The notes beneath the pieces were generated by a model that was not told the origin of the DNA, made no database searches, and saw nothing but the letters and a program-made list of their open reading frames with translations. 64,000 nt of DNA, taken from assembly GCF_007559435.1 (NCBI RefSeq), contig NZ_VMBP01000004.1, positions 1-64,000 of the forward strand, read 5' to 3'. The position numbers and the translations under genes were made by a program. This document shows positions 1 through 64,000 of the stretch, piece after piece. How positions within the stretch are numbered: position 1 is the first letter of the stretch; each line of letters begins with the position of its first letter. This DNA comes from Ancylobacter moscoviensis (lineage in GTDB: Bacteria; Pseudomonadota; Alphaproteobacteria; Rhizobiales; Xanthobacteraceae).

Positions 1-76
1 AGAGAAGCTGCGCTTCGCCATCCGTGAAGGCGGTCGCACCGTCGGCGCCGGCGTCGTCGCCGCAATCATCGAGTGA
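1..76 (+). CDS. tuf: Elongation factor Tu, 3' end only
   Basis: The last 24 codons are readable (frame begins at base 2) and end in TGA at 74-76. The readable end EKLRFAIREGGRTVGAGVV is the conserved C-terminal beta-barrel (domain III) of EF-Tu, the GTPase that delivers aminoacyl-tRNA to the ribosome. The rest lies outside the window. In Hyphomicrobiales a tuf copy commonly sits directly before rpsJ at the head of the S10 cluster, as here. Confidence 0.93.
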   Translation, partial: EKLRFAIREGGRTVGAGVVAAIIE

Positions 77-94
77 TGATTTAAACAATCCCGA

Positions 95-123
95 GGGGCG
101 CGGGATCGCCTGCGCCCCTTTTT
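95..123 (+). terminator. Rho-independent terminator after tuf
   Basis: A 10-bp stem (95-104 with 109-118, one G-T pair) closes on an ATCG tetraloop and is followed directly by five T residues (119-123). This is a textbook intrinsic terminator 18 nt after the tuf stop codon. Only 54 nt then remain before rpsJ, so rpsJ transcription needs read-through or a promoter overlapping this region. Confidence 0.9.
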
Positions 124-177
124 CGTGGAGCTCGTTACAGAGCCCGACTGACGAGCCCTCTGGGAGCCTGAAGTCAA

Positions 178-486
178 ATGAACGGCCAGAACATTCGGAT
201 CCGCCTCAAGGCGTTCGATCACCGCATCCTGGACGCCTCGACGCGCGAAATCGTTTCGACGGCGAAGCGCACGGGCGCCCAGGTCCGCGGTCCCATTCCG
301 CTGCCCACGCGGATCGAGAAATTCACGGTCAATCGTTCGCCGCACGTGGACAAGAAGTCCCGTGAGCAGTTCGAGATGCGGACGCACAAGCGTCTGCTGG
401 ACATAGTCGACCCGACCCCCCAGACGGTGGACGCGCTGATGAAGCTCGACCTCGCCGCGGGTGTCGACGTCGAGATCAAGCTCTGA
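178..486 (+). CDS. rpsJ: 30S ribosomal protein S10
   Basis: 102 aa, the usual length. S10 sits in the 30S head and, as NusE, also joins NusB in the transcription antitermination complex. The N-terminal [11 protein letters not shown] and the exposed loop (about residues 40-60, with [19 protein letters not shown]) are family-typical. The ATG at 178 follows a GGGAG Shine-Dalgarno at 162-166. It is the first gene of the S10 operon, 22 nt before rplC. Confidence 0.97.
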
Positions 487-508
487 GAGAAGGCGAAGGG
501 ACACGGCC

Positions 509-1261
509 ATGCGGTCAGGCGTCATCGCCCAGAAGGTCGGCATGACCCGCATCTTTAACGATGCAGGTGAACATGTTCCGGTCACTGTGCTGAAAGTCGA
601 TAATTGCCAGGTGGTTGCTCACCGGACCGTCGAGAAGAACGGCTACACGGCCGTCCAGCTCGGCGTCGGTCAAGCGAAGCCGCAGAACACCACGCGCGCC
701 CTGCGCGGCCACTTCGCCGTCGCGAAGGTCGAGCCCAAGCGCAAGCTCGCGGAGTTCCGCGTCGAGGAGAACGGGCTGATCCCGGTCGGCGCCGAGCTGA
801 CCGTCGACCATTTCGTGGTCGGTCAGTTCGTCGACGTGACGGGCACCTCCATCGGTAAGGGTTTTGCCGGTGGTATGAAGCGCCACAACTTCGGCGGTCT
901 GCGCGCCACGCACGGTGTGTCGATCTCGCATCGTTCGATCGGTTCGACCGGCGGCCGTCAGGACCCGGGCAAGACCTTCAAGAACAAGAAGATGCCTGGC
1001 CACCTCGGTGCCGAGACGGTCACCACCCAGAACCTCAAGGTCGTGCTGACGGATGTCGAGCGCGGTCTGATCGCGGTCGAGGGTGCGGTGCCCGGCAACA
1101 AGGGCGGCTGGATCATCGTGGCCGACGCCGTGAAGAAGCTGCTGCCGGCCGAAGCGCCGAAGCCGGGCAAGTTCCGGCTGCCGGGCGCGGAAGCGGCCAG
1201 CGAGGCGCCGGTGGCTGATGTGGCGCCCGCGACCGAGGCTCCGGCCGAGGAGAACGTGTGA
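509..1261 (+). CDS. rplC: 50S ribosomal protein L3
   Basis: 250 aa starting at ATG 509 after a purine-rich AGAGAAGGCGAAGGG stretch. An upstream in-frame ATG at 461 lies inside rpsJ and is rejected. L3 is an early assembly protein whose loop reaches the peptidyl-transferase centre. The loop segment GGRQDPGK holds Gln151, equivalent to the Gln methylated by PrmB in E. coli. An Ala/Pro/Glu-rich tail (about residues 224-250) extends beyond the E. coli protein, as is common in alphaproteobacteria. The stop overlaps the rplD start by one base. Confidence 0.96.
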
Positions 1262-1881
1262 TGGAACTCGCCGTCAAAACTCTTGAGGGGGCCGAAGCCG
1301 GTTCCGTCACCCTGTCGGACGAGATCTTCGGTCTCGAGCCGCGCCAGGACATCCTGCACCGCGCTGTGGTGTGGCAGCTCTCGCGCCGCCAGGCCGGCAC
1401 GCACGAGACCCTGACCCGCTCGGAAGTCAACCGCACCAAGCGGAAGATGTACAAGCAGAAGGGCACCGGCGGTGCTCGCCACGGTGCGGCTTCCGCTCCG
1501 CAGTTCCGCGGCGGCGCCAAGGCGTTCGGTCCGGTGGCCCGCAGCCACGCGATCGAGCTGCCGAAGAAGGTCCGGGCTCTCGCCCTGAAGCACGCCCTGT
1601 CTTCCAAGGCGAAGGACCAGCAGATCATCGTCCTCGACGATGCCACGCTGTCCGAGCCGAAGACCAAGCTGCTCAAGGAGCGTCTGGCGGGTCTTGGCCT
1701 GTCGAACGCCCTCGTGGTTTCGGGCGCCGAGGTGGATGCCAATTTCGGCCTCGCCTCGCGCAATGTCACCCACCTCGACGTGCTGCCCGTCCAGGGCATC
1801 AACGTCTACGACATCCTGCGTCGTCAGACTCTGGTGCTGACGAAGGCGGCTGTCGACGCTCTGGAGGCGCGCTTCAAATGA
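1261..1881 (+). CDS. rplD: 50S ribosomal protein L4
   Basis: 206 aa from ATG 1261. A GTG one codon upstream is possible but the TGATG junction with rplC favours ATG. The long basic loop (about residues 45-90, with [17 protein letters not shown]) lines the polypeptide exit tunnel. E. coli L4 is the autogenous repressor of the S10 operon, but I see no E. coli-like leader here, so that control is not implied. Confidence 0.96.
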
Positions 1882-2174
1882 GTCTCGATCCGCGCCACTA
1901 CGACGTGATCGTGTCCCCGGTCATCACCGAGAAGGCCACGAGCGCGTCCGAGCACAACAAGGTCGTCTTCAAGGTTGCTCTGTCGGCCACCAAGCCGCAG
2001 ATCAAGGAGGCGGTCGAGAAGCTTTTCGACGTGAAGGTCGAGAGCGTGAACACGCTGGTCCGCAAGGGGAAGACGAAGTTCTTCCGCGGCCGCAAGGGCG
2101 TGCAGAACGACGTGAAGAAGGCGGTCGTGACCCTCGCCGAGGGGCACTCCATCGACATCACGACGGGTCTGTGA
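1878..2174 (+). CDS. rplW: 50S ribosomal protein L23
   Basis: 98 aa from ATG 1878, which overlaps the rplD stop in an ATGA junction and implies translational coupling. L23 sits at the exit-tunnel mouth, where trigger factor and SRP dock. The N-terminal SPVITEKAT motif and the basic extended loop [14 protein letters not shown] are diagnostic. Confidence 0.96.
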
Positions 2175-2197
2175 GCCGGAATTAAGGGACCAGAGAC

Positions 2198-3031
2198 ATG
2201 GCGCTCAAAACCTTCAAGCCGGTAACGCCGAGCCTTCGCCAGCTCGTCATCGTCGACCGCTCGGGCCTGTACAAGGGCAAGCCGGTCAAGACGCTGACCG
2301 AGGGTAAGTCGGAGGCGGGCGGCCGCAACAACACTGGTCGCGTGACCGTGCGCTTCCGTGGCGGCGGTCACAAGCAGGCCTATCGCGTCGTCGACTTCAA
2401 GCGCACCAAGCGTGACGTGGCGGCGACGGTCGAGCGTATCGAGTACGACCCGAACCGCACGGCGTTCATCGCACTCATCAAGTATGAGGACGGCGAGCTC
2501 AGCTACATCCTCGCGCCGCAGCGTCTTGCGGTTGGCGACCAGGTGATCTCGTCGAAGAACGTCGACGTGAAGCCGGGCAACGCCGCCCCGCTGGGCAACC
2601 TGCCGGTCGGCACGATCGTGCACAATGTCGAGCTGAAGATCGGCAAGGGCGGCCAGATCGCCCGTTCCGCCGGCTCGTACGCGCAGATCGTCGGCCGCGA
2701 CCAGGGCTACGTGATCATCCGCCTCAACTCGGGTGAGCAGCGTCTGGTGCATGGCGAGTGCGTGGGCACGGTGGGCGCGGTGTCCAACCCCGACCACATG
2801 AACATCAATCTCGGCAAGGCCGGCCGCAAGCGCTGGCTCGGCCATCGCCCGCACAACCGCGGTGTCACGATGAACCCGGTCGACCACCCGCACGGCGGCG
2901 GCGAAGGCCGCACCTCGGGCGGCCGTCATCCGGTCTCCCCGTGGGGCTTCCCCACGAAGGGCAAGAAGACCCGGAAGAACAAGTCGACCACCAAGTTCAT
3001 CGTGTCCAGCCGGCACGCCCGCAAGAAGTGA
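2198..3031 (+). CDS. rplB: 50S ribosomal protein L2
   Basis: 277 aa, normal length. L2 is needed for subunit association and peptidyl-transferase activity. The most conserved segment, [14 protein letters not shown] (about residues 225-238), carries the essential histidine (near 230). A basic C-terminal tail follows. AAGGGACC precedes the ATG at 2198. Confidence 0.97.
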
Positions 3032-3048
3032 GCGAGGGAATCTGAACT

Positions 3049-3327
3049 ATGTCTCGATCGGTCTGGAAAGGTCCGTTCGTCGACGGCTACCTCCTCAAGA
3101 AGGCGGAAGCCGCGCGCACGTCGGGTCGTCACGACGTCGTCAAGATCTGGAGCCGCCGTTCCACGATCCTCCCGCAGTTCGTGGGGATCACGTTCGGCGT
3201 GTACAACGGCAACAAGCATGTGCCGGTCTCGGTGACCGAGGACATGGTGGGCCACAAGTTCGGCGAGTTCGCCCCGACCCGTACCTATTACGGGCACGCG
3301 GCGGACAAGAAAGCCAAGCGCAAGTAA
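3049..3327 (+). CDS. rpsS: 30S ribosomal protein S19
   Basis: 92 aa. S19 forms a complex with S13 in the 30S head near the A and P sites. The signature [15 protein letters not shown] and the C-terminal [21 protein letters not shown] are typical. A GAGGGA Shine-Dalgarno lies upstream, and rplV begins 10 nt after its stop. Confidence 0.97.
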
Positions 3328-3337
3328 GGGCAGGGTC

Positions 3338-3718
3338 ATGGGTAAGGCAGCTCGTCCGCGCACGCTCGCGGATACGGAAGCCAAGGCGGTTGCGCGTAAC
3401 CTTCGCGTCAGCCCCCAGAAGCTCAACCTCGTCGCCGGTCTCATCCGGGGCAAGAAGGTCTCGGTCGCTCTGGCCGACCTGCAGTTCTCGCGCAAGCGGA
3501 TCGCCGGCGACGTGAAGAAGTGCCTGGAGTCGGCGATCGCCAATGCCGAGAACAACCATGAGCTGGACGTTGACGATCTCATCGTCGCCGAGGCCCATGT
3601 CGGCAAGGGCCTGGTCATGAAGCGCTTCGCGGCGCGCGCCCGTGGTCGCGCCAGCCGTATCGAGAAGCCGTTCTCGCATATCACGATCGTGGTGCGTGAA
3701 GTCGAGGAGAAGGCCTGA
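3338..3718 (+). CDS. rplV: 50S ribosomal protein L22
   Basis: 126 aa. L22 lines the exit tunnel. Its extended hairpin is the segment around [16 protein letters not shown] (about residues 90-105), where macrolide-resistance mutations map in other bacteria. The N-terminus carries extra residues ([17 protein letters not shown]) common in alphaproteobacteria. Its TGA shares a base with the rpsC ATG. Confidence 0.96.
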
Positions 3719-4425
3719 TGGGTCAGAAGGTCAACCCGGTCGGGCTGCGGCTCGGCATCAACCGCACCTGGGATTCGCGCTGGTTCGCCGGCAAGGGCGA
3801 ATACGGTCAGCTGCTGCACGAGGACATCAAGATCCGCGAGATGCTGCTGAAGCTGCTGAAGCAGGCGGCCGTCAGCAAGATCGTGATCGAGCGTCCGCAC
3901 AAGAAGTGCCGCGTGACCATCTACTCGGCCCGTCCGGGTGTGGTGATCGGCAAGAAGGGCGCCGACATCGACAAGCTGCGCAAGAAGGTCTCCGAGATGA
4001 CCAGCTCGGAAGTCTTCATCAACATCGTCGAGATTCGGAAGCCGGAAATCGACGCGCGCCTCGTCGCCGAATCGATCGCCCAGCAGCTTGAGCGCCGTGT
4101 GGCGTTCCGTCGCGCCATGAAGCGCGCGGTGCAGTCGGCGATGCGTCTGGGCGCGGAAGGTATCCGTATCAACTGCTCCGGTCGCCTCGGCGGCGCGGAA
4201 ATCGCGCGTCTCGAATGGTATCGTGAAGGCCGCGTGCCGCTTCACACCTTGCGCGCGGACGTGGATTACGGTACGGCCACCGCCTTCACGACCTACGGCA
4301 CCTGCGGTGTCAAGGTCTGGATCTTCAAGGGCGAGATCCTGGAGCACGATCCGATGGCGCAGGACAAGCGCCAGTCGGAAGGTGAGCCGTCGGGTGGTCG
4401 CTCGTCTCGTCGCGACGCGGCGTGA
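3718..4425 (+). CDS. rpsC: 30S ribosomal protein S3
   Basis: 235 aa. S3 helps form the mRNA entry tunnel. The KH domain has its GXXG-type loop at [10 protein letters not shown] (about residues 76-85) and the C-terminal domain follows ([15 protein letters not shown]). The last 20 residues are a polar, serine/arginine-rich tail typical of the order. The start codon overlaps the rplV stop. Confidence 0.97.
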
Positions 4426-4455
4426 GCAGAGTGAAGAAGGAATAAGAGGCGCGAT

Positions 4456-4869
4456 ATGCTGCAACCAAAGCGCACAAAGTTCCGCAAGCAGTTCAAGGGC
4501 CGCATCAGCGGTACCGCGAAGGGCGGGACTGACCTCAATTTCGGCCAGTTCGGGCTTAAGGCCCTTGAGCCGGAGCGCGTAACTGCGCGTCAGATCGAAG
4601 CCGCGCGTCGCGCGCTGACCCGTCACATGAAGCGTGCGGGCCGCGTGTGGATCCGGGTGTTCCCGGACGTGCCGGTGTCGTCGAAGCCGACCGAAGTCCG
4701 CATGGGTAAGGGCAAGGGCGCACCGGATTACTGGGCGGCCAAGGTCAAGCCCGGTCGCATCATGTTCGAGATCGACGGTGTGACCCAGGACATCGCCCGC
4801 GAGGCGCTGCGGCTGGCGGCGGCCAAGCTGCCGATCAAGACGCGTTTCGTCGAACGCATCGCCGAGTGA
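4456..4869 (+). CDS. rplP: 50S ribosomal protein L16
   Basis: 137 aa. L16 organises the A-site region of the 50S subunit. The N-terminal [15 protein letters not shown] and central [18 protein letters not shown] are diagnostic. An AAGAAGGAATAAGAGG purine stretch precedes ATG 4456. Confidence 0.97.
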
Positions 4870-4880
4870 CGGAGGAAATG

Positions 4881-5090
4881 ATGACGAAGATCTCCGACGT
4901 TCGGACGAAGACGGCCGACGAGCTCCAGGATGAGCTGCTGAACCTCAAGAAGGAGCAGTTCAACCTGCGCTTCCAGAAGGCGACGGGTCAGCTCGAGAAC
5001 ACGGCGCGGGTGCGTCAGATCCGCCGCGATATCGCGCGGGTCAAGACCGTCCAGGCGCAGAAGGCCGCTCCCGCGGCCAAGGCTAAGTGA
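4881..5090 (+). CDS. rpmC: 50S ribosomal protein L29
   Basis: 69 aa from ATG 4881, chosen over GTG 4866 and ATG 4878 because GGAGGA at 4871-4876 gives workable spacing only to 4881. It is a two-helix coiled protein at the exit-tunnel rim. The core [35 protein letters not shown] is family-typical in its Leu/Arg spacing, and an Ala/Lys tail follows. Confidence 0.94.
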
Positions 5091-5100
5091 GGAGAGGGCG

Positions 5101-5349
5101 ATGCCGAAGCGTTTGCTGCAGGGCGTCGTGGTGAGCGACAAGCAGGACAAGACCGTCGTGGTCCGGGTCGAGCGCCGTTTCACCCATCCGCTGCTGAAGA
5201 AGACCGTCCGTCGTTCCAAGAAGTACCATGCCCACGATGAGGGCAACGTCTGGAAGGAAGGCGACACCGTCTGGATCGAGGAGCACCGCCCCTTGTCCAA
5301 GCTCAAGAACTGGATCGTGGTCCAGGGCGAGAAGCGGGCTGAAGTCTGA
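5101..5349 (+). CDS. rpsQ: 30S ribosomal protein S17
   Basis: 82 aa. S17 is a primary binder of 16S rRNA helix 11 with an OB fold. The motif [19 protein letters not shown] opens the protein, and the loop [13 protein letters not shown] follows. A GGAGAGG Shine-Dalgarno sits just before the ATG. The 76-nt gap to rplN is the largest inside the S10-spc part, and I saw no clear promoter in it. Confidence 0.96.
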
Positions 5350-5425
5350 ACGCCCGGATAACGGGATTGAGGGGCGTGCGCCGGCTTAACGGCTGCACGC
5401 AGTTTTTGCGAGAAATAGGTGCGTC

Positions 5426-5794
5426 ATGATCCAGATGCAGACCAATCTCGACGTGGCGGACAACTCCGGTGCGCGTCGCGTTATGTGCATCAAGGTGCTC
5501 GGCGGTTCGAAGCGCAAATATGCCCATGTCGGCGACATCATCGTGGTGTCGGTGAAGGAAGCCATTCCGCGCGGTCGCGTGAAGAAGGGCGACGTGATGA
5601 AGGCGGTCGTGGTTCGCACGGCCAAGGACATCCGTCGCGTCGACGGCTCGGTGATCCGCTTCGACCGCAATGCGGCCGTGCTGATCAACAACAACAAGGA
5701 GCCGGTCGGCACCCGTATCTTCGGGCCGGTTCCGCGCGAGCTTCGCGCCAAGAACCACATGAAGATCATTTCGCTGGCGCCGGAGGTGCTTTGA
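5426..5794 (+). CDS. rplN: 50S ribosomal protein L14
   Basis: 122 aa, invariant family length. L14 contributes to an intersubunit bridge and is the docking site of the silencing factor RsfS. The start [18 protein letters not shown] is almost invariant across bacteria. The TGA overlaps the rplX ATG by one base. Confidence 0.98.
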
Positions 5795-6111
5795 TGGCCG
5801 CGAAGATTAAGAAGGGCGACAAGGTCGTCGTTCTCGCCGGCCGCGACAAGGGCCGCACCGGCGAGGTGTTCGAGGTGCTTCCGAAGGACGGCACCGCGCG
5901 CGTGCGCGGTATCAACCTCGTGAAGCGCCACCAGCGGCAGAGCGCGAACCAGGAAGGCGGGATCATCTCCAAGGAGGCCCCGATCGACCTGTCGAACATC
6001 GCGATCGCCGATCCGAAGGACGGCAAGCCGACCCGCGTCGGTTTCCTTGTGCAGGCGGACGGCACGAAGGTGCGCGTCGCCAAGCGCTCGGGGGAGAAGA
6101 TCGATGGCTGA
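5794..6111 (+). CDS. rplX: 50S ribosomal protein L24
   Basis: 105 aa starting at ATG 5794, where the KOW motif begins ([22 protein letters not shown]). L24 is an assembly-initiator protein. The reading frame extends upstream into rplN, but the overlap start and the family alignment fix this start. It overlaps rplE by 8 nt. Confidence 0.96.
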
Positions 6112-6661
6112 GACCAGCTACAGCCCGCGGCTGAAGGCCTTCTATGACGACGTTGTCCGTCAGAAGATGGTCGAGCAGTTCGGCTACAAGAACGTCATGG
6201 AAGTCCCGACGATCGACAAGATTGTCATCAACATGGGCGTTGGCGAAGCGACGGCGGATACCAAGAAGGTGCAGAACGCTGCGGCGGACCTCGCGCTGAT
6301 CGCCGGCCAGAAGCCGGTCGTCACCCGCGCCCGCAAGGCGATCTCCAACTTCAGGCTGCGTGAAAACCAGCCGGTTGGTGCCAAGGTCACGCTGCGCAAG
6401 GCGCGGATGTTCGAGTTCGTCGACCGTCTCGTGAACATCGCCCTGCCGCGCGTGCGTGACTTCCGCGGCCTGAACCCCAAGAGCTTCGATGGCCGTGGCA
6501 ACTACGCCCTCGGCATCAAGGAGCACATCGTGTTCCCCGAGATCAACTACGACAAGGTTGATCAGATGTGGGGCATGGACATCATCGTCTGCACGACGGC
6601 GAAGACGGACGACGAGGCGCGCGCGCTTCTGAAGGCCTTCAACTTCCCGTTCCGTCAGTAA
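6104..6661 (+). CDS. rplE: 50S ribosomal protein L5
   Basis: 185 aa from ATG 6104. L5 binds 5S rRNA and contacts S13 in bridge B1b. Motifs [11 protein letters not shown] and the C-terminal [16 protein letters not shown] are diagnostic. The 59-nt gap that follows contains a 6-bp stem with a GGGA loop (6679-6694) without a T tract, most likely a processing or structural hairpin. Confidence 0.97.
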
Positions 6662-6720
6662 GCATCCCCTTCCGGCCGTGGGGCGGGAGCCCCAAACGCG
6701 GAGACTAGGAGCAAGATCAT

Positions 6721-7026
6721 ATGGCGAAGAAGAGCGCGGTCGAGAAGAACGAACACCGCCGGAAGCTCGCGAAGAACTATTCCGGCAAGCGTTCGCGTCT
6801 CAAGGCCCTTATCAGTGACAAGGAACTGCCGATCGAGGAGCGCTTCGCAGCGGTCCTCAAGCTCGCGCAGCTCCCGCGCAATTCGGCGAAGGTGCGCATC
6901 CGCAACCGGTGCGAAGTCACCGGCCGCCCGCGTGCGTTCTATCGCAAGCTGAAGATGAGCCGCATCGCGCTCCGCGAACTTGGTTCGCAGGGCCAGATCC
7001 CCGGCCTCGTCAAGTCGAGCTGGTGA
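6721..7026 (+). CDS. rpsN: 30S ribosomal protein S14, zinc-free form
   Basis: 101 aa. This is the longer C-minus paralogue: the CxxC zinc knuckle of short S14 is absent and only one cysteine (in [11 protein letters not shown]) remains. S14 assembles late in the 30S head. ATG 6721 follows TAGGAGCAAG. Confidence 0.97.
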
Positions 7027-7039
7027 GGAGGGGCGATCC

Positions 7040-7438
7040 ATGTCCACGACTGATCCGATCGGCGATCTGATTACCCGCATCCGCAACGCGCAGATGCGTC
7101 GTAAGGAAAAGATCACCACGCCGGGCTCGCGCCTGCGCGCCAGCGTTCTCGAAGTTCTGGCCTCCGAAGGCTTCATCCGCGGCTATACCGCGGGCGAGCC
7201 GGTCAACGGCCGTACCGAGTTCGAGATCGAGCTGAAGTACTATGACGGCGAGCCGGTGATCCGCGAGATCGCCCGCGTCTCGAAGCCTGGCCGGCGCGTC
7301 TACTCGTCGGTCAAGACCCTTCCCCGCGTCGCCAATGGTCTTGGCGTCGCTGTCGTCTCCACGCCGCAGGGCGTGATGGCGGACCACGAAGCCCGCGACA
7401 AGAACGTGGGCGGCGAGGTCCTCTTCACGGTCTTCTGA
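7040..7438 (+). CDS. rpsH: 30S ribosomal protein S8
   Basis: 132 aa from ATG 7040 (GAGGAGGGG Shine-Dalgarno). The upstream in-frame extension overlaps rpsN and is rejected. S8 binds the 16S central domain. In E. coli it represses spc-operon translation by binding an rRNA-mimicking site at the L5 start; I cannot confirm such a site here. The C-terminal [21 protein letters not shown] is the conserved RNA-binding end. Confidence 0.97.
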
Positions 7439-7458
7439 TCGGGGAGGAGAGAGAGCAC

Positions 7459-7992
7459 ATGTCCAAGATCGGTAAAGCTCCCATTACTGTTCCGGCCGGC
7501 GTCACCGCCACGGTGGATGGCCAGACGGTGAAGGTTAAGGGCCCCAAGGGCGCCCTCGAAGTGAAGGTCGTCGACGAGATCGGCGTGAAGCTGGAGGGCG
7601 GCGCCCTCCTGTTCTCGCTGAACGGCGAGACCAACCGCCACAAGGCGATGTGGGGCCTTTCCCGCACGCTGGTGTCGAACCTCGTCGAAGGCGTGACCAA
7701 GGGCTTCGAGAAGAAGCTCGAAATCAACGGTGTCGGCTATCGCGCCGCGGTGCAGGGCAAGAACCTGAGCCTGGCGCTCGGCTTCAGCCACGACGTGAAC
7801 TATCCGATCCCGGAAGGGATCCAGATCACGACGCCGAAGCCGACCGAGATCGTCGTGACCGGCATCGACCGCCAGAAGGTCGGTCAGGTCGCCGCCGAGA
7901 TCCGCGAGTTCCGCGGTCCCGAGCCCTATAAGGGCAAGGGCGTGAAGTACGCGGGTGAGTTCATCTTCCGCAAGGAAGGCAAGAAGAAGTAA
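7459..7992 (+). CDS. rplF: 50S ribosomal protein L6
   Basis: 177 aa, with two tandem L6 folds (about 1-80 and 82-177). It binds near the sarcin-ricin loop, where EF-G and EF-Tu act. The C-terminal [15 protein letters not shown] is the classical L6 signature. The Shine-Dalgarno is GGGGAGGAGAG. Confidence 0.97.
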
Positions 7993-8004
7993 CGGACCCG
8001 AACC

Positions 8005-8367
8005 ATGGCTCAGTACCAGGACGCTACCGAGCGCCGCAAGGCGCGTGTCCGTCGTGCTCTCCGCGCGACGGCGAACGGGCGGCCGCGCCTTTCGGTGCAT
8101 CGCTCGTCGAAGCACATCTATGCGCAGATCATCGACGACGCGCGCGGCGTGACGCTTGCGGCCGCCTCGACGCTCGAGAAGGACCTGCGGGGAAGCCTGA
8201 AGACCGGCGCGGATATCGCGGCGGCCCAGGCGATCGGCAAGCTCGTGGCGGAACGTGCCGTCGCAGCCGGTGTGAAGGATGTGGTCTTCGACCGCGGCGC
8301 CTTCATCTATCACGGCCGCGTCAAGGCGCTCGCCGATGCCGCCCGCGAGGGCGGCCTCAACTTCTGA
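8005..8367 (+). CDS. rplR: 50S ribosomal protein L18
   Basis: 120 aa. L18 carries 5S rRNA to the large subunit together with L5 and L25. The N-terminal basic region ([21 protein letters not shown]) and C-terminal [28 protein letters not shown] positions match the family. Confidence 0.97.
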
Positions 8368-8409
8368 GATCACGAGCGGGATCCCCCGCAGAACGACGAG
8401 GATAAGATC

Positions 8410-8961
8410 ATGGCTCGTGAACGTGAGCGTGAACGCGAGGATCGCGACAACACGTTCGTGGACAAGCTGGTCCACATCAACCGTGTCGCGAAGGTTGTGA
8501 AGGGCGGCCGTCGCTTCGGCTTCGCCGCGCTGGTCGTCGTGGGCGACCAGAAGGGCCGCGTCGGCTTCGGCCACGGCAAGGCCCGTGAGGTGCCGGAAGC
8601 GATCCGCAAGGCGACGGAAGCCGCCAAGCGCGCGCTGATCCGCGTGCCGCTGCGCGAAGGTCGAACGCTGCACCATGACGTGCACGGCCATCACGGCGCC
8701 GGCAAGGTCATCCTGCGCGCTGCTCCGGCCGGTACCGGCATCATCGCCGGCGGCCCGATGCGCGCGGTCTTCGAGACGCTCGGCATGCAGGACGTGGTGG
8801 CGAAGTCTTTCGGCTCGTCCAATCCGTACAACATGGTCCGCGCGACCTTCGAGGCCCTGAAGAACCAGGATAGCCCGCGTCTGGTTGCGGCTCGCCGCAG
8901 CCTGAAGGTGTCGCAGCTTCAGTCGCGCCGCCGCGTCGACGACGCGGAAGCGACCGACTGA
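8410..8961 (+). CDS. rpsE: 30S ribosomal protein S5
   Basis: 183 aa. S5 combines a dsRBD-like N-terminal domain (about residues 20-85) with a C-terminal S5 fold and acts in decoding fidelity. The N-terminus begins with an Arg/Glu repeat (RERERERED), a feature of alphaproteobacterial S5. [19 protein letters not shown] is the signature. Confidence 0.97.
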
Positions 8962-8987
8962 CGCCTGAGAGGTCAAGGAAACTTATC

Positions 8988-9179
8988 ATGGCGAAGAGCA
9001 CCAAGACGGTCACGGTGGAGCAGGTCGGCAGCCCGATCCGCCGCCCTGACGATCAGCGGGCCACCCTCATCGGTCTCGGCCTCAACAAGCTCGGGCGTCG
9101 TTCGACGCTCGAAGACACCCCGGCCGTGCGTGGCATGATCCAGAAGGTTCGCCACCTCGTCCGCGTCGTCGAAGCGTGA
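8988..9179 (+). CDS. rpmD: 50S ribosomal protein L30
   Basis: 63 aa, with a ferredoxin-like small fold. [21 protein letters not shown] is recognisable L30 with the alphaproteobacterial RRPDDQ variant of the usual R-x-x-x-Q region. AGGTCAAGGAAAC precedes the ATG. Confidence 0.95.
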
Positions 9180-9199
9180 CGGCGGGAAGGAGACAGGCG

Positions 9200-9691
9200 A
9201 TGAGCAGCCTCAACGAGATCAAGGACAACGCCGGCGCCCGCAAGAAGCGCATGCGCGTCGGCCGTGGCATCGGTTCCGGCAAGGGCAAGACCGCCGGCCG
9301 TGGCGTGAAGGGTCAGACCTCGCGCACCGGCGTCGCGATCAAGGGCTTCGAAGGCGGCCAGATGCCGATCCATCGGCGCCTGCCCAAGCGCGGCTTCCAC
9401 AACATCTTCGCGCTGGACTGGAACGAGGTCACCCTCGGTCGCATCCAGACGGCGGTCGATGCCGGCAAGCTGGACGCCAAGGCGACCATCACCCAGGCGA
9501 CGCTCGTCGAGGCGGGCGTGCTGCGCCGCGCCAAGGCTGGTGTGCGCGTGCTCGGCTCCGGTGAGCTGAAGGCGAAGGTGACGCTTGAAGTCGCGCATGC
9601 GACCAAGTCCGCCCTCGCGGCGGTCGAGAAGGCCGGCGGCAAGGTGACGCTGCTCGCGTCCAAGGCCGAGACTGGCGAAACGGCGGCCTGA
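9200..9691 (+). CDS. rplO: 50S ribosomal protein L15
   Basis: 163 aa from ATG 9200 (GGGAAGGAG Shine-Dalgarno). An in-frame start at 9176 overlapping rpmD is rejected. The Gly-rich basic N-terminus ([19 protein letters not shown]) threads into 23S rRNA. secY follows after 58 nt. Confidence 0.96.
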
Positions 9692-9749
9692 CGCTTAAGT
9701 CAGGCCTATCCGTACACTTGCAGAGCACAGACGAGGGAGCGAAGCCACC

Positions 9750-11077
<1,328 letters not shown>

Positions 11078-11081
<4 letters not shown>

Positions 11082-11662
11082 GGCTCATTCTGCTCGGGCC
11101 GCCGGGGGCGGGTAAGGGCACGCAGGCTCAGCGTCTGGTCACGCGCCACGGGATCGTCCAGCTCTCGACCGGCGACATGCTGCGGGAGGCGGTCCGCAAC
11201 GGGACGCCTATCGGGCTCAAGGCCAAGGCCGTGATGGACGCGGGGCAGCTCGTTTCGGATGAGATCGTGGTCGGGATCATCTCCGACCGCATTGACGAGC
11301 CGGATTGCGCCCGCGGGTTTATCCTCGACGGTTTCCCGCGCACGGTGGCTCAAGCGGAGGCTCTTGACCGCATCCTCGCGGAGAAGGGCCTCAAGCTTGA
11401 CGCGGTGATCGAGCTCAAGGTTGATCAGGACAAGCTGGTCCATCGTATCATCCAGCGCGCCAAGGAGACGGCGGCGCGCGGCGAGCCGGTGCGCAAGGAC
11501 GACGATCCGGAGGTCTTCAAGACCCGGCTCGAAGCCTTCAACCGGGATACCGCCGTGGTCGCGCCTTACTATGCGAAGCGGGGCCTTCTGGTGGCTATCG
11601 ACGGCATGCAACCGATCGACGAGGTCACCAAGGCGATCTCGGACGTGCTCGAGACGGTCTGA
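11078..11662 (+). CDS. adk: Adenylate kinase, short-LID type
   Basis: 194 aa. It catalyses ATP + AMP = 2 ADP. The P-loop GPPGAGKGT is at residues 7-15, with AMP-site motifs TGDMLR and DGFPRT. The LID is short (around [19 protein letters not shown]), so there is no zinc-binding LID domain and the enzyme is about 20 aa shorter than E. coli Adk. This short form is usual in alphaproteobacteria. Overlap with secY indicates coupling. Confidence 0.97.
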
Positions 11663-11680
11663 GGTATACGTCCGCGCGGC

Positions 11681-11709
11681 TTGACATGGGGGCGGAATCG
11701 CTCTATGTG
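11681..11709 (+). promoter_or_regulatory. Predicted sigma70 promoter of rpsM-rpsK-rpoA-rplQ
   Basis: A perfect TTGACA (11681-11686) is followed after 17 nt by TATGTG (11704-11709). It lies in the 189-nt gap between adk and rpsM, exactly where the alpha operon separates from spc in this order. The CTTGACA box with a CTATGT-like -10 is the common alphaproteobacterial housekeeping pattern. Confidence 0.75.
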
Positions 11710-11851
11710 CCGCGCTTCACTTAAGCGGATGCCGCGCATCGACATCAAACGCTGATGTCGCGCGGCTTCGTGCGTATCTCTGCAAGGGCCGGTCTCCACC
11801 GGACGCGGAGTTTGTCAATTCCGGCTTGCCGGATCACATGGAGAGAGCGAC

Positions 11852-12220
11852 GTGGCTCGTATTGCAGGCGTAAATATCCCGACCAACAAGCGCGTCATCA
11901 TTGCGCTTCAGTACATTCACGGCATCGGTGCGAAGAACGCCGCCGATATCGTTGAGAAGGTCGGCATTCCGCTCGATCGCCGGGTCAACCAGCTGACCGA
12001 CCAGGAAGTGCTGCAGATCCGTGAGACGATCGACCGCGACTATCTGGTCGAAGGCGACCTGCGTCGCGAAGTCTCGATGAACATCAAGCGTCTGATGGAC
12101 CTCGGCTGCTACCGCGGCCTGCGTCATCGTCGCGGCCTGCCGGTGCGTGGCCAGCGTACCCACACGAACGCCCGCACCCGCAAGGGTCCGGCCAAGCCGA
12201 TCGCCGGCAAGAAGAAGTGA
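11852..12220 (+). CDS. rpsM: 30S ribosomal protein S13
   Basis: 122 aa starting at GTG 11852 ([10 protein letters not shown]), with GGAGAGAGCGAC as the Shine-Dalgarno. S13 sits in the 30S head, contacts the P-site tRNA through its C-terminal tail, and bridges to L5. The helix-two-turn-helix region and [16 protein letters not shown] tail are diagnostic. The 142-nt stretch from the promoter to this start is leader RNA. Confidence 0.97.
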
Positions 12221-12224
12221 GTTG

Positions 12225-12245
12225 AGCGGGCTTCGGCCCGCTTTT
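12225..12245 (+). terminator. Intrinsic terminator-like hairpin between rpsM and rpsK
   Basis: A 7-bp GC-rich stem (12225-12231 with 12236-12242) closes on a TTCG tetraloop and runs into TTTT (12242-12245). It lies 4 nt after the rpsM stop, inside what is normally one operon. The short T run suggests partial rather than full termination. Confidence 0.7.
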
Positions 12246-12336
12246 CCGCGCCGGAGCCCTGGGCGGCCGGCGCATTCGACACGAATATTGTCCCGAGCGC
12301 CTGGAATGACGGGCGCGCCTGAAGGATCGAAGGTTT

Positions 12337-12726
12337 ATGGCTAAAGAAGCTGCCCGCATCAAGCGCCGCGAGCGCAAGAACATCGCCTCCGGCGTCGCGC
12401 ATGTGAATGCGTCGTTCAACAACACCATGATCACCATCACCGACGCGCAGGGCAACACGATCTCCTGGTCGTCGGCCGGCGCCATGGGCTTCAAGGGCTC
12501 GCGCAAGTCGACCCCGTATGCGGCGCAGGTCGCGGCCGAGGATTGCGCCCGCAAGGCCGCCGAGCACGGCATGCGCACCATCGAGGTCGAGGTGTCGGGT
12601 CCGGGTTCGGGCCGTGAGTCGGCGCTGCGCGCCTTCCAGGCCGCAGGCTTCACCGTGACGTCGATCCGCGACGTTACGCCGATCCCGCACAATGGCTGCC
12701 GTCCGCGCAAGCGTCGGCGCGTCTGA
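12337..12726 (+). CDS. rpsK: 30S ribosomal protein S11
   Basis: 129 aa. S11 forms part of the 30S platform near the Shine-Dalgarno helix. [18 protein letters not shown] and the C-terminal [17 protein letters not shown] are diagnostic. The gap before it (12221-12336) contains the terminator-like hairpin, and I saw no convincing separate promoter. Confidence 0.97.
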
Positions 12727-12740
12727 CGCTTAATCATCCA

Positions 12741-12758
12741 GCGGCGCGCGAGCGCCGC
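12741..12758. repeat. Short stem-loop between rpsK and rpoA
   Basis: A perfect 7-bp stem GCGGCGC/GCGCCGC closes on a GCGA (GNRA-type) loop. No T tract follows on either strand. It is most likely an mRNA structure in the 129-nt rpsK-rpoA spacer, possibly a processing or translation-control element. Confidence 0.4.
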
Positions 12759-12855
12759 AGGGGCCGCTGCGTTTGGCATTCCCTATCCGGCAGAGACCGG
12801 GGGCGGAGCTGCCGGCCAGGGTGTCCGGGGCACCGTCGAAACCAAGGGTGACGTC

Positions 12856-13872
12856 GTGATTCAGAAGAATTGGCAGGAGCTGATCAAGCCCGAGAAGCTC
12901 GAGGTCGCGGTCGGCAGCGATCCGAAGCGCCTCGCGACCGTTGTCGCCGAGCCGCTGGAGCGTGGCTTTGGCCAGACGCTCGGCAATGCGCTGCGCCGTA
13001 TCCTGCTGTCCTCCCTCCAGGGCGCGGCGGTGACGTCCGTGCATATCGACGGCGTCCTGCACGAGTTCTCCTCTATTCCGGGCGTTCGCGAGGATGTCAC
13101 CGACATCGTTCTGAACATCAAGGACATCGCCATCAAGATGGCCGGCGACGGCCCGAAGCGGATGGTGGTGAAGAAGCAGGGTCCGGGCATCGTCACCGCC
13201 GGTGACATCCAGACGGTGGGCGATGTGCAGGTGCTGAACCCCGAGCTCGTGCTCTGCACGCTCGACGACGGCGCCGAGATCCGCATGGAGTTTACGGTCG
13301 ACACCGGCAAGGGGTACGTGGCGGCGGATCGCAACCGTCCCGAGGACGCGCCGATCGGCCTCATTCCGGTCGACAGCCTGTACTCGCCGGTCAAGAAGGT
13401 CTCCTACAAGGTCGAGAACACCCGCGAGGGCCAGATCCTCGACTATGACAAGCTGACCATGACCATCGAGACCAACGGTTCGGTCAGCCCCGAGGACGCG
13501 CTCGCCTTCGCCGCGCGCATCCTGCAGGACCAGCTCGAGATCTTCGTCAACTTTGAGGAGCCCAAGCGCGAAGCGGAAAGCCCTGCCATGCAGGAGCTGC
13601 CCTTCAACCCGGCGCTGCTGAAGAAGGTGGACGAGCTGGAGCTGTCGGTCCGTTCGGCGAACTGCCTGAAGAACGACAACATCGTCTACATCGGCGACCT
13701 GATCCAGAAGACCGAGGCGGAGATGCTCCGCACCCCGAACTTCGGCCGCAAGTCGCTGAACGAGATCAAGGAAGTTCTCGCGAGCATGGGCCTGCACCTC
13801 GGCATGGAAGTGCCTGGCTGGCCGCCGGAGAACATCGAGGATCTCGCCAAGCGGTTCGAAGATCACTACTGA
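12856..13872 (+). CDS. rpoA: RNA polymerase subunit alpha
   Basis: 338 aa starting at GTG 12856 (the typical alphaproteobacterial opening [12 protein letters not shown]). The alpha dimer nucleates core RNA polymerase. The N-terminal assembly domain (about 1-235) contains [16 protein letters not shown]. The C-terminal domain (about 250-338), which contacts UP elements and activators, contains [12 protein letters not shown]. Promoter-bound regulators in this genome act through this subunit. Confidence 0.98.
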
Positions 13873-13946
13873 GCATTGAACGCGGCGTTCGAGCCGCTAC
13901 AACCATCATCGGCTCGAAAGCCGTCGCACGTTAGGATTTAGTCGCC

Positions 13947-14378
13947 ATGAACCACGGCAAAGCCCATCGCCGGTTCAACCGGACCGCTGAGCACCGCAAG
14001 GCCATGTTCGCCAACTTGGCGCAGGCGCTCATCACCCATGAGCAGATCATCACCACCCTGCCGAAGGCCAAGGATCTTCGCCCGGTGGTCGAGAAGCTGA
14101 TCACCCTCGGCAAGCGTGGCGGTCTGCACGCCCGCCGCCAGGCCATCGCCGAAGTGCGCGACGTTGCCGTCGTGCGCAAGCTCTTCGACGTGATCGGCCC
14201 GCGCTACAAGGAGCGCAACGGCGGCTACACCCGCATCATCAAGGCGGGCTTCCGCCATGGCGATTCGGCGGCGATCGCGGTGATCGAGCTGGTCGACCGC
14301 GACGAGGCGGCCAAGGGCGCGGCGGATCTCGCCCGTCACGAGGCGGCGAAGGCGGAAGAAGCCACCGCCGCGGCGTGA
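13947..14378 (+). CDS. rplQ: 50S ribosomal protein L17
   Basis: 143 aa. L17 lies near the exit tunnel. The N-terminal [17 protein letters not shown] and [21 protein letters not shown] positions are diagnostic. An Ala/Glu tail (about residues 117-143) is lineage-typical. It is the last gene of the alpha operon, closed by a strong terminator. Confidence 0.97.
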
Positions 14379-14405
14379 GCCGGCACACAGAACGAATTGG
14401 GACGA

Positions 14406-14435
14406 GGGGCGGCCAGGAGCCGCCCCTTTTCTTTT
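14406..14435 (+). terminator. Rho-independent terminator of the ribosomal operon
   Basis: An 8-bp GGGGCGGC/GCCGCCCC stem (14406-14413 with 14419-14426) and a CAGGA loop are followed by TTTTCTTTT (14427-14435). This is a strong intrinsic terminator 27 nt after the rplQ stop. Confidence 0.92.
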
Positions 14436-14513
14436 GGCGCACAGACGAGGGAAGGGTGCCGCGGATGCTGCTTGCCCTTTCTCCGCCGCAGGCCGGGGAC
14501 TATATCTGGCGAT

Positions 14514-15962
<1,449 letters not shown>

Positions 15963-15969
15963 GGCTGCC

Positions 15970-17286
15970 TTGTCCGATCTCTTCGCTACCGCCGGACTGG
16001 AAGGCGCGGCCCCGCGGCCGCTGGCGGATCGTCTGCGCCCGCAGCGCCTCTCCGAGGTCGTCGGGCAGGAGCATCTGACGGGGCCGGAAGGCGCGCTGAC
16101 ACGTATGATCGCGAACCGCTCGCTCGGCTCGCTGATCTTCTGGGGGCCGCCCGGCACCGGCAAGACCACGGTCGCCCGGCTGCTGGCGCGCGAGACCGAC
16201 CTGCACTTCGAGCAGATCTCCGCCATCTTCACCGGCGTCGCCGACCTCAAGAAGGTTTTCGAGGCGGCACGGGGGCGGCGGGCCATCGGGCAGGGGACGC
16301 TGCTCTTCGTCGACGAGATCCACCGTTTCAACCGTGCCCAGCAGGATGGCTTCCTGCCGGTGATGGAAGACGGTACCATCACCCTGATCGGTGCGACGAC
16401 GGAAAACCCGTCTTTCGAGCTGAACGCCGCGCTGCTGTCCCGCGCCCGCGTGCTCGTCTTCAAGGCGCTCGACGCGGAGGCCATCGAAAGGCTGTTGCAG
16501 CGCGCGGAGACGCTGGAGGGGCGGCGCCTGCCGCTCGATCCCGATGCCCGCGCGGCGCTCGCCGGCATGGCGGACGGCGACGGCCGCTATCTCCTCGGCC
16601 TTGCCGAGGAGCTGCTGTCCCTGCCGGAGGGGCCGGACCTCGACGTGGCGGGCCTCGCCGCCACCATGCAGAAGCGGGCGCCGATCTACGACAAGGGGCA
16701 GGACGAGCACTACAACCTGCTGAGCTGCTTCCATAAGAGCCTGCGCGGCTCGGATGTGAATGGCGCCATGTACTGGGCCGCTCGCATGATCACCGGTGGC
16801 GAGGACCCGGGAACCGTCTTCCGTCGCCTCTGCTGCGCGGCGTCCGAGGATGTCGGCATGGCCGATCCTCAGGCGATGCCGATGGTCGTGGCCGCGTGGA
16901 ACGCCTTCGATCGCGTGGGCTGGCCGGAAGGCCGCCTGTTCCTCGCCCAGGCCATCGCCTATGTCGCCACCGCGCCGAAGTCGAATGCCGCCTATTCGGC
17001 CTTCAACGCGGCTTTGGCGCTGGCACAGAAGACCGGCTCGCTGCCGCCGCCCAAGCACATCCTGAATGCGCCGACCAAGCTGATGAAGGAACTCGGCTAC
17101 CACGCCGGCTACCGCTACGATCACGATTTCCCCGATGCCTATGCCGGGCAGGAGTTCTTTCCCGAGGAACTCGCCGGCGATCCGCGGACGGATTTCTACG
17201 CGCCTAACGAGCGGGGCTTCGAGCGCGAGGTGAAGAAGCGGCTGGAATACTGGGCGCGCCTGCGCGCCGAGCGGCAGGGCAAGTGA
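15970..17286 (+). CDS. rarA: Replication-associated recombination protein A (AAA+ ATPase)
   Basis: 438 aa, starting at TTG 15970 with GAGG at 15961-15964. RarA/MgsA is a clamp-loader-like AAA+ ATPase acting at stalled replication forks with SSB. Walker A is GPPGTGKT (residues 59-66) and Walker B is LLFVDEIHR (about 111-119). The C-terminal MgsA domain includes HYNLLSCFHKSLRGSD. It starts 7 nt after the protease stop, so the two genes are likely cotranscribed. Confidence 0.95.
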   Translation: MSDLFATAGLEGAAPRPLADRLRPQRLSEVVGQEHLTGPEGALTRMIANRSLGSLIFWGPPGTGKTTVARLLARETDLHFEQISAIFTGVADLKKVFEAARGRRAIGQGTLLFVDEIHRFNRAQQDGFLPVMEDGTITLIGATTENPSFELNAALLSRARVLVFKALDAEAIERLLQRAETLEGRRLPLDPDARAALAGMADGDGRYLLGLAEELLSLPEGPDLDVAGLAATMQKRAPIYDKGQDEHYNLLSCFHKSLRGSDVNGAMYWAARMITGGEDPGTVFRRLCCAASEDVGMADPQAMPMVVAAWNAFDRVGWPEGRLFLAQAIAYVATAPKSNAAYSAFNAALALAQKTGSLPPPKHILNAPTKLMKELGYHAGYRYDHDFPDAYAGQEFFPEELAGDPRTDFYAPNERGFEREVKKRLEYWARLRAERQGK

Positions 17287-17301
17287 TTTGGGAGGCGGCC
17301 G

Positions 17302-17685
17302 GTGAATGCGATTGCACTGGTGTTCGTCGGGGCCGGCATCGGCGGCGTGCTGCGGCATCTGGTGAATGTCGCCGGGCCGCGAGTCTTCGGCACCGGATTC
17401 CCGGCCGGAACCCTGCTGATCAACGTGCTCGGCTCGTTCCTCATCGGCTGCGTCGCGGGCTGGCTCGCCTTCAAGGCGGGAGAAAGCTGGAGCCAGAACG
17501 TGCGGCTCTTCGTCGTCACCGGCGTTCTCGGCGGCTTCACCACCTTCTCCGCCTTCTCTCTGGAGACCGCCTTGCTGGCGGAGCGCGGGGAGATGGGCCT
17601 CGCGGCGCTCTATGTCGGCGGTTCCGTCGCCCTTTCGCTCTTTGCCGTGTTCGGCGGGCTCGCGCTGATGCGGGCTCTCGCGTGA
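17302..17685 (+). CDS. crcB: Fluoride export channel CrcB/Fluc
   Basis: 127 aa, GTG start at 17302 behind GGAGG. It is a four-helix membrane protein that forms dual-topology dimers and lets fluoride leak out of the cell. The motifs GIGGVLRH, GTLLINVLGSF (Asn41) and GGFTTFSAFS, the Phe-box and Na+ site region, are present. No fluoride riboswitch precedes it; the gene follows rarA after 15 nt and seems to be transcribed with it. Confidence 0.95.
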   Translation: MNAIALVFVGAGIGGVLRHLVNVAGPRVFGTGFPAGTLLINVLGSFLIGCVAGWLAFKAGESWSQNVRLFVVTGVLGGFTTFSAFSLETALLAERGEMGLAALYVGGSVALSLFAVFGGLALMRALA

Positions 17686-17733
17686 CGCGGCGCTGCGTCT
17701 CGGCTATGTGCTGGGGCGAGGAGAAAACCATCC

Positions 17734-18825
17734 ATGGCCGTTGAGACACGCCGCGTCGACCCGGACGAAGAGGGCATGCGGCTCGACCGCTGGTTCAAGA
17801 CGCATTTCCCCGACCTGTCCTTCGGTCATCTGCAGAAGCTGCTGCGCAGCGGGCAGGTGCGGGTGGACGGCGGCCGGGTGAAGACCAATTCGCGCCTTTC
17901 CGCCGGCCAGAGCATCCGTATTCCGCCGCTGGAGGAGAAGCCGCAGCTTTCCGCCGCCGACCATCTGGAGGCCGAGGAGCGCGTCGCGCGCGGCGAGGCG
18001 CCGGTCCGTCCGGCGCGGAATGGTACGCCCGCTCGCGGGGAGGGCGTCGTGGCGCCGGCGGTGAAGCGCGCCAGCGCCGACGACAAGGACGCGGTCGCGC
18101 TGCGTCAGATGACGCTCTACGAGGATCGCGACGTGCTCGTGCTCAACAAGCCCTACGGCCTCGCCGTGCAGGGCGGCTCGGGCACCTATCGGCACGTCGA
18201 CGGCATGTTGGAGGCGCTGCGTGGTGATGACGGCCAGAAGCCGCGCCTCGTGCACCGCATCGACAAGGACACCTCCGGCATCCTTCTGGTGGCCAAGAGC
18301 CGCCTTGCGGCCTCCACCTTGGCCAAGACGTTCCGCTCGCGCTCGGCGCGCAAGGTCTACTGGGCTCTGGTCCCCGGCGTTCCGCGCCCGTCGCAGGGGC
18401 GCATCTCGACCTATCTCGCCAAGGACGAGGCGGCGGAGCGGATGCGCGTTGCCCGCCACGGCGACGACGAGGCGAGCCACGCCATCTCCTACTACGCCGT
18501 GGTGGACCATGCGGCGCAGAAGCTGTCCTGGCTGTCGCTGAAGCCGGTCACGGGCCGCACGCACCAGCTGCGCGCCCATGCGGCCCATATCGGCCATCCC
18601 ATCGTCGGCGATCCGAAATATTTCAACGTCGAGAACTGGCCGCTGCCGGGCGGCCTGCAGAACCGGCTCCACCTGCTGGCGCGGCGGCTCGTCATCCCGC
18701 ATCCGCGCGCCGACCGGCTGATAGACGTTTCCGCGCCGCTGCCGCCGCATATGCAGCAGAGCTGGAACGTGCTCGGCTTCGACGCTTCGCAGTACGATCC
18801 CATCGTCGAGGCGCCGGAGAGCTGA
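17734..18825 (+). CDS. RluA-family 23S rRNA pseudouridine synthase (RluC/D-like)
   Basis: 363 aa. An N-terminal S4 RNA-binding domain (about 14-65) is joined by a long Ala/Glu-rich linker (about 66-122) to the pseudouridine synthase domain. The catalytic motif HRIDKDTSG carries Asp177. LKPVTGRTHQLRAH is the second family signature. RluC modifies positions 955, 2504 and 2580 in E. coli, and the exact target here is inferred only from gene order (rarA-crcB-rluC is usual in this order). Confidence 0.9.
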   Translation: MAVETRRVDPDEEGMRLDRWFKTHFPDLSFGHLQKLLRSGQVRVDGGRVKTNSRLSAGQSIRIPPLEEKPQLSAADHLEAEERVARGEAPVRPARNGTPARGEGVVAPAVKRASADDKDAVALRQMTLYEDRDVLVLNKPYGLAVQGGSGTYRHVDGMLEALRGDDGQKPRLVHRIDKDTSGILLVAKSRLAASTLAKTFRSRSARKVYWALVPGVPRPSQGRISTYLAKDEAAERMRVARHGDDEASHAISYYAVVDHAAQKLSWLSLKPVTGRTHQLRAHAAHIGHPIVGDPKYFNVENWPLPGGLQNRLHLLARRLVIPHPRADRLIDVSAPLPPHMQQSWNVLGFDASQYDPIVEAPES

Positions 18826-18950
18826 CCCGCTCCATTCAGCCATGCGGCGCGCGACGGGCTGGAACGCTCGCCGGGCGTTCTCGAACGGATGGCGCGGCGG
18901 CGGGCGATGGGCTAGGGATTTGGCGCTGTCATCTTTCGGGAAGCCCTGCC

Positions 18951-19739
18951 ATGTCCTGCCTCGCGAGCCGCGTTGCCATCGTCCTGGCGGTGTGCGGGCT
19001 CGCCGCGGCGCCGGCCTTGGCGGCGCAGGATTGCGAGGGCAGACTCGGCACCTCGCGCGTCATGGAGGTCGACCCCACGGGCGGGCTCCAGGTCGGCACC
19101 AAGCATTTCCCGCAGACCCTCGACCTCGCCGACAAGGAAGTCGTGCTCACCTTCGACGACGGGCCTCTGCCCGGCACGACCCCGGCCGTGCTGAAGGCGC
19201 TGGCCCGCGAATGCGTGCGTGCGACCTTCTTTCTGGTCGGCCGCAACGCGGCGGCGCATCCGGACCTCGTCCGCCGCGCGATCGCTGAGGGGCACACGGT
19301 CGGCCATCACAGCATGACCCACCCCATGACGCTGGCCGACATGCCCTTCGACAAGGCGGTCGCCGACATCGACCGGGGCCTGCGGGCGGATGACAAGGCG
19401 GCCTATGGCGTCGCTGGCGCCCGCCCGCCCGTGCCGTTCTTCCGCTTCCCCGGCTTCGGCTCCTCGCCGGAGTTGCTGGACTATCTGAAGGGGCGGGGAA
19501 TCGGCGTATTCGGCGCCGATTTGTGGGCGTCGGACTGGAATCCGATGACGCCGGACGAGCAGCTCAAGCTGGTGATGACCCGGCTCGACCATGCCGGGCG
19601 GGGAATCATCCTGTTCCACGACACCCGCAGCCAGACGGTGAAGATGCTGCCGGCCTTCCTGGCGGCGCTGAAGGAGAAGGGCTACCGGGTGGTGCACGTC
19701 GTGCCGCCGCCGGCCCGTTCCGCCGCCGTGCCGCAATAG
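18951..19739 (+). CDS. Secreted polysaccharide deacetylase (NodB-type)
   Basis: 262 aa with a Sec signal peptide (cleavage near APALAAQ, residue 26). The NodB homology domain has TFDDGP (Asp69, Asp70), the metal-binding His pair in HHSMTHP (His120, His124), the RFPGFG motif and DWNP, and the last conserved His is in LFHDTR. It likely removes N- or O-acetyl groups from an extracellular or cell-wall polysaccharide; the substrate cannot be read from sequence. A 125-nt gap separates it from the pseudouridine synthase gene. Confidence 0.88.
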   Translation: MSCLASRVAIVLAVCGLAAAPALAAQDCEGRLGTSRVMEVDPTGGLQVGTKHFPQTLDLADKEVVLTFDDGPLPGTTPAVLKALARECVRATFFLVGRNAAAHPDLVRRAIAEGHTVGHHSMTHPMTLADMPFDKAVADIDRGLRADDKAAYGVAGARPPVPFFRFPGFGSSPELLDYLKGRGIGVFGADLWASDWNPMTPDEQLKLVMTRLDHAGRGIILFHDTRSQTVKMLPAFLAALKEKGYRVVHVVPPPARSAAVPQ

Positions 19740-19776
19740 GCGCTTCCAACCGAACCGTTTTTCCGATGCCGGGTGC

Positions 19777-19810
19777 CGAAAACGACAACGGCGACCCTGA
19801 AGGTCGCCGT
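19777..19810 (-). terminator. Rho-independent terminator of tRNA-Leu
   Basis: A perfect 9-bp stem (19788-19796 with 19802-19810) closes on a 5-nt loop. Read on the minus strand it is followed by TTGTCGTTTT, a broken T tract. It lies 22 nt beyond the tRNA 3' end and also separates the tRNA from the convergent deacetylase gene. Confidence 0.7.
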
Positions 19811-19831
19811 GCGTTCCGAACCCGGATTGTT

Positions 19832-19916
19832 TGGTGCGGTCGAGAGGACTCGAACCTCCACGGTGTTACCCACTGCCACCTCAAGGCAGCGCGTCTACCA
19901 ATTCCGCCACGACCGC
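19832..19916 (-). tRNA. tRNA-Leu(GAG)
   Basis: Read on the minus strand, the 85-nt sequence begins GCGGTCG and ends CGACCGCACCA, so the acceptor stem pairs perfectly and CCA is encoded. The anticodon stem CTGCC/GGCAG encloses the loop TTGAGGT, giving anticodon GAG (plus-strand 19880-19882), which reads CTC and CTT leucine codons. A long variable arm and the T-arm GGTTCGAGTCC are present, as expected for a class II tRNA. No integrase or attachment-site duplication is seen beside it. Confidence 0.97.
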
Positions 19917-20091
19917 ATTGCTGGCACCGAGGCTGCTTCGTCAGCAGCCGGCGCGAGCGGGGCATCGTCTAACAGATCGAATGGGGCTCCACAAGGGCCG
20001 CGACGCCCGCGACGCCGGTCCGCCGCCGCCTGTGGACAGCCGTGCCCGGCACGCATGGCGGAGGCAGGAGACAGAAGACGGGGCAGTGACT

Positions 20092-20859
20092 ATGTATCCT
20101 GTCATGACCGATGCGCCGCACCTCACCCCGAACCCCGCCGCCATGGCGCGCGATGTGCTCTCGCCCGTGCTTCTCGCCGGGCCCGGCAATCCGCCGGTGC
20201 GCTGGCGTGTCTCGGTGGAGCCCGTCGCCTATCCCGACGCTCTGGCGGAGATGGACCGGCTGGCCGAGGAGATCGCGGCCGGGCGTGCCGACGAACTGGT
20301 CTGGCTGCTGGAGCATCCCCCGCTCTACACCGCTGGCACCAGCGCGCGGCCGGAGGATCTTGTGGACGCGGAGCGATTCCCGATCTTCCAGACGGGGCGG
20401 GGCGGGCAGTTCACCTATCACGGCCCCGGCCAGCGCGTGGCCTATGTGATGCTCGACCTCAAGCGCCGCGAGCCGGACCTGCGCCGCTACGTCGCCGCGC
20501 TGGAGGAATGGCTCATCCGTGCGCTCGACGCCTTCAACGTGAAGGGCGAGCGGCGCGAGGACCGCGTCGGCGTCTGGGTGCGCCACCCGACCAAGGCCGG
20601 GGAGGGCGAGGACAAGATCGCCGCCATCGGCATCCGCGTGCGCCGCTGGGTGACGATGCACGGCATCTCGCTGAATGTGGAACCGGAGCTGTCGCATTTC
20701 GCGGGCATCGTGCCCTGCGGGGTGCGCGAGCACGGCGTCACCAGCCTCGTCGAGCTGGGGCTGCCGGTGACGATGGAGGATGCCGACCTCGCGCTGCGCC
20801 GCGCCTTTGAGACGGTCTTCGGGCCGACGATCGCCGAGGAGGCTACGCCGTCAGCTTGA
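20092..20859 (+). CDS. lipB: Lipoyl(octanoyl) transferase
   Basis: 255 aa from ATG 20092; ATG 20104 is an alternative start, and the N-terminal 35 residues are weakly conserved. LipB moves octanoyl groups from acyl carrier protein to lipoyl domains of 2-oxoacid dehydrogenases and GcvH. The signature [12 protein letters not shown] is at 103-114. The catalytic pair is Lys175 (in DKIAAIG) and Cys209 (in GIVPCG). An insertion around residues 165-174 ([10 protein letters not shown]) is typical of alphaproteobacterial LipB. Its end overlaps the convergent anti-sigma gene by 17 nt. Confidence 0.94.
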
Positions 20860-21280
20860 AGCCGAGGGTCAGCACGTTGCGTCCACCCTCGCGCCGGTAG
20901 GCGAAGCTGTCGCAGAGCGTGCGCACCAGATGCACGCCGAGCCCGCCTATGGGGCGTTCCTCGACCGTGCCGGTGAGGTTCGGCGCCGGGGCGGCGAAGG
21001 GATCGAAGGCGTCGCCATCGTCGCTGAAGGTGAGTTCCAGCCGGTCGCCGGTGCGGCGGATATGTACGCCGATGTCGCCGGTGCGCCCGTCCGGGTAGCC
21101 GTGGTCGACGGCGTTGTTGAAGAACTCGTCGACCGCGAGCTCCAGCCGGTAGGCCGGCGTCGGCGGGATGTCCGCCTGCTCGATGAAGGATTCGAGCCGG
21201 CCGATCAGCGGTTCGAGCTGGCTGAGGTCGTTCGTCAGGCGGATGTCGAGCTCAAGGTCAGTCAACGGCCCGTCCCCCAT
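20843..21280 (-). CDS. RsbW-like anti-sigma serine kinase (GHKL ATPase)
   Basis: 145 aa. A single HATPase_c_2 domain with the N-box [15 protein letters not shown] (Glu52, Asn56), a G1-like SDDGDAFDP (Asp87-Asp88) and the G2 region GGLGVHLVR (112-120), so ATP binding is intact. Such proteins phosphorylate a STAS antagonist and sequester a partner (often a sigma factor). The STAS partner is probably the gene 35 nt upstream. No sigma factor gene is nearby, so the output is unknown. Confidence 0.85.
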
Positions 21281-21315
21281 TCCGTCGCGCCGCCGATGAA
21301 GCCGGTGGCGCCCGA

Positions 21316-21651
21316 TCAGGTGAAGGTGGCGAGGGCCGCTTCGCGGCTCTGATGGATCGGAATCAGCGTCGAGAAGCCGCTGACGTCGAACACTTCATGC
21401 ACCTGCGGGATCAGGCCACACACCGCCAGCGTCGCGCCGGAGCTGCGCGCCAGCTTGGTGGCCTTCAGCACAACGCGCAGGCCGGCCGAGCTGATGTAGG
21501 TGAGATCGGCGAAGTCCAGCAGGATGACGCTGCCGTCGTCCGGCGCCGCCGCCAGGAACTCGTCCAGCTTGGGAGAAGAGCTGCTGTCGAGCCGTCCCCG
21601 TACGGCGGTGACCACGACATTGCCCTCGACGATACGGTCGATCTGTATCAC
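21316..21651 (-). CDS. STAS-domain anti-anti-sigma factor (RsbV/SpoIIAA-like)
   Basis: 111 aa, GTG start with TTGGAG upstream. The single STAS domain has the phosphorylation loop ISSAGLR with Ser55 as the expected phosphoserine. It most likely binds the neighbouring RsbW-like kinase in its unphosphorylated form. It is transcribed with the downstream kinase (35-nt gap) and lies 174 nt after the permease gene; nothing recognisable is in that gap beyond the Shine-Dalgarno. Confidence 0.86.
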   Translation of the reverse strand: MIQIDRIVEGNVVVTAVRGRLDSSSSPKLDEFLAAAPDDGSVILLDFADLTYISSAGLRVVLKATKLARSSGATLAVCGLIPQVHEVFDVSGFSTLIPIHQSREAALATFT

Positions 21652-21825
21652 GTCCCAACTCCAAGAATGCCGCTGCAGGACGCTGCCGGGACAGGACCGG
21701 GGGCATGTTCCGTGCCCGCTTCGCCTGCCGGTCCGCCTGTCGCGTGCGGATGCCTGAGAAGTACCGGCAACGCGCTAGCCGCGCAAGCGTGTCCGGCGGG
21801 TCTCGATGCCGTCGCGCGGCGTCCG

Positions 21826-23550
21826 TCAGTGCTCGAAACGAAGGGTGAGGATCTGCCGTTCGCCCTCCTTGCCGAGCACCAGCCGGTCGGCGCGCTTGCT
21901 CAGCATGTAACCCACGAAACGAGCCACCGCCTGCGCGTCGCCGAGCAGGTCCTCGGGCGCGGGGCGGTGGGTGGGAATGGCGATCGCCTCGCCCTCGTAG
22001 AGCAGGCTGACGTCGAAATTGGTCTCATCGAAGCGGGCACGCATTTCGACGCCCTTCTCGGCGACGCCGGTGTCGAGCAGCATCTCGACGGCTTCCGCCA
22101 CCACCGGAATGGCGGCGGCGATCACGTCGCGCCGCGCGCCCCACAGGTCACCCTGGCGTTCGAGGAACTCGGTTGTCGCCACGAACGGGTTGTCGCCCGG
22201 CACCACCGGACGCGACGCCTCCTGCCGGATGCCGATGCGGAAGAACAGGTTCAGCGCGATGGCGACGCCGGTCGAGACCGAGAGCGGGGATTCCAGAATG
22301 GGCTGCATCCAGTCCGGCGTGGCGTGCACCAGCTCCGGCAGGATCGCCACGGCGAGGCCGGTGAGGACCGCGAGGCCGACGGTGAAGATGCGCCGGTCGC
22401 TCAGGCGGCGGGAGAGGATGAGTTCCATGCCGGCCACGATGAGGAAGGCCGCCGCATAGATCAGGATCGCGCCGATGACCGGGGCGGGGATGATCGTCAG
22501 CGCGCCAATCAGGCGCGGCGAGAAGGTCGCGAGCAGCATCATCGCGCCGGCCACCACGCCGACGCGCCAGGCGGTGGTGCCGGTGGCGAAGGCGACGCCG
22601 ATGGCGGCGGAGGAGGAGGCGCTGGCGAAGCCGCCGGTGACGGCGGCACCCATGTCCGCGACGGTGTTGGCGCGGATGGCCCGTCCCGCCTGCGCGAGGT
22701 CGGCCCGCCGCCAGTCGGCGTCGTCCATGCGCTGCATCGAGACGACCGTGCCGAGCATGTCGACGGCGGAGATGATGCCGGTGAGGATGGCCGCCGGTAC
22801 GAGCGCCCAGGAGAAGAAGCTGATGCCGGGCAGGCCGAGCTTGGGCAGGTCCACATAGGGCAGGGTGGAGAAGGTCTCCGCCGGGGCGGGGGCCACGCCG
22901 ACATAGGCCGCCAGTCCCCAGCCGACCCCGGCGCCGATGGCGACGGCGAAGAGGCGCAGCAGGCCGCGCGAGAAGATGGCGAGCAGGATGATGATGACCA
23001 GCGACACGAGGCTGACCAGCGGATAGCGCAGATCCAGCGCTGCGCCGCCGCTTTCCGCGGCCAGGTTGAACACGCGGCGCAGCGCCGGCTCGGCCAGAGC
23101 GACGCCCAGCATGGTGACGGCGACGCCGCAGATCTCCGGCGGGAACACCGCCCGCAGCGCGCCCATGAAGCGGGAGAGGGTGAGCTGCGAGACGGCGGCT
23201 ATGAGGCTCATTCCCGCATACAGCGCCGGCCCGCCGGCGGCCATGGACTGCACGGCGAGCGGCAGGTGTGCCATGTTCGGGATCTGAATCAGCAGCAGCC
23301 CCGCGCCGACCCTCGGCAGGCATTCGATCAGCGTCGCCAACGCCATGAAGATGATGCAGCTGGTGATCAGCATCTGGGTGTCCTCGAAGGACATCCCGGC
23401 CTCGGCGGCCGCCACCAGCGGATAGACGAGGAACAGCAAAGCGAGGCTGGCGTGCTGTATGGCGAGGATGACCAGCGTGCCGAGCGGGAGCTTCTCGTTG
23501 ACCGAGTAGAGAATGTTCGAAGGTTTGCGCGGCATGTCGGCGGCGACCAT
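21826..23550 (-). CDS. NCS2 (uracil/xanthine-type) permease with C-terminal degenerate RsbW-like domain
   Basis: 574 aa from ATG 23550. No good Shine-Dalgarno is visible, and starts at 23535 (ATG) or further upstream are possible. Residues about 10-445 form a 14-segment UraA-fold transporter (family SLC23/NCS2). The last roughly 105 residues are soluble: the predicted secondary structure and spacing (AEAVEMLLDTG, FDETNFDVSLLYEGE, LLGDAQAVARFVGYML, ILTLRFEH) follow an anti-sigma HATPase, but the DxGxG ATP motif is replaced. The substrate is unknown; nucleobase is the family default. It is located directly upstream of STAS and RsbW genes in the same direction. The domain call is by eye and is the uncertain part. 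Confidence 0.72.
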   Translation of the reverse strand: MVAADMPRKPSNILYSVNEKLPLGTLVILAIQHASLALLFLVYPLVAAAEAGMSFEDTQMLITSCIIFMALATLIECLPRVGAGLLLIQIPNMAHLPLAVQSMAAGGPALYAGMSLIAAVSQLTLSRFMGALRAVFPPEICGVAVTMLGVALAEPALRRVFNLAAESGGAALDLRYPLVSLVSLVIIILLAIFSRGLLRLFAVAIGAGVGWGLAAYVGVAPAPAETFSTLPYVDLPKLGLPGISFFSWALVPAAILTGIISAVDMLGTVVSMQRMDDADWRRADLAQAGRAIRANTVADMGAAVTGGFASASSSAAIGVAFATGTTAWRVGVVAGAMMLLATFSPRLIGALTIIPAPVIGAILIYAAAFLIVAGMELILSRRLSDRRIFTVGLAVLTGLAVAILPELVHATPDWMQPILESPLSVSTGVAIALNLFFRIGIRQEASRPVVPGDNPFVATTEFLERQGDLWGARRDVIAAAIPVVAEAVEMLLDTGVAEKGVEMRARFDETNFDVSLLYEGEAIAIPTHRPAPEDLLGDAQAVARFVGYMLSKRADRLVLGKEGERQILTLRFEH

Positions 23551-23729
23551 GGGAGGGAGGGCAGAAGGCGCCGCAGTCGCCGCGTCGGTACTCGCTGCGA
23601 TGGACCGGACCGTCCCCCCAGCATGCGCCGCCGAGCAGGAATCCGGCGGGGCGACTATAGACCTCGCCCGGCGGCCGGCAAGGCCGCGGGAATGCGTCCC
23701 TTGTGCTGATGCGGGATGCCCGCGGGCCG

Positions 23730-24929
23730 CTATTCCGAGGCGACCGGCCGCCCGCTCATGTTCTGGTGCGACAGCCACCAAGCGCGGGCGCGCTCGTGCG
23801 GCAGCGGCCGCGCGAACAGGTATCCCTGAACCAGATCGCAGGACCAGTCCTGGAGCAGCGACAGGGTGCGCTCGTCCTCGACGCCCTCGGCGACCACGCT
23901 GAGGCCGAGATTATGGCCAAGGTCGATGATCGCCTTGACGATGATCCGCGTGTGTTCGGAGGAGGTGCAGTCCGAGATGAGCGAGCGGTCGATCTTCAGC
24001 TCGGCGAAGGGGAGGCGCTGGAGCTGGACCAGCGAGGAATAGCCGGTGCCGAAATCGTCGAGCGACAGGAGGAAGCCGCGCAGCCGCAGCCGCGTCAGCA
24101 CGTCGAGCGCGCGGGCGGGGTATTGCATCGCCGCGGTCTCGGTGATCTCGATCATGATGCGATGGTGGCCGACGCCGGCCTTGGTACAGCGCTTCCACAG
24201 CCGGTCCGCCAGCGAGATGTCCTCGACGTCCGAGGCGGCGAGATTGATGGCGAGCGAGGCATCTATGCCGGTCTCGTCCCAGCTCTTGAGCGTCTCCAGA
24301 GCCAGGTTGAAGAGGTGGTCGGAGAAGGCGAGGCTCAGTCCGGACGCGGCGATCTGGGGGATGAAATCGTCGGGCATCACCAGCCCGCGGCTCGGGCTGT
24401 GCCAGCGCATCAGTCCCTCGAAGCCGATCGGCGCGTAGCCGGGGCCGTCGTGGTCGTTGCGCAGGAGGCGGACCTTGGGCTGCAGATAGAGCTGGAACTC
24501 CCCCCGCTCCATTGCGTTGGTGAGTTCGCCCCGGGTCGGCAGCAGGTGGATACTTACCCGGAGGCGCTCGAAGACCTGCCGGAGATCGTCGAGCCGTACC
24601 GGCTTGCTGACGATGTCGCTGACCTCGAGGTCGTGCGCCCGGGCGAAATGGCGGGCGGATTCGAGGACCTTCCGGTCGACGCCGCTCATGATCACCACCG
24701 GACGGCGGAACTTCATCGCCGCCAGCCGCCGCAGCACCTCGATGCCGTCGAGCGTGGGCATCTGCAGGTCGATCACCACGCTGGCCTCGGGCCATGTGGG
24801 TATGGCGGAGAGAAAGGCCTCGGGTTCGCTGAAGGTGGTGCCCTCGAAGCCGCTGAGTTCCGCCACCGTCGCGACGTACTCGCCGATCTCCGGTTCGTCG
24901 TCGAGGATGAGAATCTTGTGCTCAGGCAT
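23730..24929 (-). CDS. Response regulator with EAL cyclic-di-GMP phosphodiesterase domain
   Basis: 399 aa from ATG 24929; a GTG 9 nt upstream is possible. The receiver domain (1-125) has Asp10/Asp11, phospho-acceptor Asp54, Ser82 and Lys109. The EAL domain (about 135-395) has EGL (Glu171) in place of EAL. It keeps the metal and catalytic residues: Asn in INLAASD, Glu in IEITET, DDFGTGYSS, Lys in LKIDRS, Glu in VAEGVED, and the terminal QGYLFARPL. It should therefore be an active c-di-GMP hydrolase controlled by phosphorylation. No cognate histidine kinase is adjacent. Confidence 0.9.
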   Translation of the reverse strand: MPEHKILILDDEPEIGEYVATVAELSGFEGTTFSEPEAFLSAIPTWPEASVVIDLQMPTLDGIEVLRRLAAMKFRRPVVIMSGVDRKVLESARHFARAHDLEVSDIVSKPVRLDDLRQVFERLRVSIHLLPTRGELTNAMERGEFQLYLQPKVRLLRNDHDGPGYAPIGFEGLMRWHSPSRGLVMPDDFIPQIAASGLSLAFSDHLFNLALETLKSWDETGIDASLAINLAASDVEDISLADRLWKRCTKAGVGHHRIMIEITETAAMQYPARALDVLTRLRLRGFLLSLDDFGTGYSSLVQLQRLPFAELKIDRSLISDCTSSEHTRIIVKAIIDLGHNLGLSVVAEGVEDERTLSLLQDWSCDLVQGYLFARPLPHERARAWWLSHQNMSGRPVASE

Positions 24930-25291
24930 CGTTCTCACCGGCCAGGTCAGGGGAAGCGACCGCCGCCCCTCTACTCACCAACGCGGAAGGCATACGTAGA
25001 ATAACGTAATGTTGTCGCCTTGCCAGCACCTATCGGCAATTGCATTGAGATTGCGCGATAGGAAGCCTTAGGGAGGAGCGTGGGCTCCTCGGCTCTGCTG
25101 GTGCCTGACTTTCTGGTCGTCGCCGCTTTGCTGCAGTGCAGCTTGCCGTTGTGGCCGGCGCGTGGCGTCATACCCGTTGGCCTCGCGCGGCGGGACGCCG
25201 AGCCGGGCGAACCGACGCGGTGGAAGAAGAGTTGTCTCCCGCTCGACCGCGTTCCGAAGATCACCTTCCCGCACCGTCCGGAGGAGTCCCG
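24930..25291. other. 362-nt intergenic region between divergent genes
   Basis: It separates the minus-strand phosphodiesterase from the plus-strand small gene. The most structured part is the inverted repeat at 25029-25062. A GGAGG-type Shine-Dalgarno for the small gene is at 25280-25284. No confident -35/-10 pair was found on either strand, and translated frames here resemble no known protein. Confidence 0.5.
25029..25062. repeat. Inverted repeat in a divergent promoter region
   Basis: The arms CCTATCGGCAAT (25029-25040) and ATTGCGCGATAGG (25050-25062) are complementary except for one bulged G, around a 9-nt spacer. Twelve paired positions in an AT-balanced stretch of a GC-rich genome suggest an operator or an RNA hairpin. 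No T tract follows, so a terminator is less likely. Confidence 0.5.
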
Positions 25292-25579
25292 ATGAACACC
25301 GCCAATCTGCAGATGGAAGGCACGCTGCTGGCGCTCGCCGCGATATGCGAGGCGCTGAAGGCGAAGGGCCTTCTGACCGGAGACGAGATCACCGCCGCGC
25401 TCAAGAGCGCCGAGAAGGGGGCCTCCACGCGGGGTTCCTGCATGAGCGGCGCCAATGTGGAGGCGATCCGCTTTCCGATCCGCTTCCTGCGTCTGGCGAT
25501 GGAGCGCGATGGCCAGAGCCTCGATTACGCGGCCATCGCCGCCGGTGTCGGGCGCACGCGCGAGCGTGCACCGCTCTGA
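25292..25579 (+). CDS. Small protein of unknown function
   Basis: 95 aa from ATG 25292 with GGAGGAG as the Shine-Dalgarno, and codon use like its neighbours. I do not recognise a family. The N-terminal half is helical and leucine/alanine-rich (TLLALAAICEALKAKGLL), followed by a Gly/Ser stretch with one Cys (SCMSGAN) and a C-terminal helix. No signal peptide or membrane segment is evident. It ends 66 nt before the convergent GlsB-type gene; an 8-bp GC hairpin (25611-25636) lies between them. Confidence 0.6.
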   Translation: MNTANLQMEGTLLALAAICEALKAKGLLTGDEITAALKSAEKGASTRGSCMSGANVEAIRFPIRFLRLAMERDGQSLDYAAIAAGVGRTRERAPL

Positions 25580-25645
25580 GGGATCGAGGACGGGCAGGCA
25601 TCGGGGAAACGCCGCCGCACCGGCGGGCGCGGCGGCGGAGCGCCT

Positions 25646-25897
25646 CTAGCTTCGTATGACCCGCACGAGCCAGATGAGGATGCAGGCACCGAGAACGCCG
25701 GCGATGAGATAGCCCAACCAGCCGCCGAAGCCGACGCCGATGAAGCTGAAGATGAAGCTCGCCACGGCGGCACCGATGATGCCGAGAACGATGTTCATGA
25801 AGATTCCGGTGCCGGTCTTCATGATGCCCGAGGCGATCCACCCCGCGAGACCGCCGATGATGATCGCGGCGATCCAACCGATTTGTGCGTCTTCCAT
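25646..25897 (-). CDS. GlsB/YeaQ/YmgE-family small stress membrane protein
   Basis: 83 aa from ATG 25897 (GGGAGAGCGATT before it). Three short hydrophobic segments with glycine-rich turns (IGGLAGWIASGIMK, GIIGAAVASFIF, GGWLGYLIAGVLG) are the signature of the transglycosylase-associated family. Members are induced by general stress in many proteobacteria, but the molecular role is unclear. It is monocistronic, flanked by a hairpin and the LysR gene. Confidence 0.88.
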   Translation of the reverse strand: MEDAQIGWIAAIIIGGLAGWIASGIMKTGTGIFMNIVLGIIGAAVASFIFSFIGVGFGGWLGYLIAGVLGACILIWLVRVIRS

Positions 25898-25990
25898 AAT
25901 CGCTCTCCCAAGAAGCCCCGCCAGACATGGCGATGGCGGAAGAACGCCGCGGGCTACCTCCCGGTTCCCCGTCGAGCCCACATGGGAGCC

Positions 25991-26884
25991 TCACTCGCGG
26001 TAGCGCAGGGCCTCGACCAGCAGGCGGAAGGCCGGCGAGGTCTGGCGCCGGCTCGGATAATAGAGGTGGTATCCAGGGAAAGGCGGGCACCAGTCCTCCA
26101 GCACCCGTACCAGCCGTCCTTCGGCGACCAGCGTGCCGAACAGGTCCTCGGGCAGGCAGGTGAGTCCCAGCCCGTTCAGCGCCGCGTCGATGATCATCGA
26201 CGTCTCGTTGCAGATGAACTGGCCGTCAACCCGCACGTTCAGCGGGCGCCCCTTGCGCTCGAACTCCCACGCATAGAGGCCGCCGAGCGTGGGAAGGCGC
26301 AGATTGATGCAGGAATGTCGGGTCAGCTCATGAGGCGTCTTCGGCTTGGGGTGGCGGGCGAAATAATCCGGCGACCCGACCACCGCCATGCGCAGGTCCG
26401 GCCCGATCCGCACCGCCACCATGTCCTTCTCGACCTGCTCGCCGAGGCGGATGCCGGCGTCGTAGCGCTCGGCGACGATGTCGGTCAGGCGAAGATCGAC
26501 GGAGATCTCGATCTTGACGTCGGGATACTCGGCCATCAGCCGCGAGGCGGCCGGCATGACGATGCTGGCCGCCGGATGCGGGCTCGCGGTCAGCCGTACC
26601 GTGCCTGCCGGCCTCTGGCGCAGGGCGCCGATGGCGTTGATCCGCTCCTCGATGTCGTTGAAGGCGGGGCGCAGCGTGTCGAGAAGCTGCTCGCCCGCCT
26701 CTGTGGGCGCGACGTTGCGCGTGGTGCGGGTGAGCAGCCGCACCCCCATGCGCTCCTCAAGACGGCGGACGGTATGGCTGAGCGAGGACTGCGAGGTTCC
26801 GAGCCGCGCCGCCGCGCGCGTGAAGCTGCGCTCTTCGGCAACGGCGAGGAAGGCACTGAGGTCACCGAGTTCGTCGCGTCTCAT
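25991..26884 (-). CDS. LysR-family transcriptional regulator
   Basis: 297 aa. The N-terminal winged helix-turn-helix (about 5-65, with SFTRAAARLGTSQSSLSHTVRRLEE spacing) is followed by a LysR substrate-binding domain of the CrgA/PBP2 type that binds a small effector. It is divergent from the alcohol dehydrogenase with 165 nt between them, the usual arrangement for a LysR regulator and its target. The effector is unknown. Confidence 0.92.
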   Translation of the reverse strand: MRRDELGDLSAFLAVAEERSFTRAAARLGTSQSSLSHTVRRLEERMGVRLLTRTTRNVAPTEAGEQLLDTLRPAFNDIEERINAIGALRQRPAGTVRLTASPHPAASIVMPAASRLMAEYPDVKIEISVDLRLTDIVAERYDAGIRLGEQVEKDMVAVRIGPDLRMAVVGSPDYFARHPKPKTPHELTRHSCINLRLPTLGGLYAWEFERKGRPLNVRVDGQFICNETSMIIDAALNGLGLTCLPEDLFGTLVAEGRLVRVLEDWCPPFPGYHLYYPSRRQTSPAFRLLVEALRYRE

Positions 26885-27049
26885 TCATGAGCTCAGAATA
26901 TAGGTACATGCGGAATTCCGGCTCTAAACCATGCCGGACGCCGGCGATAAATTCACAATGACGCGCGTGGGCCGCCCGGAAATCCCGGTTCGCGGCCCCG
27001 TTTCTCTTCGTGCGCGTCATCCCGGAACCGACCGTCAACGGAAGCATCC

Positions 27050-28096
27050 ATGAAGACCATCGGCTTTGCCTGCACCTCGGCTGACGTGCCGCTCGCGCCC
27101 CTTTCCTTCGAACGCCGCGCCCCGCGTGCGAACGACGTTGTGATGGAGATCCTCTATTGCGGGGTGTGCCATTCCGACCTGCACTGGGCCAAGAATGACT
27201 GGGGCTGGACGGTCTTTCCGGCCATTCCCGGCCACGAGATCATTGGCCGCGTCATCGAGACCGGCACGGACGTGACCCGCTACAAGGCCGGCGATTTCGT
27301 CGCCGTCGGCTGCATGGTCGACAGCTGCCAGCATTGCGACCAGTGCCGCAAGGGCGAGGAGCAGCTCTGCCGGGAGGGGCAGACCGGCACCTATGGCGGG
27401 TTCGACCGCTTCACCAAGGAACACACGCTTGGCGGCTATTCCAAGCATCTGGTGGTGCGCGAGGAGTTCGTCCTGCGCGTGCCGGACGGGCTGGACCTCG
27501 CTCGCGCCGCGCCGCTGCTCTGCGCCGGCATCACCACCTATTCGCCGCTGCGCACGTGGAATGTCGGCCCCGGCAGCCGGGTCGGCGTGATCGGCCTCGG
27601 TGGCCTCGGCCATATGGCAGTCAAGCTCGCCTCCGGCATGGGTGCGCATGTCACGGTGCTCAGCCGGACGCCGGACAAGGCGAAGGACGCTCACGCCCTG
27701 GGCGCCAACGCGCTGCTGGTCTCCACCGACCCGGAGGCGATGGCGAAGGCGGCGAACGGCTTCGATCTCATCATCGACACCGTTCCGGTCCGACACGACC
27801 TTAATCCCTACATGCCGCTGCTCGACGTCGACGGCACGCTGGTGATCGTCGGTCAGCTCGGCCCGGTCGACGAGCCGAACACGGTGCCCATGGTGCTGGG
27901 GCGCCGCCGTATCGCCGGCTCGCCCATCGGCGGCATCCGGCAGACGCAGGAGATGCTCGACTTCTGCGCCGCCAAGAACATCCTGCCGGATGTCGAGATG
28001 ATCCGCATGGACGAGATCAACCATGCCTTCGAGCGCATGGAGCGGTCGGATGTGCGCTATCGCTTCGTGATCGACATGGCTTCGCTCTCCCTGTGA
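27050..28096 (+). CDS. Zinc-dependent NAD(P) alcohol dehydrogenase (YahK/CAD-like)
   Basis: 348 aa medium-chain dehydrogenase. Catalytic zinc ligands are Cys40 (in CHSDLH), His62 (PGHE) and Cys158. Structural zinc cysteines are Cys93, 96, 99 and 107. The Rossmann motif GLGGLGHMA is at 182-190. Closest in pattern to the broad aldehyde reductases of the cinnamyl-alcohol-dehydrogenase group (YahK, YjgB), which usually prefer NADPH. Probably regulated by the divergent LysR protein and likely reduces reactive aldehydes. Confidence 0.9.
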   Translation: MKTIGFACTSADVPLAPLSFERRAPRANDVVMEILYCGVCHSDLHWAKNDWGWTVFPAIPGHEIIGRVIETGTDVTRYKAGDFVAVGCMVDSCQHCDQCRKGEEQLCREGQTGTYGGFDRFTKEHTLGGYSKHLVVREEFVLRVPDGLDLARAAPLLCAGITTYSPLRTWNVGPGSRVGVIGLGGLGHMAVKLASGMGAHVTVLSRTPDKAKDAHALGANALLVSTDPEAMAKAANGFDLIIDTVPVRHDLNPYMPLLDVDGTLVIVGQLGPVDEPNTVPMVLGRRRIAGSPIGGIRQTQEMLDFCAAKNILPDVEMIRMDEINHAFERMERSDVRYRFVIDMASLSL

Positions 28097-28120
28097 GCGG
28101 ATAGCGTCACCGTGGAGAAC

Positions 28121-28151
28121 GCCACGCCCGCGTGCGCCGCGCGGGCGTGGC
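28121..28151. terminator. Hairpin between convergent adh and sitD
   Basis: A perfect 12-bp GC-rich stem (28121-28132 with 28140-28151) and a 7-nt loop sit in the 114-nt gap between the two convergent genes. No T tract follows on either side, so it probably acts as a shared transcription or mRNA 3'-end barrier rather than a classical terminator. Confidence 0.5.
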
Positions 28152-28210
28152 CGCCGGGGAGGGGCGCCGGCCGCGGAGACGAGACGGCAGCCTTCCCCTG
28201 GCGCGGATGT

Positions 28211-29050
28211 TCAGGCCGCTCCCGTCGCCTCGGTACGCGATGCGGTCGTCAGGCTTCGGATGAAAGCGCCGACGAAGAGCACGCTCATCAGCAGCACGAT
28301 GGTCGGGGCAGGGGCACTGTCGAGGAAGAACGACAGATAGACCCCGAGCAGCGACCCCCCCACGGCGATCGCCAGCGACGCCAGCAGCATCGAGCCGAAA
28401 CGTCGTGTCAGCAGGAAGGCGATGGCACCCGGCGCGATCAGCATGGCGATGGCGAGGATGATGCCGACCGCCTTCAGCGCGCCGACGATGGTCAGCGAGA
28501 TCAGGCAGAGCAGCCCGTAATGCAGCAACCCGACGCGCAGGCCAGCCACCTTCGCCTGTATGGGGTCGAAGGCGTGCAGCAGGAAGTCCTTCCATTTCAC
28601 CGCGAGGACGCCGGCGGTGATGGCGGCGATGGCGGCGGTCTCCGCGATGTCGCGCCAGGAGACGCCGAGCATGTCGCCGAACAGGATGTGGTCGAGGTGC
28701 ACTTCCGACTGGATCTTCACGTAGAGCACGAGGCCGACGCCGAACATACCGGAGAACACGATGCCCATGACCGTGTCCTGCTTGATCCGGCTGTTGTCCT
28801 TCAGGAAGCCCGTCGCCACGGCGCAGAACATGCCGGCGACGAAGGCACCGATCGTGTAGGGCAACCCCACGATATAGGCGAGGACCACGCCCGGGAAGAC
28901 GGCGTGCGAGACCGCGTCGCCCATCAGCGACCAGCCCTTGAGCACGAGAAAGCAGGACAGCAGCGCCATCGGAACGGCCACGAGGCCGGAGATGACGAGC
29001 GCGTTGACCATGAACTCGAACTGGAAGGGCGTGAGCAGCGTGTCGATCAT
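28211..29050 (-). CDS. sitD: Mn/Fe ABC transporter permease SitD
   Basis: 279 aa from ATG 29050; a GTG at 29056 overlapping the sitC stop is the alternative. ABC-3 family permease with eight to nine hydrophobic segments and the conserved LKGWSLMGDAVSHAVFPG motif. It pairs with SitC to form the membrane channel. Last gene of sitABCD, ending beside the 28121-28151 hairpin. Confidence 0.93.
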   Translation of the reverse strand: MIDTLLTPFQFEFMVNALVISGLVAVPMALLSCFLVLKGWSLMGDAVSHAVFPGVVLAYIVGLPYTIGAFVAGMFCAVATGFLKDNSRIKQDTVMGIVFSGMFGVGLVLYVKIQSEVHLDHILFGDMLGVSWRDIAETAAIAAITAGVLAVKWKDFLLHAFDPIQAKVAGLRVGLLHYGLLCLISLTIVGALKAVGIILAIAMLIAPGAIAFLLTRRFGSMLLASLAIAVGGSLLGVYLSFFLDSAPAPTIVLLMSVLFVGAFIRSLTTASRTEATGAA

Positions 29051-29052
29051 GG

Positions 29053-29913
29053 TCACAGCCCCGCCTTCAGTGCCTGTGCCGCCCGCCGCCGCGCCGCCAG
29101 CATGCCGTGCTTGGGGGCGAAGACGAAGGCCGTGAGGAAGATCAGCGTCTGCAGCACCACGATGATGCCGCCGGTGGCGCCGTCGAGGAAGAAGCTCGCA
29201 TAGGCCCCGACCGCGCTCGTCACCGCGCCGATGGCTACGGCGATGGCCAGCAGCCGCGGAAAGCGGTCGGCGAGCAGATAGGCGGTGGCGCCCGGCGTCA
29301 CCACGAGGCAGATGACGAGGAAGGCGCCCACGGTCTGGAGCGCGGCGACCGTGCAGGCCGACAGCAGGGTGAAGAACAACACCTTCAGCGCCGTGGGGTT
29401 GAGACCGATCGAGCGCGCATGCGCTTCATCGAAGAACACGGCCATCAGGTCCTTCCACTTCGCCAGCAGGATCGCCAGCGAAACGACGCCGATAAGGACG
29501 AGTTGCAGCGTGTCCTCCGGCGTGATGGCGAGGATGTTGCCCAGCACGATGGTCTGGATGTTCACCGAGGTCGGCGACAGCGAGACCATGAACAGGCCGA
29601 GCCCGAAGAAGGAGGAGAAGATCAGCCCGATGATGGCGTCCTCCTTCAGCCGCGTGCGCTGGTTGAGGAAGAGCATGGCCGCCGCCGCGAGGCCGCCGGA
29701 GAAGAAGGCGCCGATGGCGAAGGGCAGGCCGAGCATGTAGGCGCCGGCCACGCCGGGAACGATGGCGTGCGAGAGCGCATCGCCGATCAGCGACCAGCCC
29801 TTGAGCATGAGGTAGCAGGAGAGGAAGGCGCACACCGCGCCGACGAGGGCCGAGACCCAGATCGCGTTGCGCATGTATTCGTAGCCGAAAGGCTCGCTGA
29901 GCAGGTCGATCAC
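29053..29913 (-). CDS. sitC: Mn/Fe ABC transporter permease SitC
   Basis: 286 aa, GTG start overlapping the sitB stop (GTGA). ABC-3 family permease with the motif [18 protein letters not shown] and a coupling region near [19 protein letters not shown]. The two permeases are homologous (duplicated genes), as in other SitABCD/YfeABCD systems. Confidence 0.93.
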
Positions 29914-30815
29914 GGCTTTCCCTCCGTGGCCTGTTCCTCGCTGGTTTTCGGCTGCATCGCGCCCTTCTCGCCATAGAAGACGAGCGGGCGTTCGTCGTCG
30001 GTCAGCACGGCGAGCTGGCGGCGGTCGTCATCGTCGTGCAGCCCGGCGCCGCCGAGCACGAAATGGCGCAGCACGCCGCCGAAGGTGCGCTCCAGATTAG
30101 CCTCGGTGAAGGTCTCGGCGGTGGGTCCATAGGCCAGCACCGTGCCCTTGATCAGCACGGTGCGGTCGCAGAATTCGGGCACGCTGCCGAGATTGTGGGT
30201 GGAGACCAGCATCACACGGCCCTCCGCGCGCAGTGCCTTGAGCAGGGCGATGATGGCGTCCTCGGTCTTCACGTCGACGCCGGTGAAGGGCTCGTCGAGC
30301 AGGATCACCTTGGCGTCCTGCGCCAGAGCGCGGGCGAGGAACACACGCTTCTTCTGGCCGCCGGAAAGCTCCCCGATCTGCCGCTTGCGGAACTCGCCCA
30401 TGTTGACGCGGGCCAGCGCCGTATCCACCGCCGCCCGGTCGGCGGCGCGCGGGATGCGCAACAGGCCCATATGCCCGTAGCGCCCCATCATCACCACGTC
30501 CTCCACCAGCACGGGGAAGTTCCAGTCGACCTCCTCGGCTTGCGGCACATAGGCGACGAGATTGCTCCTGAGCGCCGCGTCGACGCTGCGGCCGAGGATG
30601 GAGATCGTGCCGCGCGCGACGCGGACGAACCCCATGATCGCCTTGAACAGGGTCGATTTGCCCGAGCCGTTCACCCCGACCAGTGCCGTGATGGTGCCGG
30701 TCGGGATCTCGAAGCTGGCGTCGCGCAGCGCGGTGTGGCCGTTGCGGTAGGTGACGGTGACGTCCCGCACCGCGAGCCCTTCGGCGGCGCGGGACCGGAC
30801 GAGTGGCGCGTTCAT
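29910..30815 (-). CDS. sitB: Mn/Fe ABC transporter ATPase SitB
   Basis: 301 aa. The ABC ATPase has Walker A GVNGSGKS (about 47-54), signature ELSGGQKKR, and Walker B VILLDEPF. The C-terminal extension (about 245-301, with a run of aspartates at HDDDDRR) is beyond the usual length of about 250 and could be a metal-sensing or assembly tail. The start overlaps the sitA stop (ATGA). Confidence 0.93.
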
Positions 30816-31735
30816 TGCGAAAGCCCCTCGGCAAGGCCCTTTTCCACCGTGCCGGTGGTCACGCGCAGAAGGTCGATATAGGTCGGCACCGGCCCGTCCG
30901 GCTCGCTGAGCGAGTCGACGTAGAGCACGCCGCCATAATGGGCGCCTGCCTCGCGGGCGGCCTGACGCGCGGGCTTGTCGGAGACGGTGCTTTCGCTGAA
31001 CACGGTGGGGATGCCGTTCTTGCGCACGGCATCGATCACCTTACGCACCTGCTGGGGCGTGCCCTGCTGGTCGGCGTTGATCGGCCAGAGATAAAGCTCC
31101 TTCAGCCCGAAATCGCGGGCGAGATAGGAGAAGGCGCCCTCGCTGGACACGAGCCAGCGCTTGTCCTCGGGAATGGACGCGAGCTTCTCGCGGATCGGCG
31201 CCACGGAAGCCTCGATCTGCTTCTTGTAGGCATCGGCGTTGGCCGTGTAGGTGCCGGCGTTCGCCGGGTCGTACTTCACGAAGGCGTCGCGGATGTTGTC
31301 GACGTAGATCAGCGCGTCCTTCGGCGACATCCAGGCATGGGGATTGGGCTTGCCCTTGTAGGGCCCCTCGGCGATGCCCATCGGCTCGACCCCCTGCGAG
31401 ACCACCACGCTCGGCACGTCCTTCAGGTTCTGGAAGAAGCGCTCGAACCACAGTTCGAGATTGAGTCCGTTCCACAGCACGAGCTGCGCCCCCTGGGCGC
31501 GCTGGATGTCGCCGGGCGTCGGTGCGTAGTTGTGGATTTCCGCGCCGGGCTTGGTGATCGATTCCACCACCGCGGCGTCGCCGGCGACGTTGCGCGCCAT
31601 GTCGGCGATGACAGTGAAGGTGGTCACGGCCTTGAACTTCGGCCCTGCGGCCTCCTGCGCCAATGCGCCGGAAACTCCCACACTCAAGAGACCAATGGCC
31701 GCGAGGCCGGCCAGAACCACGCGCCTGCTGCGCAT
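30812..31735 (-). CDS. sitA: Mn/Fe-binding periplasmic lipoprotein-like SitA
   Basis: 307 aa with a Sec signal (cleavage near ALAQ, residue 27; no lipobox Cys). Cluster A-I metal-binding protein. Ligands fit the Mn2+-type set His68 (HNYAPTP), His133 (NPHAW), Glu199 (SSEG) and Asp274 (LYVDS), a combination used for Mn2+ or Fe2+ rather than zinc, since the His-rich loop of ZnuA is missing. AAGGAG lies 7 nt before the ATG. The gene heads sitABCD and is divergent from the riboswitch-nrdAB unit. Confidence 0.94.
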
Positions 31736-31747
31736 ATCTCACTCCTT

Positions 31748-31766
31748 CTTGCGAATGACTTGCAAG
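31748..31766. promoter_or_regulatory. Inverted repeat in the sitA leader
   Basis: CTTGC (31748-31752) and GCAAG (31762-31766) form a perfect dyad around 9 nt, 13 nt upstream of the sitA start. It shares the TTGC/GCAA core of the stronger dyad at 31792-31814 and may be a second binding site for the same metal regulator. Confidence 0.35.
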
Positions 31767-31791
31767 AGCATCTTATCGAACGTCGCTCGGT

Positions 31792-31814
31792 ATGCAATTG
31801 CGAATTAATTGCAT
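31792..31814. promoter_or_regulatory. Candidate manganese-regulator operator for sitABCD
   Basis: ATGCAATT (31792-31799) and AATTGCAT (31807-31814) form a perfect 8-bp dyad around 7 nt. On the minus strand the same TTGCAT can serve as a -35 box with AAGATG or GATAAG downstream, so a bound repressor would block sitA. In Hyphomicrobiales, sit operons are repressed by the Fur-family protein Mur (or by MntR) under manganese sufficiency, through TGCAA-containing palindromes. The assignment to Mur is inference. Confidence 0.55.
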
Positions 31815-31844
31815 CTGAGGCTTTTTACGCGTGTGCGCTACCAA

Positions 31845-31874
31845 TTGACAATTCTGTCGCGTAAGCCCCTACAT
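31845..31874 (+). promoter_or_regulatory. Predicted promoter of the riboswitch-nrdAB transcript
   Basis: TTGACA (31845-31850) is followed after 18 nt by CTACAT (31869-31874), close to the alphaproteobacterial consensus. The predicted start point, near 31881, falls right where the cobalamin riboswitch begins. Confidence 0.6.
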
Positions 31875-31881
31875 ATGGGCG

Positions 31882-32056
31882 TCACGGTCCTTCGAGTCGG
31901 AAGATGAGGAGGCTAAGAGGGAATCCGGTGTGACACCGGAGCTGCCCCCGCAACTGTAAGCGGCAAGCCGACGTCCCATGTCGCGTCACTGAGGCAACTG
32001 CCTCGGGAAGGCCGGACGAAGGCGACGACCCGCGAGCCAGGAGACCTGCCGCGACC
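31882..32056 (+). promoter_or_regulatory. Cobalamin (adenosylcobalamin) riboswitch upstream of nrdAB
   Basis: Conserved core elements occur in order: AAGAGGGAA with a GGTG hairpin (31915-31938), CTGCCCCCGCAACTGTAAGC (31942-31961), CACTGAGGCAACTGCCTCGGG (31987-32007 region), AAGGC, and the terminal B12 box GAGCCAGGAGACCTGCC (32034-32050). Such elements normally switch genes off when cobalamin is abundant. Placement before a class I ribonucleotide reductase fits repression of the B12-independent enzyme when the B12-dependent class II enzyme (expected elsewhere in the genome) can work; similar control is known in Streptomyces. Confidence 0.96.
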
Positions 32057-32065
32057 CAGATGAAA

Positions 32066-32091
32066 CGTCCTCGGGCGGGGTGTCCCGGTGG
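32066..32091 (+). promoter_or_regulatory. Putative expression platform shared with the metE riboswitch
   Basis: CGTCC at 32066-32070 and the 19-mer GGGCGGGGTGTCCCGGTGG at 32073-32091 recur downstream of the metE riboswitch (40919-40937 on the minus strand) at almost the same distance from the B12 box. The element can form CGGG-GTGT-CCCG and contains a GTG (32080) that is in frame with nrdA. It is likely the switching part, acting on translation or on transcription. Confidence 0.55.
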
Positions 32092-32181
32092 AACGCTGTG
32101 GTCGTGCCGCCGGCTTGTTCCGCCCGTCCGCCCATGTCGTTTCCGCTCGGCCCTTGCCCCATGCAACGGGGTTTGCAGCCG

Positions 32182-35049
32182 ATGACTCTCGCTCTCGAAG
32201 CCGAACGTCCGTCCTCCCGGATTCCCGAACCGCTCGTCTCCGCCTCCGGCGCCGGTACAGCGACGCCGGGCTTTCAGGTGATCCGCCGCAACGGCGCCGT
32301 CACGCCCTTCGACGCCTCGAAGATCGCGGTGGCGCTCACCAAGGCCTTTCTCGCGGTGGAGGGGACGAATGCCGCCGCCTCGCGGCGCGTGCACGACATC
32401 GTGGCGGGGCTGACGGAGCAGATCGTCACCGGCCTGACGCGGCGGGCAGACGCGGGCCGCACCTTCCATGTCGAGGACGTCCAGGACCAGGTCGAACTGG
32501 CGCTGATGCGCGGCGAGCACCACAAGGTCGCCCGCGCCTATGTGCTCTACCGCGAGGAGCGGGCGAGGGAGCGCGCCGTGGCGGTGGTGCCCGGCACAGC
32601 ACCGGCCTTGCACATGACGACGGACGAGGGGATGCGGGTGCCGCTCGACGAGGTCCGGCTCGCGACGGTCGTGGGCGAGGCCGTCGCCGGGCTCGCCGAC
32701 GTGTCCGCCGAGGCGATCCTCTCGGAGACCCGTCGCAACCTCTATGACGGCATCAGCGCCGACGAGCTGGCGCTGGCGCCCATCCTCGCCGCCCGTACGC
32801 TGATCGAGACCGAGCCGAACTACGCCAAGGTCTCCGCCCGCCTCCTGGGCGACAAGCTGCGCCGCGAGGCGCTCACTTTCCTCGCCGGCCGGCCCGAGCA
32901 GGCGACGCAGGCGGAAATGGCGGAGCGCTACGCGGACTATTTCCGCGCCTATGTCGCTCGCGGCATCGAGGAAGAGCTCATCGACCCGGAACTCGGCCGC
33001 TTCGATCTGGAACGGATCGCCGCCGCGCTGCTGCCCGAGCGCGATCTCCAGTTCGACTATCTCGGCCTGCAGACCCTCTACGACCGCTATTTCCTGCACG
33101 CGCGCGGCACCCGTTTCGAGCTGCCGCAGGCCTTCTTCATGCGCGTCGCCATGGGGCTGGCTCTACGCGAGGTCGACCGGGAGGCGCGGGCGATCGAGTT
33201 CTATCGCCTGCTGTCCTCCTTCGATTTCATGGCCTCGACGCCGACTCTGTTCAATGCCGGCACGCTGCGCCCGCAGCTCTCCTCCTGCTTCCTCACCACC
33301 GTGCCGGATGATCTCGACGGCATCTTCAAGTCGATCAAGGACAACGCCCTGCTGGCCAAATATTCCGGCGGGCTCGGCAATGACTGGACCCGCGTGCGCG
33401 GGCTCGGGGCCCATATCAAGGGCACCAACGGCGAGAGCCAGGGCGTGGTGCCGTTCCTCAAGGTCGCCAACGACACCGCCATCGCCGTCAATCAGGGCGG
33501 CAAGCGCAAGGGTGCCGTCTGCGCCTATCTCGAGACCTGGCACATCGACATCGAGGAGTTCCTCGATCTGCGCAAGAACACCGGCGACGACCGTCGCCGC
33601 ACCCATGACATGAACACCGCCAACTGGGTGCCGGACCTGTTCATGCAGCGGGTCGAGGCGGACGGGCCGTGGACGCTGTTCTCGCCCGACGAGACGCCGG
33701 AGCTGCACGACCTCTACGGCCCGGCCTTCCGGGACGCCTACGAAGCCTATGAGGCGAAGGCGGCGCAGGGCGGCATGAAGGTGTTCCGCACCGTGCGCGC
33801 GCTCGATCTGTGGCGGCGCATGCTGACCATGCTGTTCGAGACCGGCCATCCGTGGGTGACGTTTAAGGACCCCTGCAACATCCGCTCGCCGCAGCGGCAT
33901 GCCGGCGTGGTGCATTCATCCAACCTGTGCACCGAGATCACCCTGAACACGTCGAACGACGAAGTAGCGGTGTGCAATCTCGGCTCGGTCAACCTGCTGG
34001 CCCACGTCACCAGGGACGGCCTCGACCATGCACGCCTCGCCCGCACGGTCGCGACGGCGATGCGCATGCTCGACAACGTCATCGACATCAATTTCTACAC
34101 CATCCCCGAGGCCCGCCGCTCGAACCTGAAGCACCGGCCGGTCGGCCTCGGCATCATGGGCTTTCAGGACGCGTTGCAGATGCTGCGCATCCCCTACGCC
34201 TCCGACGACGCGGTGCGTTTCGCCGACGAGAGCATGGAGGCGGTGAGCTTCCACGCCATCACGGCTTCAGTCGACCTCGCCGCCGAGCGGGGGCGCTATC
34301 CGGGCTTCGAGGGCTCCCTCTGGTCGCAGGGCGTGCTGCCCATCGACAGCGTGGAACTGCTGGCGCAGGCGCGCGGCGGCGCGGAGTTCGACCGCTCTGC
34401 GACGCTCGACTGGGAGAGCCTGCGCACGCGGGTGAAGACCGCCGGCATGCGCAACTCCAACTGCATGGCCATCGCGCCCACCGCCACCATCTCCAACATC
34501 TGCGGTGTGTCGCAGTCGATCGAGCCCGCCTACCAGAATCTCTTCGTCAAATCGAACATGTCCGGCGACTTCACGGTGGTGAACGCCGCGCTGGTGCGCG
34601 ACCTGAAGGCCCGCGGCCTGTGGGACGAGGTGATGGTCTCCGATCTCAAATATTATGACGGCAGCGTTGGCCAGATCGACTGCATCCCGGACGACCTCAA
34701 GGCGCTTTATGCCACCGCCTTCGAGATCGATGCCGCCTGGCTGATCGAAGCGGCGTCGCGCCGGCAGAAATGGATCGATCAGGCGCAGTCGCTGAATCTC
34801 TACGTCGCCAATCCCTCGGGCCGCAAGCTCGACGAGACCTATCGCCTCGCATGGAAGCGCGGGCTGAAGACGACCTATTACCTGCGCTCGCGCTCGGCCA
34901 CTCATGTCGAGAAATCGACGCTGAAGGGCACGGACGGCAAGCTGAACGCGGTCTCCGCCGTGCTCGCCGCCGCTCCCATCGCCGTGCCGGAAATCGTCCT
35001 CGGCAAGGCGTGCTCGATCGACGATCCCGAATGCGAAGCCTGCCAGTAG
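32182..35049 (+). CDS. nrdA: Class I ribonucleotide reductase, catalytic subunit alpha
   Basis: 955 aa from ATG 32182; ATG 32161 and GTG 32080 in the same frame are alternatives. It reduces ribonucleotides to deoxyribonucleotides using a radical delivered by NrdB. An N-terminal ATP-cone (about 30-130, RRNGAVTPFDASKI) is followed by a second, weaker ATP-cone-like segment (about 150-235). The catalytic core shows LSSCFLTT (first redox Cys), NLCTEI (radical Cys and Glu), CNLGSVNL, the Tyr-Tyr relay in TTYYLRS, and a C-terminal redox tail ending CEACQ. Although it follows a B12 riboswitch, it is not a B12 enzyme. Confidence 0.94.
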   Translation: MTLALEAERPSSRIPEPLVSASGAGTATPGFQVIRRNGAVTPFDASKIAVALTKAFLAVEGTNAAASRRVHDIVAGLTEQIVTGLTRRADAGRTFHVEDVQDQVELALMRGEHHKVARAYVLYREERARERAVAVVPGTAPALHMTTDEGMRVPLDEVRLATVVGEAVAGLADVSAEAILSETRRNLYDGISADELALAPILAARTLIETEPNYAKVSARLLGDKLRREALTFLAGRPEQATQAEMAERYADYFRAYVARGIEEELIDPELGRFDLERIAAALLPERDLQFDYLGLQTLYDRYFLHARGTRFELPQAFFMRVAMGLALREVDREARAIEFYRLLSSFDFMASTPTLFNAGTLRPQLSSCFLTTVPDDLDGIFKSIKDNALLAKYSGGLGNDWTRVRGLGAHIKGTNGESQGVVPFLKVANDTAIAVNQGGKRKGAVCAYLETWHIDIEEFLDLRKNTGDDRRRTHDMNTANWVPDLFMQRVEADGPWTLFSPDETPELHDLYGPAFRDAYEAYEAKAAQGGMKVFRTVRALDLWRRMLTMLFETGHPWVTFKDPCNIRSPQRHAGVVHSSNLCTEITLNTSNDEVAVCNLGSVNLLAHVTRDGLDHARLARTVATAMRMLDNVIDINFYTIPEARRSNLKHRPVGLGIMGFQDALQMLRIPYASDDAVRFADESMEAVSFHAITASVDLAAERGRYPGFEGSLWSQGVLPIDSVELLAQARGGAEFDRSATLDWESLRTRVKTAGMRNSNCMAIAPTATISNICGVSQSIEPAYQNLFVKSNMSGDFTVVNAALVRDLKARGLWDEVMVSDLKYYDGSVGQIDCIPDDLKALYATAFEIDAAWLIEAASRRQKWIDQAQSLNLYVANPSGRKLDETYRLAWKRGLKTTYYLRSRSATHVEKSTLKGTDGKLNAVSAVLAAAPIAVPEIVLGKACSIDDPECEACQ

Positions 35050-35070
35050 GCCGCTCCCGTTTCATCACGA

Positions 35071-35155
35071 CGTCATGCCCGGCCTTGGGCCGGGCATCCA
35101 CGCCCTTCCAGCGCAACAGAAGTCGTGGATGGCCGGGCCAAGCCCGGCCATGACG
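35071..35155. repeat. Palindromic intergenic repeat between nrdA and nrdB
   Basis: Two 32-nt arms (35071-35102 and 35124-35155) are inverted copies differing at 4 positions. Each arm also folds on itself (GCCCGGCC-TTG-GGCCGGGC and its counterpart). This matches the REP-like CGTCATGCCCGG...CATCCACG elements scattered through Hyphomicrobiales genomes. It falls within the 128-nt nrdA-nrdB gap, and may stabilise the upstream message or reduce nrdB expression. No second copy occurs in this window. Confidence 0.85.
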
Positions 35156-35177
35156 GCACTCTTGAGGAATTCATTCC

Positions 35178-36299
35178 ATGCTCGACTGGTCCGATACCAC
35201 ATCCGCTGCCGCACCCATCCACCCCGCCTTCGCGCCGCCAGCCGGTGACGCCACCGGCCTTGGCGCCATCGAGCGCGGTGCGGCCCGCGTGACCGTCGAC
35301 GAGAAGCGGATGATCAGCGCCCGCGCCGACGTGAACCAGCTCCTTCCGCTCAAATACAAATGGGCGTGGGAGAAATACCTCTCCGGCTGCAACAATCACT
35401 GGATGCCGACCGAAGTCTCCATGCAGGCCGACATCGCTCTGTGGAAGTCGAAAGACGGGCTGACAGAGGACGAGCGGCGCATGCTCAAGCGCAATCTCGG
35501 CTTCTTCGCCGCCTCGGAAAGCTTGGTGGCCAACAACATCGTGCTGGCGATCTACCGCCACCTCACCAATCCGGAATGCCGGCAATATCTCCTGCGGCAG
35601 GCCTTCGAGGAGGCGGTGCACACGCACACCTTCCAGTACATCGTCGAAAGCCTCGGCCTCGATGAGGGCGAATTGTTCAACATGTACCGCGAGGTGCCCT
35701 CGATCACCGACAAGGCGGCCTGGGCGCTCAGGCACACGCAGAGCCTCGACGACCCGGCCTTCCACACGGGCACGCCCGAGGCCGACCAGCAATTCCTGCG
35801 CGACCTCGTCGCCTTCTACGTCGTGTTCGAGGGTATGTGGTTCTACACCGGCTTCGCGCAGATCCTCTCGCTCGGCCGGCGCAACAAGATGGTCGGCATC
35901 GCCGAGCAGTACCAGTACATCCTGCGCGACGAGAGCATCCACCTCAACTTCGGCATCGACGTGATCAACCAGATCAAGGCCGAGAATCCGCATCTCTGGA
36001 CGAAGGACTTCCAGGACGAGGTGCGCGGCATGCTGAAGGACGCCGCCGAGCTGGAGGCCGCCTATGGCCGGGATACCATGCCGCGCGGCTTCCTCGGGCT
36101 GAACGCGGCTCTGTGCGAGGAGTACATGCACTTCATCGCCAATCGCCGCTGCGCCCAGCTCGGTCTCGCGCCGGTCTTCGCGGAGGCGGACAACCCGTTC
36201 CCGTGGATGAGCGAGGCGATGGACCTGAAGAAGGAGAAGAACTTCTTCGAGACGCGCGTCATCGAGTACCAGAACGGCGGCGCGCTAGCCTGGGACTGA
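35178..36299 (+). CDS. nrdB: Class Ic ribonucleotide reductase, radical-generating subunit beta (R2c)
   Basis: 373 aa ferritin-like protein. Metal ligands by motif are Glu114 (SESLV), Glu145 and His148 (EEAVHTHTF), Glu218 (FEGMW), Glu252 and His255 (DESIH). Position 152, where canonical R2 has the radical Tyr (seven after the second ligand), is Phe, and the first ligand is Glu rather than Asp. Both changes define Chlamydia-type class Ic R2, which uses a Mn(IV)/Fe(III) cofactor instead of a tyrosyl radical. The C-terminus [11 protein letters not shown] that docks to NrdA is present. Cotranscribed with nrdA under the riboswitch. Confidence 0.93.
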
Positions 36300-36322
36300 G
36301 CGGGGCTGCGCTTTCGAGGATC

Positions 36323-36351
36323 GCCGGCGGCGCTCCGTGCGCGCCGCCGGC
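36323..36351. terminator. Hairpin between convergent nrdB and the COG0523 gene
   Basis: A perfect 11-bp stem GCCGGCGGCGC/GCGCCGCCGGC (36323-36333 with 36341-36351) and 7-nt loop fill most of the 58-nt gap. T residues are sparse on both sides, so it may be a bidirectional barrier of moderate strength. Confidence 0.55.
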
Positions 36352-36357
36352 TTCGGT

Positions 36358-37572
36358 TCACGCCGGAACGCGCTCCCAGGAGGGAAACGGATCCGGCAGG
36401 TGCTTCAGCGTTTCGGGATCGAACAGCGTCGGCCTCAGCGGGCCGACGAGGCACTCGTCCAGCGCGGCGCGGATCGCCGCCTCGTCCATGTTCACGCCGA
36501 TGAAGACGAGTTCCTGCCGCCGGTCGCCATAGCCCGGCGTCCAGTGCGCGCGCAGCCAGCTCCGCCAGTCGGGCTGGGTCGGCCAGTGCTCGGTGGGAAT
36601 GGCCGCCCACCACTGGCCGATCGAGCCGGTGCGGCAGATGGCGCCGGCCAGCGACATCTCGCCCACCCGGCGCGGGCGCGTCGCCAGCCAGAACAGCCCC
36701 TTGGCCCGCACCAGACCCGGCCATGTGCGGGCGAGGAAGGCGTTGAACTTCTCCGGGTGGAAGGGCCGGCGGGCGCGGTAGACGAAGCTGGAGACGCCAT
36801 ATTCCTCGGTCTCCGGCACATGGTCGCGGAAGCCGTTCAGCTCCTTGAACCAGGTCGGGTGCTCGTGCGCCTGCTCGAAATCGAAGCGCCCGGTGCCGAG
36901 GATGTCCCTCAGCGGGACATTCGCCTGGTCGGTCTCGATGATGAGCGCGTCGGGGTTGAGCGCCTTCACCACCGCCCGCACCTCGCTGCGGCGGGCGGGC
37001 GCGACGTCCGACACCTTGTTGAGCACGATGACGTCGGCGAACTCGATCTGGTCGGTGAGCAGGTCGACCAGCGTGCGCTCGTCATCCTCGCCTGCCGTCT
37101 CGCCGCGGTCGCGCAGGAAGTCGCGGCTGCCGAAGTCCCGCAGCAGGTTCGCCGCGTCGACCACCGTCACCATCGTGTCGAGCCGGGAGACGTCGGAGAG
37201 GGAGAAGCCTTCCTCGTCGCGGAACTCGAAGGTCGCGGCGACGGGCAGAGGCTCGGCGATGCCGGTGGATTCGATCAGCAGATAGTCGAAGCGGCCCTCG
37301 CCGGCGAGGCGGCGCACTTCGGCCAGCAGATCGTCGCGCAGGGTGCAGCAGATGCAGCCATTGGTCATTTCGACCAGCTTCTCCTGCGTGAGCGAAAGGT
37401 TGGCGCCGCCCGAGCGCACGAGTTCGGCGTCGATGTTCACCTCGGACATGTCGTTGACGATGACCGCGACGCGCAGGCCCTCTCGATTGGCGAGGACATG
37501 GTTCAGCAGGGTGGTCTTGCCCGCGCCGAGGAAGCCGGAAAGCACCGTTACCGGAAGGCGAGAGTCAGACAT
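36358..37572 (-). CDS. COG0523 GTPase, putative zinc metallochaperone
   Basis: 404 aa. G3E GTPase with Walker A GFLGAGKT (13-20), the metal-binding GCICC motif (Cys73, 75, 76), IESTG, and NKVSD. A CobW C-terminal domain follows (about 265-380). The Zur-like palindrome 24 nt upstream of the start points to the ZigA/ZagA branch, which delivers zinc to client proteins under zinc starvation, rather than to the cobalt chaperone CobW. A B12 role cannot be fully excluded given the cobalamin-controlled neighbours. Confidence 0.88.
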
Positions 37573-37595
37573 TTATGCGCGCTCCACTTGCATAT

Positions 37596-37610
37596 TGATA
37601 TATTATATCA
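37596..37610. promoter_or_regulatory. Candidate Zur operator
   Basis: TGATATATTATATCA is a perfect palindrome around its central base, in an AT-rich island of a GC-rich genome, 24 nt before the COG0523 start. It resembles the GNTATnnnATANC core of Zur boxes in alphaproteobacteria. Zur binding, and therefore derepression on zinc depletion, is inferred from the pattern and from the gene it precedes. Confidence 0.65.
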
Positions 37611-37645
37611 TTTGCACAGGAGGGGAGATCGATCAAGCTTGGGAA

Positions 37646-37679
37646 GCTGGCGGGGACACCGGAGAGTGACCCCGCCAGC
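37646..37679. terminator. Stem-loop after the thioesterase gene
   Basis: A perfect 10-bp stem GCTGGCGGGG/CCCCGCCAGC (37646-37655 with 37670-37679) and a 14-nt loop lie 21 nt beyond the minus-strand stop at 37700. T residues after it are interrupted, so termination efficiency is uncertain. It separates the metE unit from the Zur-like promoter. Confidence 0.5.
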
Positions 37680-37699
37680 CGTCATAATGCCGCGTTTCG

Positions 37700-38455
37700 T
37701 CAGGACGCGACGGCGACCGGCCGGTGGTCGGCATCCACCGCCACCATGACGAATTCGCCGGTGCCGCAGAGATGGCGCTCGCCGGTCGCGAGGCTTTCGG
37801 ACCACAGGCGGACGGCCACCGTCATCGAGCTGCGGCCGGTGCTGGCGAGCCGGGCCTCGACCTCGGCCACGTCGCCGGGTGTGATCTCGTGGCGGAAGTC
37901 GACACGCCGGGAGGAAGCCATCACCACCGCCCGGCGGGCGTGGCGCGTCGCCACCACGAAGGCCGCCTTGCCCATCGTCGCGAGGGCGCTGCCGCCATGG
38001 AGGCTACCGTAGTGGCTGGTCTGCTCGGGCATGACCAGATCGGCCATGCGCAGCACGCCGGGTTCTTCCGGCGCCGGTGGGGGCGGTGGCGGCATGGGCG
38101 CGGGCGTACCGACCGCGACCATGTTGAAGGTCCCGCGCGTGCAGCGCCGCCGCTCGCCGGTCAGCGGCGCCTCGGCGACGAGCTCGACCTCGACGCCGAG
38201 CGAGCGCCGCCCGACCCGTGCCACCCTCCCGGTCAGCTCGACGATCTCGCCGAGCCGTGCCGGCGCGACGAAATCGATCCGCTCGCAGGAGGCGGTGACG
38301 AAATCGGCGCGCGCGTGCCGGGTCGCCGCGATGAAGGCGACCCGGTCCATATGCGCGAGCGCGGCGCCGCCGAACAGCGTGCCGTGATGGTTGGTGGCGC
38401 CCGGGAAGACGATGTCGACGAGACGCGTCTCTCCCGGGCTCGCGCGTCCGGTCAT
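37700..38455 (-). CDS. Double hot-dog acyl-CoA thioesterase
   Basis: 251 aa from ATG 38455, overlapping the metE stop by 4 nt (ATGA). Two hot-dog domains (about 10-115 and 140-240) each have the acyl-CoA hydrolase pattern ([20 protein letters not shown] and [20 protein letters not shown]) joined by a proline-rich linker ([13 protein letters not shown]). Families of this architecture hydrolyse medium- or long-chain acyl-CoA. The second domain has Tyr/Ser instead of the usual Asn-x-x-Gly and Thr for Asp, so it may be less active. Coupling to metE is unusual. Confidence 0.87.
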
Positions 38456-40827
38456 TCCGCCGCCCGCGCCGCGCCGGGGCGCAGGCGCCGTGCGGCTCCC
38501 ACCATGTTGACCAGTGCCGGGCGCACTTCCTCCCATTTGCGGGTCTTCAGGCCGCAGTCGGGATTGACCCAGACCTGTTCCGGCCGCAGGCGCTGCGTCG
38601 CCCGGACGAGGAGTTCCTCCATCTCCTCCACGCTCGGCACGCGCGGGGAGTGGATGTCGTACACGCCCGGCCCGATCTCGTTCGGGTAGCGGTAGCTCAC
38701 GAACGCCTCGAGCAGCTCCATCTTCGAGCGCGAGGTCTCGATGGAGATGACGTCCGCGTCCATCGCGGCGATGGCGGCGATGATGTCGTTGAACTCCGAG
38801 TAGCACATGTGGGTGTGGATCTGCGTCGCGTCGGCGACGCCGGAGGCGCAGAGGCGGAAGCTCTCGACCGCCCAGCCGAGATAGGCGTCCCAGTCGGCGC
38901 GGCGCAGCGGCAGCCCCTCGCGGATCGCCGCCTCGTCGATCTGGATCATCGCGGCGCCGGCCTTCTCCAGGTCCGCCACCTCGTCGCGAATGGCGAGGGC
39001 GATCTGCCGGCAGGCAAGGCTGCGCGGAACGTCGTCGCGCACGAAGGACCAGTTGAGGATCGTGACCGGCCCGGTGAGCATGCCCTTCATCGGCTTGTGC
39101 GTGACCGACTGGGCGAACTTCCACCATTCCACCGTCATCGGCGCCGGCCGCGCCACGTCGCCGAACAGGATGGGGGGGCGCACATAGCGCGAGCCGTAGC
39201 TCTGCACCCAGCCGTGCCGGGTGAAGGCAAAGCCCGAGAGCTGCTCGCCGAAATACTGCACCATGTCGTTGCGCTCGAACTCGCCGTGAACGAGCACGTC
39301 GAGGCCGATCTCGTCCTGCCAGCGGATCGCCGCCGCTGTCTCCTGCTTGAGGAAGGCCTCGTAGGCGGCGTCGCCCAGTTCGCCCTTGCCGTGCGCGGCG
39401 CGCGCCTTGCGCACCTCGGCCGTCTGCGGGAAGGAGCCGATCGTCGTGGTCGGGAACGGCGGCAGGCGGAGCCGGTGGTGCTGCGCCTCCGCCCGCGCGG
39501 GGAAGGGGCTCTGGCGCTGAGTCATGTCGGGCGTCACCGCGGCGAGGCGAGCCGCCACGGCGGAGCTGTGCACCTTGGCCGAGGCCCGGCGCGCATCGGC
39601 GGCCGCGCCCGACGCCATGAGCTTGCCAAGCACCACCTCGCGCCCGCCCGCCAGCGCGGTGGCGAGGGTGGTCAGCTCGTCCATCTTCTGCACAGCGAAG
39701 GCGAGCCAGCTCTTCACGTCCGGGTCGAGCTCGGTCTCGCGTTCGAGGTCAATGGGGACGTGCAGCAGCGAGCAGGAGGGGGCGATCTCCACATGATCGG
39801 TGCCGCGCCGGCGCACCACCGGCTCCAGCACGTCGAGCAGCTTCGGCAGGTCGGCGCGCCAGACGTTGCGTCCATCGATGACGCCGAGGGAGAGCACCAG
39901 CCCGGCCCGCGCCTTTTCCGACACGGGTCGCAACTGCTCCGGCGTGCGGGCGAGATCGAGGTGCAGCCCGGCGACCGGAAGCGCCAGCGCCGTGTCGAGA
40001 TTGTCGCCCAGCTCGCCGAAATAGGCGGTGAGCATGATCTTCAGCCTCGGCAGCGCGTGGGCGAAGAAGCCGTAAGCCTCGCGCAGGGCGGCGCGCGTCG
40101 GCTCGTCGAGGTCGAGCACGAGGCAGGGCTCGTCCATCTGCACCCATTCCGCCCCGGAGGCGGCCAGCCGGCGCAGCACCTCGACATAGACCGGCAGCAG
40201 GTCGCCGAGCAGGCTCAGCGGGTCGAGGCCGGGATCCTTCGCCTTGCCGAGCTTGAGGAAGGTGACGGGGCCGAGCAGCACCGGCCGCGTCGGGTAGCCG
40301 AGGGCCTTCGCCTCGCGATACTCGTCGACCGGCTTGGTGGAGGCGAGGGTGAAGCGCTGCCCGGCGGAGAATTCCGGCACCATGTAGTGGTAGTTGGTGT
40401 CGAACCACTTGGTCATTTCCAGCGCCGGCACCCCGTGCCCGTGACCGTGCTCCTGGCCATGGTCATGCCCGTGCGCGCAGGCCCCGGCGTCGCCCTGGCT
40501 GCCGCGTGCCATGGCGAAATAGGTATCGAGCGAAACCGGTCCGCCGGACCAGCCATAGGCATTGGGGATGGCACCGACCATCACGGCGGTGTCGAGCACG
40601 TGGTCGTAGAGCGAGAAGTCGTTCGACGGGATGTTGGTCACGCCGAGCGCCTTCTGCCGCGCCCAGTTAGCGGCGCGCAGGCGCGCGGCGGAGTCGAGCA
40701 GCGTCTGCGCGTCGCTCCGGCCCGCCCAGTAGTCTTCGAGCGCGGCCTTGAGTTCACGGCGTGGACCGATCCGCGGCGTGCCGAGGGTGGAAACCGGCAC
40801 CGTGCCGGACGAGTATGGGAAGTTCAT
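38452..40827 (-). CDS. metE: Cobalamin-independent methionine synthase
   Basis: 791 aa. It transfers a methyl group from 5-methyltetrahydropteroyltri-glutamate to homocysteine, the last step of methionine synthesis, without B12. The N-terminal (about 1-395) and C-terminal (about 460-780) barrels are both present. Catalytic zinc ligands are His673 and Cys675 (IHTHMC) and Cys758 (NPDCGLKTR), plus a Glu between them. A histidine-rich insertion at 119-132 (six His alternating with Gly) is unusual. A cobalamin riboswitch in the 300-nt leader should shut it off when B12 allows MetH to work. Confidence 0.97.
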
Positions 40828-40891
40828 CGGCTAACCCCATGAAAAATGGGGGCAAAGGCCGAGCGGACGCATAGGCGCGTGCGGGACGGCG

Positions 40892-40930
40892 CTATGAGCC
40901 GGCGGACGCGCGAACGCACCACCGGGACAC
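40892..40930 (-). other. Possible 12-codon upstream reading frame in the metE leader
   Basis: Starting at the GTG inside the shared 19-nt platform, the frame reads M-S-R-W-C-V-R-A-S-A-G-S and stops at TAG. It is out of frame with metE. The same GTG in the nrdA leader opens a frame (M-S-R-W-N) that runs into nrdA without a stop. GGGCGGG just before the GTG could serve as a ribosome site. Whether it is translated is unknown. Confidence 0.3.
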
Positions 40931-40937
40931 CCCGCCC
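40919..40937 (-). promoter_or_regulatory. Second copy of the shared riboswitch platform
   Basis: GGGCGGGGTGTCCCGGTGG on the minus strand, identical to 32073-32091 and also preceded by CGTCC. It lies 20 nt after the B12 box of the metE riboswitch (22 nt in the nrdA copy). About 90 nt remain before the metE start codon. Confidence 0.55.
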
Positions 40938-40949
40938 AGGGACGATTAT

Positions 40950-41128
40950 GGTGCCGTGGCAGGTCTCCTGGCTCGCGGGTCGTCGCCTTCGTCCGGCCTT
41001 CCCGAGGCAGGATGCCTCAGTGACGCGAAATGGACGTCGGCTCGCCGCTTACAGTTGCGGGGGCAGCGCCGGCCTTGCCCGAAGGCGCACCGGCTTCCCT
41101 CTTGGCTCCGGTTGGGGCCGGAGAACCA
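40950..41128 (-). promoter_or_regulatory. Cobalamin riboswitch upstream of metE
   Basis: On the minus strand the conserved elements occur in order: CCAAGAGGGAA, a GCCGGTG hairpin, CTGCCCCCGCAACTGTAAGC, CACTGAGGC with its CCTCGGGAAGGC partner, and the B12 box GCGAGCCAGGAGACCTGCC. Its 3' half from GGGAAGGCCGG to the B12 box is practically identical to the nrdA riboswitch. Control of metE by B12 riboswitches is well established in proteobacteria. Confidence 0.96.
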
Positions 41129-41138
41129 CGACGCTGCG

Positions 41139-41167
41139 AAGATGAGCCGGCGGCGGCCGGATGTCAA
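41139..41167 (-). promoter_or_regulatory. Predicted metE promoter
   Basis: On the minus strand TTGACA (41167-41162) is followed after 17 nt by CATCTT (41144-41139). The predicted start point near 41132 coincides with the 5' edge of the riboswitch. Confidence 0.55.
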
Positions 41168-41172
41168 TGAAT

Positions 41173-41202
41173 GATATAAGGACATCTTTATGTCCGCATA
41201 TC
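41173..41202. promoter_or_regulatory. 30-bp palindrome upstream of metE, SamR/SahR-like
   Basis: Nested perfect arms GATAT...ATATC (41173-41177, 41198-41202) and GGACAT...ATGTCC (41180-41185, 41190-41195) around CTTT; only two base pairs between the arms mismatch. The core resembles ATATAAAGATATCTTTATAT, the type of site bound by ArsR-family regulators of methionine and S-adenosyl(homo)cysteine metabolism. It sits just upstream of the predicted metE -35 box, centred about 55 nt before the start point, and could also serve ndh in the other direction. Confidence 0.55.
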
Positions 41203-41299
41203 GAAACCATCCGTCGCGGTCGATCTTGTCGTTTGACGCCGGCGGGTCGAACGTGGCCGGCGTTCGGCCACGGTACCTGGAGTCGGAAAGGAGCCTGCC

Positions 41300-42625
41300 A
41301 TGTCGGCGACGCACGCTGAGGACAGCCGCCATCACCTCGTTGTCGTCGGTGCAGGCTTCGGCGGGCTCGAGGCGGTCCACCGGCTGGCGGGCGCGCCGCT
41401 GCGCATCACCCTGATCGACCGGCGCAACCATCATCTGTTCCAGCCACTGCTCTATCAGGTGGCGACGGCCTCGCTCGCGACCTCGGAGATCGCCTGGCCG
41501 ATCCGTCACCTCCTGCGCCGCCGCCGCGAGGTCACGACCCTGCTGGCGACGGTCGCGGGCGTGGACAAGCAGGCGCGCCGGGTGCTGCTCGATGACGGTT
41601 CCTTCCTGTCCTACGACACGCTGGTTATCGCGACCGGCGCGCGCCACGCCTATTTCGGCCATGACGCCTGGGAGTCCTTCGCGCCGGGCCTGAAGACGCT
41701 GGAGGACGCCACCACCATCCGGCGGCGCATCCTGCTGGCGTTCGAGCGCGCCGAGCGCGAGGCCGATCCGGCCCGCCGCAAGGCCCTGCTGACCTTCGTC
41801 ATCATCGGCGCCGGCCCCACCGGGGTCGAACTGGCGGGGACCATCGCCGAGCTGGCGCACATGACACTCGTGGACGAGTTCCGCAGCATCGACACACGGG
41901 AGGCGCGCGTCGTGCTCATCGAGGGCGGCCCGCGCGTGCTGGCGGCCTTTACGGAGGACCTGTCCACCTATGCCCAGCGTTCGCTCGAAAAGCTCGGCGT
42001 CGAGGTCGAGCTGGGCAGCCCCGTCACCGAATGCACGGCGAACGGCGTCGTTTATGGCGGAAAGACCGTGCCCGCTGCCACCATCATCTGGGCCGCCGGC
42101 GTTCAGGCTTCCCCGGCGGCGGAGTGGCTCGGCGTCGCCGCCGACCGGGCCGGGCGCGTGCAGGTGGAGGCGGACCTCACGGCGCCGGGCAACCCGGAGA
42201 TCTTCGTCATCGGTGATACCGCCGCCGTCGTCGCGCCCGACGGTTCGCCCGTTCCCGGCATCGCCCCGGCGGCGAAGCAGCAGGGCGGGCATGTCGCGCA
42301 GACCATCCGCGCCCGGCTTGCCGGGCAGTCCGGGAGCTCGCCGTTCCGCTACCAGCATGCCGGCAGCCTCGCCACCATCGGCAAGCGGCTGGCGGTGATC
42401 GACTTCGGGCGGATCAAACTCCGCGGCGCCCTCGCATGGTGGATATGGGGTCTCGCCCACATCTACTTCCTGATCGGCGTCCGCAACCGTCTGAGCGTTG
42501 CCCTGAGCTGGCTATGGATTCATACGCGCGACCAGCGCAGCTCGCGCCTGATCACGCAGGGGAGCGCATCGCCGAAGCCCGCGGCTTCCATGCCGGCAAG
42601 GGCGAGCGAGGGGACGGAGCTCTGA
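41300..42625 (+). CDS. ndh: Type II NADH dehydrogenase (NDH-2)
   Basis: 441 aa. A single-subunit, non-proton-pumping flavoenzyme that oxidises NADH and reduces quinone at the inner membrane face. FAD-binding VVGAGFGGLEA (about 15-25), NADH-binding VIIGAGPTGVELAG (about 168-181) and the FAD motif IFVIGDTAAV are present. The C-terminal WWIWGLAHIYFLIGVRNRL amphipathic helix anchors it to the membrane. GGAAAGGAGC precedes the ATG, and an 8-bp hairpin (41252-41272) lies in its leader. Confidence 0.92.
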   Translation: MSATHAEDSRHHLVVVGAGFGGLEAVHRLAGAPLRITLIDRRNHHLFQPLLYQVATASLATSEIAWPIRHLLRRRREVTTLLATVAGVDKQARRVLLDDGSFLSYDTLVIATGARHAYFGHDAWESFAPGLKTLEDATTIRRRILLAFERAEREADPARRKALLTFVIIGAGPTGVELAGTIAELAHMTLVDEFRSIDTREARVVLIEGGPRVLAAFTEDLSTYAQRSLEKLGVEVELGSPVTECTANGVVYGGKTVPAATIIWAAGVQASPAAEWLGVAADRAGRVQVEADLTAPGNPEIFVIGDTAAVVAPDGSPVPGIAPAAKQQGGHVAQTIRARLAGQSGSSPFRYQHAGSLATIGKRLAVIDFGRIKLRGALAWWIWGLAHIYFLIGVRNRLSVALSWLWIHTRDQRSSRLITQGSASPKPAASMPARASEGTEL

Positions 42626-42640
42626 GGCGTCGTCGTCGGC

Positions 42641-43900
42641 TCAGGAGGCGGGACGCGCCACCTGCCCGGCGTCGAGCTGGTGGCGCGTGAACAGGACGGC
42701 GGCCAGCGAGAGTGCCGCCGACAGGGCGAACAGCGCGCCGTAACCGATGCGGTCGGCGATGATGCCGGCGAGGCTCGACCCGACGAGGTAGACCACCAGC
42801 TGGGCGCAGGCGAGCACGGTGAAGTCGGTACCCGGTTGGTCCTTCGACGCCACCGCCATGAACAGGCTGTAGAGCGCGACGATCTCCATGTAGCGGATCA
42901 GCGTCTGGAAGGCGGCGGCTCCGAACAGGGTCGGCCAGCCGGTCACCAGATCGAAGGCGTGGAGCGCGAACAGGGCGAAGCACACCGTGCGCAGCCCGCC
43001 CAGCAGCGTGAGCACGCCCGGGGTCCCCAGGCGCAGCAACAGCACCGCCGCGAGGCCGGAGCCGACGAGCCCGGCAGTCGCAGCCGCGCCGCCCGAGAGA
43101 TAGCCGACGATGTCGAGCGGCACGCCGCGGTCGACGAGATAGGGGCCCTCCATCGCCTTCACGAAGCCCTCGCTCGCCCGGTAGACCAGCGCGACGATCA
43201 GGATCTCGCGCGCCTCCGGCCGGGCCCAGAACGCCTTGAGCGACGGGCGCGGCCGCGGCTCTCCCGGCGCGGCATCGTCGCTCTCCCGCATGGCGAAGGC
43301 GGCGGCGAGGGGGAGCAGCGAGAGCGCGGACATGGTCCAGATCATCGGCCGCCAGCCGAGGTGATGGTAGATGACGAGGCTGAGGGTGCCGCCGATGACG
43401 ACGCCGAAGGCCACCGCGCCGCCCTGTATGGCATTGCCGAAGGGCCGGTCGCGCACCGCGAGCTGGCGGGTGGCGTAGCCGTCCGTGGCGATGTCCTGCG
43501 TCGAGACCAGCAGCGAGATGACGAAGCCGATGGCGAGGAACGCGCCCGTGTCCGTCGGCTCGATGAAGGCGAGCAGCCCGATGGCGAACACCGTGCCGGT
43601 CTGGGTGATGAGGATCCAGCCGGCACGATGGGCGCGGGCGATTGGGCGCAGCCGGTCGACCCGGGAGGCCCAGAGGAATTTCAGCACCAGCGGCAGCATC
43701 AGCACCGACAGCAGCCCGATGGCGGTGCGCGAGACGCCCTGTTCGCGCATGATCGGCGGGATGGCGGCCACCAGCAGGTAGCTGGGGATCGACTGGGCGA
43801 GATAGAGCCCCGCCAGCACGATGAACAGGCGCAGCCGGCCGATGGGCGGCGTCCCGGCCTCGCCGGGCAGGGGGCGGGCCTCTGCGAGTTCCCCGCTCAT
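42641..43900 (-). CDS. MFS permease, AmpG/RhtX-like, probable siderophore importer
   Basis: 419 aa, twelve predicted helices. It resembles the AmpG/RhtX/FptX group (YLLVAAIPPIMREQGVSRT near the N-terminus; STQDIATDGYATR). RhtX and FptX are single-protein inner-membrane importers of rhizobactin 1021 and pyochelin and lie beside a TonB receptor, exactly the context here. AmpG itself (muropeptide import) is the alternative. The start overlaps the 132-aa gene (ATGA). Confidence 0.8.
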   Translation of the reverse strand: MSGELAEARPLPGEAGTPPIGRLRLFIVLAGLYLAQSIPSYLLVAAIPPIMREQGVSRTAIGLLSVLMLPLVLKFLWASRVDRLRPIARAHRAGWILITQTGTVFAIGLLAFIEPTDTGAFLAIGFVISLLVSTQDIATDGYATRQLAVRDRPFGNAIQGGAVAFGVVIGGTLSLVIYHHLGWRPMIWTMSALSLLPLAAAFAMRESDDAAPGEPRPRPSLKAFWARPEAREILIVALVYRASEGFVKAMEGPYLVDRGVPLDIVGYLSGGAAATAGLVGSGLAAVLLLRLGTPGVLTLLGGLRTVCFALFALHAFDLVTGWPTLFGAAAFQTLIRYMEIVALYSLFMAVASKDQPGTDFTVLACAQLVVYLVGSSLAGIIADRIGYGALFALSAALSLAAVLFTRHQLDAGQVARPAS

Positions 43901-44295
43901 AGGGCATGTGTCTCCGGCTGCGTCGTGCGTGAGGGCCGGTGCCGCTCCACGAAATCCCGCGCCGTCGCTTCATCCGGCGAGGCGAGGAAAGGGAACGACC
44001 ACAGCCGGCGGAACATCACCGCGCTCTCCTCGGTGGCGCCCGGCCGTACCATCGCGCAGGCGCGGCAGCGCTCCTCCATCTGTGCGCGGGTGCGCTTGAA
44101 CCACAGAGCCTGCCCCTTCTCGCCCTCGCGCGACAGGGCGGGGCCGCCGCCGAAGATCGCCAGCAGCACGAAGGGGTGCGCCATCAGCGCCAGTCGCTCC
44201 AGCGCGGCGAGATAGGCACGCTCGTCGTCGGCGGCGTAGGGCTGGTGGAAGCGGAGCACGGCGAGGTCCCCCGCCTCTATGTCGAGCGAGACCAT
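43897..44295 (-). CDS. Small unknown protein between siderophore receptor and permease
   Basis: 132 aa; no signal peptide and no membrane segment. I do not recognise a named family. The layout (LAVLRFHQPY strand, helix, PFVLLAIFGG strand, ALWFKRTRAQMEERCRACAMV helix-strand, then FPFLASPDEATARDFVERH) suggests an alpha/beta fold like SpoIIAA/STAS-SEC14 proteins. Two Cys sit in RCRAC. It lies 3 nt after the TonB receptor stop and overlaps the MFS start, so it should act in the same uptake process, perhaps in iron release or regulation. Confidence 0.65.
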   Translation of the reverse strand: MVSLDIEAGDLAVLRFHQPYAADDERAYLAALERLALMAHPFVLLAIFGGGPALSREGEKGQALWFKRTRAQMEERCRACAMVRPGATEESAVMFRRLWSFPFLASPDEATARDFVERHRPSRTTQPETHAL

Positions 44296-44298
44296 CGG

Positions 44299-46563
44299 TC
44301 AGAAGGTCTTCGAGAAGCCGACCGTGACGGTGCGGCCCCAGCCATAGACGTCGTAGCTGCGGGTGGCGCTCGCCGAGGGGTTCGCATAGGTCTCGTCGAG
44401 CAGGTTGTCGACCGAGACATAGAGCGTGCCGCCGGCGAAGGGATGGGCGAGGGCAGCGTTCAGCGTGGCGCCGCCGTCGATCTCGAAGGTCTCGGTGCCG
44501 TCGAAGCGGTCGCGCCCGCTCCAGAACTCCACTTCGAGACGGACCACCGTCCCTGTGTCGAAGCGGTAGTTCCCGTACACGGTGCCGCGGAACGGCGTGG
44601 CGATGCGGTTGTTGGGAAGCCACGCGTCGATCGTGCCGTCGCCGTCCGAGTCCCACTCGCCCTCGCGCCAGGCGAGGTTGGTGCCGAGCGCCAGATTGCT
44701 GGTGACCTCGTATTCGCCGGTGAACTCGACGCCGTAGGTGATCTCCTTCGACTGGCCGATGGTGTTGGTGGAGGCGACGAAGTTCACGCCCTCGTCCGAG
44801 GTCGAGTAATAGCCGGCGAGGCTGCCCCGGAAGCGGCCGAGGCTGCCGCGCACGCCGATCTCGTAGTTGTTGACGATCTGCGCCTCGATGCCGAGGTCGT
44901 CGAAGCTCACGCTCATCTGCTTGGGGCAGGTGTAGGGGATCGGGCGCAGCCGGGCGCCGAGATAGCAGCCATAGGTGAGGATCTGCGAGGTGCCCTGCGC
45001 GCCGGCGCGGCGGGTGAAGGCGCCGATGTCCGGCAGCGCGAAGCCCTGGCTGAAGCCGCCATAGATGTCGATCGTGTCGGTCAGCTTGTAGGTGGCGCCG
45101 ATGTTGAAGGTGGCGGCGGAGTAGTCGTAGTTGCCGCCGGTGACGGCGAGTTCCGGCAGCACCGCATAGCCCAGCCCCGGAAAGCCGAGGAAAGCGGCCG
45201 GCCGGGTGAAGTCGTTCACCTCCACGTCGAGATATTCGTAGCGCATGCCGCCGCGCACCACGAGCCGTTTGCCGATGGGGAGCTGGAGCTGCGCGAAGCC
45301 GGCATAGGTCATCTGGTTGAGCGGGGTGAACACGTCCTCGCCGTTGGTCAGCGTCTGCCAGGTGTCGTCGTGGACGATGTCGGTGCCCCAGGTCAGCTTC
45401 GCGCCGTCGAGAATGGGAAGCGGCGTGTCGACGGTCAGGTTGAAGCCGGCGCGCTCGGAGTAGAGGGCCGTCTGGTTGTAGGGCGAAGTCGGGCTGCCGA
45501 GATTGCCCGAGTAATAGACCATGAAGTTGTTGTTTATGTCGAACTCGCTGTAATTGAAGCGCTTTCGAATGTCGTTGTAGTAGGCGAGCATGCTCAGGTC
45601 GCCGAGTGCGAAGGCGCTGTCGGTGTAGCGCAGCGAGAAGGACTTGGTGTCCTCCAGAACGCTCTCGCCGCTATAGGGATTGCCGATGTCGGGCGCGGCG
45701 AAGGGGCCCGAATAGTCGGTCATCCACTGCGGGTCCTGGTTCAGGTAGATCCAGTTCGCCTGCGCCTCGATGCGCTTGCTGGCATCGAAGTCGTAGCCGA
45801 TCTTCCCGAGGAAGTTGCCGCGTCCGTAATTGTCGCCGCCGCCCTGGCCGAGCATGCCGTCGGAGGGCAGCAGGCGGCCGTTGCCGTCATAGGTGTTGTT
45901 GGCGAAGGCGCCGGTGGCGGTGACGAGGTAGTCGAAGCCGCCCGGCGCGCGGCCGGAGACGGTGCCGGAGATTTCCGGCGCCAGCGACTCGCCCGGCTTG
46001 GCGGTGAAGGCGCGCAGCGCCGTGTTGATCGAGACGGTCGGCGCGCCGTCCGTCGGGCGCTTGGTGATGAAGTTGACCGTGCCGCCGGTGGCCCCGGCGC
46101 CGTAGGTGCTGGCGGCGCCCGCCACCACCTCGATACGCTCGACCGAGTTGAGGTCGATGAGCGCCAGCAGCCGCGAGACGTTGCGCAGCGGGATGTTCAT
46201 CGGCACGCCGTCGATCATCACCAGCAGCTCGCGGCCGCGGAACGTCTCCGAGGCGCCGGAGATCGTCTGCGTGGACACGCTGTAGCCGGGGACCAGCTTG
46301 GCGAGCACCGCCGCGGGATTGTTGGTGAGCTGGAGCTGCTGCTCGATCTCGTTGCGCTCGATGACCCGCACCGTCTGCGGCACGTCGCTGATCGGGCGGT
46401 CGGCGCGGGTCGCCGTCACGGTGACGGTATCGAGGTCGATGGTCTCGCCGCCGGCGGATTCCTGGGTCTGTTCCGGTGCCGTCTGGGCGAGCGCCGGCGC
46501 CGCCGCTACGAGCGAGAGAAGACTGAACGAAGCCAGAAGCAATCCGCGCGAGAGAGCGATCAT
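44299..46563 (-). CDS. TonB-dependent siderophore receptor (RhtA/FhuA class)
   Basis: 754 aa from ATG 46563; a TTG at 46575 in frame is possible. Signal peptide (cleavage near APALAQ), TonB box region LDTVTVTATR (about residues 44-53), plug domain with ELLVMIDGVPMN and TGGTVNFITKRP, then a beta barrel ending in the C-terminal Phe needed for outer-membrane insertion (FSKTF). Two Cys in the barrel (YGCYLG and YTCPKQ) probably form an extracellular loop disulfide. The adjacent AraC gene points to siderophore-specific induction. Confidence 0.92.
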   Translation of the reverse strand: MIALSRGLLLASFSLLSLVAAAPALAQTAPEQTQESAGGETIDLDTVTVTATRADRPISDVPQTVRVIERNEIEQQLQLTNNPAAVLAKLVPGYSVSTQTISGASETFRGRELLVMIDGVPMNIPLRNVSRLLALIDLNSVERIEVVAGAASTYGAGATGGTVNFITKRPTDGAPTVSINTALRAFTAKPGESLAPEISGTVSGRAPGGFDYLVTATGAFANNTYDGNGRLLPSDGMLGQGGGDNYGRGNFLGKIGYDFDASKRIEAQANWIYLNQDPQWMTDYSGPFAAPDIGNPYSGESVLEDTKSFSLRYTDSAFALGDLSMLAYYNDIRKRFNYSEFDINNNFMVYYSGNLGSPTSPYNQTALYSERAGFNLTVDTPLPILDGAKLTWGTDIVHDDTWQTLTNGEDVFTPLNQMTYAGFAQLQLPIGKRLVVRGGMRYEYLDVEVNDFTRPAAFLGFPGLGYAVLPELAVTGGNYDYSAATFNIGATYKLTDTIDIYGGFSQGFALPDIGAFTRRAGAQGTSQILTYGCYLGARLRPIPYTCPKQMSVSFDDLGIEAQIVNNYEIGVRGSLGRFRGSLAGYYSTSDEGVNFVASTNTIGQSKEITYGVEFTGEYEVTSNLALGTNLAWREGEWDSDGDGTIDAWLPNNRIATPFRGTVYGNYRFDTGTVVRLEVEFWSGRDRFDGTETFEIDGGATLNAALAHPFAGGTLYVSVDNLLDETYANPSASATRSYDVYGWGRTVTVGFSKTF

Positions 46564-46753
46564 ATCTTTGAACAATTCTGATAAGGCAGCTCATGCCCGA
46601 AAGGCAATTGCGCCGAGTTGCGTGTATCGCTCTTCTAGATACTGTCGTATACGATTTGCTTGGGCGGACGCGAAACGAAATATGGACTAAAGCGAACTCG
46701 GTGACTTAAGATCGATCTGTCGCGCTAGGGCAACATCTTAGAAATATTCCATA
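46564..46753. other. 190-nt divergent promoter region, receptor and AraC regulator
   Basis: This stretch is lower in GC than its flanks and includes CGTATACG (46650-46657 area) and TTAGAAATATTC just before the AraC start. TTAGAA-type sites recall the Irr box and TGA-centred sites recall RirA, but neither consensus is fully met. It should hold the AraC operator and the promoters of both genes. No confident -35/-10 pair was identified. Confidence 0.35.
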
Positions 46754-47716
46754 ATGAGCGAGCGTTATGAGCCGGTCTGGTTCACGACCGAGGGCGTGCC
46801 TCCCCGCCGGCGCGCGGAGGTGGTGGCCGAGGCTTTCGCGCGGCTGATCGGCGACGTCGCGATCGACTTTCCGCTGCGGCCGCGCAGGCCGGTGCGTATG
46901 GTGCATTGCGCCCTGCCGGGCGCGCTGATCACCACCTGCATCGAGCTGCGCGCCCATCTGCGTCTCGGCGAGGGGGCGACCGGCGGCGACGTCGTCCTCG
47001 CCCGGCCGGTCGGCGGCGCGATCCGGGTGCGGCAGGGCGGGCGCGAGGCGGTGGTGGTCGAGCGCGACGCCACGCTGATCTCGCTCGGGCAGCCCTTCGA
47101 GATCGACGCCACCGGCGCGGAGCGCTTCGATTTCCTGCGCATCGCGGCCCCGGCGGTGGCGCGGCGGCCGGCGCTGGCACCGAGCCTGCTGCAGCCCGCC
47201 CTTGCCACCGACAACCGGCTGGTGCTGCTCACCCACTATGCCGGCGCGCTGCTGCAGGGGATGATCCCCCTCGACACCGAGCGCCATGCCCGGCTTGCCG
47301 GCAATCATCTGCGCGATCTTGCCGGCACGCTGTTCGGCCTCGACGAGCCGGTCGACGCGGCGTTGAGCCCGGCGGTCCGCCTGGCCGCGGTGAAGGAGCA
47401 GGTTGAGCGCGAGTTCATGCGTCGCGACCTGTCGGTCGAGACGGTCGCGCAGAGCCAGGGCGTGACGTCGCGCTATGTGCAGAAGCTGTTCGCCGGGGAG
47501 GGCACCACCTTCACCCGCTATCTGCTGGAGCGGCGGCTGGATGCGGCCCATGCGGCCCTGCGCGGCGTGGGCCGTGGCGCGATCGGCGCCATCGCTTTCG
47601 ACGCCGGCTTCGGCGATCTCTCCTATTTCATCCGCTCGTTCCGGCGCCGCTTCGGCGTCCCGCCCTCGCAGGTGGCACGCGCATCCGGCGCGACGCCCGA
47701 TGCCGATCGCCCCTGA
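46754..47716 (+). CDS. AraC-family regulator of the first siderophore locus
   Basis: 320 aa. The N-terminal AraC-binding domain (about 1-190) resembles the cupin-like sensor of AraC_binding_2. The C-terminal double helix-turn-helix (about 215-315) has SVETVAQSQGVTSRYVQKLF and IGAIAFDAGFGDLSYFIRSFRRRFGVPPS. It is divergent from the TonB receptor, 190 nt away, and by analogy with RhrA, PchR and AlcR it likely activates uptake when the ferric siderophore binds. The ATG has no clear Shine-Dalgarno. Confidence 0.88.
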   Translation: MSERYEPVWFTTEGVPPRRRAEVVAEAFARLIGDVAIDFPLRPRRPVRMVHCALPGALITTCIELRAHLRLGEGATGGDVVLARPVGGAIRVRQGGREAVVVERDATLISLGQPFEIDATGAERFDFLRIAAPAVARRPALAPSLLQPALATDNRLVLLTHYAGALLQGMIPLDTERHARLAGNHLRDLAGTLFGLDEPVDAALSPAVRLAAVKEQVEREFMRRDLSVETVAQSQGVTSRYVQKLFAGEGTTFTRYLLERRLDAAHAALRGVGRGAIGAIAFDAGFGDLSYFIRSFRRRFGVPPSQVARASGATPDADRP

Positions 47717-47731
47717 CCACCCGCCGCGCGG

Positions 47732-48619
47732 TCAGCCGCGCCGGTCGCGGCGCCAGGCCGCCGGGGGCGCGCCGAGATTCTGCCGGAACACCCGGGTGAA
47801 ATGCGCCTGGTCGCAGAAGCCGGTGGCGACGGCGACCTCGGTCAGCGACATGCCGGTGTCGAGCAGCAGCCGCTGCGCCCGCTTGAGGCGCGCATCGGTC
47901 TGCCACTGGTGCGGCGGCACGCCGGTGGCGGCCTTGAACGCATGGCTGAAATAGCTGGAGGACAGGCCGACGAGCTGCGCCAGCTCCTCCAGCCGAATCG
48001 CGTCCGCGCAATGGGCGTCGATGTAGTCGATCACGCGGCGCAGTTGCCAGGAGGCGAGGGCAGAGCGCTTGCGCCCGGCGCGCGGGCTGGATCGCAGGAA
48101 ATCGATGAAGAACGCGGTGGTCAGGCTGTCGCCGTACAGTTCGTGGAAGGCGAGGGGCGTCTGGCATTCCGCCGCGATCATGTTGGCGAAGGTCATAAGC
48201 CGGTCGTCGGTGAACATCAGCCGGGGCGTCTCGAACGCCTCGCGGGAGACCTCGTCGGCGAGCCGCGTGCGCAGCGCCTCGGCGTCGAAATGCAGGTCGA
48301 GGTGGCGCAGATAGGTCGTGCTGGTGAAGCGCGACCAGAGCGGCATGCCGGCCGGGATGAAGCTGATCTGGCGCGGCGCGTGGCGCTTGGGTACCTGCGC
48401 GTGGCCGGGGGAGAGCAGCAGCTCGAATTCGCCGCCCGTCTGGTCCAGCAGCACGAAGAGGCGGGGATGCTCGGAGATGTATTCCGCCCGCGCGCCGACC
48501 GCGCCTTCCGCTTCCCACAGCTCGACCAGCACACCGTTCCACGAGCGGCGGTGGCCGTCGGTGAGCACGGAGATGCCCTCACGCCGTGAGGTCATGTTGG
48601 GGATGAACGCTGCGGACAT
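47732..48619 (-). CDS. AraC-family regulator of the second siderophore locus
   Basis: 295 aa with an N-terminal sensor domain and C-terminal AraC helix-turn-helix (about 190-290; RLEELAQLVGLSSSYFSHAFKAATGVPPH and LTEVAVATGFCDQAHFTRVFRQNLG). It is divergent from the second TonB receptor and convergent with the first AraC gene, 15 nt apart. The two AraC proteins are not close duplicates in the sensor domain. Confidence 0.88.
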   Translation of the reverse strand: MSAAFIPNMTSRREGISVLTDGHRRSWNGVLVELWEAEGAVGARAEYISEHPRLFVLLDQTGGEFELLLSPGHAQVPKRHAPRQISFIPAGMPLWSRFTSTTYLRHLDLHFDAEALRTRLADEVSREAFETPRLMFTDDRLMTFANMIAAECQTPLAFHELYGDSLTTAFFIDFLRSSPRAGRKRSALASWQLRRVIDYIDAHCADAIRLEELAQLVGLSSSYFSHAFKAATGVPPHQWQTDARLKRAQRLLLDTGMSLTEVAVATGFCDQAHFTRVFRQNLGAPPAAWRRDRRG

Positions 48620-48659
48620 CGCTTTCCTCGCTCTCCCGACTGGAATGCCTGATCGATCG

Positions 48660-48695
48660 TGTCACAAACAAACCAAAAACGTACAAGATGTGACA
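48660..48695. promoter_or_regulatory. Inverted repeat before the second siderophore locus
   Basis: TGTCACA (48660-48666) and TGTGACA (48689-48695) are perfect inverted 7-mers separated by 22 nt in an AT-rich stretch of the 207-nt divergent region (48620-48826). Such spacing fits two half-sites of a dimeric regulator, perhaps the divergent AraC protein. No -10/-35 pair is certain. Confidence 0.4.
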
Positions 48696-48826
48696 GAGAC
48701 GGACAATCATCTGGAAGCATTGATTGTTACGAGATGCCAAACGCATCTGGCGAACATCGAAGGATATACCTCTTTTGAATGTTTCCGAGCTGCGCGTCAT
48801 TTGCAGGTTTATTTGGAACGTTTGCA

Positions 48827-51073
48827 ATGTATGGGAAGTCCTTCAAGCTCCTGCTGCTGAGCAGCACTATGGCGACGCTGCCCTTGTGGGGCGCGGCCAT
48901 GGCCCAGCAGGCGTCGTCCTCCGGCGAAACCGCGGTCGAGCTCGACACCATTTCGGTGGAGGGGCAGCAGAACGGCACAGGGCCGGTGAACGGCTATGTC
49001 GCCACGCAGACGACGTCCGGCATGAAGACGGACGTGCCCATCGTCGCCATCCCGCAGTCGGTCTCGGTGATCGGCCGCGACGAGATCGACGACCGCAAGG
49101 CGCTCAAGGTGGACGAGGCGCTGCGCTACACCGCCGGCGTGCACTCTTCGCCCTATGGCGGGCCGGATCCGGACACCGACTGGTTCTACATCCGCGGCTT
49201 CAACGCCACCCAGACCGGCATCTTCCTCGATAACCTGTCGCTTTACAGCTACGGCTTCGGCGGCTTCCAGATCGATCCCTTCCTGCTGGAGCGCATCGAG
49301 GTGCTGAAGGGCCCGGCCTCGGTGCTCTACGGCGGGTCGAGCCCCGGCGGCCTGGTCAATCTCGTCAGCAAGCGCCCGCGCGACGAGCGTTTCGGCTATG
49401 TCGAGACCGGCATCAACAATTTCGGCAACGGCTACTTCGCCTTCGACATCAACGACACCTTCGGCGCCGTGAATCCGCTGGGCGAGGGGGCCGCGACCAA
49501 GGCGCCGGCGTCGTCCGATCCGGTCTGGCTCTATCGCCTCACCGGTCGCATCGCCGGCGGCGACCAGCACACCGACTACAGCCACGATTTCCGCGGCGTG
49601 TTCATGCCGCAGATCACCTACCGGCCCTCGCAGCAGACCGAGCTGAACGTGTACGCGCAGATCGCCGCGCTCGATCAGGTCAATGTCGGCGGCGGCTTCC
49701 TGCCCTATTACGGCACGGTGCAGAACGCCTCCTTCGGCAAGATCAGCCGCGACGCCTATTTCGGCGAGCCGGGGCTCGACAACAGCCGCTACACGCAGCT
49801 CCTCGTCGGCTACGAGTTCAAGCACGAGTTCGAGAACGACTGGATCTTCAATTCGAGCGCGCGCTACGGCCATCTCAACAAGCGCGAGATCGGCCCTTAC
49901 CCCTACGGCTACTACAACCCCGCCACCGGCTACGGCGGCAACGCGCAGCCGCTGACGCCCAACAACCTGCTCTACCGCATCGGCTTCGAGGGCATCAGCG
50001 GCGTCAACAGCTTCGCCACCGACAACCATTTCCGCCGCGAGTTCGCCACCGGCGCGGTAGAGCACGACTTCCTGTTCGGCGTCGACTACACGCTCTACCG
50101 CCTCGACAACGAGCAGTCCTCCGGCGGGGCGACGCCGATCAGCGCCACGGACCCGATCTACGGCGTGCCGCAGGGCCCGAGCGCGATCTATCTCGACCAG
50201 ATCCTCACCCAGCAGCAGCTCGGCGGCTATGTGCAGGACCAGATGCGTTTCGGCGGCGGCTGGATCGTCACCTTGAACGGGCGCTACGACTACGTGAATA
50301 CCGAGTCGGAAAGCCCCGCCACGCTGGCCTTCTCGCCGAACTACAAGACGCATGACGGCGCCTTCACCGGCCGTGCCGGCCTCGCCTACGAGTTCGCCAA
50401 CGGCCTGACGCCCTATGCTGCGGTCTCCAGCTTCTTCAATCCGGTGGTGGGCGTCGATGCCGACAACACCGGCTTCAAGCCGGAGGAGGGCTACCAGTAC
50501 GAAGCGGGCATCAAATACCAGCCGACCTTCATGGACGCGCTGATCACCGCCTCGGTGTTCCAGATCACCCGGCAGAACGTCACCGTTCCCGACGTCGACA
50601 ACATCTTCTTCGACACCCAGCTCGGCGAGGTGCGCTCCACCGGCTTCGAGCTGGAGGCCAAGGCCAACGTGACGAGGAATTTCCGCCTGATCGGCACACT
50701 GACAGTGATGGACATGGAAATCACCAACGACACCAACCCGCTGATCATCGGCAACGAGCCGATGCTGGTGCCCAACGTGATGGCCTCCGCCTGGGCGGAC
50801 TACAAGTTCGACCAGGGCCCGCTGAAGGGCGTGAGCATCGGCGGCGGCGTGCGCTATGTCGGCTCGTCCTGGGTGGACGACGAGAACACGCTGAAGGTCC
50901 CCTCGGTCACGCTGTTCGATGCGGCCATCCGCTACGATCAGGAGACGTGGGGCGTGGCGCTCAACGTCAACAACATCTTCGACGAGGTCTATGTGTCGGG
51001 CTGCCAGGGCATTTCCGGCTGCGGCTACGGCGACAGCCGCACCATCACCCTGTCGGCACACTACAAGTGGTGA
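48827..51073 (+). CDS. TonB-dependent ferrichrome-type siderophore receptor
   Basis: 748 aa from ATG 48827, chosen because a proper signal peptide begins there (YGKSFKLLLLSSTMATLPLW, cleavage near GAAMAQ). ATG 48779 is the alternative. The TonB box region ELDTISVEG, the plug motif IPQSVSVIGRDEIDDRK, GFNATQTGIFLDN and LKGPASVLYGGSSPGGLVNLVSKRP are typical of the FhuA/FpvA group. The barrel ends SAHYKW with the required aromatic terminus. fhuCDB-like genes follow after 13 nt, which supports hydroxamate-type substrates. Confidence 0.93.
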   Translation: MYGKSFKLLLLSSTMATLPLWGAAMAQQASSSGETAVELDTISVEGQQNGTGPVNGYVATQTTSGMKTDVPIVAIPQSVSVIGRDEIDDRKALKVDEALRYTAGVHSSPYGGPDPDTDWFYIRGFNATQTGIFLDNLSLYSYGFGGFQIDPFLLERIEVLKGPASVLYGGSSPGGLVNLVSKRPRDERFGYVETGINNFGNGYFAFDINDTFGAVNPLGEGAATKAPASSDPVWLYRLTGRIAGGDQHTDYSHDFRGVFMPQITYRPSQQTELNVYAQIAALDQVNVGGGFLPYYGTVQNASFGKISRDAYFGEPGLDNSRYTQLLVGYEFKHEFENDWIFNSSARYGHLNKREIGPYPYGYYNPATGYGGNAQPLTPNNLLYRIGFEGISGVNSFATDNHFRREFATGAVEHDFLFGVDYTLYRLDNEQSSGGATPISATDPIYGVPQGPSAIYLDQILTQQQLGGYVQDQMRFGGGWIVTLNGRYDYVNTESESPATLAFSPNYKTHDGAFTGRAGLAYEFANGLTPYAAVSSFFNPVVGVDADNTGFKPEEGYQYEAGIKYQPTFMDALITASVFQITRQNVTVPDVDNIFFDTQLGEVRSTGFELEAKANVTRNFRLIGTLTVMDMEITNDTNPLIIGNEPMLVPNVMASAWADYKFDQGPLKGVSIGGGVRYVGSSWVDDENTLKVPSVTLFDAAIRYDQETWGVALNVNNIFDEVYVSGCQGISGCGYGDSRTITLSAHYKW

Positions 51074-51086
51074 GACTGCGCGCCTG

Positions 51087-51896
51087 ATGCCCCGTTCCGC
51101 CCCGACACCCGCCTCCGGCGGCCCCGGCCTCTTCGACCTCGTCGACGCGCGCTACGACGTGCCCGGCCGGGCCATCCTCGGCCCGGTGTCGCTGCGGCTG
51201 GAACCCGGGCATGTCTACGGCCTCGTCGGGCCGAACGGCTCCGGCAAGAGCACCCTCATGCGCCTGCTCGCCCGCGATCTCGCGGCGACGGGCGGGGAGG
51301 TGCGCTTCGGCGGGCTCCCGGCCGGCGCGTGGGGCGAGCGTGGCTTCGCCCGCCGGGTCGCCTTCATGCCGCAGTTCACGCCGCCCGCCGACGGGCTGAA
51401 CGTGCGCGAGCTGGTGGCGCTCGGGCGCTATCCCTGGCACGGCATGCTGGGCCGCTTCACCGCCGCCGACGCCGACAGGGTGGAGGCGGCCATCCACAGC
51501 ACCGGGCTGGAGGCCCTCGCCGAGCGCGCGGTCGACACGCTCTCCGGCGGCGAGCGCCAGCGCGCCTGGCTCGCCGTGATGCTGGCGCAGGACACCGAAT
51601 GGCTCCTGCTCGACGAGCCGACCTCGGCGCTCGATCTCGCCCATCAGGAGGAGATTCTGCGGCTGGTGCACGCGCTCAGCCGCGAGCGGGGGCTGTCGGT
51701 GGTGGTCGTGCTGCACGACATCAACCTCGCCGCGCGCTACTGCGACGAGATCGTCGCGCTGGGCAACGGCCGGATCGTCGCCCGCGCGCCGGCCGGCGAG
51801 ATCATGCTGCCGGAGCGTCTCACGGTGATCTACGGCCTGCCCATGGGCGTCTTCGCCCATCCGGTCAGCGGCGCTCCCATCGGCTACGTCGCGTGA
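51087..51896 (+). CDS. fhuC: Siderophore ABC importer ATPase (FhuC-like)
   Basis: 269 aa from ATG 51087. Walker A GPNGSGKS (48-55), signature TLSGGERQR, Walker [13 protein letters not shown] and the switch His in VVVLHDINLAARYCDE. It drives the FhuB permease. The stop overlaps the fhuD start (GTGA). The gene name follows family placement and order, not a proven substrate. Confidence 0.9.
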   Translation: MPRSAPTPASGGPGLFDLVDARYDVPGRAILGPVSLRLEPGHVYGLVGPNGSGKSTLMRLLARDLAATGGEVRFGGLPAGAWGERGFARRVAFMPQFTPPADGLNVRELVALGRYPWHGMLGRFTAADADRVEAAIHSTGLEALAERAVDTLSGGERQRAWLAVMLAQDTEWLLLDEPTSALDLAHQEEILRLVHALSRERGLSVVVVLHDINLAARYCDEIVALGNGRIVARAPAGEIMLPERLTVIYGLPMGVFAHPVSGAPIGYVA

Positions 51897-52786
51897 GCGT
51901 CCCGCGTGCCATAAGCCGTCGCTCCGTGCTGGCGACGGCCCTTGCGCTGGCCGCCGGCGGCGTGCGGGCGCAGGGCCTCGCGTCCCCGCGCGCGGCGACG
52001 CTCGACTGGGCGATACTGGAGACGCTGCTGGCGCTCGGCCACCCGCCCGTCGCCGCGACCGAACTGGTCCAGTTCCGCGAGGTGGCGGTCGAGCCCCCGG
52101 TGCCGCCGGGCGTGGCCGATCTCGGCCTGCGCGGCCTGCCGAACCTCGAGACGCTGCTGCTGGCGCGGCCCGACATCATCTTCAACTCGAACTTCTATGC
52201 CGCGCTGGAGCCGCGCCTTGCCCGCATCGCGCCGGTGGAGAGCTTCACGCTCTACGTGCCGGGGCAGGCACCCTACGAGCCGATGCTGGCGATGACCCGC
52301 GCCATCGCCGCCCGGCTGGGAATCCCCGGCGCCGCCGAGGTGCTGATCGCCCGCACGCAGGCCGGCCTCGACGCGCAGCGCGAGCGTCTCACCGCCGTCC
52401 AGCGGCCGGTACTGGCGATCAATTTCGGCGATGCGCGCCATTTCCGCACCTTCGGCTTCGACAGCATGATCGGCGAGGCGCTGGCGCGGCTCGGCCTCGC
52501 CAATGCGTGGAGCGGACCGACCGGCTATTCCGCTACGGCGCCGGTGGGCATCGAGACCCTCGCACGCTACCCAGATGCATTCGTCGCGGCGGTCGCTCCC
52601 CATCCGCCGGATGCGGTCGCGGTGTTCGAGCGCAGCGCCTTCTGGCACGCCTTGCCGGCGGTGAAGGCGGGCAGGGTGCTCTGGCTCGGATCGGTGGATC
52701 CGTTCGGTGCGCTGCCCTCCGCGAGCCGCTTCGCCCGGCTGCTGACCGAGGCGCTGGTGCGGGCGGAAGGCGCGGGCCGTGGCTGA
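51893..52786 (+). CDS. fhuD: Periplasmic siderophore-binding protein (FhuD-like)
   Basis: 297 aa, GTG start 51893. A twin-arginine type signal (SRRSVLATALALAAGG) suggests Tat export, as in several FhuD homologues. The mature protein is a class III binding protein with a helical backbone (LDWAILETLLALGHPPVA; LPNLETLLLARPDIIF), and it hands the ferric siderophore to FhuB. Overlaps fhuB by 8 nt. Confidence 0.88.
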   Translation: MSVPRAISRRSVLATALALAAGGVRAQGLASPRAATLDWAILETLLALGHPPVAATELVQFREVAVEPPVPPGVADLGLRGLPNLETLLLARPDIIFNSNFYAALEPRLARIAPVESFTLYVPGQAPYEPMLAMTRAIAARLGIPGAAEVLIARTQAGLDAQRERLTAVQRPVLAINFGDARHFRTFGFDSMIGEALARLGLANAWSGPTGYSATAPVGIETLARYPDAFVAAVAPHPPDAVAVFERSAFWHALPAVKAGRVLWLGSVDPFGALPSASRFARLLTEALVRAEGAGRG

Positions 52787-54737
52787 TACCGTGGCTGATT
52801 TGCGCTTCTCCCGCCTGTGGGGCGGGGCCGCGCTCCTCGCTCTGTGCGCGGCCGTCGCCGCGGTCCTGACGCGGCCGGGCGTGCCCGGCCTCGACGACGT
52901 GGTGCTCTGGCAGGTCGCGCTGCCGCGCGGTGCCGTGGCGCTGCTGGCGGGCGGCGCGCTCGGGCTTTCCGGCGCCCTGCTCCAGCGCGTGCTGCGCAAC
53001 CCCATCGCCGATCCCTCGACGCTCGGCATCGCCGCCGGAGCCCAGCTCGCGCTGACGCTCGTCCTTGCCTTCGCGCCGGGACTGGCCGTCGCCGGCCGGG
53101 AGACGATCGCGCTGGCCGGCGGTGCGGGGGCGGCCGTGCTCGTCCTCGCACTCGGCTGGCGCCGGGGGCTCGATCCCGTCACCGTCGTCCTGTCGGGCAT
53201 GATGATCGCGCTTGTCGCGGGGGCGGTCAGCGCGACGCTCGTTCTGGCGCGGGGCGAGTACGTGCTCTCGCTCTACATCTGGGGCGCGGGGTCTCTGGCG
53301 CAGCAGGGATGGGGCAGCGTCGCGACCATCGGCTCCCGCCTCGTCCTCGGTCTCGCCGCCACGGCGCTGCTCGCGCGGCCGCTGGCGCTGCTGGGGCTCG
53401 ACGATGCCGGCGCCCGCAGCCTCGGCCTCGGCCTTGCCGGTGCCCGGCTGGCGGCAATGACGGTCGCCGTCTGGCTGGCCGCGACGGTGACGGCGGAGGT
53501 CGGGGTGATCGGCTTCGTCGGTCTGGCGGCGCCGGCCTTCGCCCGCCTCGCCGGTGCCGGCACCTCGCGCCAGATCATGACGCTGGCGCCGATCACCGGC
53601 GCGCTCGTGCTCTCTCTCGCGGACAGCTTCGTCCAGCTTGCGGGGACGGACGGGCACGACCTCGCGCCGACCGGCGCTGCCACGGCTCTGCTCGGCGGCC
53701 CGCTGCTGCTCTGGTTGCTGCCGCGCGTCCATTCGGTGGATCGGCTGCGCCACAGGACGGCGGCGGCGGCGCGCCGGCTGCGGCGGCCGGCATGGGCGCT
53801 CGCGGGCATCGCCGGCGTGGTTCTTCTCGTCGCGCTGGGCGCGTTGACCATCGGCCGGGCGGCGAACGGGTGGCACGTCGCGGGCGGCGAGCTGTTCGCC
53901 GAGCTCCTGCCGTTCCGCGCTCCCCGGCTCGTCGCCGCTGGCGGGGCAGGAATGATGCTGGCCGCCGCCGGTCTCGTCATGCAGCGCATGACCGGCAATC
54001 CGATGGCGAGCCCGGAAGTGCTCGGCGTCAGCGCCGGCGGCGGCGTCGGGCTGGCGGTGCTGCTGTTCGCCGGTGCCGCCACCGGGCCGCTGGTGCTGGT
54101 CGGCATGGGCGCCGGCTCGCTCGCCGTGTTGCTGGTGATGCTCGCGGTGGCCGCGCGTTGGGGCTTCGGGCCGGAGCGTCTGCTGCTCGCCGGCATTGCT
54201 TGCGGCGCGCTGTGCATGGCGGTCATCTCCACCGTGCTCGCGAGCGGCGGCATGACGGCCTACATGCTGCTCGTCTGGATGTCCGGCTCGACCAACCGCG
54301 TCGGCCCGTTCGAGGCGTGGACCGCCGTTGGCGCGGCACTGGTGCTGGTCGCGCCGCTTTTTCTTCTGGCGCGATGGATGACCGTGCTGCCGCTGGGCGC
54401 GACGGCGAGCCGGAGCCTCGGCATGCCCGTGCGCCGGGCGCGGCTGGTGCTGGCGGTGCTCGCCGCGCTGCTCACGGCGGCGGCTTCCTTCGTTGTCGGC
54501 CCGTTGAGCCTCGTGGGCCTCATGGCGCCGCATCTCGCCCGTCTGATGGGCTTCGTCCGACTGCGCGAGCAACTCGCCGCCGCCCTGCTGCTCGGGGCGC
54601 TGCTGCTGATCCTTGCCGACTGGCTGGCGCGCCTCGTCGTGTTTCCCTATCAGGTGCCCACCGGCCTCTTTGCCGCCCTCATCGGCGGGCCCTACCTCAT
54701 CTGGCTGCTTCACCGTGGAGGAACGCAGCGTGACTGA
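52779..54737 (+). CDS. fhuB: Siderophore ABC importer permease, fused double unit (FhuB-like)
   Basis: 652 aa, GTG start 52779; a second GTG at 52791 is possible. Two homologous FecCD-type permease halves in one chain (about 1-320 and 335-652), each with about ten helices and the conserved LQRVLRNPIADPSTLGI or MQRMTGNPMASPEVLG element. Fusion of both halves is the hallmark of FhuB, whereas most other siderophore systems use two proteins. It overlaps the SIP gene by 8 nt. Confidence 0.92.
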   Translation: MADTVADLRFSRLWGGAALLALCAAVAAVLTRPGVPGLDDVVLWQVALPRGAVALLAGGALGLSGALLQRVLRNPIADPSTLGIAAGAQLALTLVLAFAPGLAVAGRETIALAGGAGAAVLVLALGWRRGLDPVTVVLSGMMIALVAGAVSATLVLARGEYVLSLYIWGAGSLAQQGWGSVATIGSRLVLGLAATALLARPLALLGLDDAGARSLGLGLAGARLAAMTVAVWLAATVTAEVGVIGFVGLAAPAFARLAGAGTSRQIMTLAPITGALVLSLADSFVQLAGTDGHDLAPTGAATALLGGPLLLWLLPRVHSVDRLRHRTAAAARRLRRPAWALAGIAGVVLLVALGALTIGRAANGWHVAGGELFAELLPFRAPRLVAAGGAGMMLAAAGLVMQRMTGNPMASPEVLGVSAGGGVGLAVLLFAGAATGPLVLVGMGAGSLAVLLVMLAVAARWGFGPERLLLAGIACGALCMAVISTVLASGGMTAYMLLVWMSGSTNRVGPFEAWTAVGAALVLVAPLFLLARWMTVLPLGATASRSLGMPVRRARLVLAVLAALLTAAASFVVGPLSLVGLMAPHLARLMGFVRLREQLAAALLLGALLLILADWLARLVVFPYQVPTGLFAALIGGPYLIWLLHRGGTQRD

Positions 54738-55827
54738 GACCCTTCTCGTCGCCGAGGCGCGCGTTCCGCTCGCCGATCCCCGGGGCATGGTGGAGACGCT
54801 GTGCGCGCATTTCGTCGAGCATGCACATGTCACCCGCACCGCCGAGGGCGGCCTGATCGAGAGCCCGTTCGGCCGCGCCGAGCTGCGCGCCGGGAAGGCG
54901 CATCTGCATCTGCGGGCGGAAGGCGTCGATGCCACCGCGCTCTATGTGGTCAAGAACGCGCTGGCGGAGCATCTCGCCATCTTCGCGGGCGACACGGCTT
55001 CCCGCTTCTCCTGGTCGGGAGACGCGGCGGGCCAGCACCGCATCCCGTTCTTCCATGAGATGCGGGTCGTAGGCGCCCAGCAGCTCACGCCGAAGATGCG
55101 CCGCGTGACCCTGGCGGGCGGCGATGTCGCGGCCCTCGACGGGGAGGCGGGCCTGCATGTGCGCCTGCTCATTCCTCCCGCCGGGCGTCCTCCCGTCTGG
55201 CCGGTCGCCGCACCGGACGGGAGGACGCTCTGGCCGAAAGGCGAGGACGCCCTGATCCGCCGCGTCTACACGATCCGGCGCCTCGATCCCGCAGCGGGCA
55301 CGATCGATGTCGACATGGTGCTGCACGAAGATGACGACGCCCCCGGTTCGCGCTGTGCGGCCAGGGCTCAGCCGGGCGATCCGGTCGGGGTGATGGGACC
55401 GGGCGGCGGCCTGCCGCCGGACGCGGACTGGCATGTCCTTGCCGGCGACGAGACCGCGTTGCCGGTCATCGCCCGCATCGCCGAAGGGCTGCCGGCGGGC
55501 CGACGGGTCATCGCCCTCGTCGAAGTGGCCGATATGGCGGAGGAACAGCCGATCGCTTCGCACACCGATCTTCAGCTTCGGTGGCTGCACCGCGACGGCG
55601 CTCCGGCGGGCACGACGGACTTGCTGGAGCGCGCGCTTCGGGCCATGGAATGGCCGGTCGGGGGGCGTGGGCATGTGACGGTCGGCTGCGAGCATCGCGC
55701 CGCGCGGGCCATCCGGAGCTGGCTGCGCGCGGAACGCGGCATGGCGAAGCAGGACGCGCAGGTCGCCGCCTATTGGCGGCTGGGGCGCAGCGGCGACACC
55801 GCCGTCGAGGAGCAGGACCGGGAATGA
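54730..55827 (+). CDS. DUF2218-SIP ferric-siderophore reductase fusion
   Basis: 365 aa, GTG start 54730. Residues about 8-98 are a DUF2218 domain (ETLCAHFVEHAHVTR, LYVVKNALAEHLAIFA). Residues about 105-350 are a siderophore-interacting flavoprotein (ViuB/YqjH type), with the FAD motif RRVYTIRR, and a C-terminal SIP domain (GHVTVGCEHRAARAIRSWL). It should reduce ferric siderophores in the cytosol to release Fe2+ after import by FhuBCD. Confidence 0.9.
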   Translation: MTETLLVAEARVPLADPRGMVETLCAHFVEHAHVTRTAEGGLIESPFGRAELRAGKAHLHLRAEGVDATALYVVKNALAEHLAIFAGDTASRFSWSGDAAGQHRIPFFHEMRVVGAQQLTPKMRRVTLAGGDVAALDGEAGLHVRLLIPPAGRPPVWPVAAPDGRTLWPKGEDALIRRVYTIRRLDPAAGTIDVDMVLHEDDDAPGSRCAARAQPGDPVGVMGPGGGLPPDADWHVLAGDETALPVIARIAEGLPAGRRVIALVEVADMAEEQPIASHTDLQLRWLHRDGAPAGTTDLLERALRAMEWPVGGRGHVTVGCEHRAARAIRSWLRAERGMAKQDAQVAAYWRLGRSGDTAVEEQDRE

Positions 55828-55876
55828 TACGTTCGATGATGGCCTCGGGGTGGTGCGCCGACAGGGAGCGCGCCGC

Positions 55877-57613
55877 ATGCTGAAGGCCTTCTTCTCCTAC
55901 TATCGGCCGCACAAGCGTCTGTTCCTGATCGACTTCGGCTGCGCCGTGCTTTCCGGGCTGCTGGAACTCGGCTTCCCCATGGCGATGAAGGCCTTCGTCG
56001 ACCTGCTGCTGCCGCAGGCCGACATCCAGCTCATCCTGCTCGCGGCCGTCGGGTTGCTCGCCGTCTACGCGCTCAACAGCGGGCTGATGGCGGTCGTCAC
56101 CTATTGGGGCCATGTGCTCGGCATCAACATCGAAACCGAGATGCGCGAGCGGGCCTTCGAGCACCTGCAGAAGCTCTCCTTCCGCTTCTACGACAACTAC
56201 AAGACTGGCCACCTCGTCGCCCGCGTCACCAAGGACCTTGAGGAGATCGGCGAGATCGCCCATCACGGGCCGGAAGACCTGTTCATCGCGGTGATGACCT
56301 TCGTCGGCGCCTTCCTGCTGATGCTGTGGGTGCACCCGCCGCTGGCGCTCCTCACCGCGCTCATCGTCCCCTTCACCGCGCTGATCGTCGCCCGCTACGG
56401 GGGACGCATGACGCGGAACTGGCAGGCACAGTTCGGCCGTGTCGGCGCCTTCAACGTGCGGCTGGAGGAGAACATCGGCGGCATCCGCGTGGTGCAGGCC
56501 TTTGGCAACGAGGATTACGAGCGCCGTCTCTTCGCCGGCGACAACGCCCGCTACCGCGACACCAAGCTCGACGCCTACCGCATCATGGCGGCGAGCCAGG
56601 CGCTGAACTACATGGCGATGCGCCTCGTGCAACTCGCGGTCATGCTCGCAGGCGCCTGGTTCGTCGTGCAGGGCACGCTGTCGATCGGCGGCTTCGTCGG
56701 CTTCCTGCTGCTGGTCTCGGTGTTCTACCGGCCCCTCGACAAGATCGCGGCGGTGATCGAGACCTACCCGAAGGGCATCGCCGGCTTCCGCCGCTATCAG
56801 GAATTGCTCGGCACCGAGCCGGATATCGCGGACCGGCCGGGCGCGCAGGCGGTGGGCCATCTGAAGGGTGACATCGGCTTCGAGGACGTGCGCTTCGGCT
56901 ATACGCCGGACCGGCCGATCCTGACCGGCATCGACCTGCCCATCCACGCGGGCGAGACGGTCGCCTTCGTCGGTCCCTCCGGGGCCGGCAAGACGACGCT
57001 GCTGTCGCTGCTGCCGCGCTTCTACGAGATCGATGGCGGACGCATCACCGTCGACGGCATCGACATTCGTGACATGACGCTCGCCTCGCTGCGTCGGAAC
57101 ATCGGCATCGTCCAGCAGGACGTGTTCCTGTTCGGCGGCACCATCCGCGAGAACATCGCCTATGGCCGGCTCGATGCCTCCGAGGAGGACATCCTCGCCG
57201 CCGCCCGCCGCGCCCGGCTCGACACGCTGATCGCCGAGCTGCCGGAAGGGCTGGACACGCTGATCGGCGAGCGTGGGGTGAAGCTGTCCGGCGGGCAGAA
57301 GCAGCGTCTCGCCATCTCCCGCATCTTCCTCAAGGACCCGCCGATTCTGATCCTCGACGAGGCGACCTCGGCGCTGGACACCCATACCGAACGGGAGATC
57401 CAGCGCTCGCTCGACGAACTGGCGCGCGGGCGCACCACGCTGGTCATCGCCCACCGCCTCGCCACCGTGCTCGACGCCGATCGCATCGTCGTCGTCACGC
57501 CCGACGGTATCGCCGAGCAGGGGACGCATGAGGAACTGCTGGCCCGCGGCGGGCTCTACCGGCGCCTCTACCAGGCCCAGTTCGGCGAAGGGCCGGCGCT
57601 GGTCGGCGGCTGA
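55877..57613 (+). CDS. ABC exporter half-transporter with fused ATPase
   Basis: 578 aa from ATG 55877 (GGGAG 8 nt upstream). Six-helix type I ABC exporter domain (about 10-310) and ATPase domain (about 340-575), with Walker A GPSGAGKT (from 366), signature KLSGGQKQR, and Walker B ILILDEATSALD; it works as a homodimer. It follows the reductase gene by 49 nt, so a role in exporting a siderophore or its iron-free product is plausible but unproven. A general lipid or drug exporter cannot be excluded. Confidence 0.86.
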   Translation: MLKAFFSYYRPHKRLFLIDFGCAVLSGLLELGFPMAMKAFVDLLLPQADIQLILLAAVGLLAVYALNSGLMAVVTYWGHVLGINIETEMRERAFEHLQKLSFRFYDNYKTGHLVARVTKDLEEIGEIAHHGPEDLFIAVMTFVGAFLLMLWVHPPLALLTALIVPFTALIVARYGGRMTRNWQAQFGRVGAFNVRLEENIGGIRVVQAFGNEDYERRLFAGDNARYRDTKLDAYRIMAASQALNYMAMRLVQLAVMLAGAWFVVQGTLSIGGFVGFLLLVSVFYRPLDKIAAVIETYPKGIAGFRRYQELLGTEPDIADRPGAQAVGHLKGDIGFEDVRFGYTPDRPILTGIDLPIHAGETVAFVGPSGAGKTTLLSLLPRFYEIDGGRITVDGIDIRDMTLASLRRNIGIVQQDVFLFGGTIRENIAYGRLDASEEDILAAARRARLDTLIAELPEGLDTLIGERGVKLSGGQKQRLAISRIFLKDPPILILDEATSALDTHTEREIQRSLDELARGRTTLVIAHRLATVLDADRIVVVTPDGIAEQGTHEELLARGGLYRRLYQAQFGEGPALVGG

Positions 57614-57615
57614 GC

Positions 57616-57641
57616 CGGAGCCGCCGGGAAGGGCGGCTCCG
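57616..57641. terminator. Hairpin between convergent ABC exporter and dehydratase genes
   Basis: A perfect 10-bp stem CGGAGCCGCC/GGCGGCTCCG (57616-57625 with 57632-57641) and a 6-nt loop occupy the 36-nt gap between the convergent genes. There is no T run on either side. It probably limits read-through in both directions. Confidence 0.55.
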
Positions 57642-57649
57642 CAGCGCGC

Positions 57650-58819
57650 TCACGCGGTGGCTGTCGCGCCGCTGTCGAAGACCTTGAAGGGCGCAATGGC
57701 CTTGTGATCGATGATCGCCCCGAGGCCCGGCGCGGAAGAGACGCCGGCCACGCCGCCGCGTATCTCGCGCTCGAGCGGGTTCTCCAGCACCTGCACATAG
57801 GAGTTCGAATCCGAGAAATACGGATAGATCTCGAGATTCATCGCATTGGGGATCACGGCGCAGAGCGCGAGCGAGGCGGCCGAGCACAGCGAACTGGCGC
57901 AATTGTGCGGCGACACGCGGGCGTTGTAAGTCTCCGCCATGCCGGCGATCTGCACCGCCTCCAGCAGGCCGCCGCAATTGGCGATGTCGGGCATGACGAT
58001 AGAAACCGCGCCGGTGTCGAGCACGTTGCGGAAGCCCGCGCGCCCGTAGACCCGCTCCCCAACCGCGATCGGGATGGCGGTTCGCGCCGCCGTTCGGGCG
58101 AGGCCCGCCAGATTGAAGGGGTCGACCGGCTCCTCGATCCAGCGGATATCGAGATCGCGACACACGTCGAGGAAGCGGACGAGCTGATCGTCGCAGACCC
58201 CGCCCGACAGGTCCAGCATGATCTCGATCTCGGGGCCGACCTCGGCGCGCAGCGCCTTCACCCTTTCCACCGCTCGGTGGAACCGGCTGTCGTCGACCAT
58301 GCGGGCCGACACGTGGCGGAAGGTTCCGTCCGGCAGCTCGTGCGCGAAGGGGTAGCACTTCAGCGCGCGGTAGCCGTCCTTGAGTGGTCGGGCGGCGGCG
58401 CGCGCCCACTTCGCCACGTCGTCATATTCGTGGTTCCAGCCATTGGCGTAGACCTTCACCTCACTGCGCACCGGGCCGCCAAGCAGTTCGTGGACGGGCA
58501 CGCCCAGGGCCTTGCCCTTGATGTCCCAGAGCGCGAGCTCGATGGCGCTGATCGCCGCGAAGGTGATCGCGCCGCCGCCCTTGGCCCAGAAGGAATGGTC
58601 GTAGAGATCCTGCCAGATGGCCCGGACGTGCGAGGGATCGCGGCCGGCGAGATGCGGGGCCATGTCCTCCAGCATGCCGGCGACTGCCGCCGCACCATAG
58701 CCATAGGCGACGCCCGCCTCGCCGAAGCCGGTGATGCCTTCGTCGGTGCTGATTTCGACGAGAACGGGACGCAGGCCGCCGCCCTCCACGCGATAGATCG
58801 CGACATGGGTGATCTTCAT
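57650..58819 (-). CDS. Enolase-superfamily dehydratase (mandelate racemase group)
   Basis: 389 aa. The capping domain (1-125) precedes the barrel, with Mg2+ ligands Asp203 (MLDLSGG), Glu229 (WIEEPV) and Glu255 (AVGERVYG), acid/base Lys154 (LKCYPF), Asp278 and His305 (SPHN). The Asp-Glu-Glu metal triad with a Lys and His/Asp dyad suits a sugar-acid dehydratase or racemase. The exact substrate is unknown. Last gene of the opine-like operon, 52 nt after ridA. Confidence 0.85.
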   Translation of the reverse strand: MKITHVAIYRVEGGGLRPVLVEISTDEGITGFGEAGVAYGYGAAAVAGMLEDMAPHLAGRDPSHVRAIWQDLYDHSFWAKGGGAITFAAISAIELALWDIKGKALGVPVHELLGGPVRSEVKVYANGWNHEYDDVAKWARAAARPLKDGYRALKCYPFAHELPDGTFRHVSARMVDDSRFHRAVERVKALRAEVGPEIEIMLDLSGGVCDDQLVRFLDVCRDLDIRWIEEPVDPFNLAGLARTAARTAIPIAVGERVYGRAGFRNVLDTGAVSIVMPDIANCGGLLEAVQIAGMAETYNARVSPHNCASSLCSAASLALCAVIPNAMNLEIYPYFSDSNSYVQVLENPLEREIRGGVAGVSSAPGLGAIIDHKAIAPFKVFDSGATATA

Positions 58820-58871
58820 GAAAGACGCCTTGCGGGTAAGAGGAACGGCGGCGGGTGAGTGCCGAAGGGGG

Positions 58872-59216
58872 TTATTTGTGCGCCGTCACCACGATCTCGA
58901 TCAGCGTGTCGCCTCCGAGATCGGCGACGCCTACGGTCGCCCGTGCCGGCAGGTTTTCAGGCGCCACCCACGCTTTCCAGACAGCGTCCATCTCCGGCTT
59001 GCGGTTGAGGTCGGTCAGGAAGATCGTCGCCGAAAGCAGCTTGGTCTTGTCCGTGCCGGCTTCCGCCAGATAGGTGTCGAGCTTCGCCAGGATCTCGCGG
59101 GTCTGCCCGGCCATGTCGAGACTCTCGTCGTCGCAGGTCGTGCCGCCGACGAACACCATGCCGTTATGCTCGACGACGCGGTGCATGATGGGAGTGCGAA
59201 GCTGTCTCGTCGCCAT
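58872..59216 (-). CDS. RidA-family 2-iminoacid/enamine deaminase
   Basis: 114 aa. YjgF/RidA fold with the conserved carboxylate-binding Arg92 (LPARATVGV) and Glu107 (LIEIVV). RidA hydrolyses reactive imines such as those made by amino-acid or opine oxidases, which explains its place right after the oxidase subunit (30 nt). The sequence differs from the housekeeping RidA pattern, so it may be a pathway-specific Rid subfamily. Confidence 0.9.
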   Translation of the reverse strand: MATRQLRTPIMHRVVEHNGMVFVGGTTCDDESLDMAGQTREILAKLDTYLAEAGTDKTKLLSATIFLTDLNRKPEMDAVWKAWVAPENLPARATVGVADLGGDTLIEIVVTAHK

Positions 59217-59246
59217 TGTCTTCTCCTTGTCAGATGGATCGGGAAT

Positions 59247-60734
59247 TCAGTGGTCGCCGTCCGCCGTCCGCCCGGTGACCGCGATGAGGGCCTCCGGCGT
59301 CTGCGGCATTGCGGCCAGCTCGGAGAGCCGCAGCGGCTTCACCGGCGGGCGCAGTCGATAGACGCCGATCTCGGCCGGACTCACGCTGCGCTCGGCCGCC
59401 ATGATCTCGGAGACCGTGAGCGCACACATGCGCCCTTGGCATGGTCCCATGCCGCAGCGCAGGAAGGTTTTGAGCTGGTTGGGGCCGGGCACGCCGAGCG
59501 CGACGGCCTCGCGCACCTGGCCCGCCGTTACCTCCTCGCAGCGGCAGACGATGGTTTCGTCGTCCTGCGGCGCGCGGAACGGCTCGGCGGGCAGGTAGAG
59601 GTTGTCGAGGAAGGCTCGCCCGCGGGCGAGCCGCCGCCTCTGCGTCACCAGCGCGGCCAGGTCGTCGCCTGCCTCGGGCGCGAGGCCGAGGTCGCGCAAC
59701 GCGGCCCGCGCGGCAATGCGGCCGGAGACCTCCGCATGTTCGGCGCCGCCGATGCCGGCGCCGTCCCCAACGACGAACACGCCCGGCAGCGAGCTGCGTC
59801 CCTCGCCGTCGGTCGTCGGTTGGAAGGCCCGCTGCGTCTCGTTCCATTCGATGGCGCAGCCGGCGGCGCTGGCAAGGTTGATGTTCGGCACCACGCCTTG
59901 GTGCAGCAGCACGCAGTCGGCGGCGAGGGTGCGCTCCCGGCCGCCCCTGCAATAAGTGACCGCCTCGGCGCTTCCCTGCCCGGTGATGCGCAGCGCCGTG
60001 ACGCCGGATACCACCTTCAGCGAGCGGCGAACCTTCCACAGCAGGCCGAGGCCCTTGGAGAGGTAGGGCGACCGCAGGAAGCCGGGCAGATGGCGGAGCG
60101 CCGGAAGGCGCCGTTCCCGGTCGCTCGTGTCGAGCAGTTCCACGATCCGCGTGCCGGCGTCGAGAAGCTGGGCGGCCAGCAGGTAGATCAGCGGTCCGCA
60201 GCCGGCGAGAACCACGCGTCCTGTCGGGACGATGCCCGCCGATTTGAGCGCGATCTGCGCCGCGCCCGCGGTCATCACGCCCGGCAAGGTCCAGCCCGGC
60301 ACGGGCATCGGGCGTTCCATGGCACCGGTCGCCAGCAGCACCGCGCGCGCGTCGATCCGGCGGGCGGCACCACCCAGCGAGACGCCGATCCGGGCGAGGC
60401 CGGTCGCTTTCTCATCCCTGTCCTGTGGCGCCGGATCGAGGCTCCAGGCGGTCGCGGTGGGAGCGTAGTCGAGGGTGGCGGCGAGGAAGGAATCGGCAAG
60501 CGCCTTACCCTTCCAGTAGTCGCGTCCGAGGAACGGCAGCTCCTGCGGGTCGTTGCGCGTGATAGCGCGATAGATTTGTCCACCGGGCGTGCCGTTCTCG
60601 TCGAGCAGCAGCACGCGGGCTCCGGCCTCGGCGGCCTCGGTCGCGGCGGCGAGGCCCGCCGGGCCGGCGCCGATCACCGCGAGGTCGTACGCCTCGTCGA
60701 GCTGTTCGACATGGGAGAGAAGCCGCGCGCTCAT
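59247..60734 (-). CDS. Opine-oxidase-like FAD/[2Fe-2S] subunit (OoxA/HcnB type)
   Basis: 495 aa from ATG 60734. N-terminal FAD motif VIGAGPAGLAAATEA, an NAD(P)-type middle domain (LAGCGPLIYLLAAQL), and a C-terminal BFD-like [2Fe-2S] site with Cys397/Cys399 (VCRCEE) and Cys427/Cys432 (RCGMGPC). This matches the A subunit of opine oxidases and cyanide synthase HcnB. It forms a complex with the neighbouring 2Fe-2S protein and DadA-like oxidase. The start overlaps the 2Fe-2S gene (ATGA). Confidence 0.9.
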   Translation of the reverse strand: MSARLLSHVEQLDEAYDLAVIGAGPAGLAAATEAAEAGARVLLLDENGTPGGQIYRAITRNDPQELPFLGRDYWKGKALADSFLAATLDYAPTATAWSLDPAPQDRDEKATGLARIGVSLGGAARRIDARAVLLATGAMERPMPVPGWTLPGVMTAGAAQIALKSAGIVPTGRVVLAGCGPLIYLLAAQLLDAGTRIVELLDTSDRERRLPALRHLPGFLRSPYLSKGLGLLWKVRRSLKVVSGVTALRITGQGSAEAVTYCRGGRERTLAADCVLLHQGVVPNINLASAAGCAIEWNETQRAFQPTTDGEGRSSLPGVFVVGDGAGIGGAEHAEVSGRIAARAALRDLGLAPEAGDDLAALVTQRRRLARGRAFLDNLYLPAEPFRAPQDDETIVCRCEEVTAGQVREAVALGVPGPNQLKTFLRCGMGPCQGRMCALTVSEIMAAERSVSPAEIGVYRLRPPVKPLRLSELAAMPQTPEALIAVTGRTADGDH

Positions 60735-61042
60735 GCGGCGCTCTCCGCAGCGATGGCAGGGGCGCCGTCCTGGCTCTCGACAACCATGCCGTCGCGCACC
60801 TCGATCAGGCAGCTCTGGCGGTTGTGTACGCCGTCCACCGTGACCAGGCAGTCGAAGCAGACTCCCATCAGGCAATAGGGCGCGCGGGGTTCGCCGCCGA
60901 CCACGCTGGTGCGGAAGGCGCTGACGCCGGCGGCCAGAAGCGCCGTCGCGAGGCTCTGCCCCGGCGCGGCGCGCAGGGCGCGACCGTCGAAGGAAAAGGT
61001 CACGGTATCGGAGGGGGAGGGCTCACGCAGCCTGCGGAACAT
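60731..61042 (-). CDS. Small [2Fe-2S] subunit of the opine-type oxidase
   Basis: 103 aa from ATG 61042. Ferredoxin-like fold with Cys57, Cys62, Cys65 and Cys78 (CLMGVCFDC ... SC), a CX4CX2CX12C cluster. It corresponds to HcnA-like small subunits that relay electrons between the two flavoprotein subunits. Overlaps both the gene before it by 20 nt and the gene after it. Confidence 0.9.
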   Translation of the reverse strand: MFRRLREPSPSDTVTFSFDGRALRAAPGQSLATALLAAGVSAFRTSVVGGEPRAPYCLMGVCFDCLVTVDGVHNRQSCLIEVRDGMVVESQDGAPAIAAESAA

Positions 61043-62147
61043 GGAACCTCCGCGAATCGAAAGGGGAGAGCTCGGTTGACAGCGCACCGGCAGCGATCTG
61101 CGGCGCAACGACGAGCGCGTGGTTAGCCGCCAGTGTCACGCCGGAGTGGCAGAGTGTCAGGAAGGCGCCGGGATGGGTTGCCGACTGCTCGTAGATGGGC
61201 AGGCCGTCCATCGACTTGATGCGGAAGCCCGACCAGCTTCGCACCACATTCAGGTTGGTGAGGGCCGGAAAGACGCGTAGGGCGCGGTTGGCGAGAACGG
61301 CGCTGATGTCCTGATTGGTAGCGATGGAAGCCGTATCGGTCTCCTCGCTGTCGCCGATCATGACGCCGCCTTCGTCGGTCTGGCGGATCGTGGCGGAGGT
61401 ATAGGGGAAGAAGGGAGCACATCGCTCCGTGACGATGATCTGCCCCTTGCTGCGCTTGAGCGGCGCGCTGAGCCCGACCATGGGCGCCAGATACGCGTTG
61501 CCGACGCCGGCGGCGAGCACGACACGCCGGGCGAACACCTCGCCCCAGTTTCCATGCAGTCGGAAACCCCCGGCCTGCGGCTCTATCCGCGTCACCGTGC
61601 TGTGGGAGCGGTAGGATGCGCCGGCGGCCTGCAGTGCCGCGTGCAGGGCACGGAAGAGGCGCAGCGCGTTCACGTCGCCATCGGCTTTCGAATAGACGGA
61701 GCCCACGACCTCGGCTCCGACCGATGGCACGCGATCGCGCGTCTCGCCGGGGCCGAGCACCTCATAAGGCTCGGCTTTACCGGCTGTCTCGCGTGCGATG
61801 GTCTCCATCTCCGCACGCATCGCGTCGAGTTCGCCGCGTGACAGGGCAAAGCTGAACGCGCCGCGCTGGCGCAGGCCGATATCGATCCCGGTCTGCGTGC
61901 GCAGCGCCACGGCGAACTCCGGCCATCTCCCGGCCGAAGCGCTGGACCAGAGAGCGTAGTGCGCCGCGCCACGTCCCTTCCCCTGTACCCAGACCAGCGC
62001 GAAATTGGCGCGCGATGCCCGCAGGTCGAGATCCTCGCCGTCGAGCACCAGCGGGCGCAGGCCGCAGCGCGTCAGCCCCCAGGCGATCGACGCGCCGACC
62101 AGCCCGCCGCCGATGACGGCGATATCCCATGCGTCGGTATTGGCCAT
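61023..62147 (-). CDS. DadA-like FAD-dependent amine/opine oxidase subunit
   Basis: 374 aa from ATG 62147; an ATG at 62162 is possible. D-amino-acid-oxidase family with the FAD motif VIGGGLVGASIAWGL (about 10-24) and the C-terminal GVTLAANHALVVAPQIAAG. Together with the two preceding [2Fe-2S]/FAD subunits it resembles OoxB, HcnC and related heterotrimeric dehydrogenases that split N-substituted amino acids into an amine and keto acid. The real substrate is unknown. Confidence 0.88.
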   Translation of the reverse strand: MANTDAWDIAVIGGGLVGASIAWGLTRCGLRPLVLDGEDLDLRASRANFALVWVQGKGRGAAHYALWSSASAGRWPEFAVALRTQTGIDIGLRQRGAFSFALSRGELDAMRAEMETIARETAGKAEPYEVLGPGETRDRVPSVGAEVVGSVYSKADGDVNALRLFRALHAALQAAGASYRSHSTVTRIEPQAGGFRLHGNWGEVFARRVVLAAGVGNAYLAPMVGLSAPLKRSKGQIIVTERCAPFFPYTSATIRQTDEGGVMIGDSEETDTASIATNQDISAVLANRALRVFPALTNLNVVRSWSGFRIKSMDGLPIYEQSATHPGAFLTLCHSGVTLAANHALVVAPQIAAGALSTELSPFDSRRFHVPQAA

Positions 62148-62209
62148 GAATCGTTCCGTCATGCCCTTGAGGCCGGTGCGGCCGGATAGGTCGCACCGGA
62201 TCGCCAAGT

Positions 62210-63885
<1,676 letters not shown>

Positions 63886-63893
<8 letters not shown>

Positions 63894-64000
63894 GCCGGGG
63901 TGCCTCGGTTTCGGGGCTCTGCGCCGGAGCGGGAGCCGCCCGCTTCTCCGGTGAGAGCGCGGTCTGGAGCGCGGCACAGAGCCGGGCGATGAGGAAGTTG
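63886..64000 (-). CDS. Amino-acid/opine ABC importer permease, C-terminal fragment
   Basis: Only the last 37 codons are inside the window, read on the minus strand from base 63999 and ending at TGA (63888-63886). The visible part [12 protein letters not shown] and an Ala/Pro-rich tail fit the cytosolic end of an OccM/HisM-type permease. The rest of the gene, and probably a second permease, lie beyond the edge. Confidence 0.75.

Follow-up and report, generated by a model that had tools for sequence, protein, structure and literature searches.

In a window of 64,000 nucleotides from Ancylobacter moscoviensis (the whole stretch of DNA that was analysed), an NCS2-fold permease carries as its C-terminal tail a catalytically dead copy of an RsbW-type kinase, the fold of this tail being predicted. 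The permease gene is followed by genes for a free-standing STAS protein and an RsbW-like kinase. We consider it fairly likely that a partner-switching system acts through the permease as its effector; the unphosphorylated STAS protein would dock on the dead-RsbW tail. The initial annotation had located the three genes correctly, and their features are as follows:

22231..23550, minus strand: NCS2 (SLC23/UraA-fold) permease core, residues 1-440 of 574 aa (Pfam PF00860, Foldseek)
21826..22230, minus strand: predicted pseudo-RsbW tail of the permease (C-terminal), residues 441-574 plus stop (AlphaFold2, Foldseek/VIA, hhalign)
21316..21651, minus strand: free-standing STAS protein (RsbV/SpoIIAA-like), 111 aa (Pfam STAS, NCBIfam ant_ant_sig)
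20843..21280, minus strand: predicted RsbW-like serine kinase, 145 aa (Pfam HATPase_c_2 and motifs)

The permease and its C-terminal tail

The whole permease gene occupies 23550-21826 on the minus strand and encodes 574 aa. Residues 26-406 match the Pfam domain Xan_ur_permease (PF00860) with an E-value of 4.8e-36, and the full-length model retrieved UapA, SVCT1 and UraA in Foldseek at E-values of 4e-15 to 3e-14. The domain and the UraA-like fold place the protein in the NCS2/NAT (SLC23) family; among the NCBIfam models, NCS2_1 exceeds its cut-off and the other NCS2 models stay under theirs. The canonical substrate residues of NCS2 proteins are a Glu in TM8 and a Q/E/P-N-x-G motif in TM10. The window permease has an Asp at the TM8 position and AAIG at TM10. 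Tail-bearing permeases form two divergent NCS2 groups within the same class; the TM8 Glu is absent from all 26 clade-1 rows of the alignment and retained in 5 of 7 clade-2 rows, and the TM10 Gln-Asn is absent from all 33 tail-bearing rows. All three tail-less homologues compared have both the Glu and the Gln-Asn. Since it lacks the canonical residues, we did not class the window protein as a nucleobase permease; it is a divergent NCS2-fold member of uncertain substrate. It probably binds its substrate in a mode unlike that of the known nucleobase permeases, and with the usual residues lost it may be no transporter at all.

The tail begins right after the last membrane helix of the full-length model and spans about 134 aa (441-574), so that the extra soluble tail described in the initial annotation is real, but longer than the roughly 105 residues given there. 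The AlphaFold2 model of the tail (pLDDT 93.3) has the SpoIIAB/RsbW fold. Its best structural matches were SpoIIAB, RsbW and UsfX, with Z up to 13.4 (Foldseek/VIA), and the tail profile matched an alignment of RsbW family kinases with an E-value of 3.3e-9 (hhalign). By prediction and profile comparison, the tail is thus an RsbW-fold domain. Pfam and NCBIfam assigned no family to the tail of the window permease, and a search of PDB chains with the tail profile by sequence alone gave nothing convincing (best E-value 0.47). In the second, divergent tail group, 2 of 7 scanned proteins match HATPase_c_2 by sequence alone: L127 with an E-value of 3.1e-6, just above the Pfam cut-off, and L126 with 3.7e-4. 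None of the 32 aligned tails (32 of 32) retains the N-box Asn or the G1 Asp, so that the ATP-binding set of a kinase (N-box Asn, G1 Asp and G2 glycines) is not intact in the tail. An RsbW fold without the N-box Asn and G1 Asp is filed here as a pseudo-RsbW, not as a kinase. This bears out the earlier description of an anti-sigma-kinase-like tail devoid of the ATP motif, and the proposed search for a GHKL-type fold has its answer in the RsbW/SpoIIAB match. The tail is under purifying selection, with dN of 0.13-0.19 and dS of 0.52-0.99 in seven comparisons.

The STAS protein, the kinase and their loci

The STAS protein matches Pfam STAS (E-value 4.1e-16) and NCBIfam ant_ant_sig (1.8e-19), and is the only match to the STAS profile in the window genome at E<=1e-10. 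From knowledge of the motif we take its Ser55 to be the phospho-site; the corresponding column is Ser in 12 of 12 aligned STAS proteins from linked loci. The RsbW-like protein matches HATPase_c_2 with an E-value of 2.7e-26 and has intact N-box, G1 and G2 motifs (E52, N56, D87-D88-G89, GGLG), which makes it a putative kinase; it scores below the cut-offs of the NCBIfam RsbW equivalogs. A 903-aa open frame contains the one other PF13581 match in the genome at E<=1e-6, a weaker one of 32 bits. The intact Ser55, the intact ATP motifs and the common direction of the genes, all on the minus strand, had been read correctly from the start. In two other loci, L077 and L078, even the RsbW domain linked to the permease is missing the G1 Asp, so that kinase activity is doubtful there.

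The permease-STAS-RsbW trio is kept in 18 of 18 Ancylobacter-type loci, and the order recurs elsewhere, so that the lack of conservation which would have told against the initial annotation was not seen. Together with the purifying selection on the tail, this indicates that the arrangement is more than chance. With one STAS match, one strong RsbW-type match and one SpoIIE match, the window genome holds the gene set of a partner-switching module (STAS, RsbW and PP2C). Its PP2C gene sits on a different contig; the three are in a single neighbourhood in all 17 Ancylobacter-type relatives, where a hybrid histidine kinase, a receiver and the PP2C phosphatase lie downstream of the trio in convergent orientation. 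In a distant lineage (L066) the genes run in one direction in the order hybrid kinase, receiver, receiver-PP2C, RsbW, STAS, permease; the reading frames of RsbW, STAS and permease overlap. The Ancylobacter-type proteins are 47% identical to those of L066 over 525 aa for the hybrid kinase and 65% over 122 aa for the receiver. The input proteins in L066 and the Ancylobacter cluster are a hybrid histidine kinase and a receiver-PP2C, and that in L078, L142 and L211 is a HAMP-PP2C. The neighbours listed for the examined loci include no sigma factor. A REC-EAL gene upstream (23730-24929) was discarded as a part of the system, having been found besides the window in only 1 of 32 further loci (L216), in a search with limited flanks in which some of these loci overlap.

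These inputs bear on the role of the permease. The initial annotation had read it as a sensor: a transporter-like receptor whose substrate would free or capture the STAS protein at the tail, with STAS and RsbW reporting elsewhere. Transporter-like receptors exist, and the changed nucleobase-binding residues at TM8 and TM10 in the tail-bearing groups would also suit one. However, the same loci encode separate input proteins, and no other output is seen among the listed neighbours, except for a Na/Pi cotransporter that adjoins the switch in the window's genus. As an alternative output this cotransporter was rejected, as L066 has no match to it. The fusion of a pseudo-kinase to a permease stands, but a sensor role is less well supported, and we regard it as rather unlikely. 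With kinase and phosphatase proteins as inputs and no sigma factor among the listed neighbours, the permease fits better as an output.

The partner of the tail can be approached through gene proximity. RsbW-family kinases dimerise, and the tail and the kinase have a common fold, so the tail could form a heterodimer with the free kinase and anchor it at the membrane, instead of binding STAS. In L211-L214, where PP2C adjoins the permease, RsbW is indeed slightly nearer to it than STAS (about 5 and 6 kb). Against this, L064 and L076 have STAS but no other partner gene within 3 kb of the permease, and none of the scanned loci has RsbW at that distance without STAS. This pattern favours STAS as the protein that the tail binds directly, and makes the anchoring of the kinase highly improbable.

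Distribution of the tail and its linkage to STAS

A STAS gene lies within 3 kb of the permease in all 18 Ancylobacter-type loci, in 5 of 27 distant clade-1 permeases and in 1 of 29 clade-2 permeases, and in none of 7 Azorhizobium/Xanthobacter-type permeases or 20 tail-less NCS2 proteins. L211-L215 stand outside these linkage counts. The rough chance of STAS linkage for one permease is 0.0024. On the tree, linked permeases turn up in four or more places, and at least 4 of 65 would arise by chance with a probability of 2e-5 if the rows were independent; four of the five distant clade-1 linkages belong to one clade. The tree omits three fragmentary rows (L023, L069, L147) as well as 13 of the 18 Ancylobacter-type ones, and its alignment was trimmed by the last 120 residues, which leaves about 14 tail residues in. 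One tail-less control, L190, sits on a very long branch, and its reading frame is doubtful. The difference between distant tail-bearing loci (6/56 linked) and tail-less ones (0/20) is not significant (Fisher p 0.33).

Unlinked genomes often encode a STAS protein elsewhere, with a match in 16 of 17 unlinked clade-1 genomes tested. Overall, 25 of 26 tail-bearing genomes had a STAS match against 7 of 28 tail-less ones, in a hand-chosen set with two clade-2 genomes (G834 and G562), nine controls from one genus and seven controls checked for tails with a single tail sequence only. By genus, with linked ones removed, the figures are 8/9 and 7/18 (p 0.02). Because linked STAS proteins served to train the STAS profile, it is biased toward finding such proteins. 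Counts of tail-bearing permeases are lower bounds, since several searches scored only 3 to 10 candidates in each genome. With the tail profile, a search of 398 genomes from the phylum yielded just 4; as this was too coarse, searches with full-length sequences took its place. Two apparent relatives of the tail were spurious: L026 (Phycisphaerae), a match within a 1060-aa protein that looks by eye like a serine/threonine kinase, and L034 (G034), in which no permease frame was seen.

These distributions also bear on whether the tail has a switching partner at all. The tail could instead serve the permease as a structural element or in dimer formation, much as has been suggested for the SLC26 STAS domain, with the STAS linkage secondary. 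RsbW/SpoIIAB and UraA/UapA are all dimers, and of the 81 scanned permeases with a tail, 57 are without a STAS gene inside 3 kb, Azorhizobium and Xanthobacter relatives included. Unrelated families (LysR, NUDIX, dehydrogenases, luciferase-like and others) are the commonest among their neighbours, going by the 25 commonest families listed, in scans that covered 92 of 106 and 59 of 63 proteins taken from a simple gene caller. The recurrence of STAS linkage on the tree and the excess of STAS matches in tail-bearing genomes argue against this explanation, which we consider quite improbable.

A proposed partner switch with a permease as its output

With the permease as effector, the receiver-PP2C phosphatase would, in Ancylobacter, be under the control of a sensor histidine kinase and receivers. 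The phosphatase would strip the small STAS protein of its phosphate, which the RsbW-like kinase would restore. Once unphosphorylated, STAS would have a choice of two partners with the RsbW fold, the genuine kinase or the dead tail of the permease. Docked on the tail it would alter how active or how stable the permease dimer is, and phosphorylation at Ser55 would free it again. We infer the STAS-tail binding, the signalling direction and a possible influence on transport; probably the unphosphorylated STAS protein attaches to the tail and governs transport. The arrangement suggests that a partner swap under phosphorylation control, which normally acts on gene regulators, works here on a transporter. 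That an alphaproteobacterial family of NCS2-fold permeases is subject to such protein-level partner switching, with unphosphorylated STAS docking on a fused dead RsbW and a two-component phosphorelay reaching transport without transcription, is a proposition on which we are evenly divided. Searches of open-licence full text brought up no paper that appears to describe such a system.

The components resemble those of RsbU-RsbV-RsbW and SpoIIAA-SpoIIAB, namely a STAS protein with a conserved Ser, an RsbW-type kinase, a SpoIIE-type PP2C and receiver or HAMP inputs. The differences are that no sigma factor is among the listed neighbours and that a permease with a dead RsbW stands in the place of the target. 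SLC26/SulP transporters have a related membrane fold (Foldseek E-values of 1e-8 and weaker) and likewise a C-terminal domain of the partner-switch type. However, they bear the STAS half, whereas the tail-bearing NCS2 group bears the RsbW-fold half and has STAS as a separate protein; the window permease accordingly has no C-terminal STAS domain, its tail being a predicted RsbW fold and STAS having its own gene. In MlaB-MlaF, a STAS protein bound to the ATPase is reported to act on a transporter (PMC7367683), and a STAS protein acting on a transporter is what we propose here as well. That system belongs to an ABC transporter, unlike the present one. It is not known to include an RsbW-fold domain or a kinase/phosphatase pair. 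For the non-sigma partner switches of Proteobacteria (SypE/SypA, RbaVWY, HmpUVW), the STAS output is reported to have no known target (PMC8256260, PMC3999984), whereas here a candidate lies next to the switch in the form of the permease tail.

The locus thus gives a directly testable candidate target for the STAS outputs of proteobacterial partner switches. If our reading is true, the same kind of target could explain what non-sigma STAS outputs in Proteobacteria bind. The system would be a mirror image of the SLC26-STAS arrangement, with the other half of the switch on a transporter of the same fold class, and would provide a further route for a two-component system to act on transport at the protein level.

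A permease with an RsbW-type tail

The initial annotation had placed an NCS2 permease gene beside STAS and RsbW-like genes, and we confirmed this arrangement by coordinates and Pfam domains, with which an NCBIfam scan of the window proteins was consistent:

23550-21826, minus strand: NCS2 permease, 574 aa (Pfam match on the core, E 4.8e-36)
21651-21316, minus strand: STAS protein (Pfam STAS, E 4.1e-16)
21280-20843, minus strand: RsbW-like kinase (Pfam HATPase_c_2, E 2.7e-26)

The three genes are co-directional, with 174 bases between permease and STAS and 35 between STAS and RsbW. Across the window's genome there is a single match each to STAS (E<=1e-10) and SpoIIE, and a single strong match of RsbW type. 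A receiver-EAL gene (23730-24929, minus strand) lies immediately upstream of the permease in the same direction; its product is probably not a member of the system, because outside the window it was found in only one of 32 further loci searched (L216).

The C-terminal part of the permease (aa 441-574, the tail) gave no Pfam match when the window protein was scanned. With an AlphaFold2 model of its 134 residues (mean pLDDT 93.3), Foldseek returned 17 matches with E up to 0.001, namely SpoIIAB, RsbW and mycobacterial anti-SigF/UsfX chains, and two chains of a single response regulator, LvrC. VIA-align gave Z 13.4 for UsfX and RsbW, 11.6 for LvrC, 10.1 for SiaB, and about 8.4 and lower for histidine-kinase domains. 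The tail alignment comprised the window's tail and those of relatives in its order, 21 in total; comparison of tail and RsbW profiles (11 RsbW domains) covered 126 columns with E 3.3e-9, a value for a single comparison. In a merged alignment the N-box Asn and the G1 Asp are absent from 32/32 tails, and Glu is retained at the catalytic position in 24/32. With both residues lost from a predicted RsbW fold, ordinary ATP binding by the tail is not to be expected, which upholds the earlier suggestion of a pseudo-kinase. Judging by its substitution rates (dN 0.13-0.19 versus dS 0.52-0.99, window against seven relatives), the tail is kept by selection.

The full-length permease model (pLDDT 88.3) matches UapA, SVCT1 and UraA, and the first strand of the tail begins a few residues past the last helix. 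Tail-less homologues carry Glu at a TM8 position where clade 1, the window's group of tail-bearing permeases, has Asp (14/26), Arg (9), Asn (2) or Thr (1); a second tail-bearing group, clade 2, has Glu in 5/7. The TM10 Gln-Asn is absent at the aligned position from all 33 tail-bearing rows examined. These altered residues suggest that substrate is probably bound otherwise than in known uracil/xanthine permeases, and the permease may conceivably have lost transport.

Spread and gene neighbourhoods

Counts of tail-bearing permeases are lower bounds. A tail-only search matched 8/150 genomes of the order, the window's own included and one match being spurious, and a whole-protein search matched 12/190 genomes of the class at 1e-40. 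A full-length profile applied to 385 genomes of the class defined clade 1: its 21 matches, found in 15 genomes, score above 480 bits and every one extends through the tail. Clade 2 scored lower, at about 220-310 bits; its open frames span 573-777 aa and likewise include the tail. Ordinary NCS2 matches ended at about model position 429-454. Clade-2 tails have diverged: among seven scanned, L127 was just over the Pfam HATPase_c_2 cut-off (E 3.1e-6), L126 scored weakly (E 3.7e-4) and five gave no score. The clade-2 loci (L123-L135) are mostly unlinked, that is, without a STAS gene within 3 kb, number at most three matches per genome, and share the consensus tail end LRLLRHxASSVxHQQYHDTDI. Phylum-wide, matches ran through the tail in only three of 299 genomes, all within the window's class. 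Within the window's genus 29/30 genomes match, 25 at 74-100% identity and four with a more distant tail (33-36%). One genome (G447) carries tail permeases of different subclades as convergent neighbours (L061, 8058-9677 plus and 9732-11600 minus) and a third elsewhere.

The order and direction permease-STAS-RsbW are kept in the window and 17/17 close relatives (15 Ancylobacter, two Xanthobacteraceae). About 5 kb downstream, all 17 relatives carry an oppositely oriented gene for a SpoIIE-type phosphatase (PP2C). Between it and the switch genes are encoded a hybrid histidine kinase, at 73-86% identity to the one in the window's genome, a lone receiver, and a Na/Pi cotransporter. The window's genome itself has the PP2C/hybrid kinase cluster on a separate contig (C6), with a PP2C (Response_reg and SpoIIE), a hybrid kinase (PAS, HisKA, HATPase_c, two Response_reg) and a receiver (Response_reg). 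Where the genus has the more distant tail (four members, L211-L214; domains examined in L211), PP2C adjoins the permease, and RsbW and STAS lie about 5-6 kb off; L215, a second tail permease of genome G900, is unlinked. A Na/Pi cotransporter gene stands beside the switch genes in both genus arrangements (L165 7986-9581, L164 8565-10001, L211 240-1841). The L165 copy is about 29% identical to those of L211/L214, a search at 1e-20 gave no match in L212 or L213, and the protein could be a second transport output.

The same parts recur in distant loci. L066 (genome G610) encodes, all in one direction, a hybrid kinase (TorS-type sensor, HAMP, PAS), receiver, receiver-PP2C, RsbW, STAS and permease, with gene ends overlapping from RsbW through permease; identity to the cluster of the window and its close relatives is 47% for the kinase (525 aa) and 65% for the receiver (122 aa). 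L142 (G834, clade 2) holds a HAMP-PP2C-RsbW fusion, STAS and permease. In L077 and L078 the permease is accompanied by a divergent STAS, a HAMP-PP2C and a protein ending in an RsbW domain, and in L078 by a solute-binding protein as well. Proteins with a C-terminal RsbW (HATPase_c_2) domain lie at L078 14484-15638, L077 3853-5961 and L174 4406-5560, and are possibly another membrane/RsbW fusion; in L077/L078 the N-terminal part was judged membrane-spanning by eye, and the RsbW domain has G1 Asp replaced by Tyr, with N-box and G2 retained. In L064 and L076 STAS adjoins the permease in divergent orientation; in the L064 ORF listing a tandem repeat was spotted by eye at ~13840-14300, adjoining the STAS gene.

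Linkage of STAS genes and tail-bearing permeases

With a profile trained on linked STAS proteins, a STAS gene was found within 3 kb of 18/18 permeases of the window and its close relatives, 5/27 distant clade 1 and 1/29 clade 2 permeases, 0/7 Azorhizobium/Xanthobacter-type permeases (three on short contigs) and 0/20 controls of the same class that lack the tail. Nor was one found at 29 tail-less loci (L083-L109, L136, L137), for which flanks of 1.5 kb were covered. From the background density (38 matches in 26 genomes, 128 Mb), the chance of a STAS gene near one permease is about 0.0024. On a tree of 85 proteins, with the final 120 residues of tail-bearing rows removed, linkage is seen in 11 of the 65 tail-bearing rows, which fall in at least four separate places; the probability that chance alone would give four or more among 65 is 2e-5, assuming row independence. 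Compared directly, distant loci (6/56 linked) and tail-less controls (0/20) did not differ significantly (p 0.33). A STAS match was present in 25/26 genomes with a tail permease versus 7/28 without, by genus in 14/15 versus 7/18 (p 0.003), and with linked genera excluded in 8/9 versus 7/18 (p 0.02). Among the genomes used for the background density, a match was present in 16/17 with unlinked tail permeases, several of which group STAS with RsbW and/or PP2C elsewhere (L168-L172, L175-L177).

A proposed switch acting on the permease

Unphosphorylated STAS proteins bind the RsbW fold in known switches (SpoIIAA/SpoIIAB, RsbV/RsbW). Given this precedent, we infer that unphosphorylated STAS would dock on the permease tail and alter permease function: where a locus has the whole set, sensing is the part of kinases and phosphatases; neither the neighbour proteins listed nor the 25 most frequent families in the neighbour scans include a sigma factor; and the permease, with its inactive RsbW domain, is the one component without another role. 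Phosphorylation of STAS Ser55 by RsbW would release STAS from the tail. The initial annotation had proposed the opposite, with the permease as a membrane-anchored sensor; its pseudo-kinase tail and its switch stand, and a sensing permease is possible, but with inputs in the kinases and phosphatases the direction is probably reversed.

Among the matches listed from open-licence PMC papers, judged by title and start of abstract, neither the fusion of an RsbW-type domain to an NCS2 permease nor a permease as partner-switch target is described. According to two papers, several proteobacterial switches have STAS outputs whose targets are not yet known (PMC8256260, PMC3999984), and attempts at finding a cognate sigma factor in Rhodobacter capsulatus failed (PMC3999984). 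That a STAS protein can act on transport has a precedent in MlaB, which belongs to an ABC transporter (PMC7367683). The permease locus is probably a new form of partner switching, and here the switch offers a candidate target open to testing: the permease.
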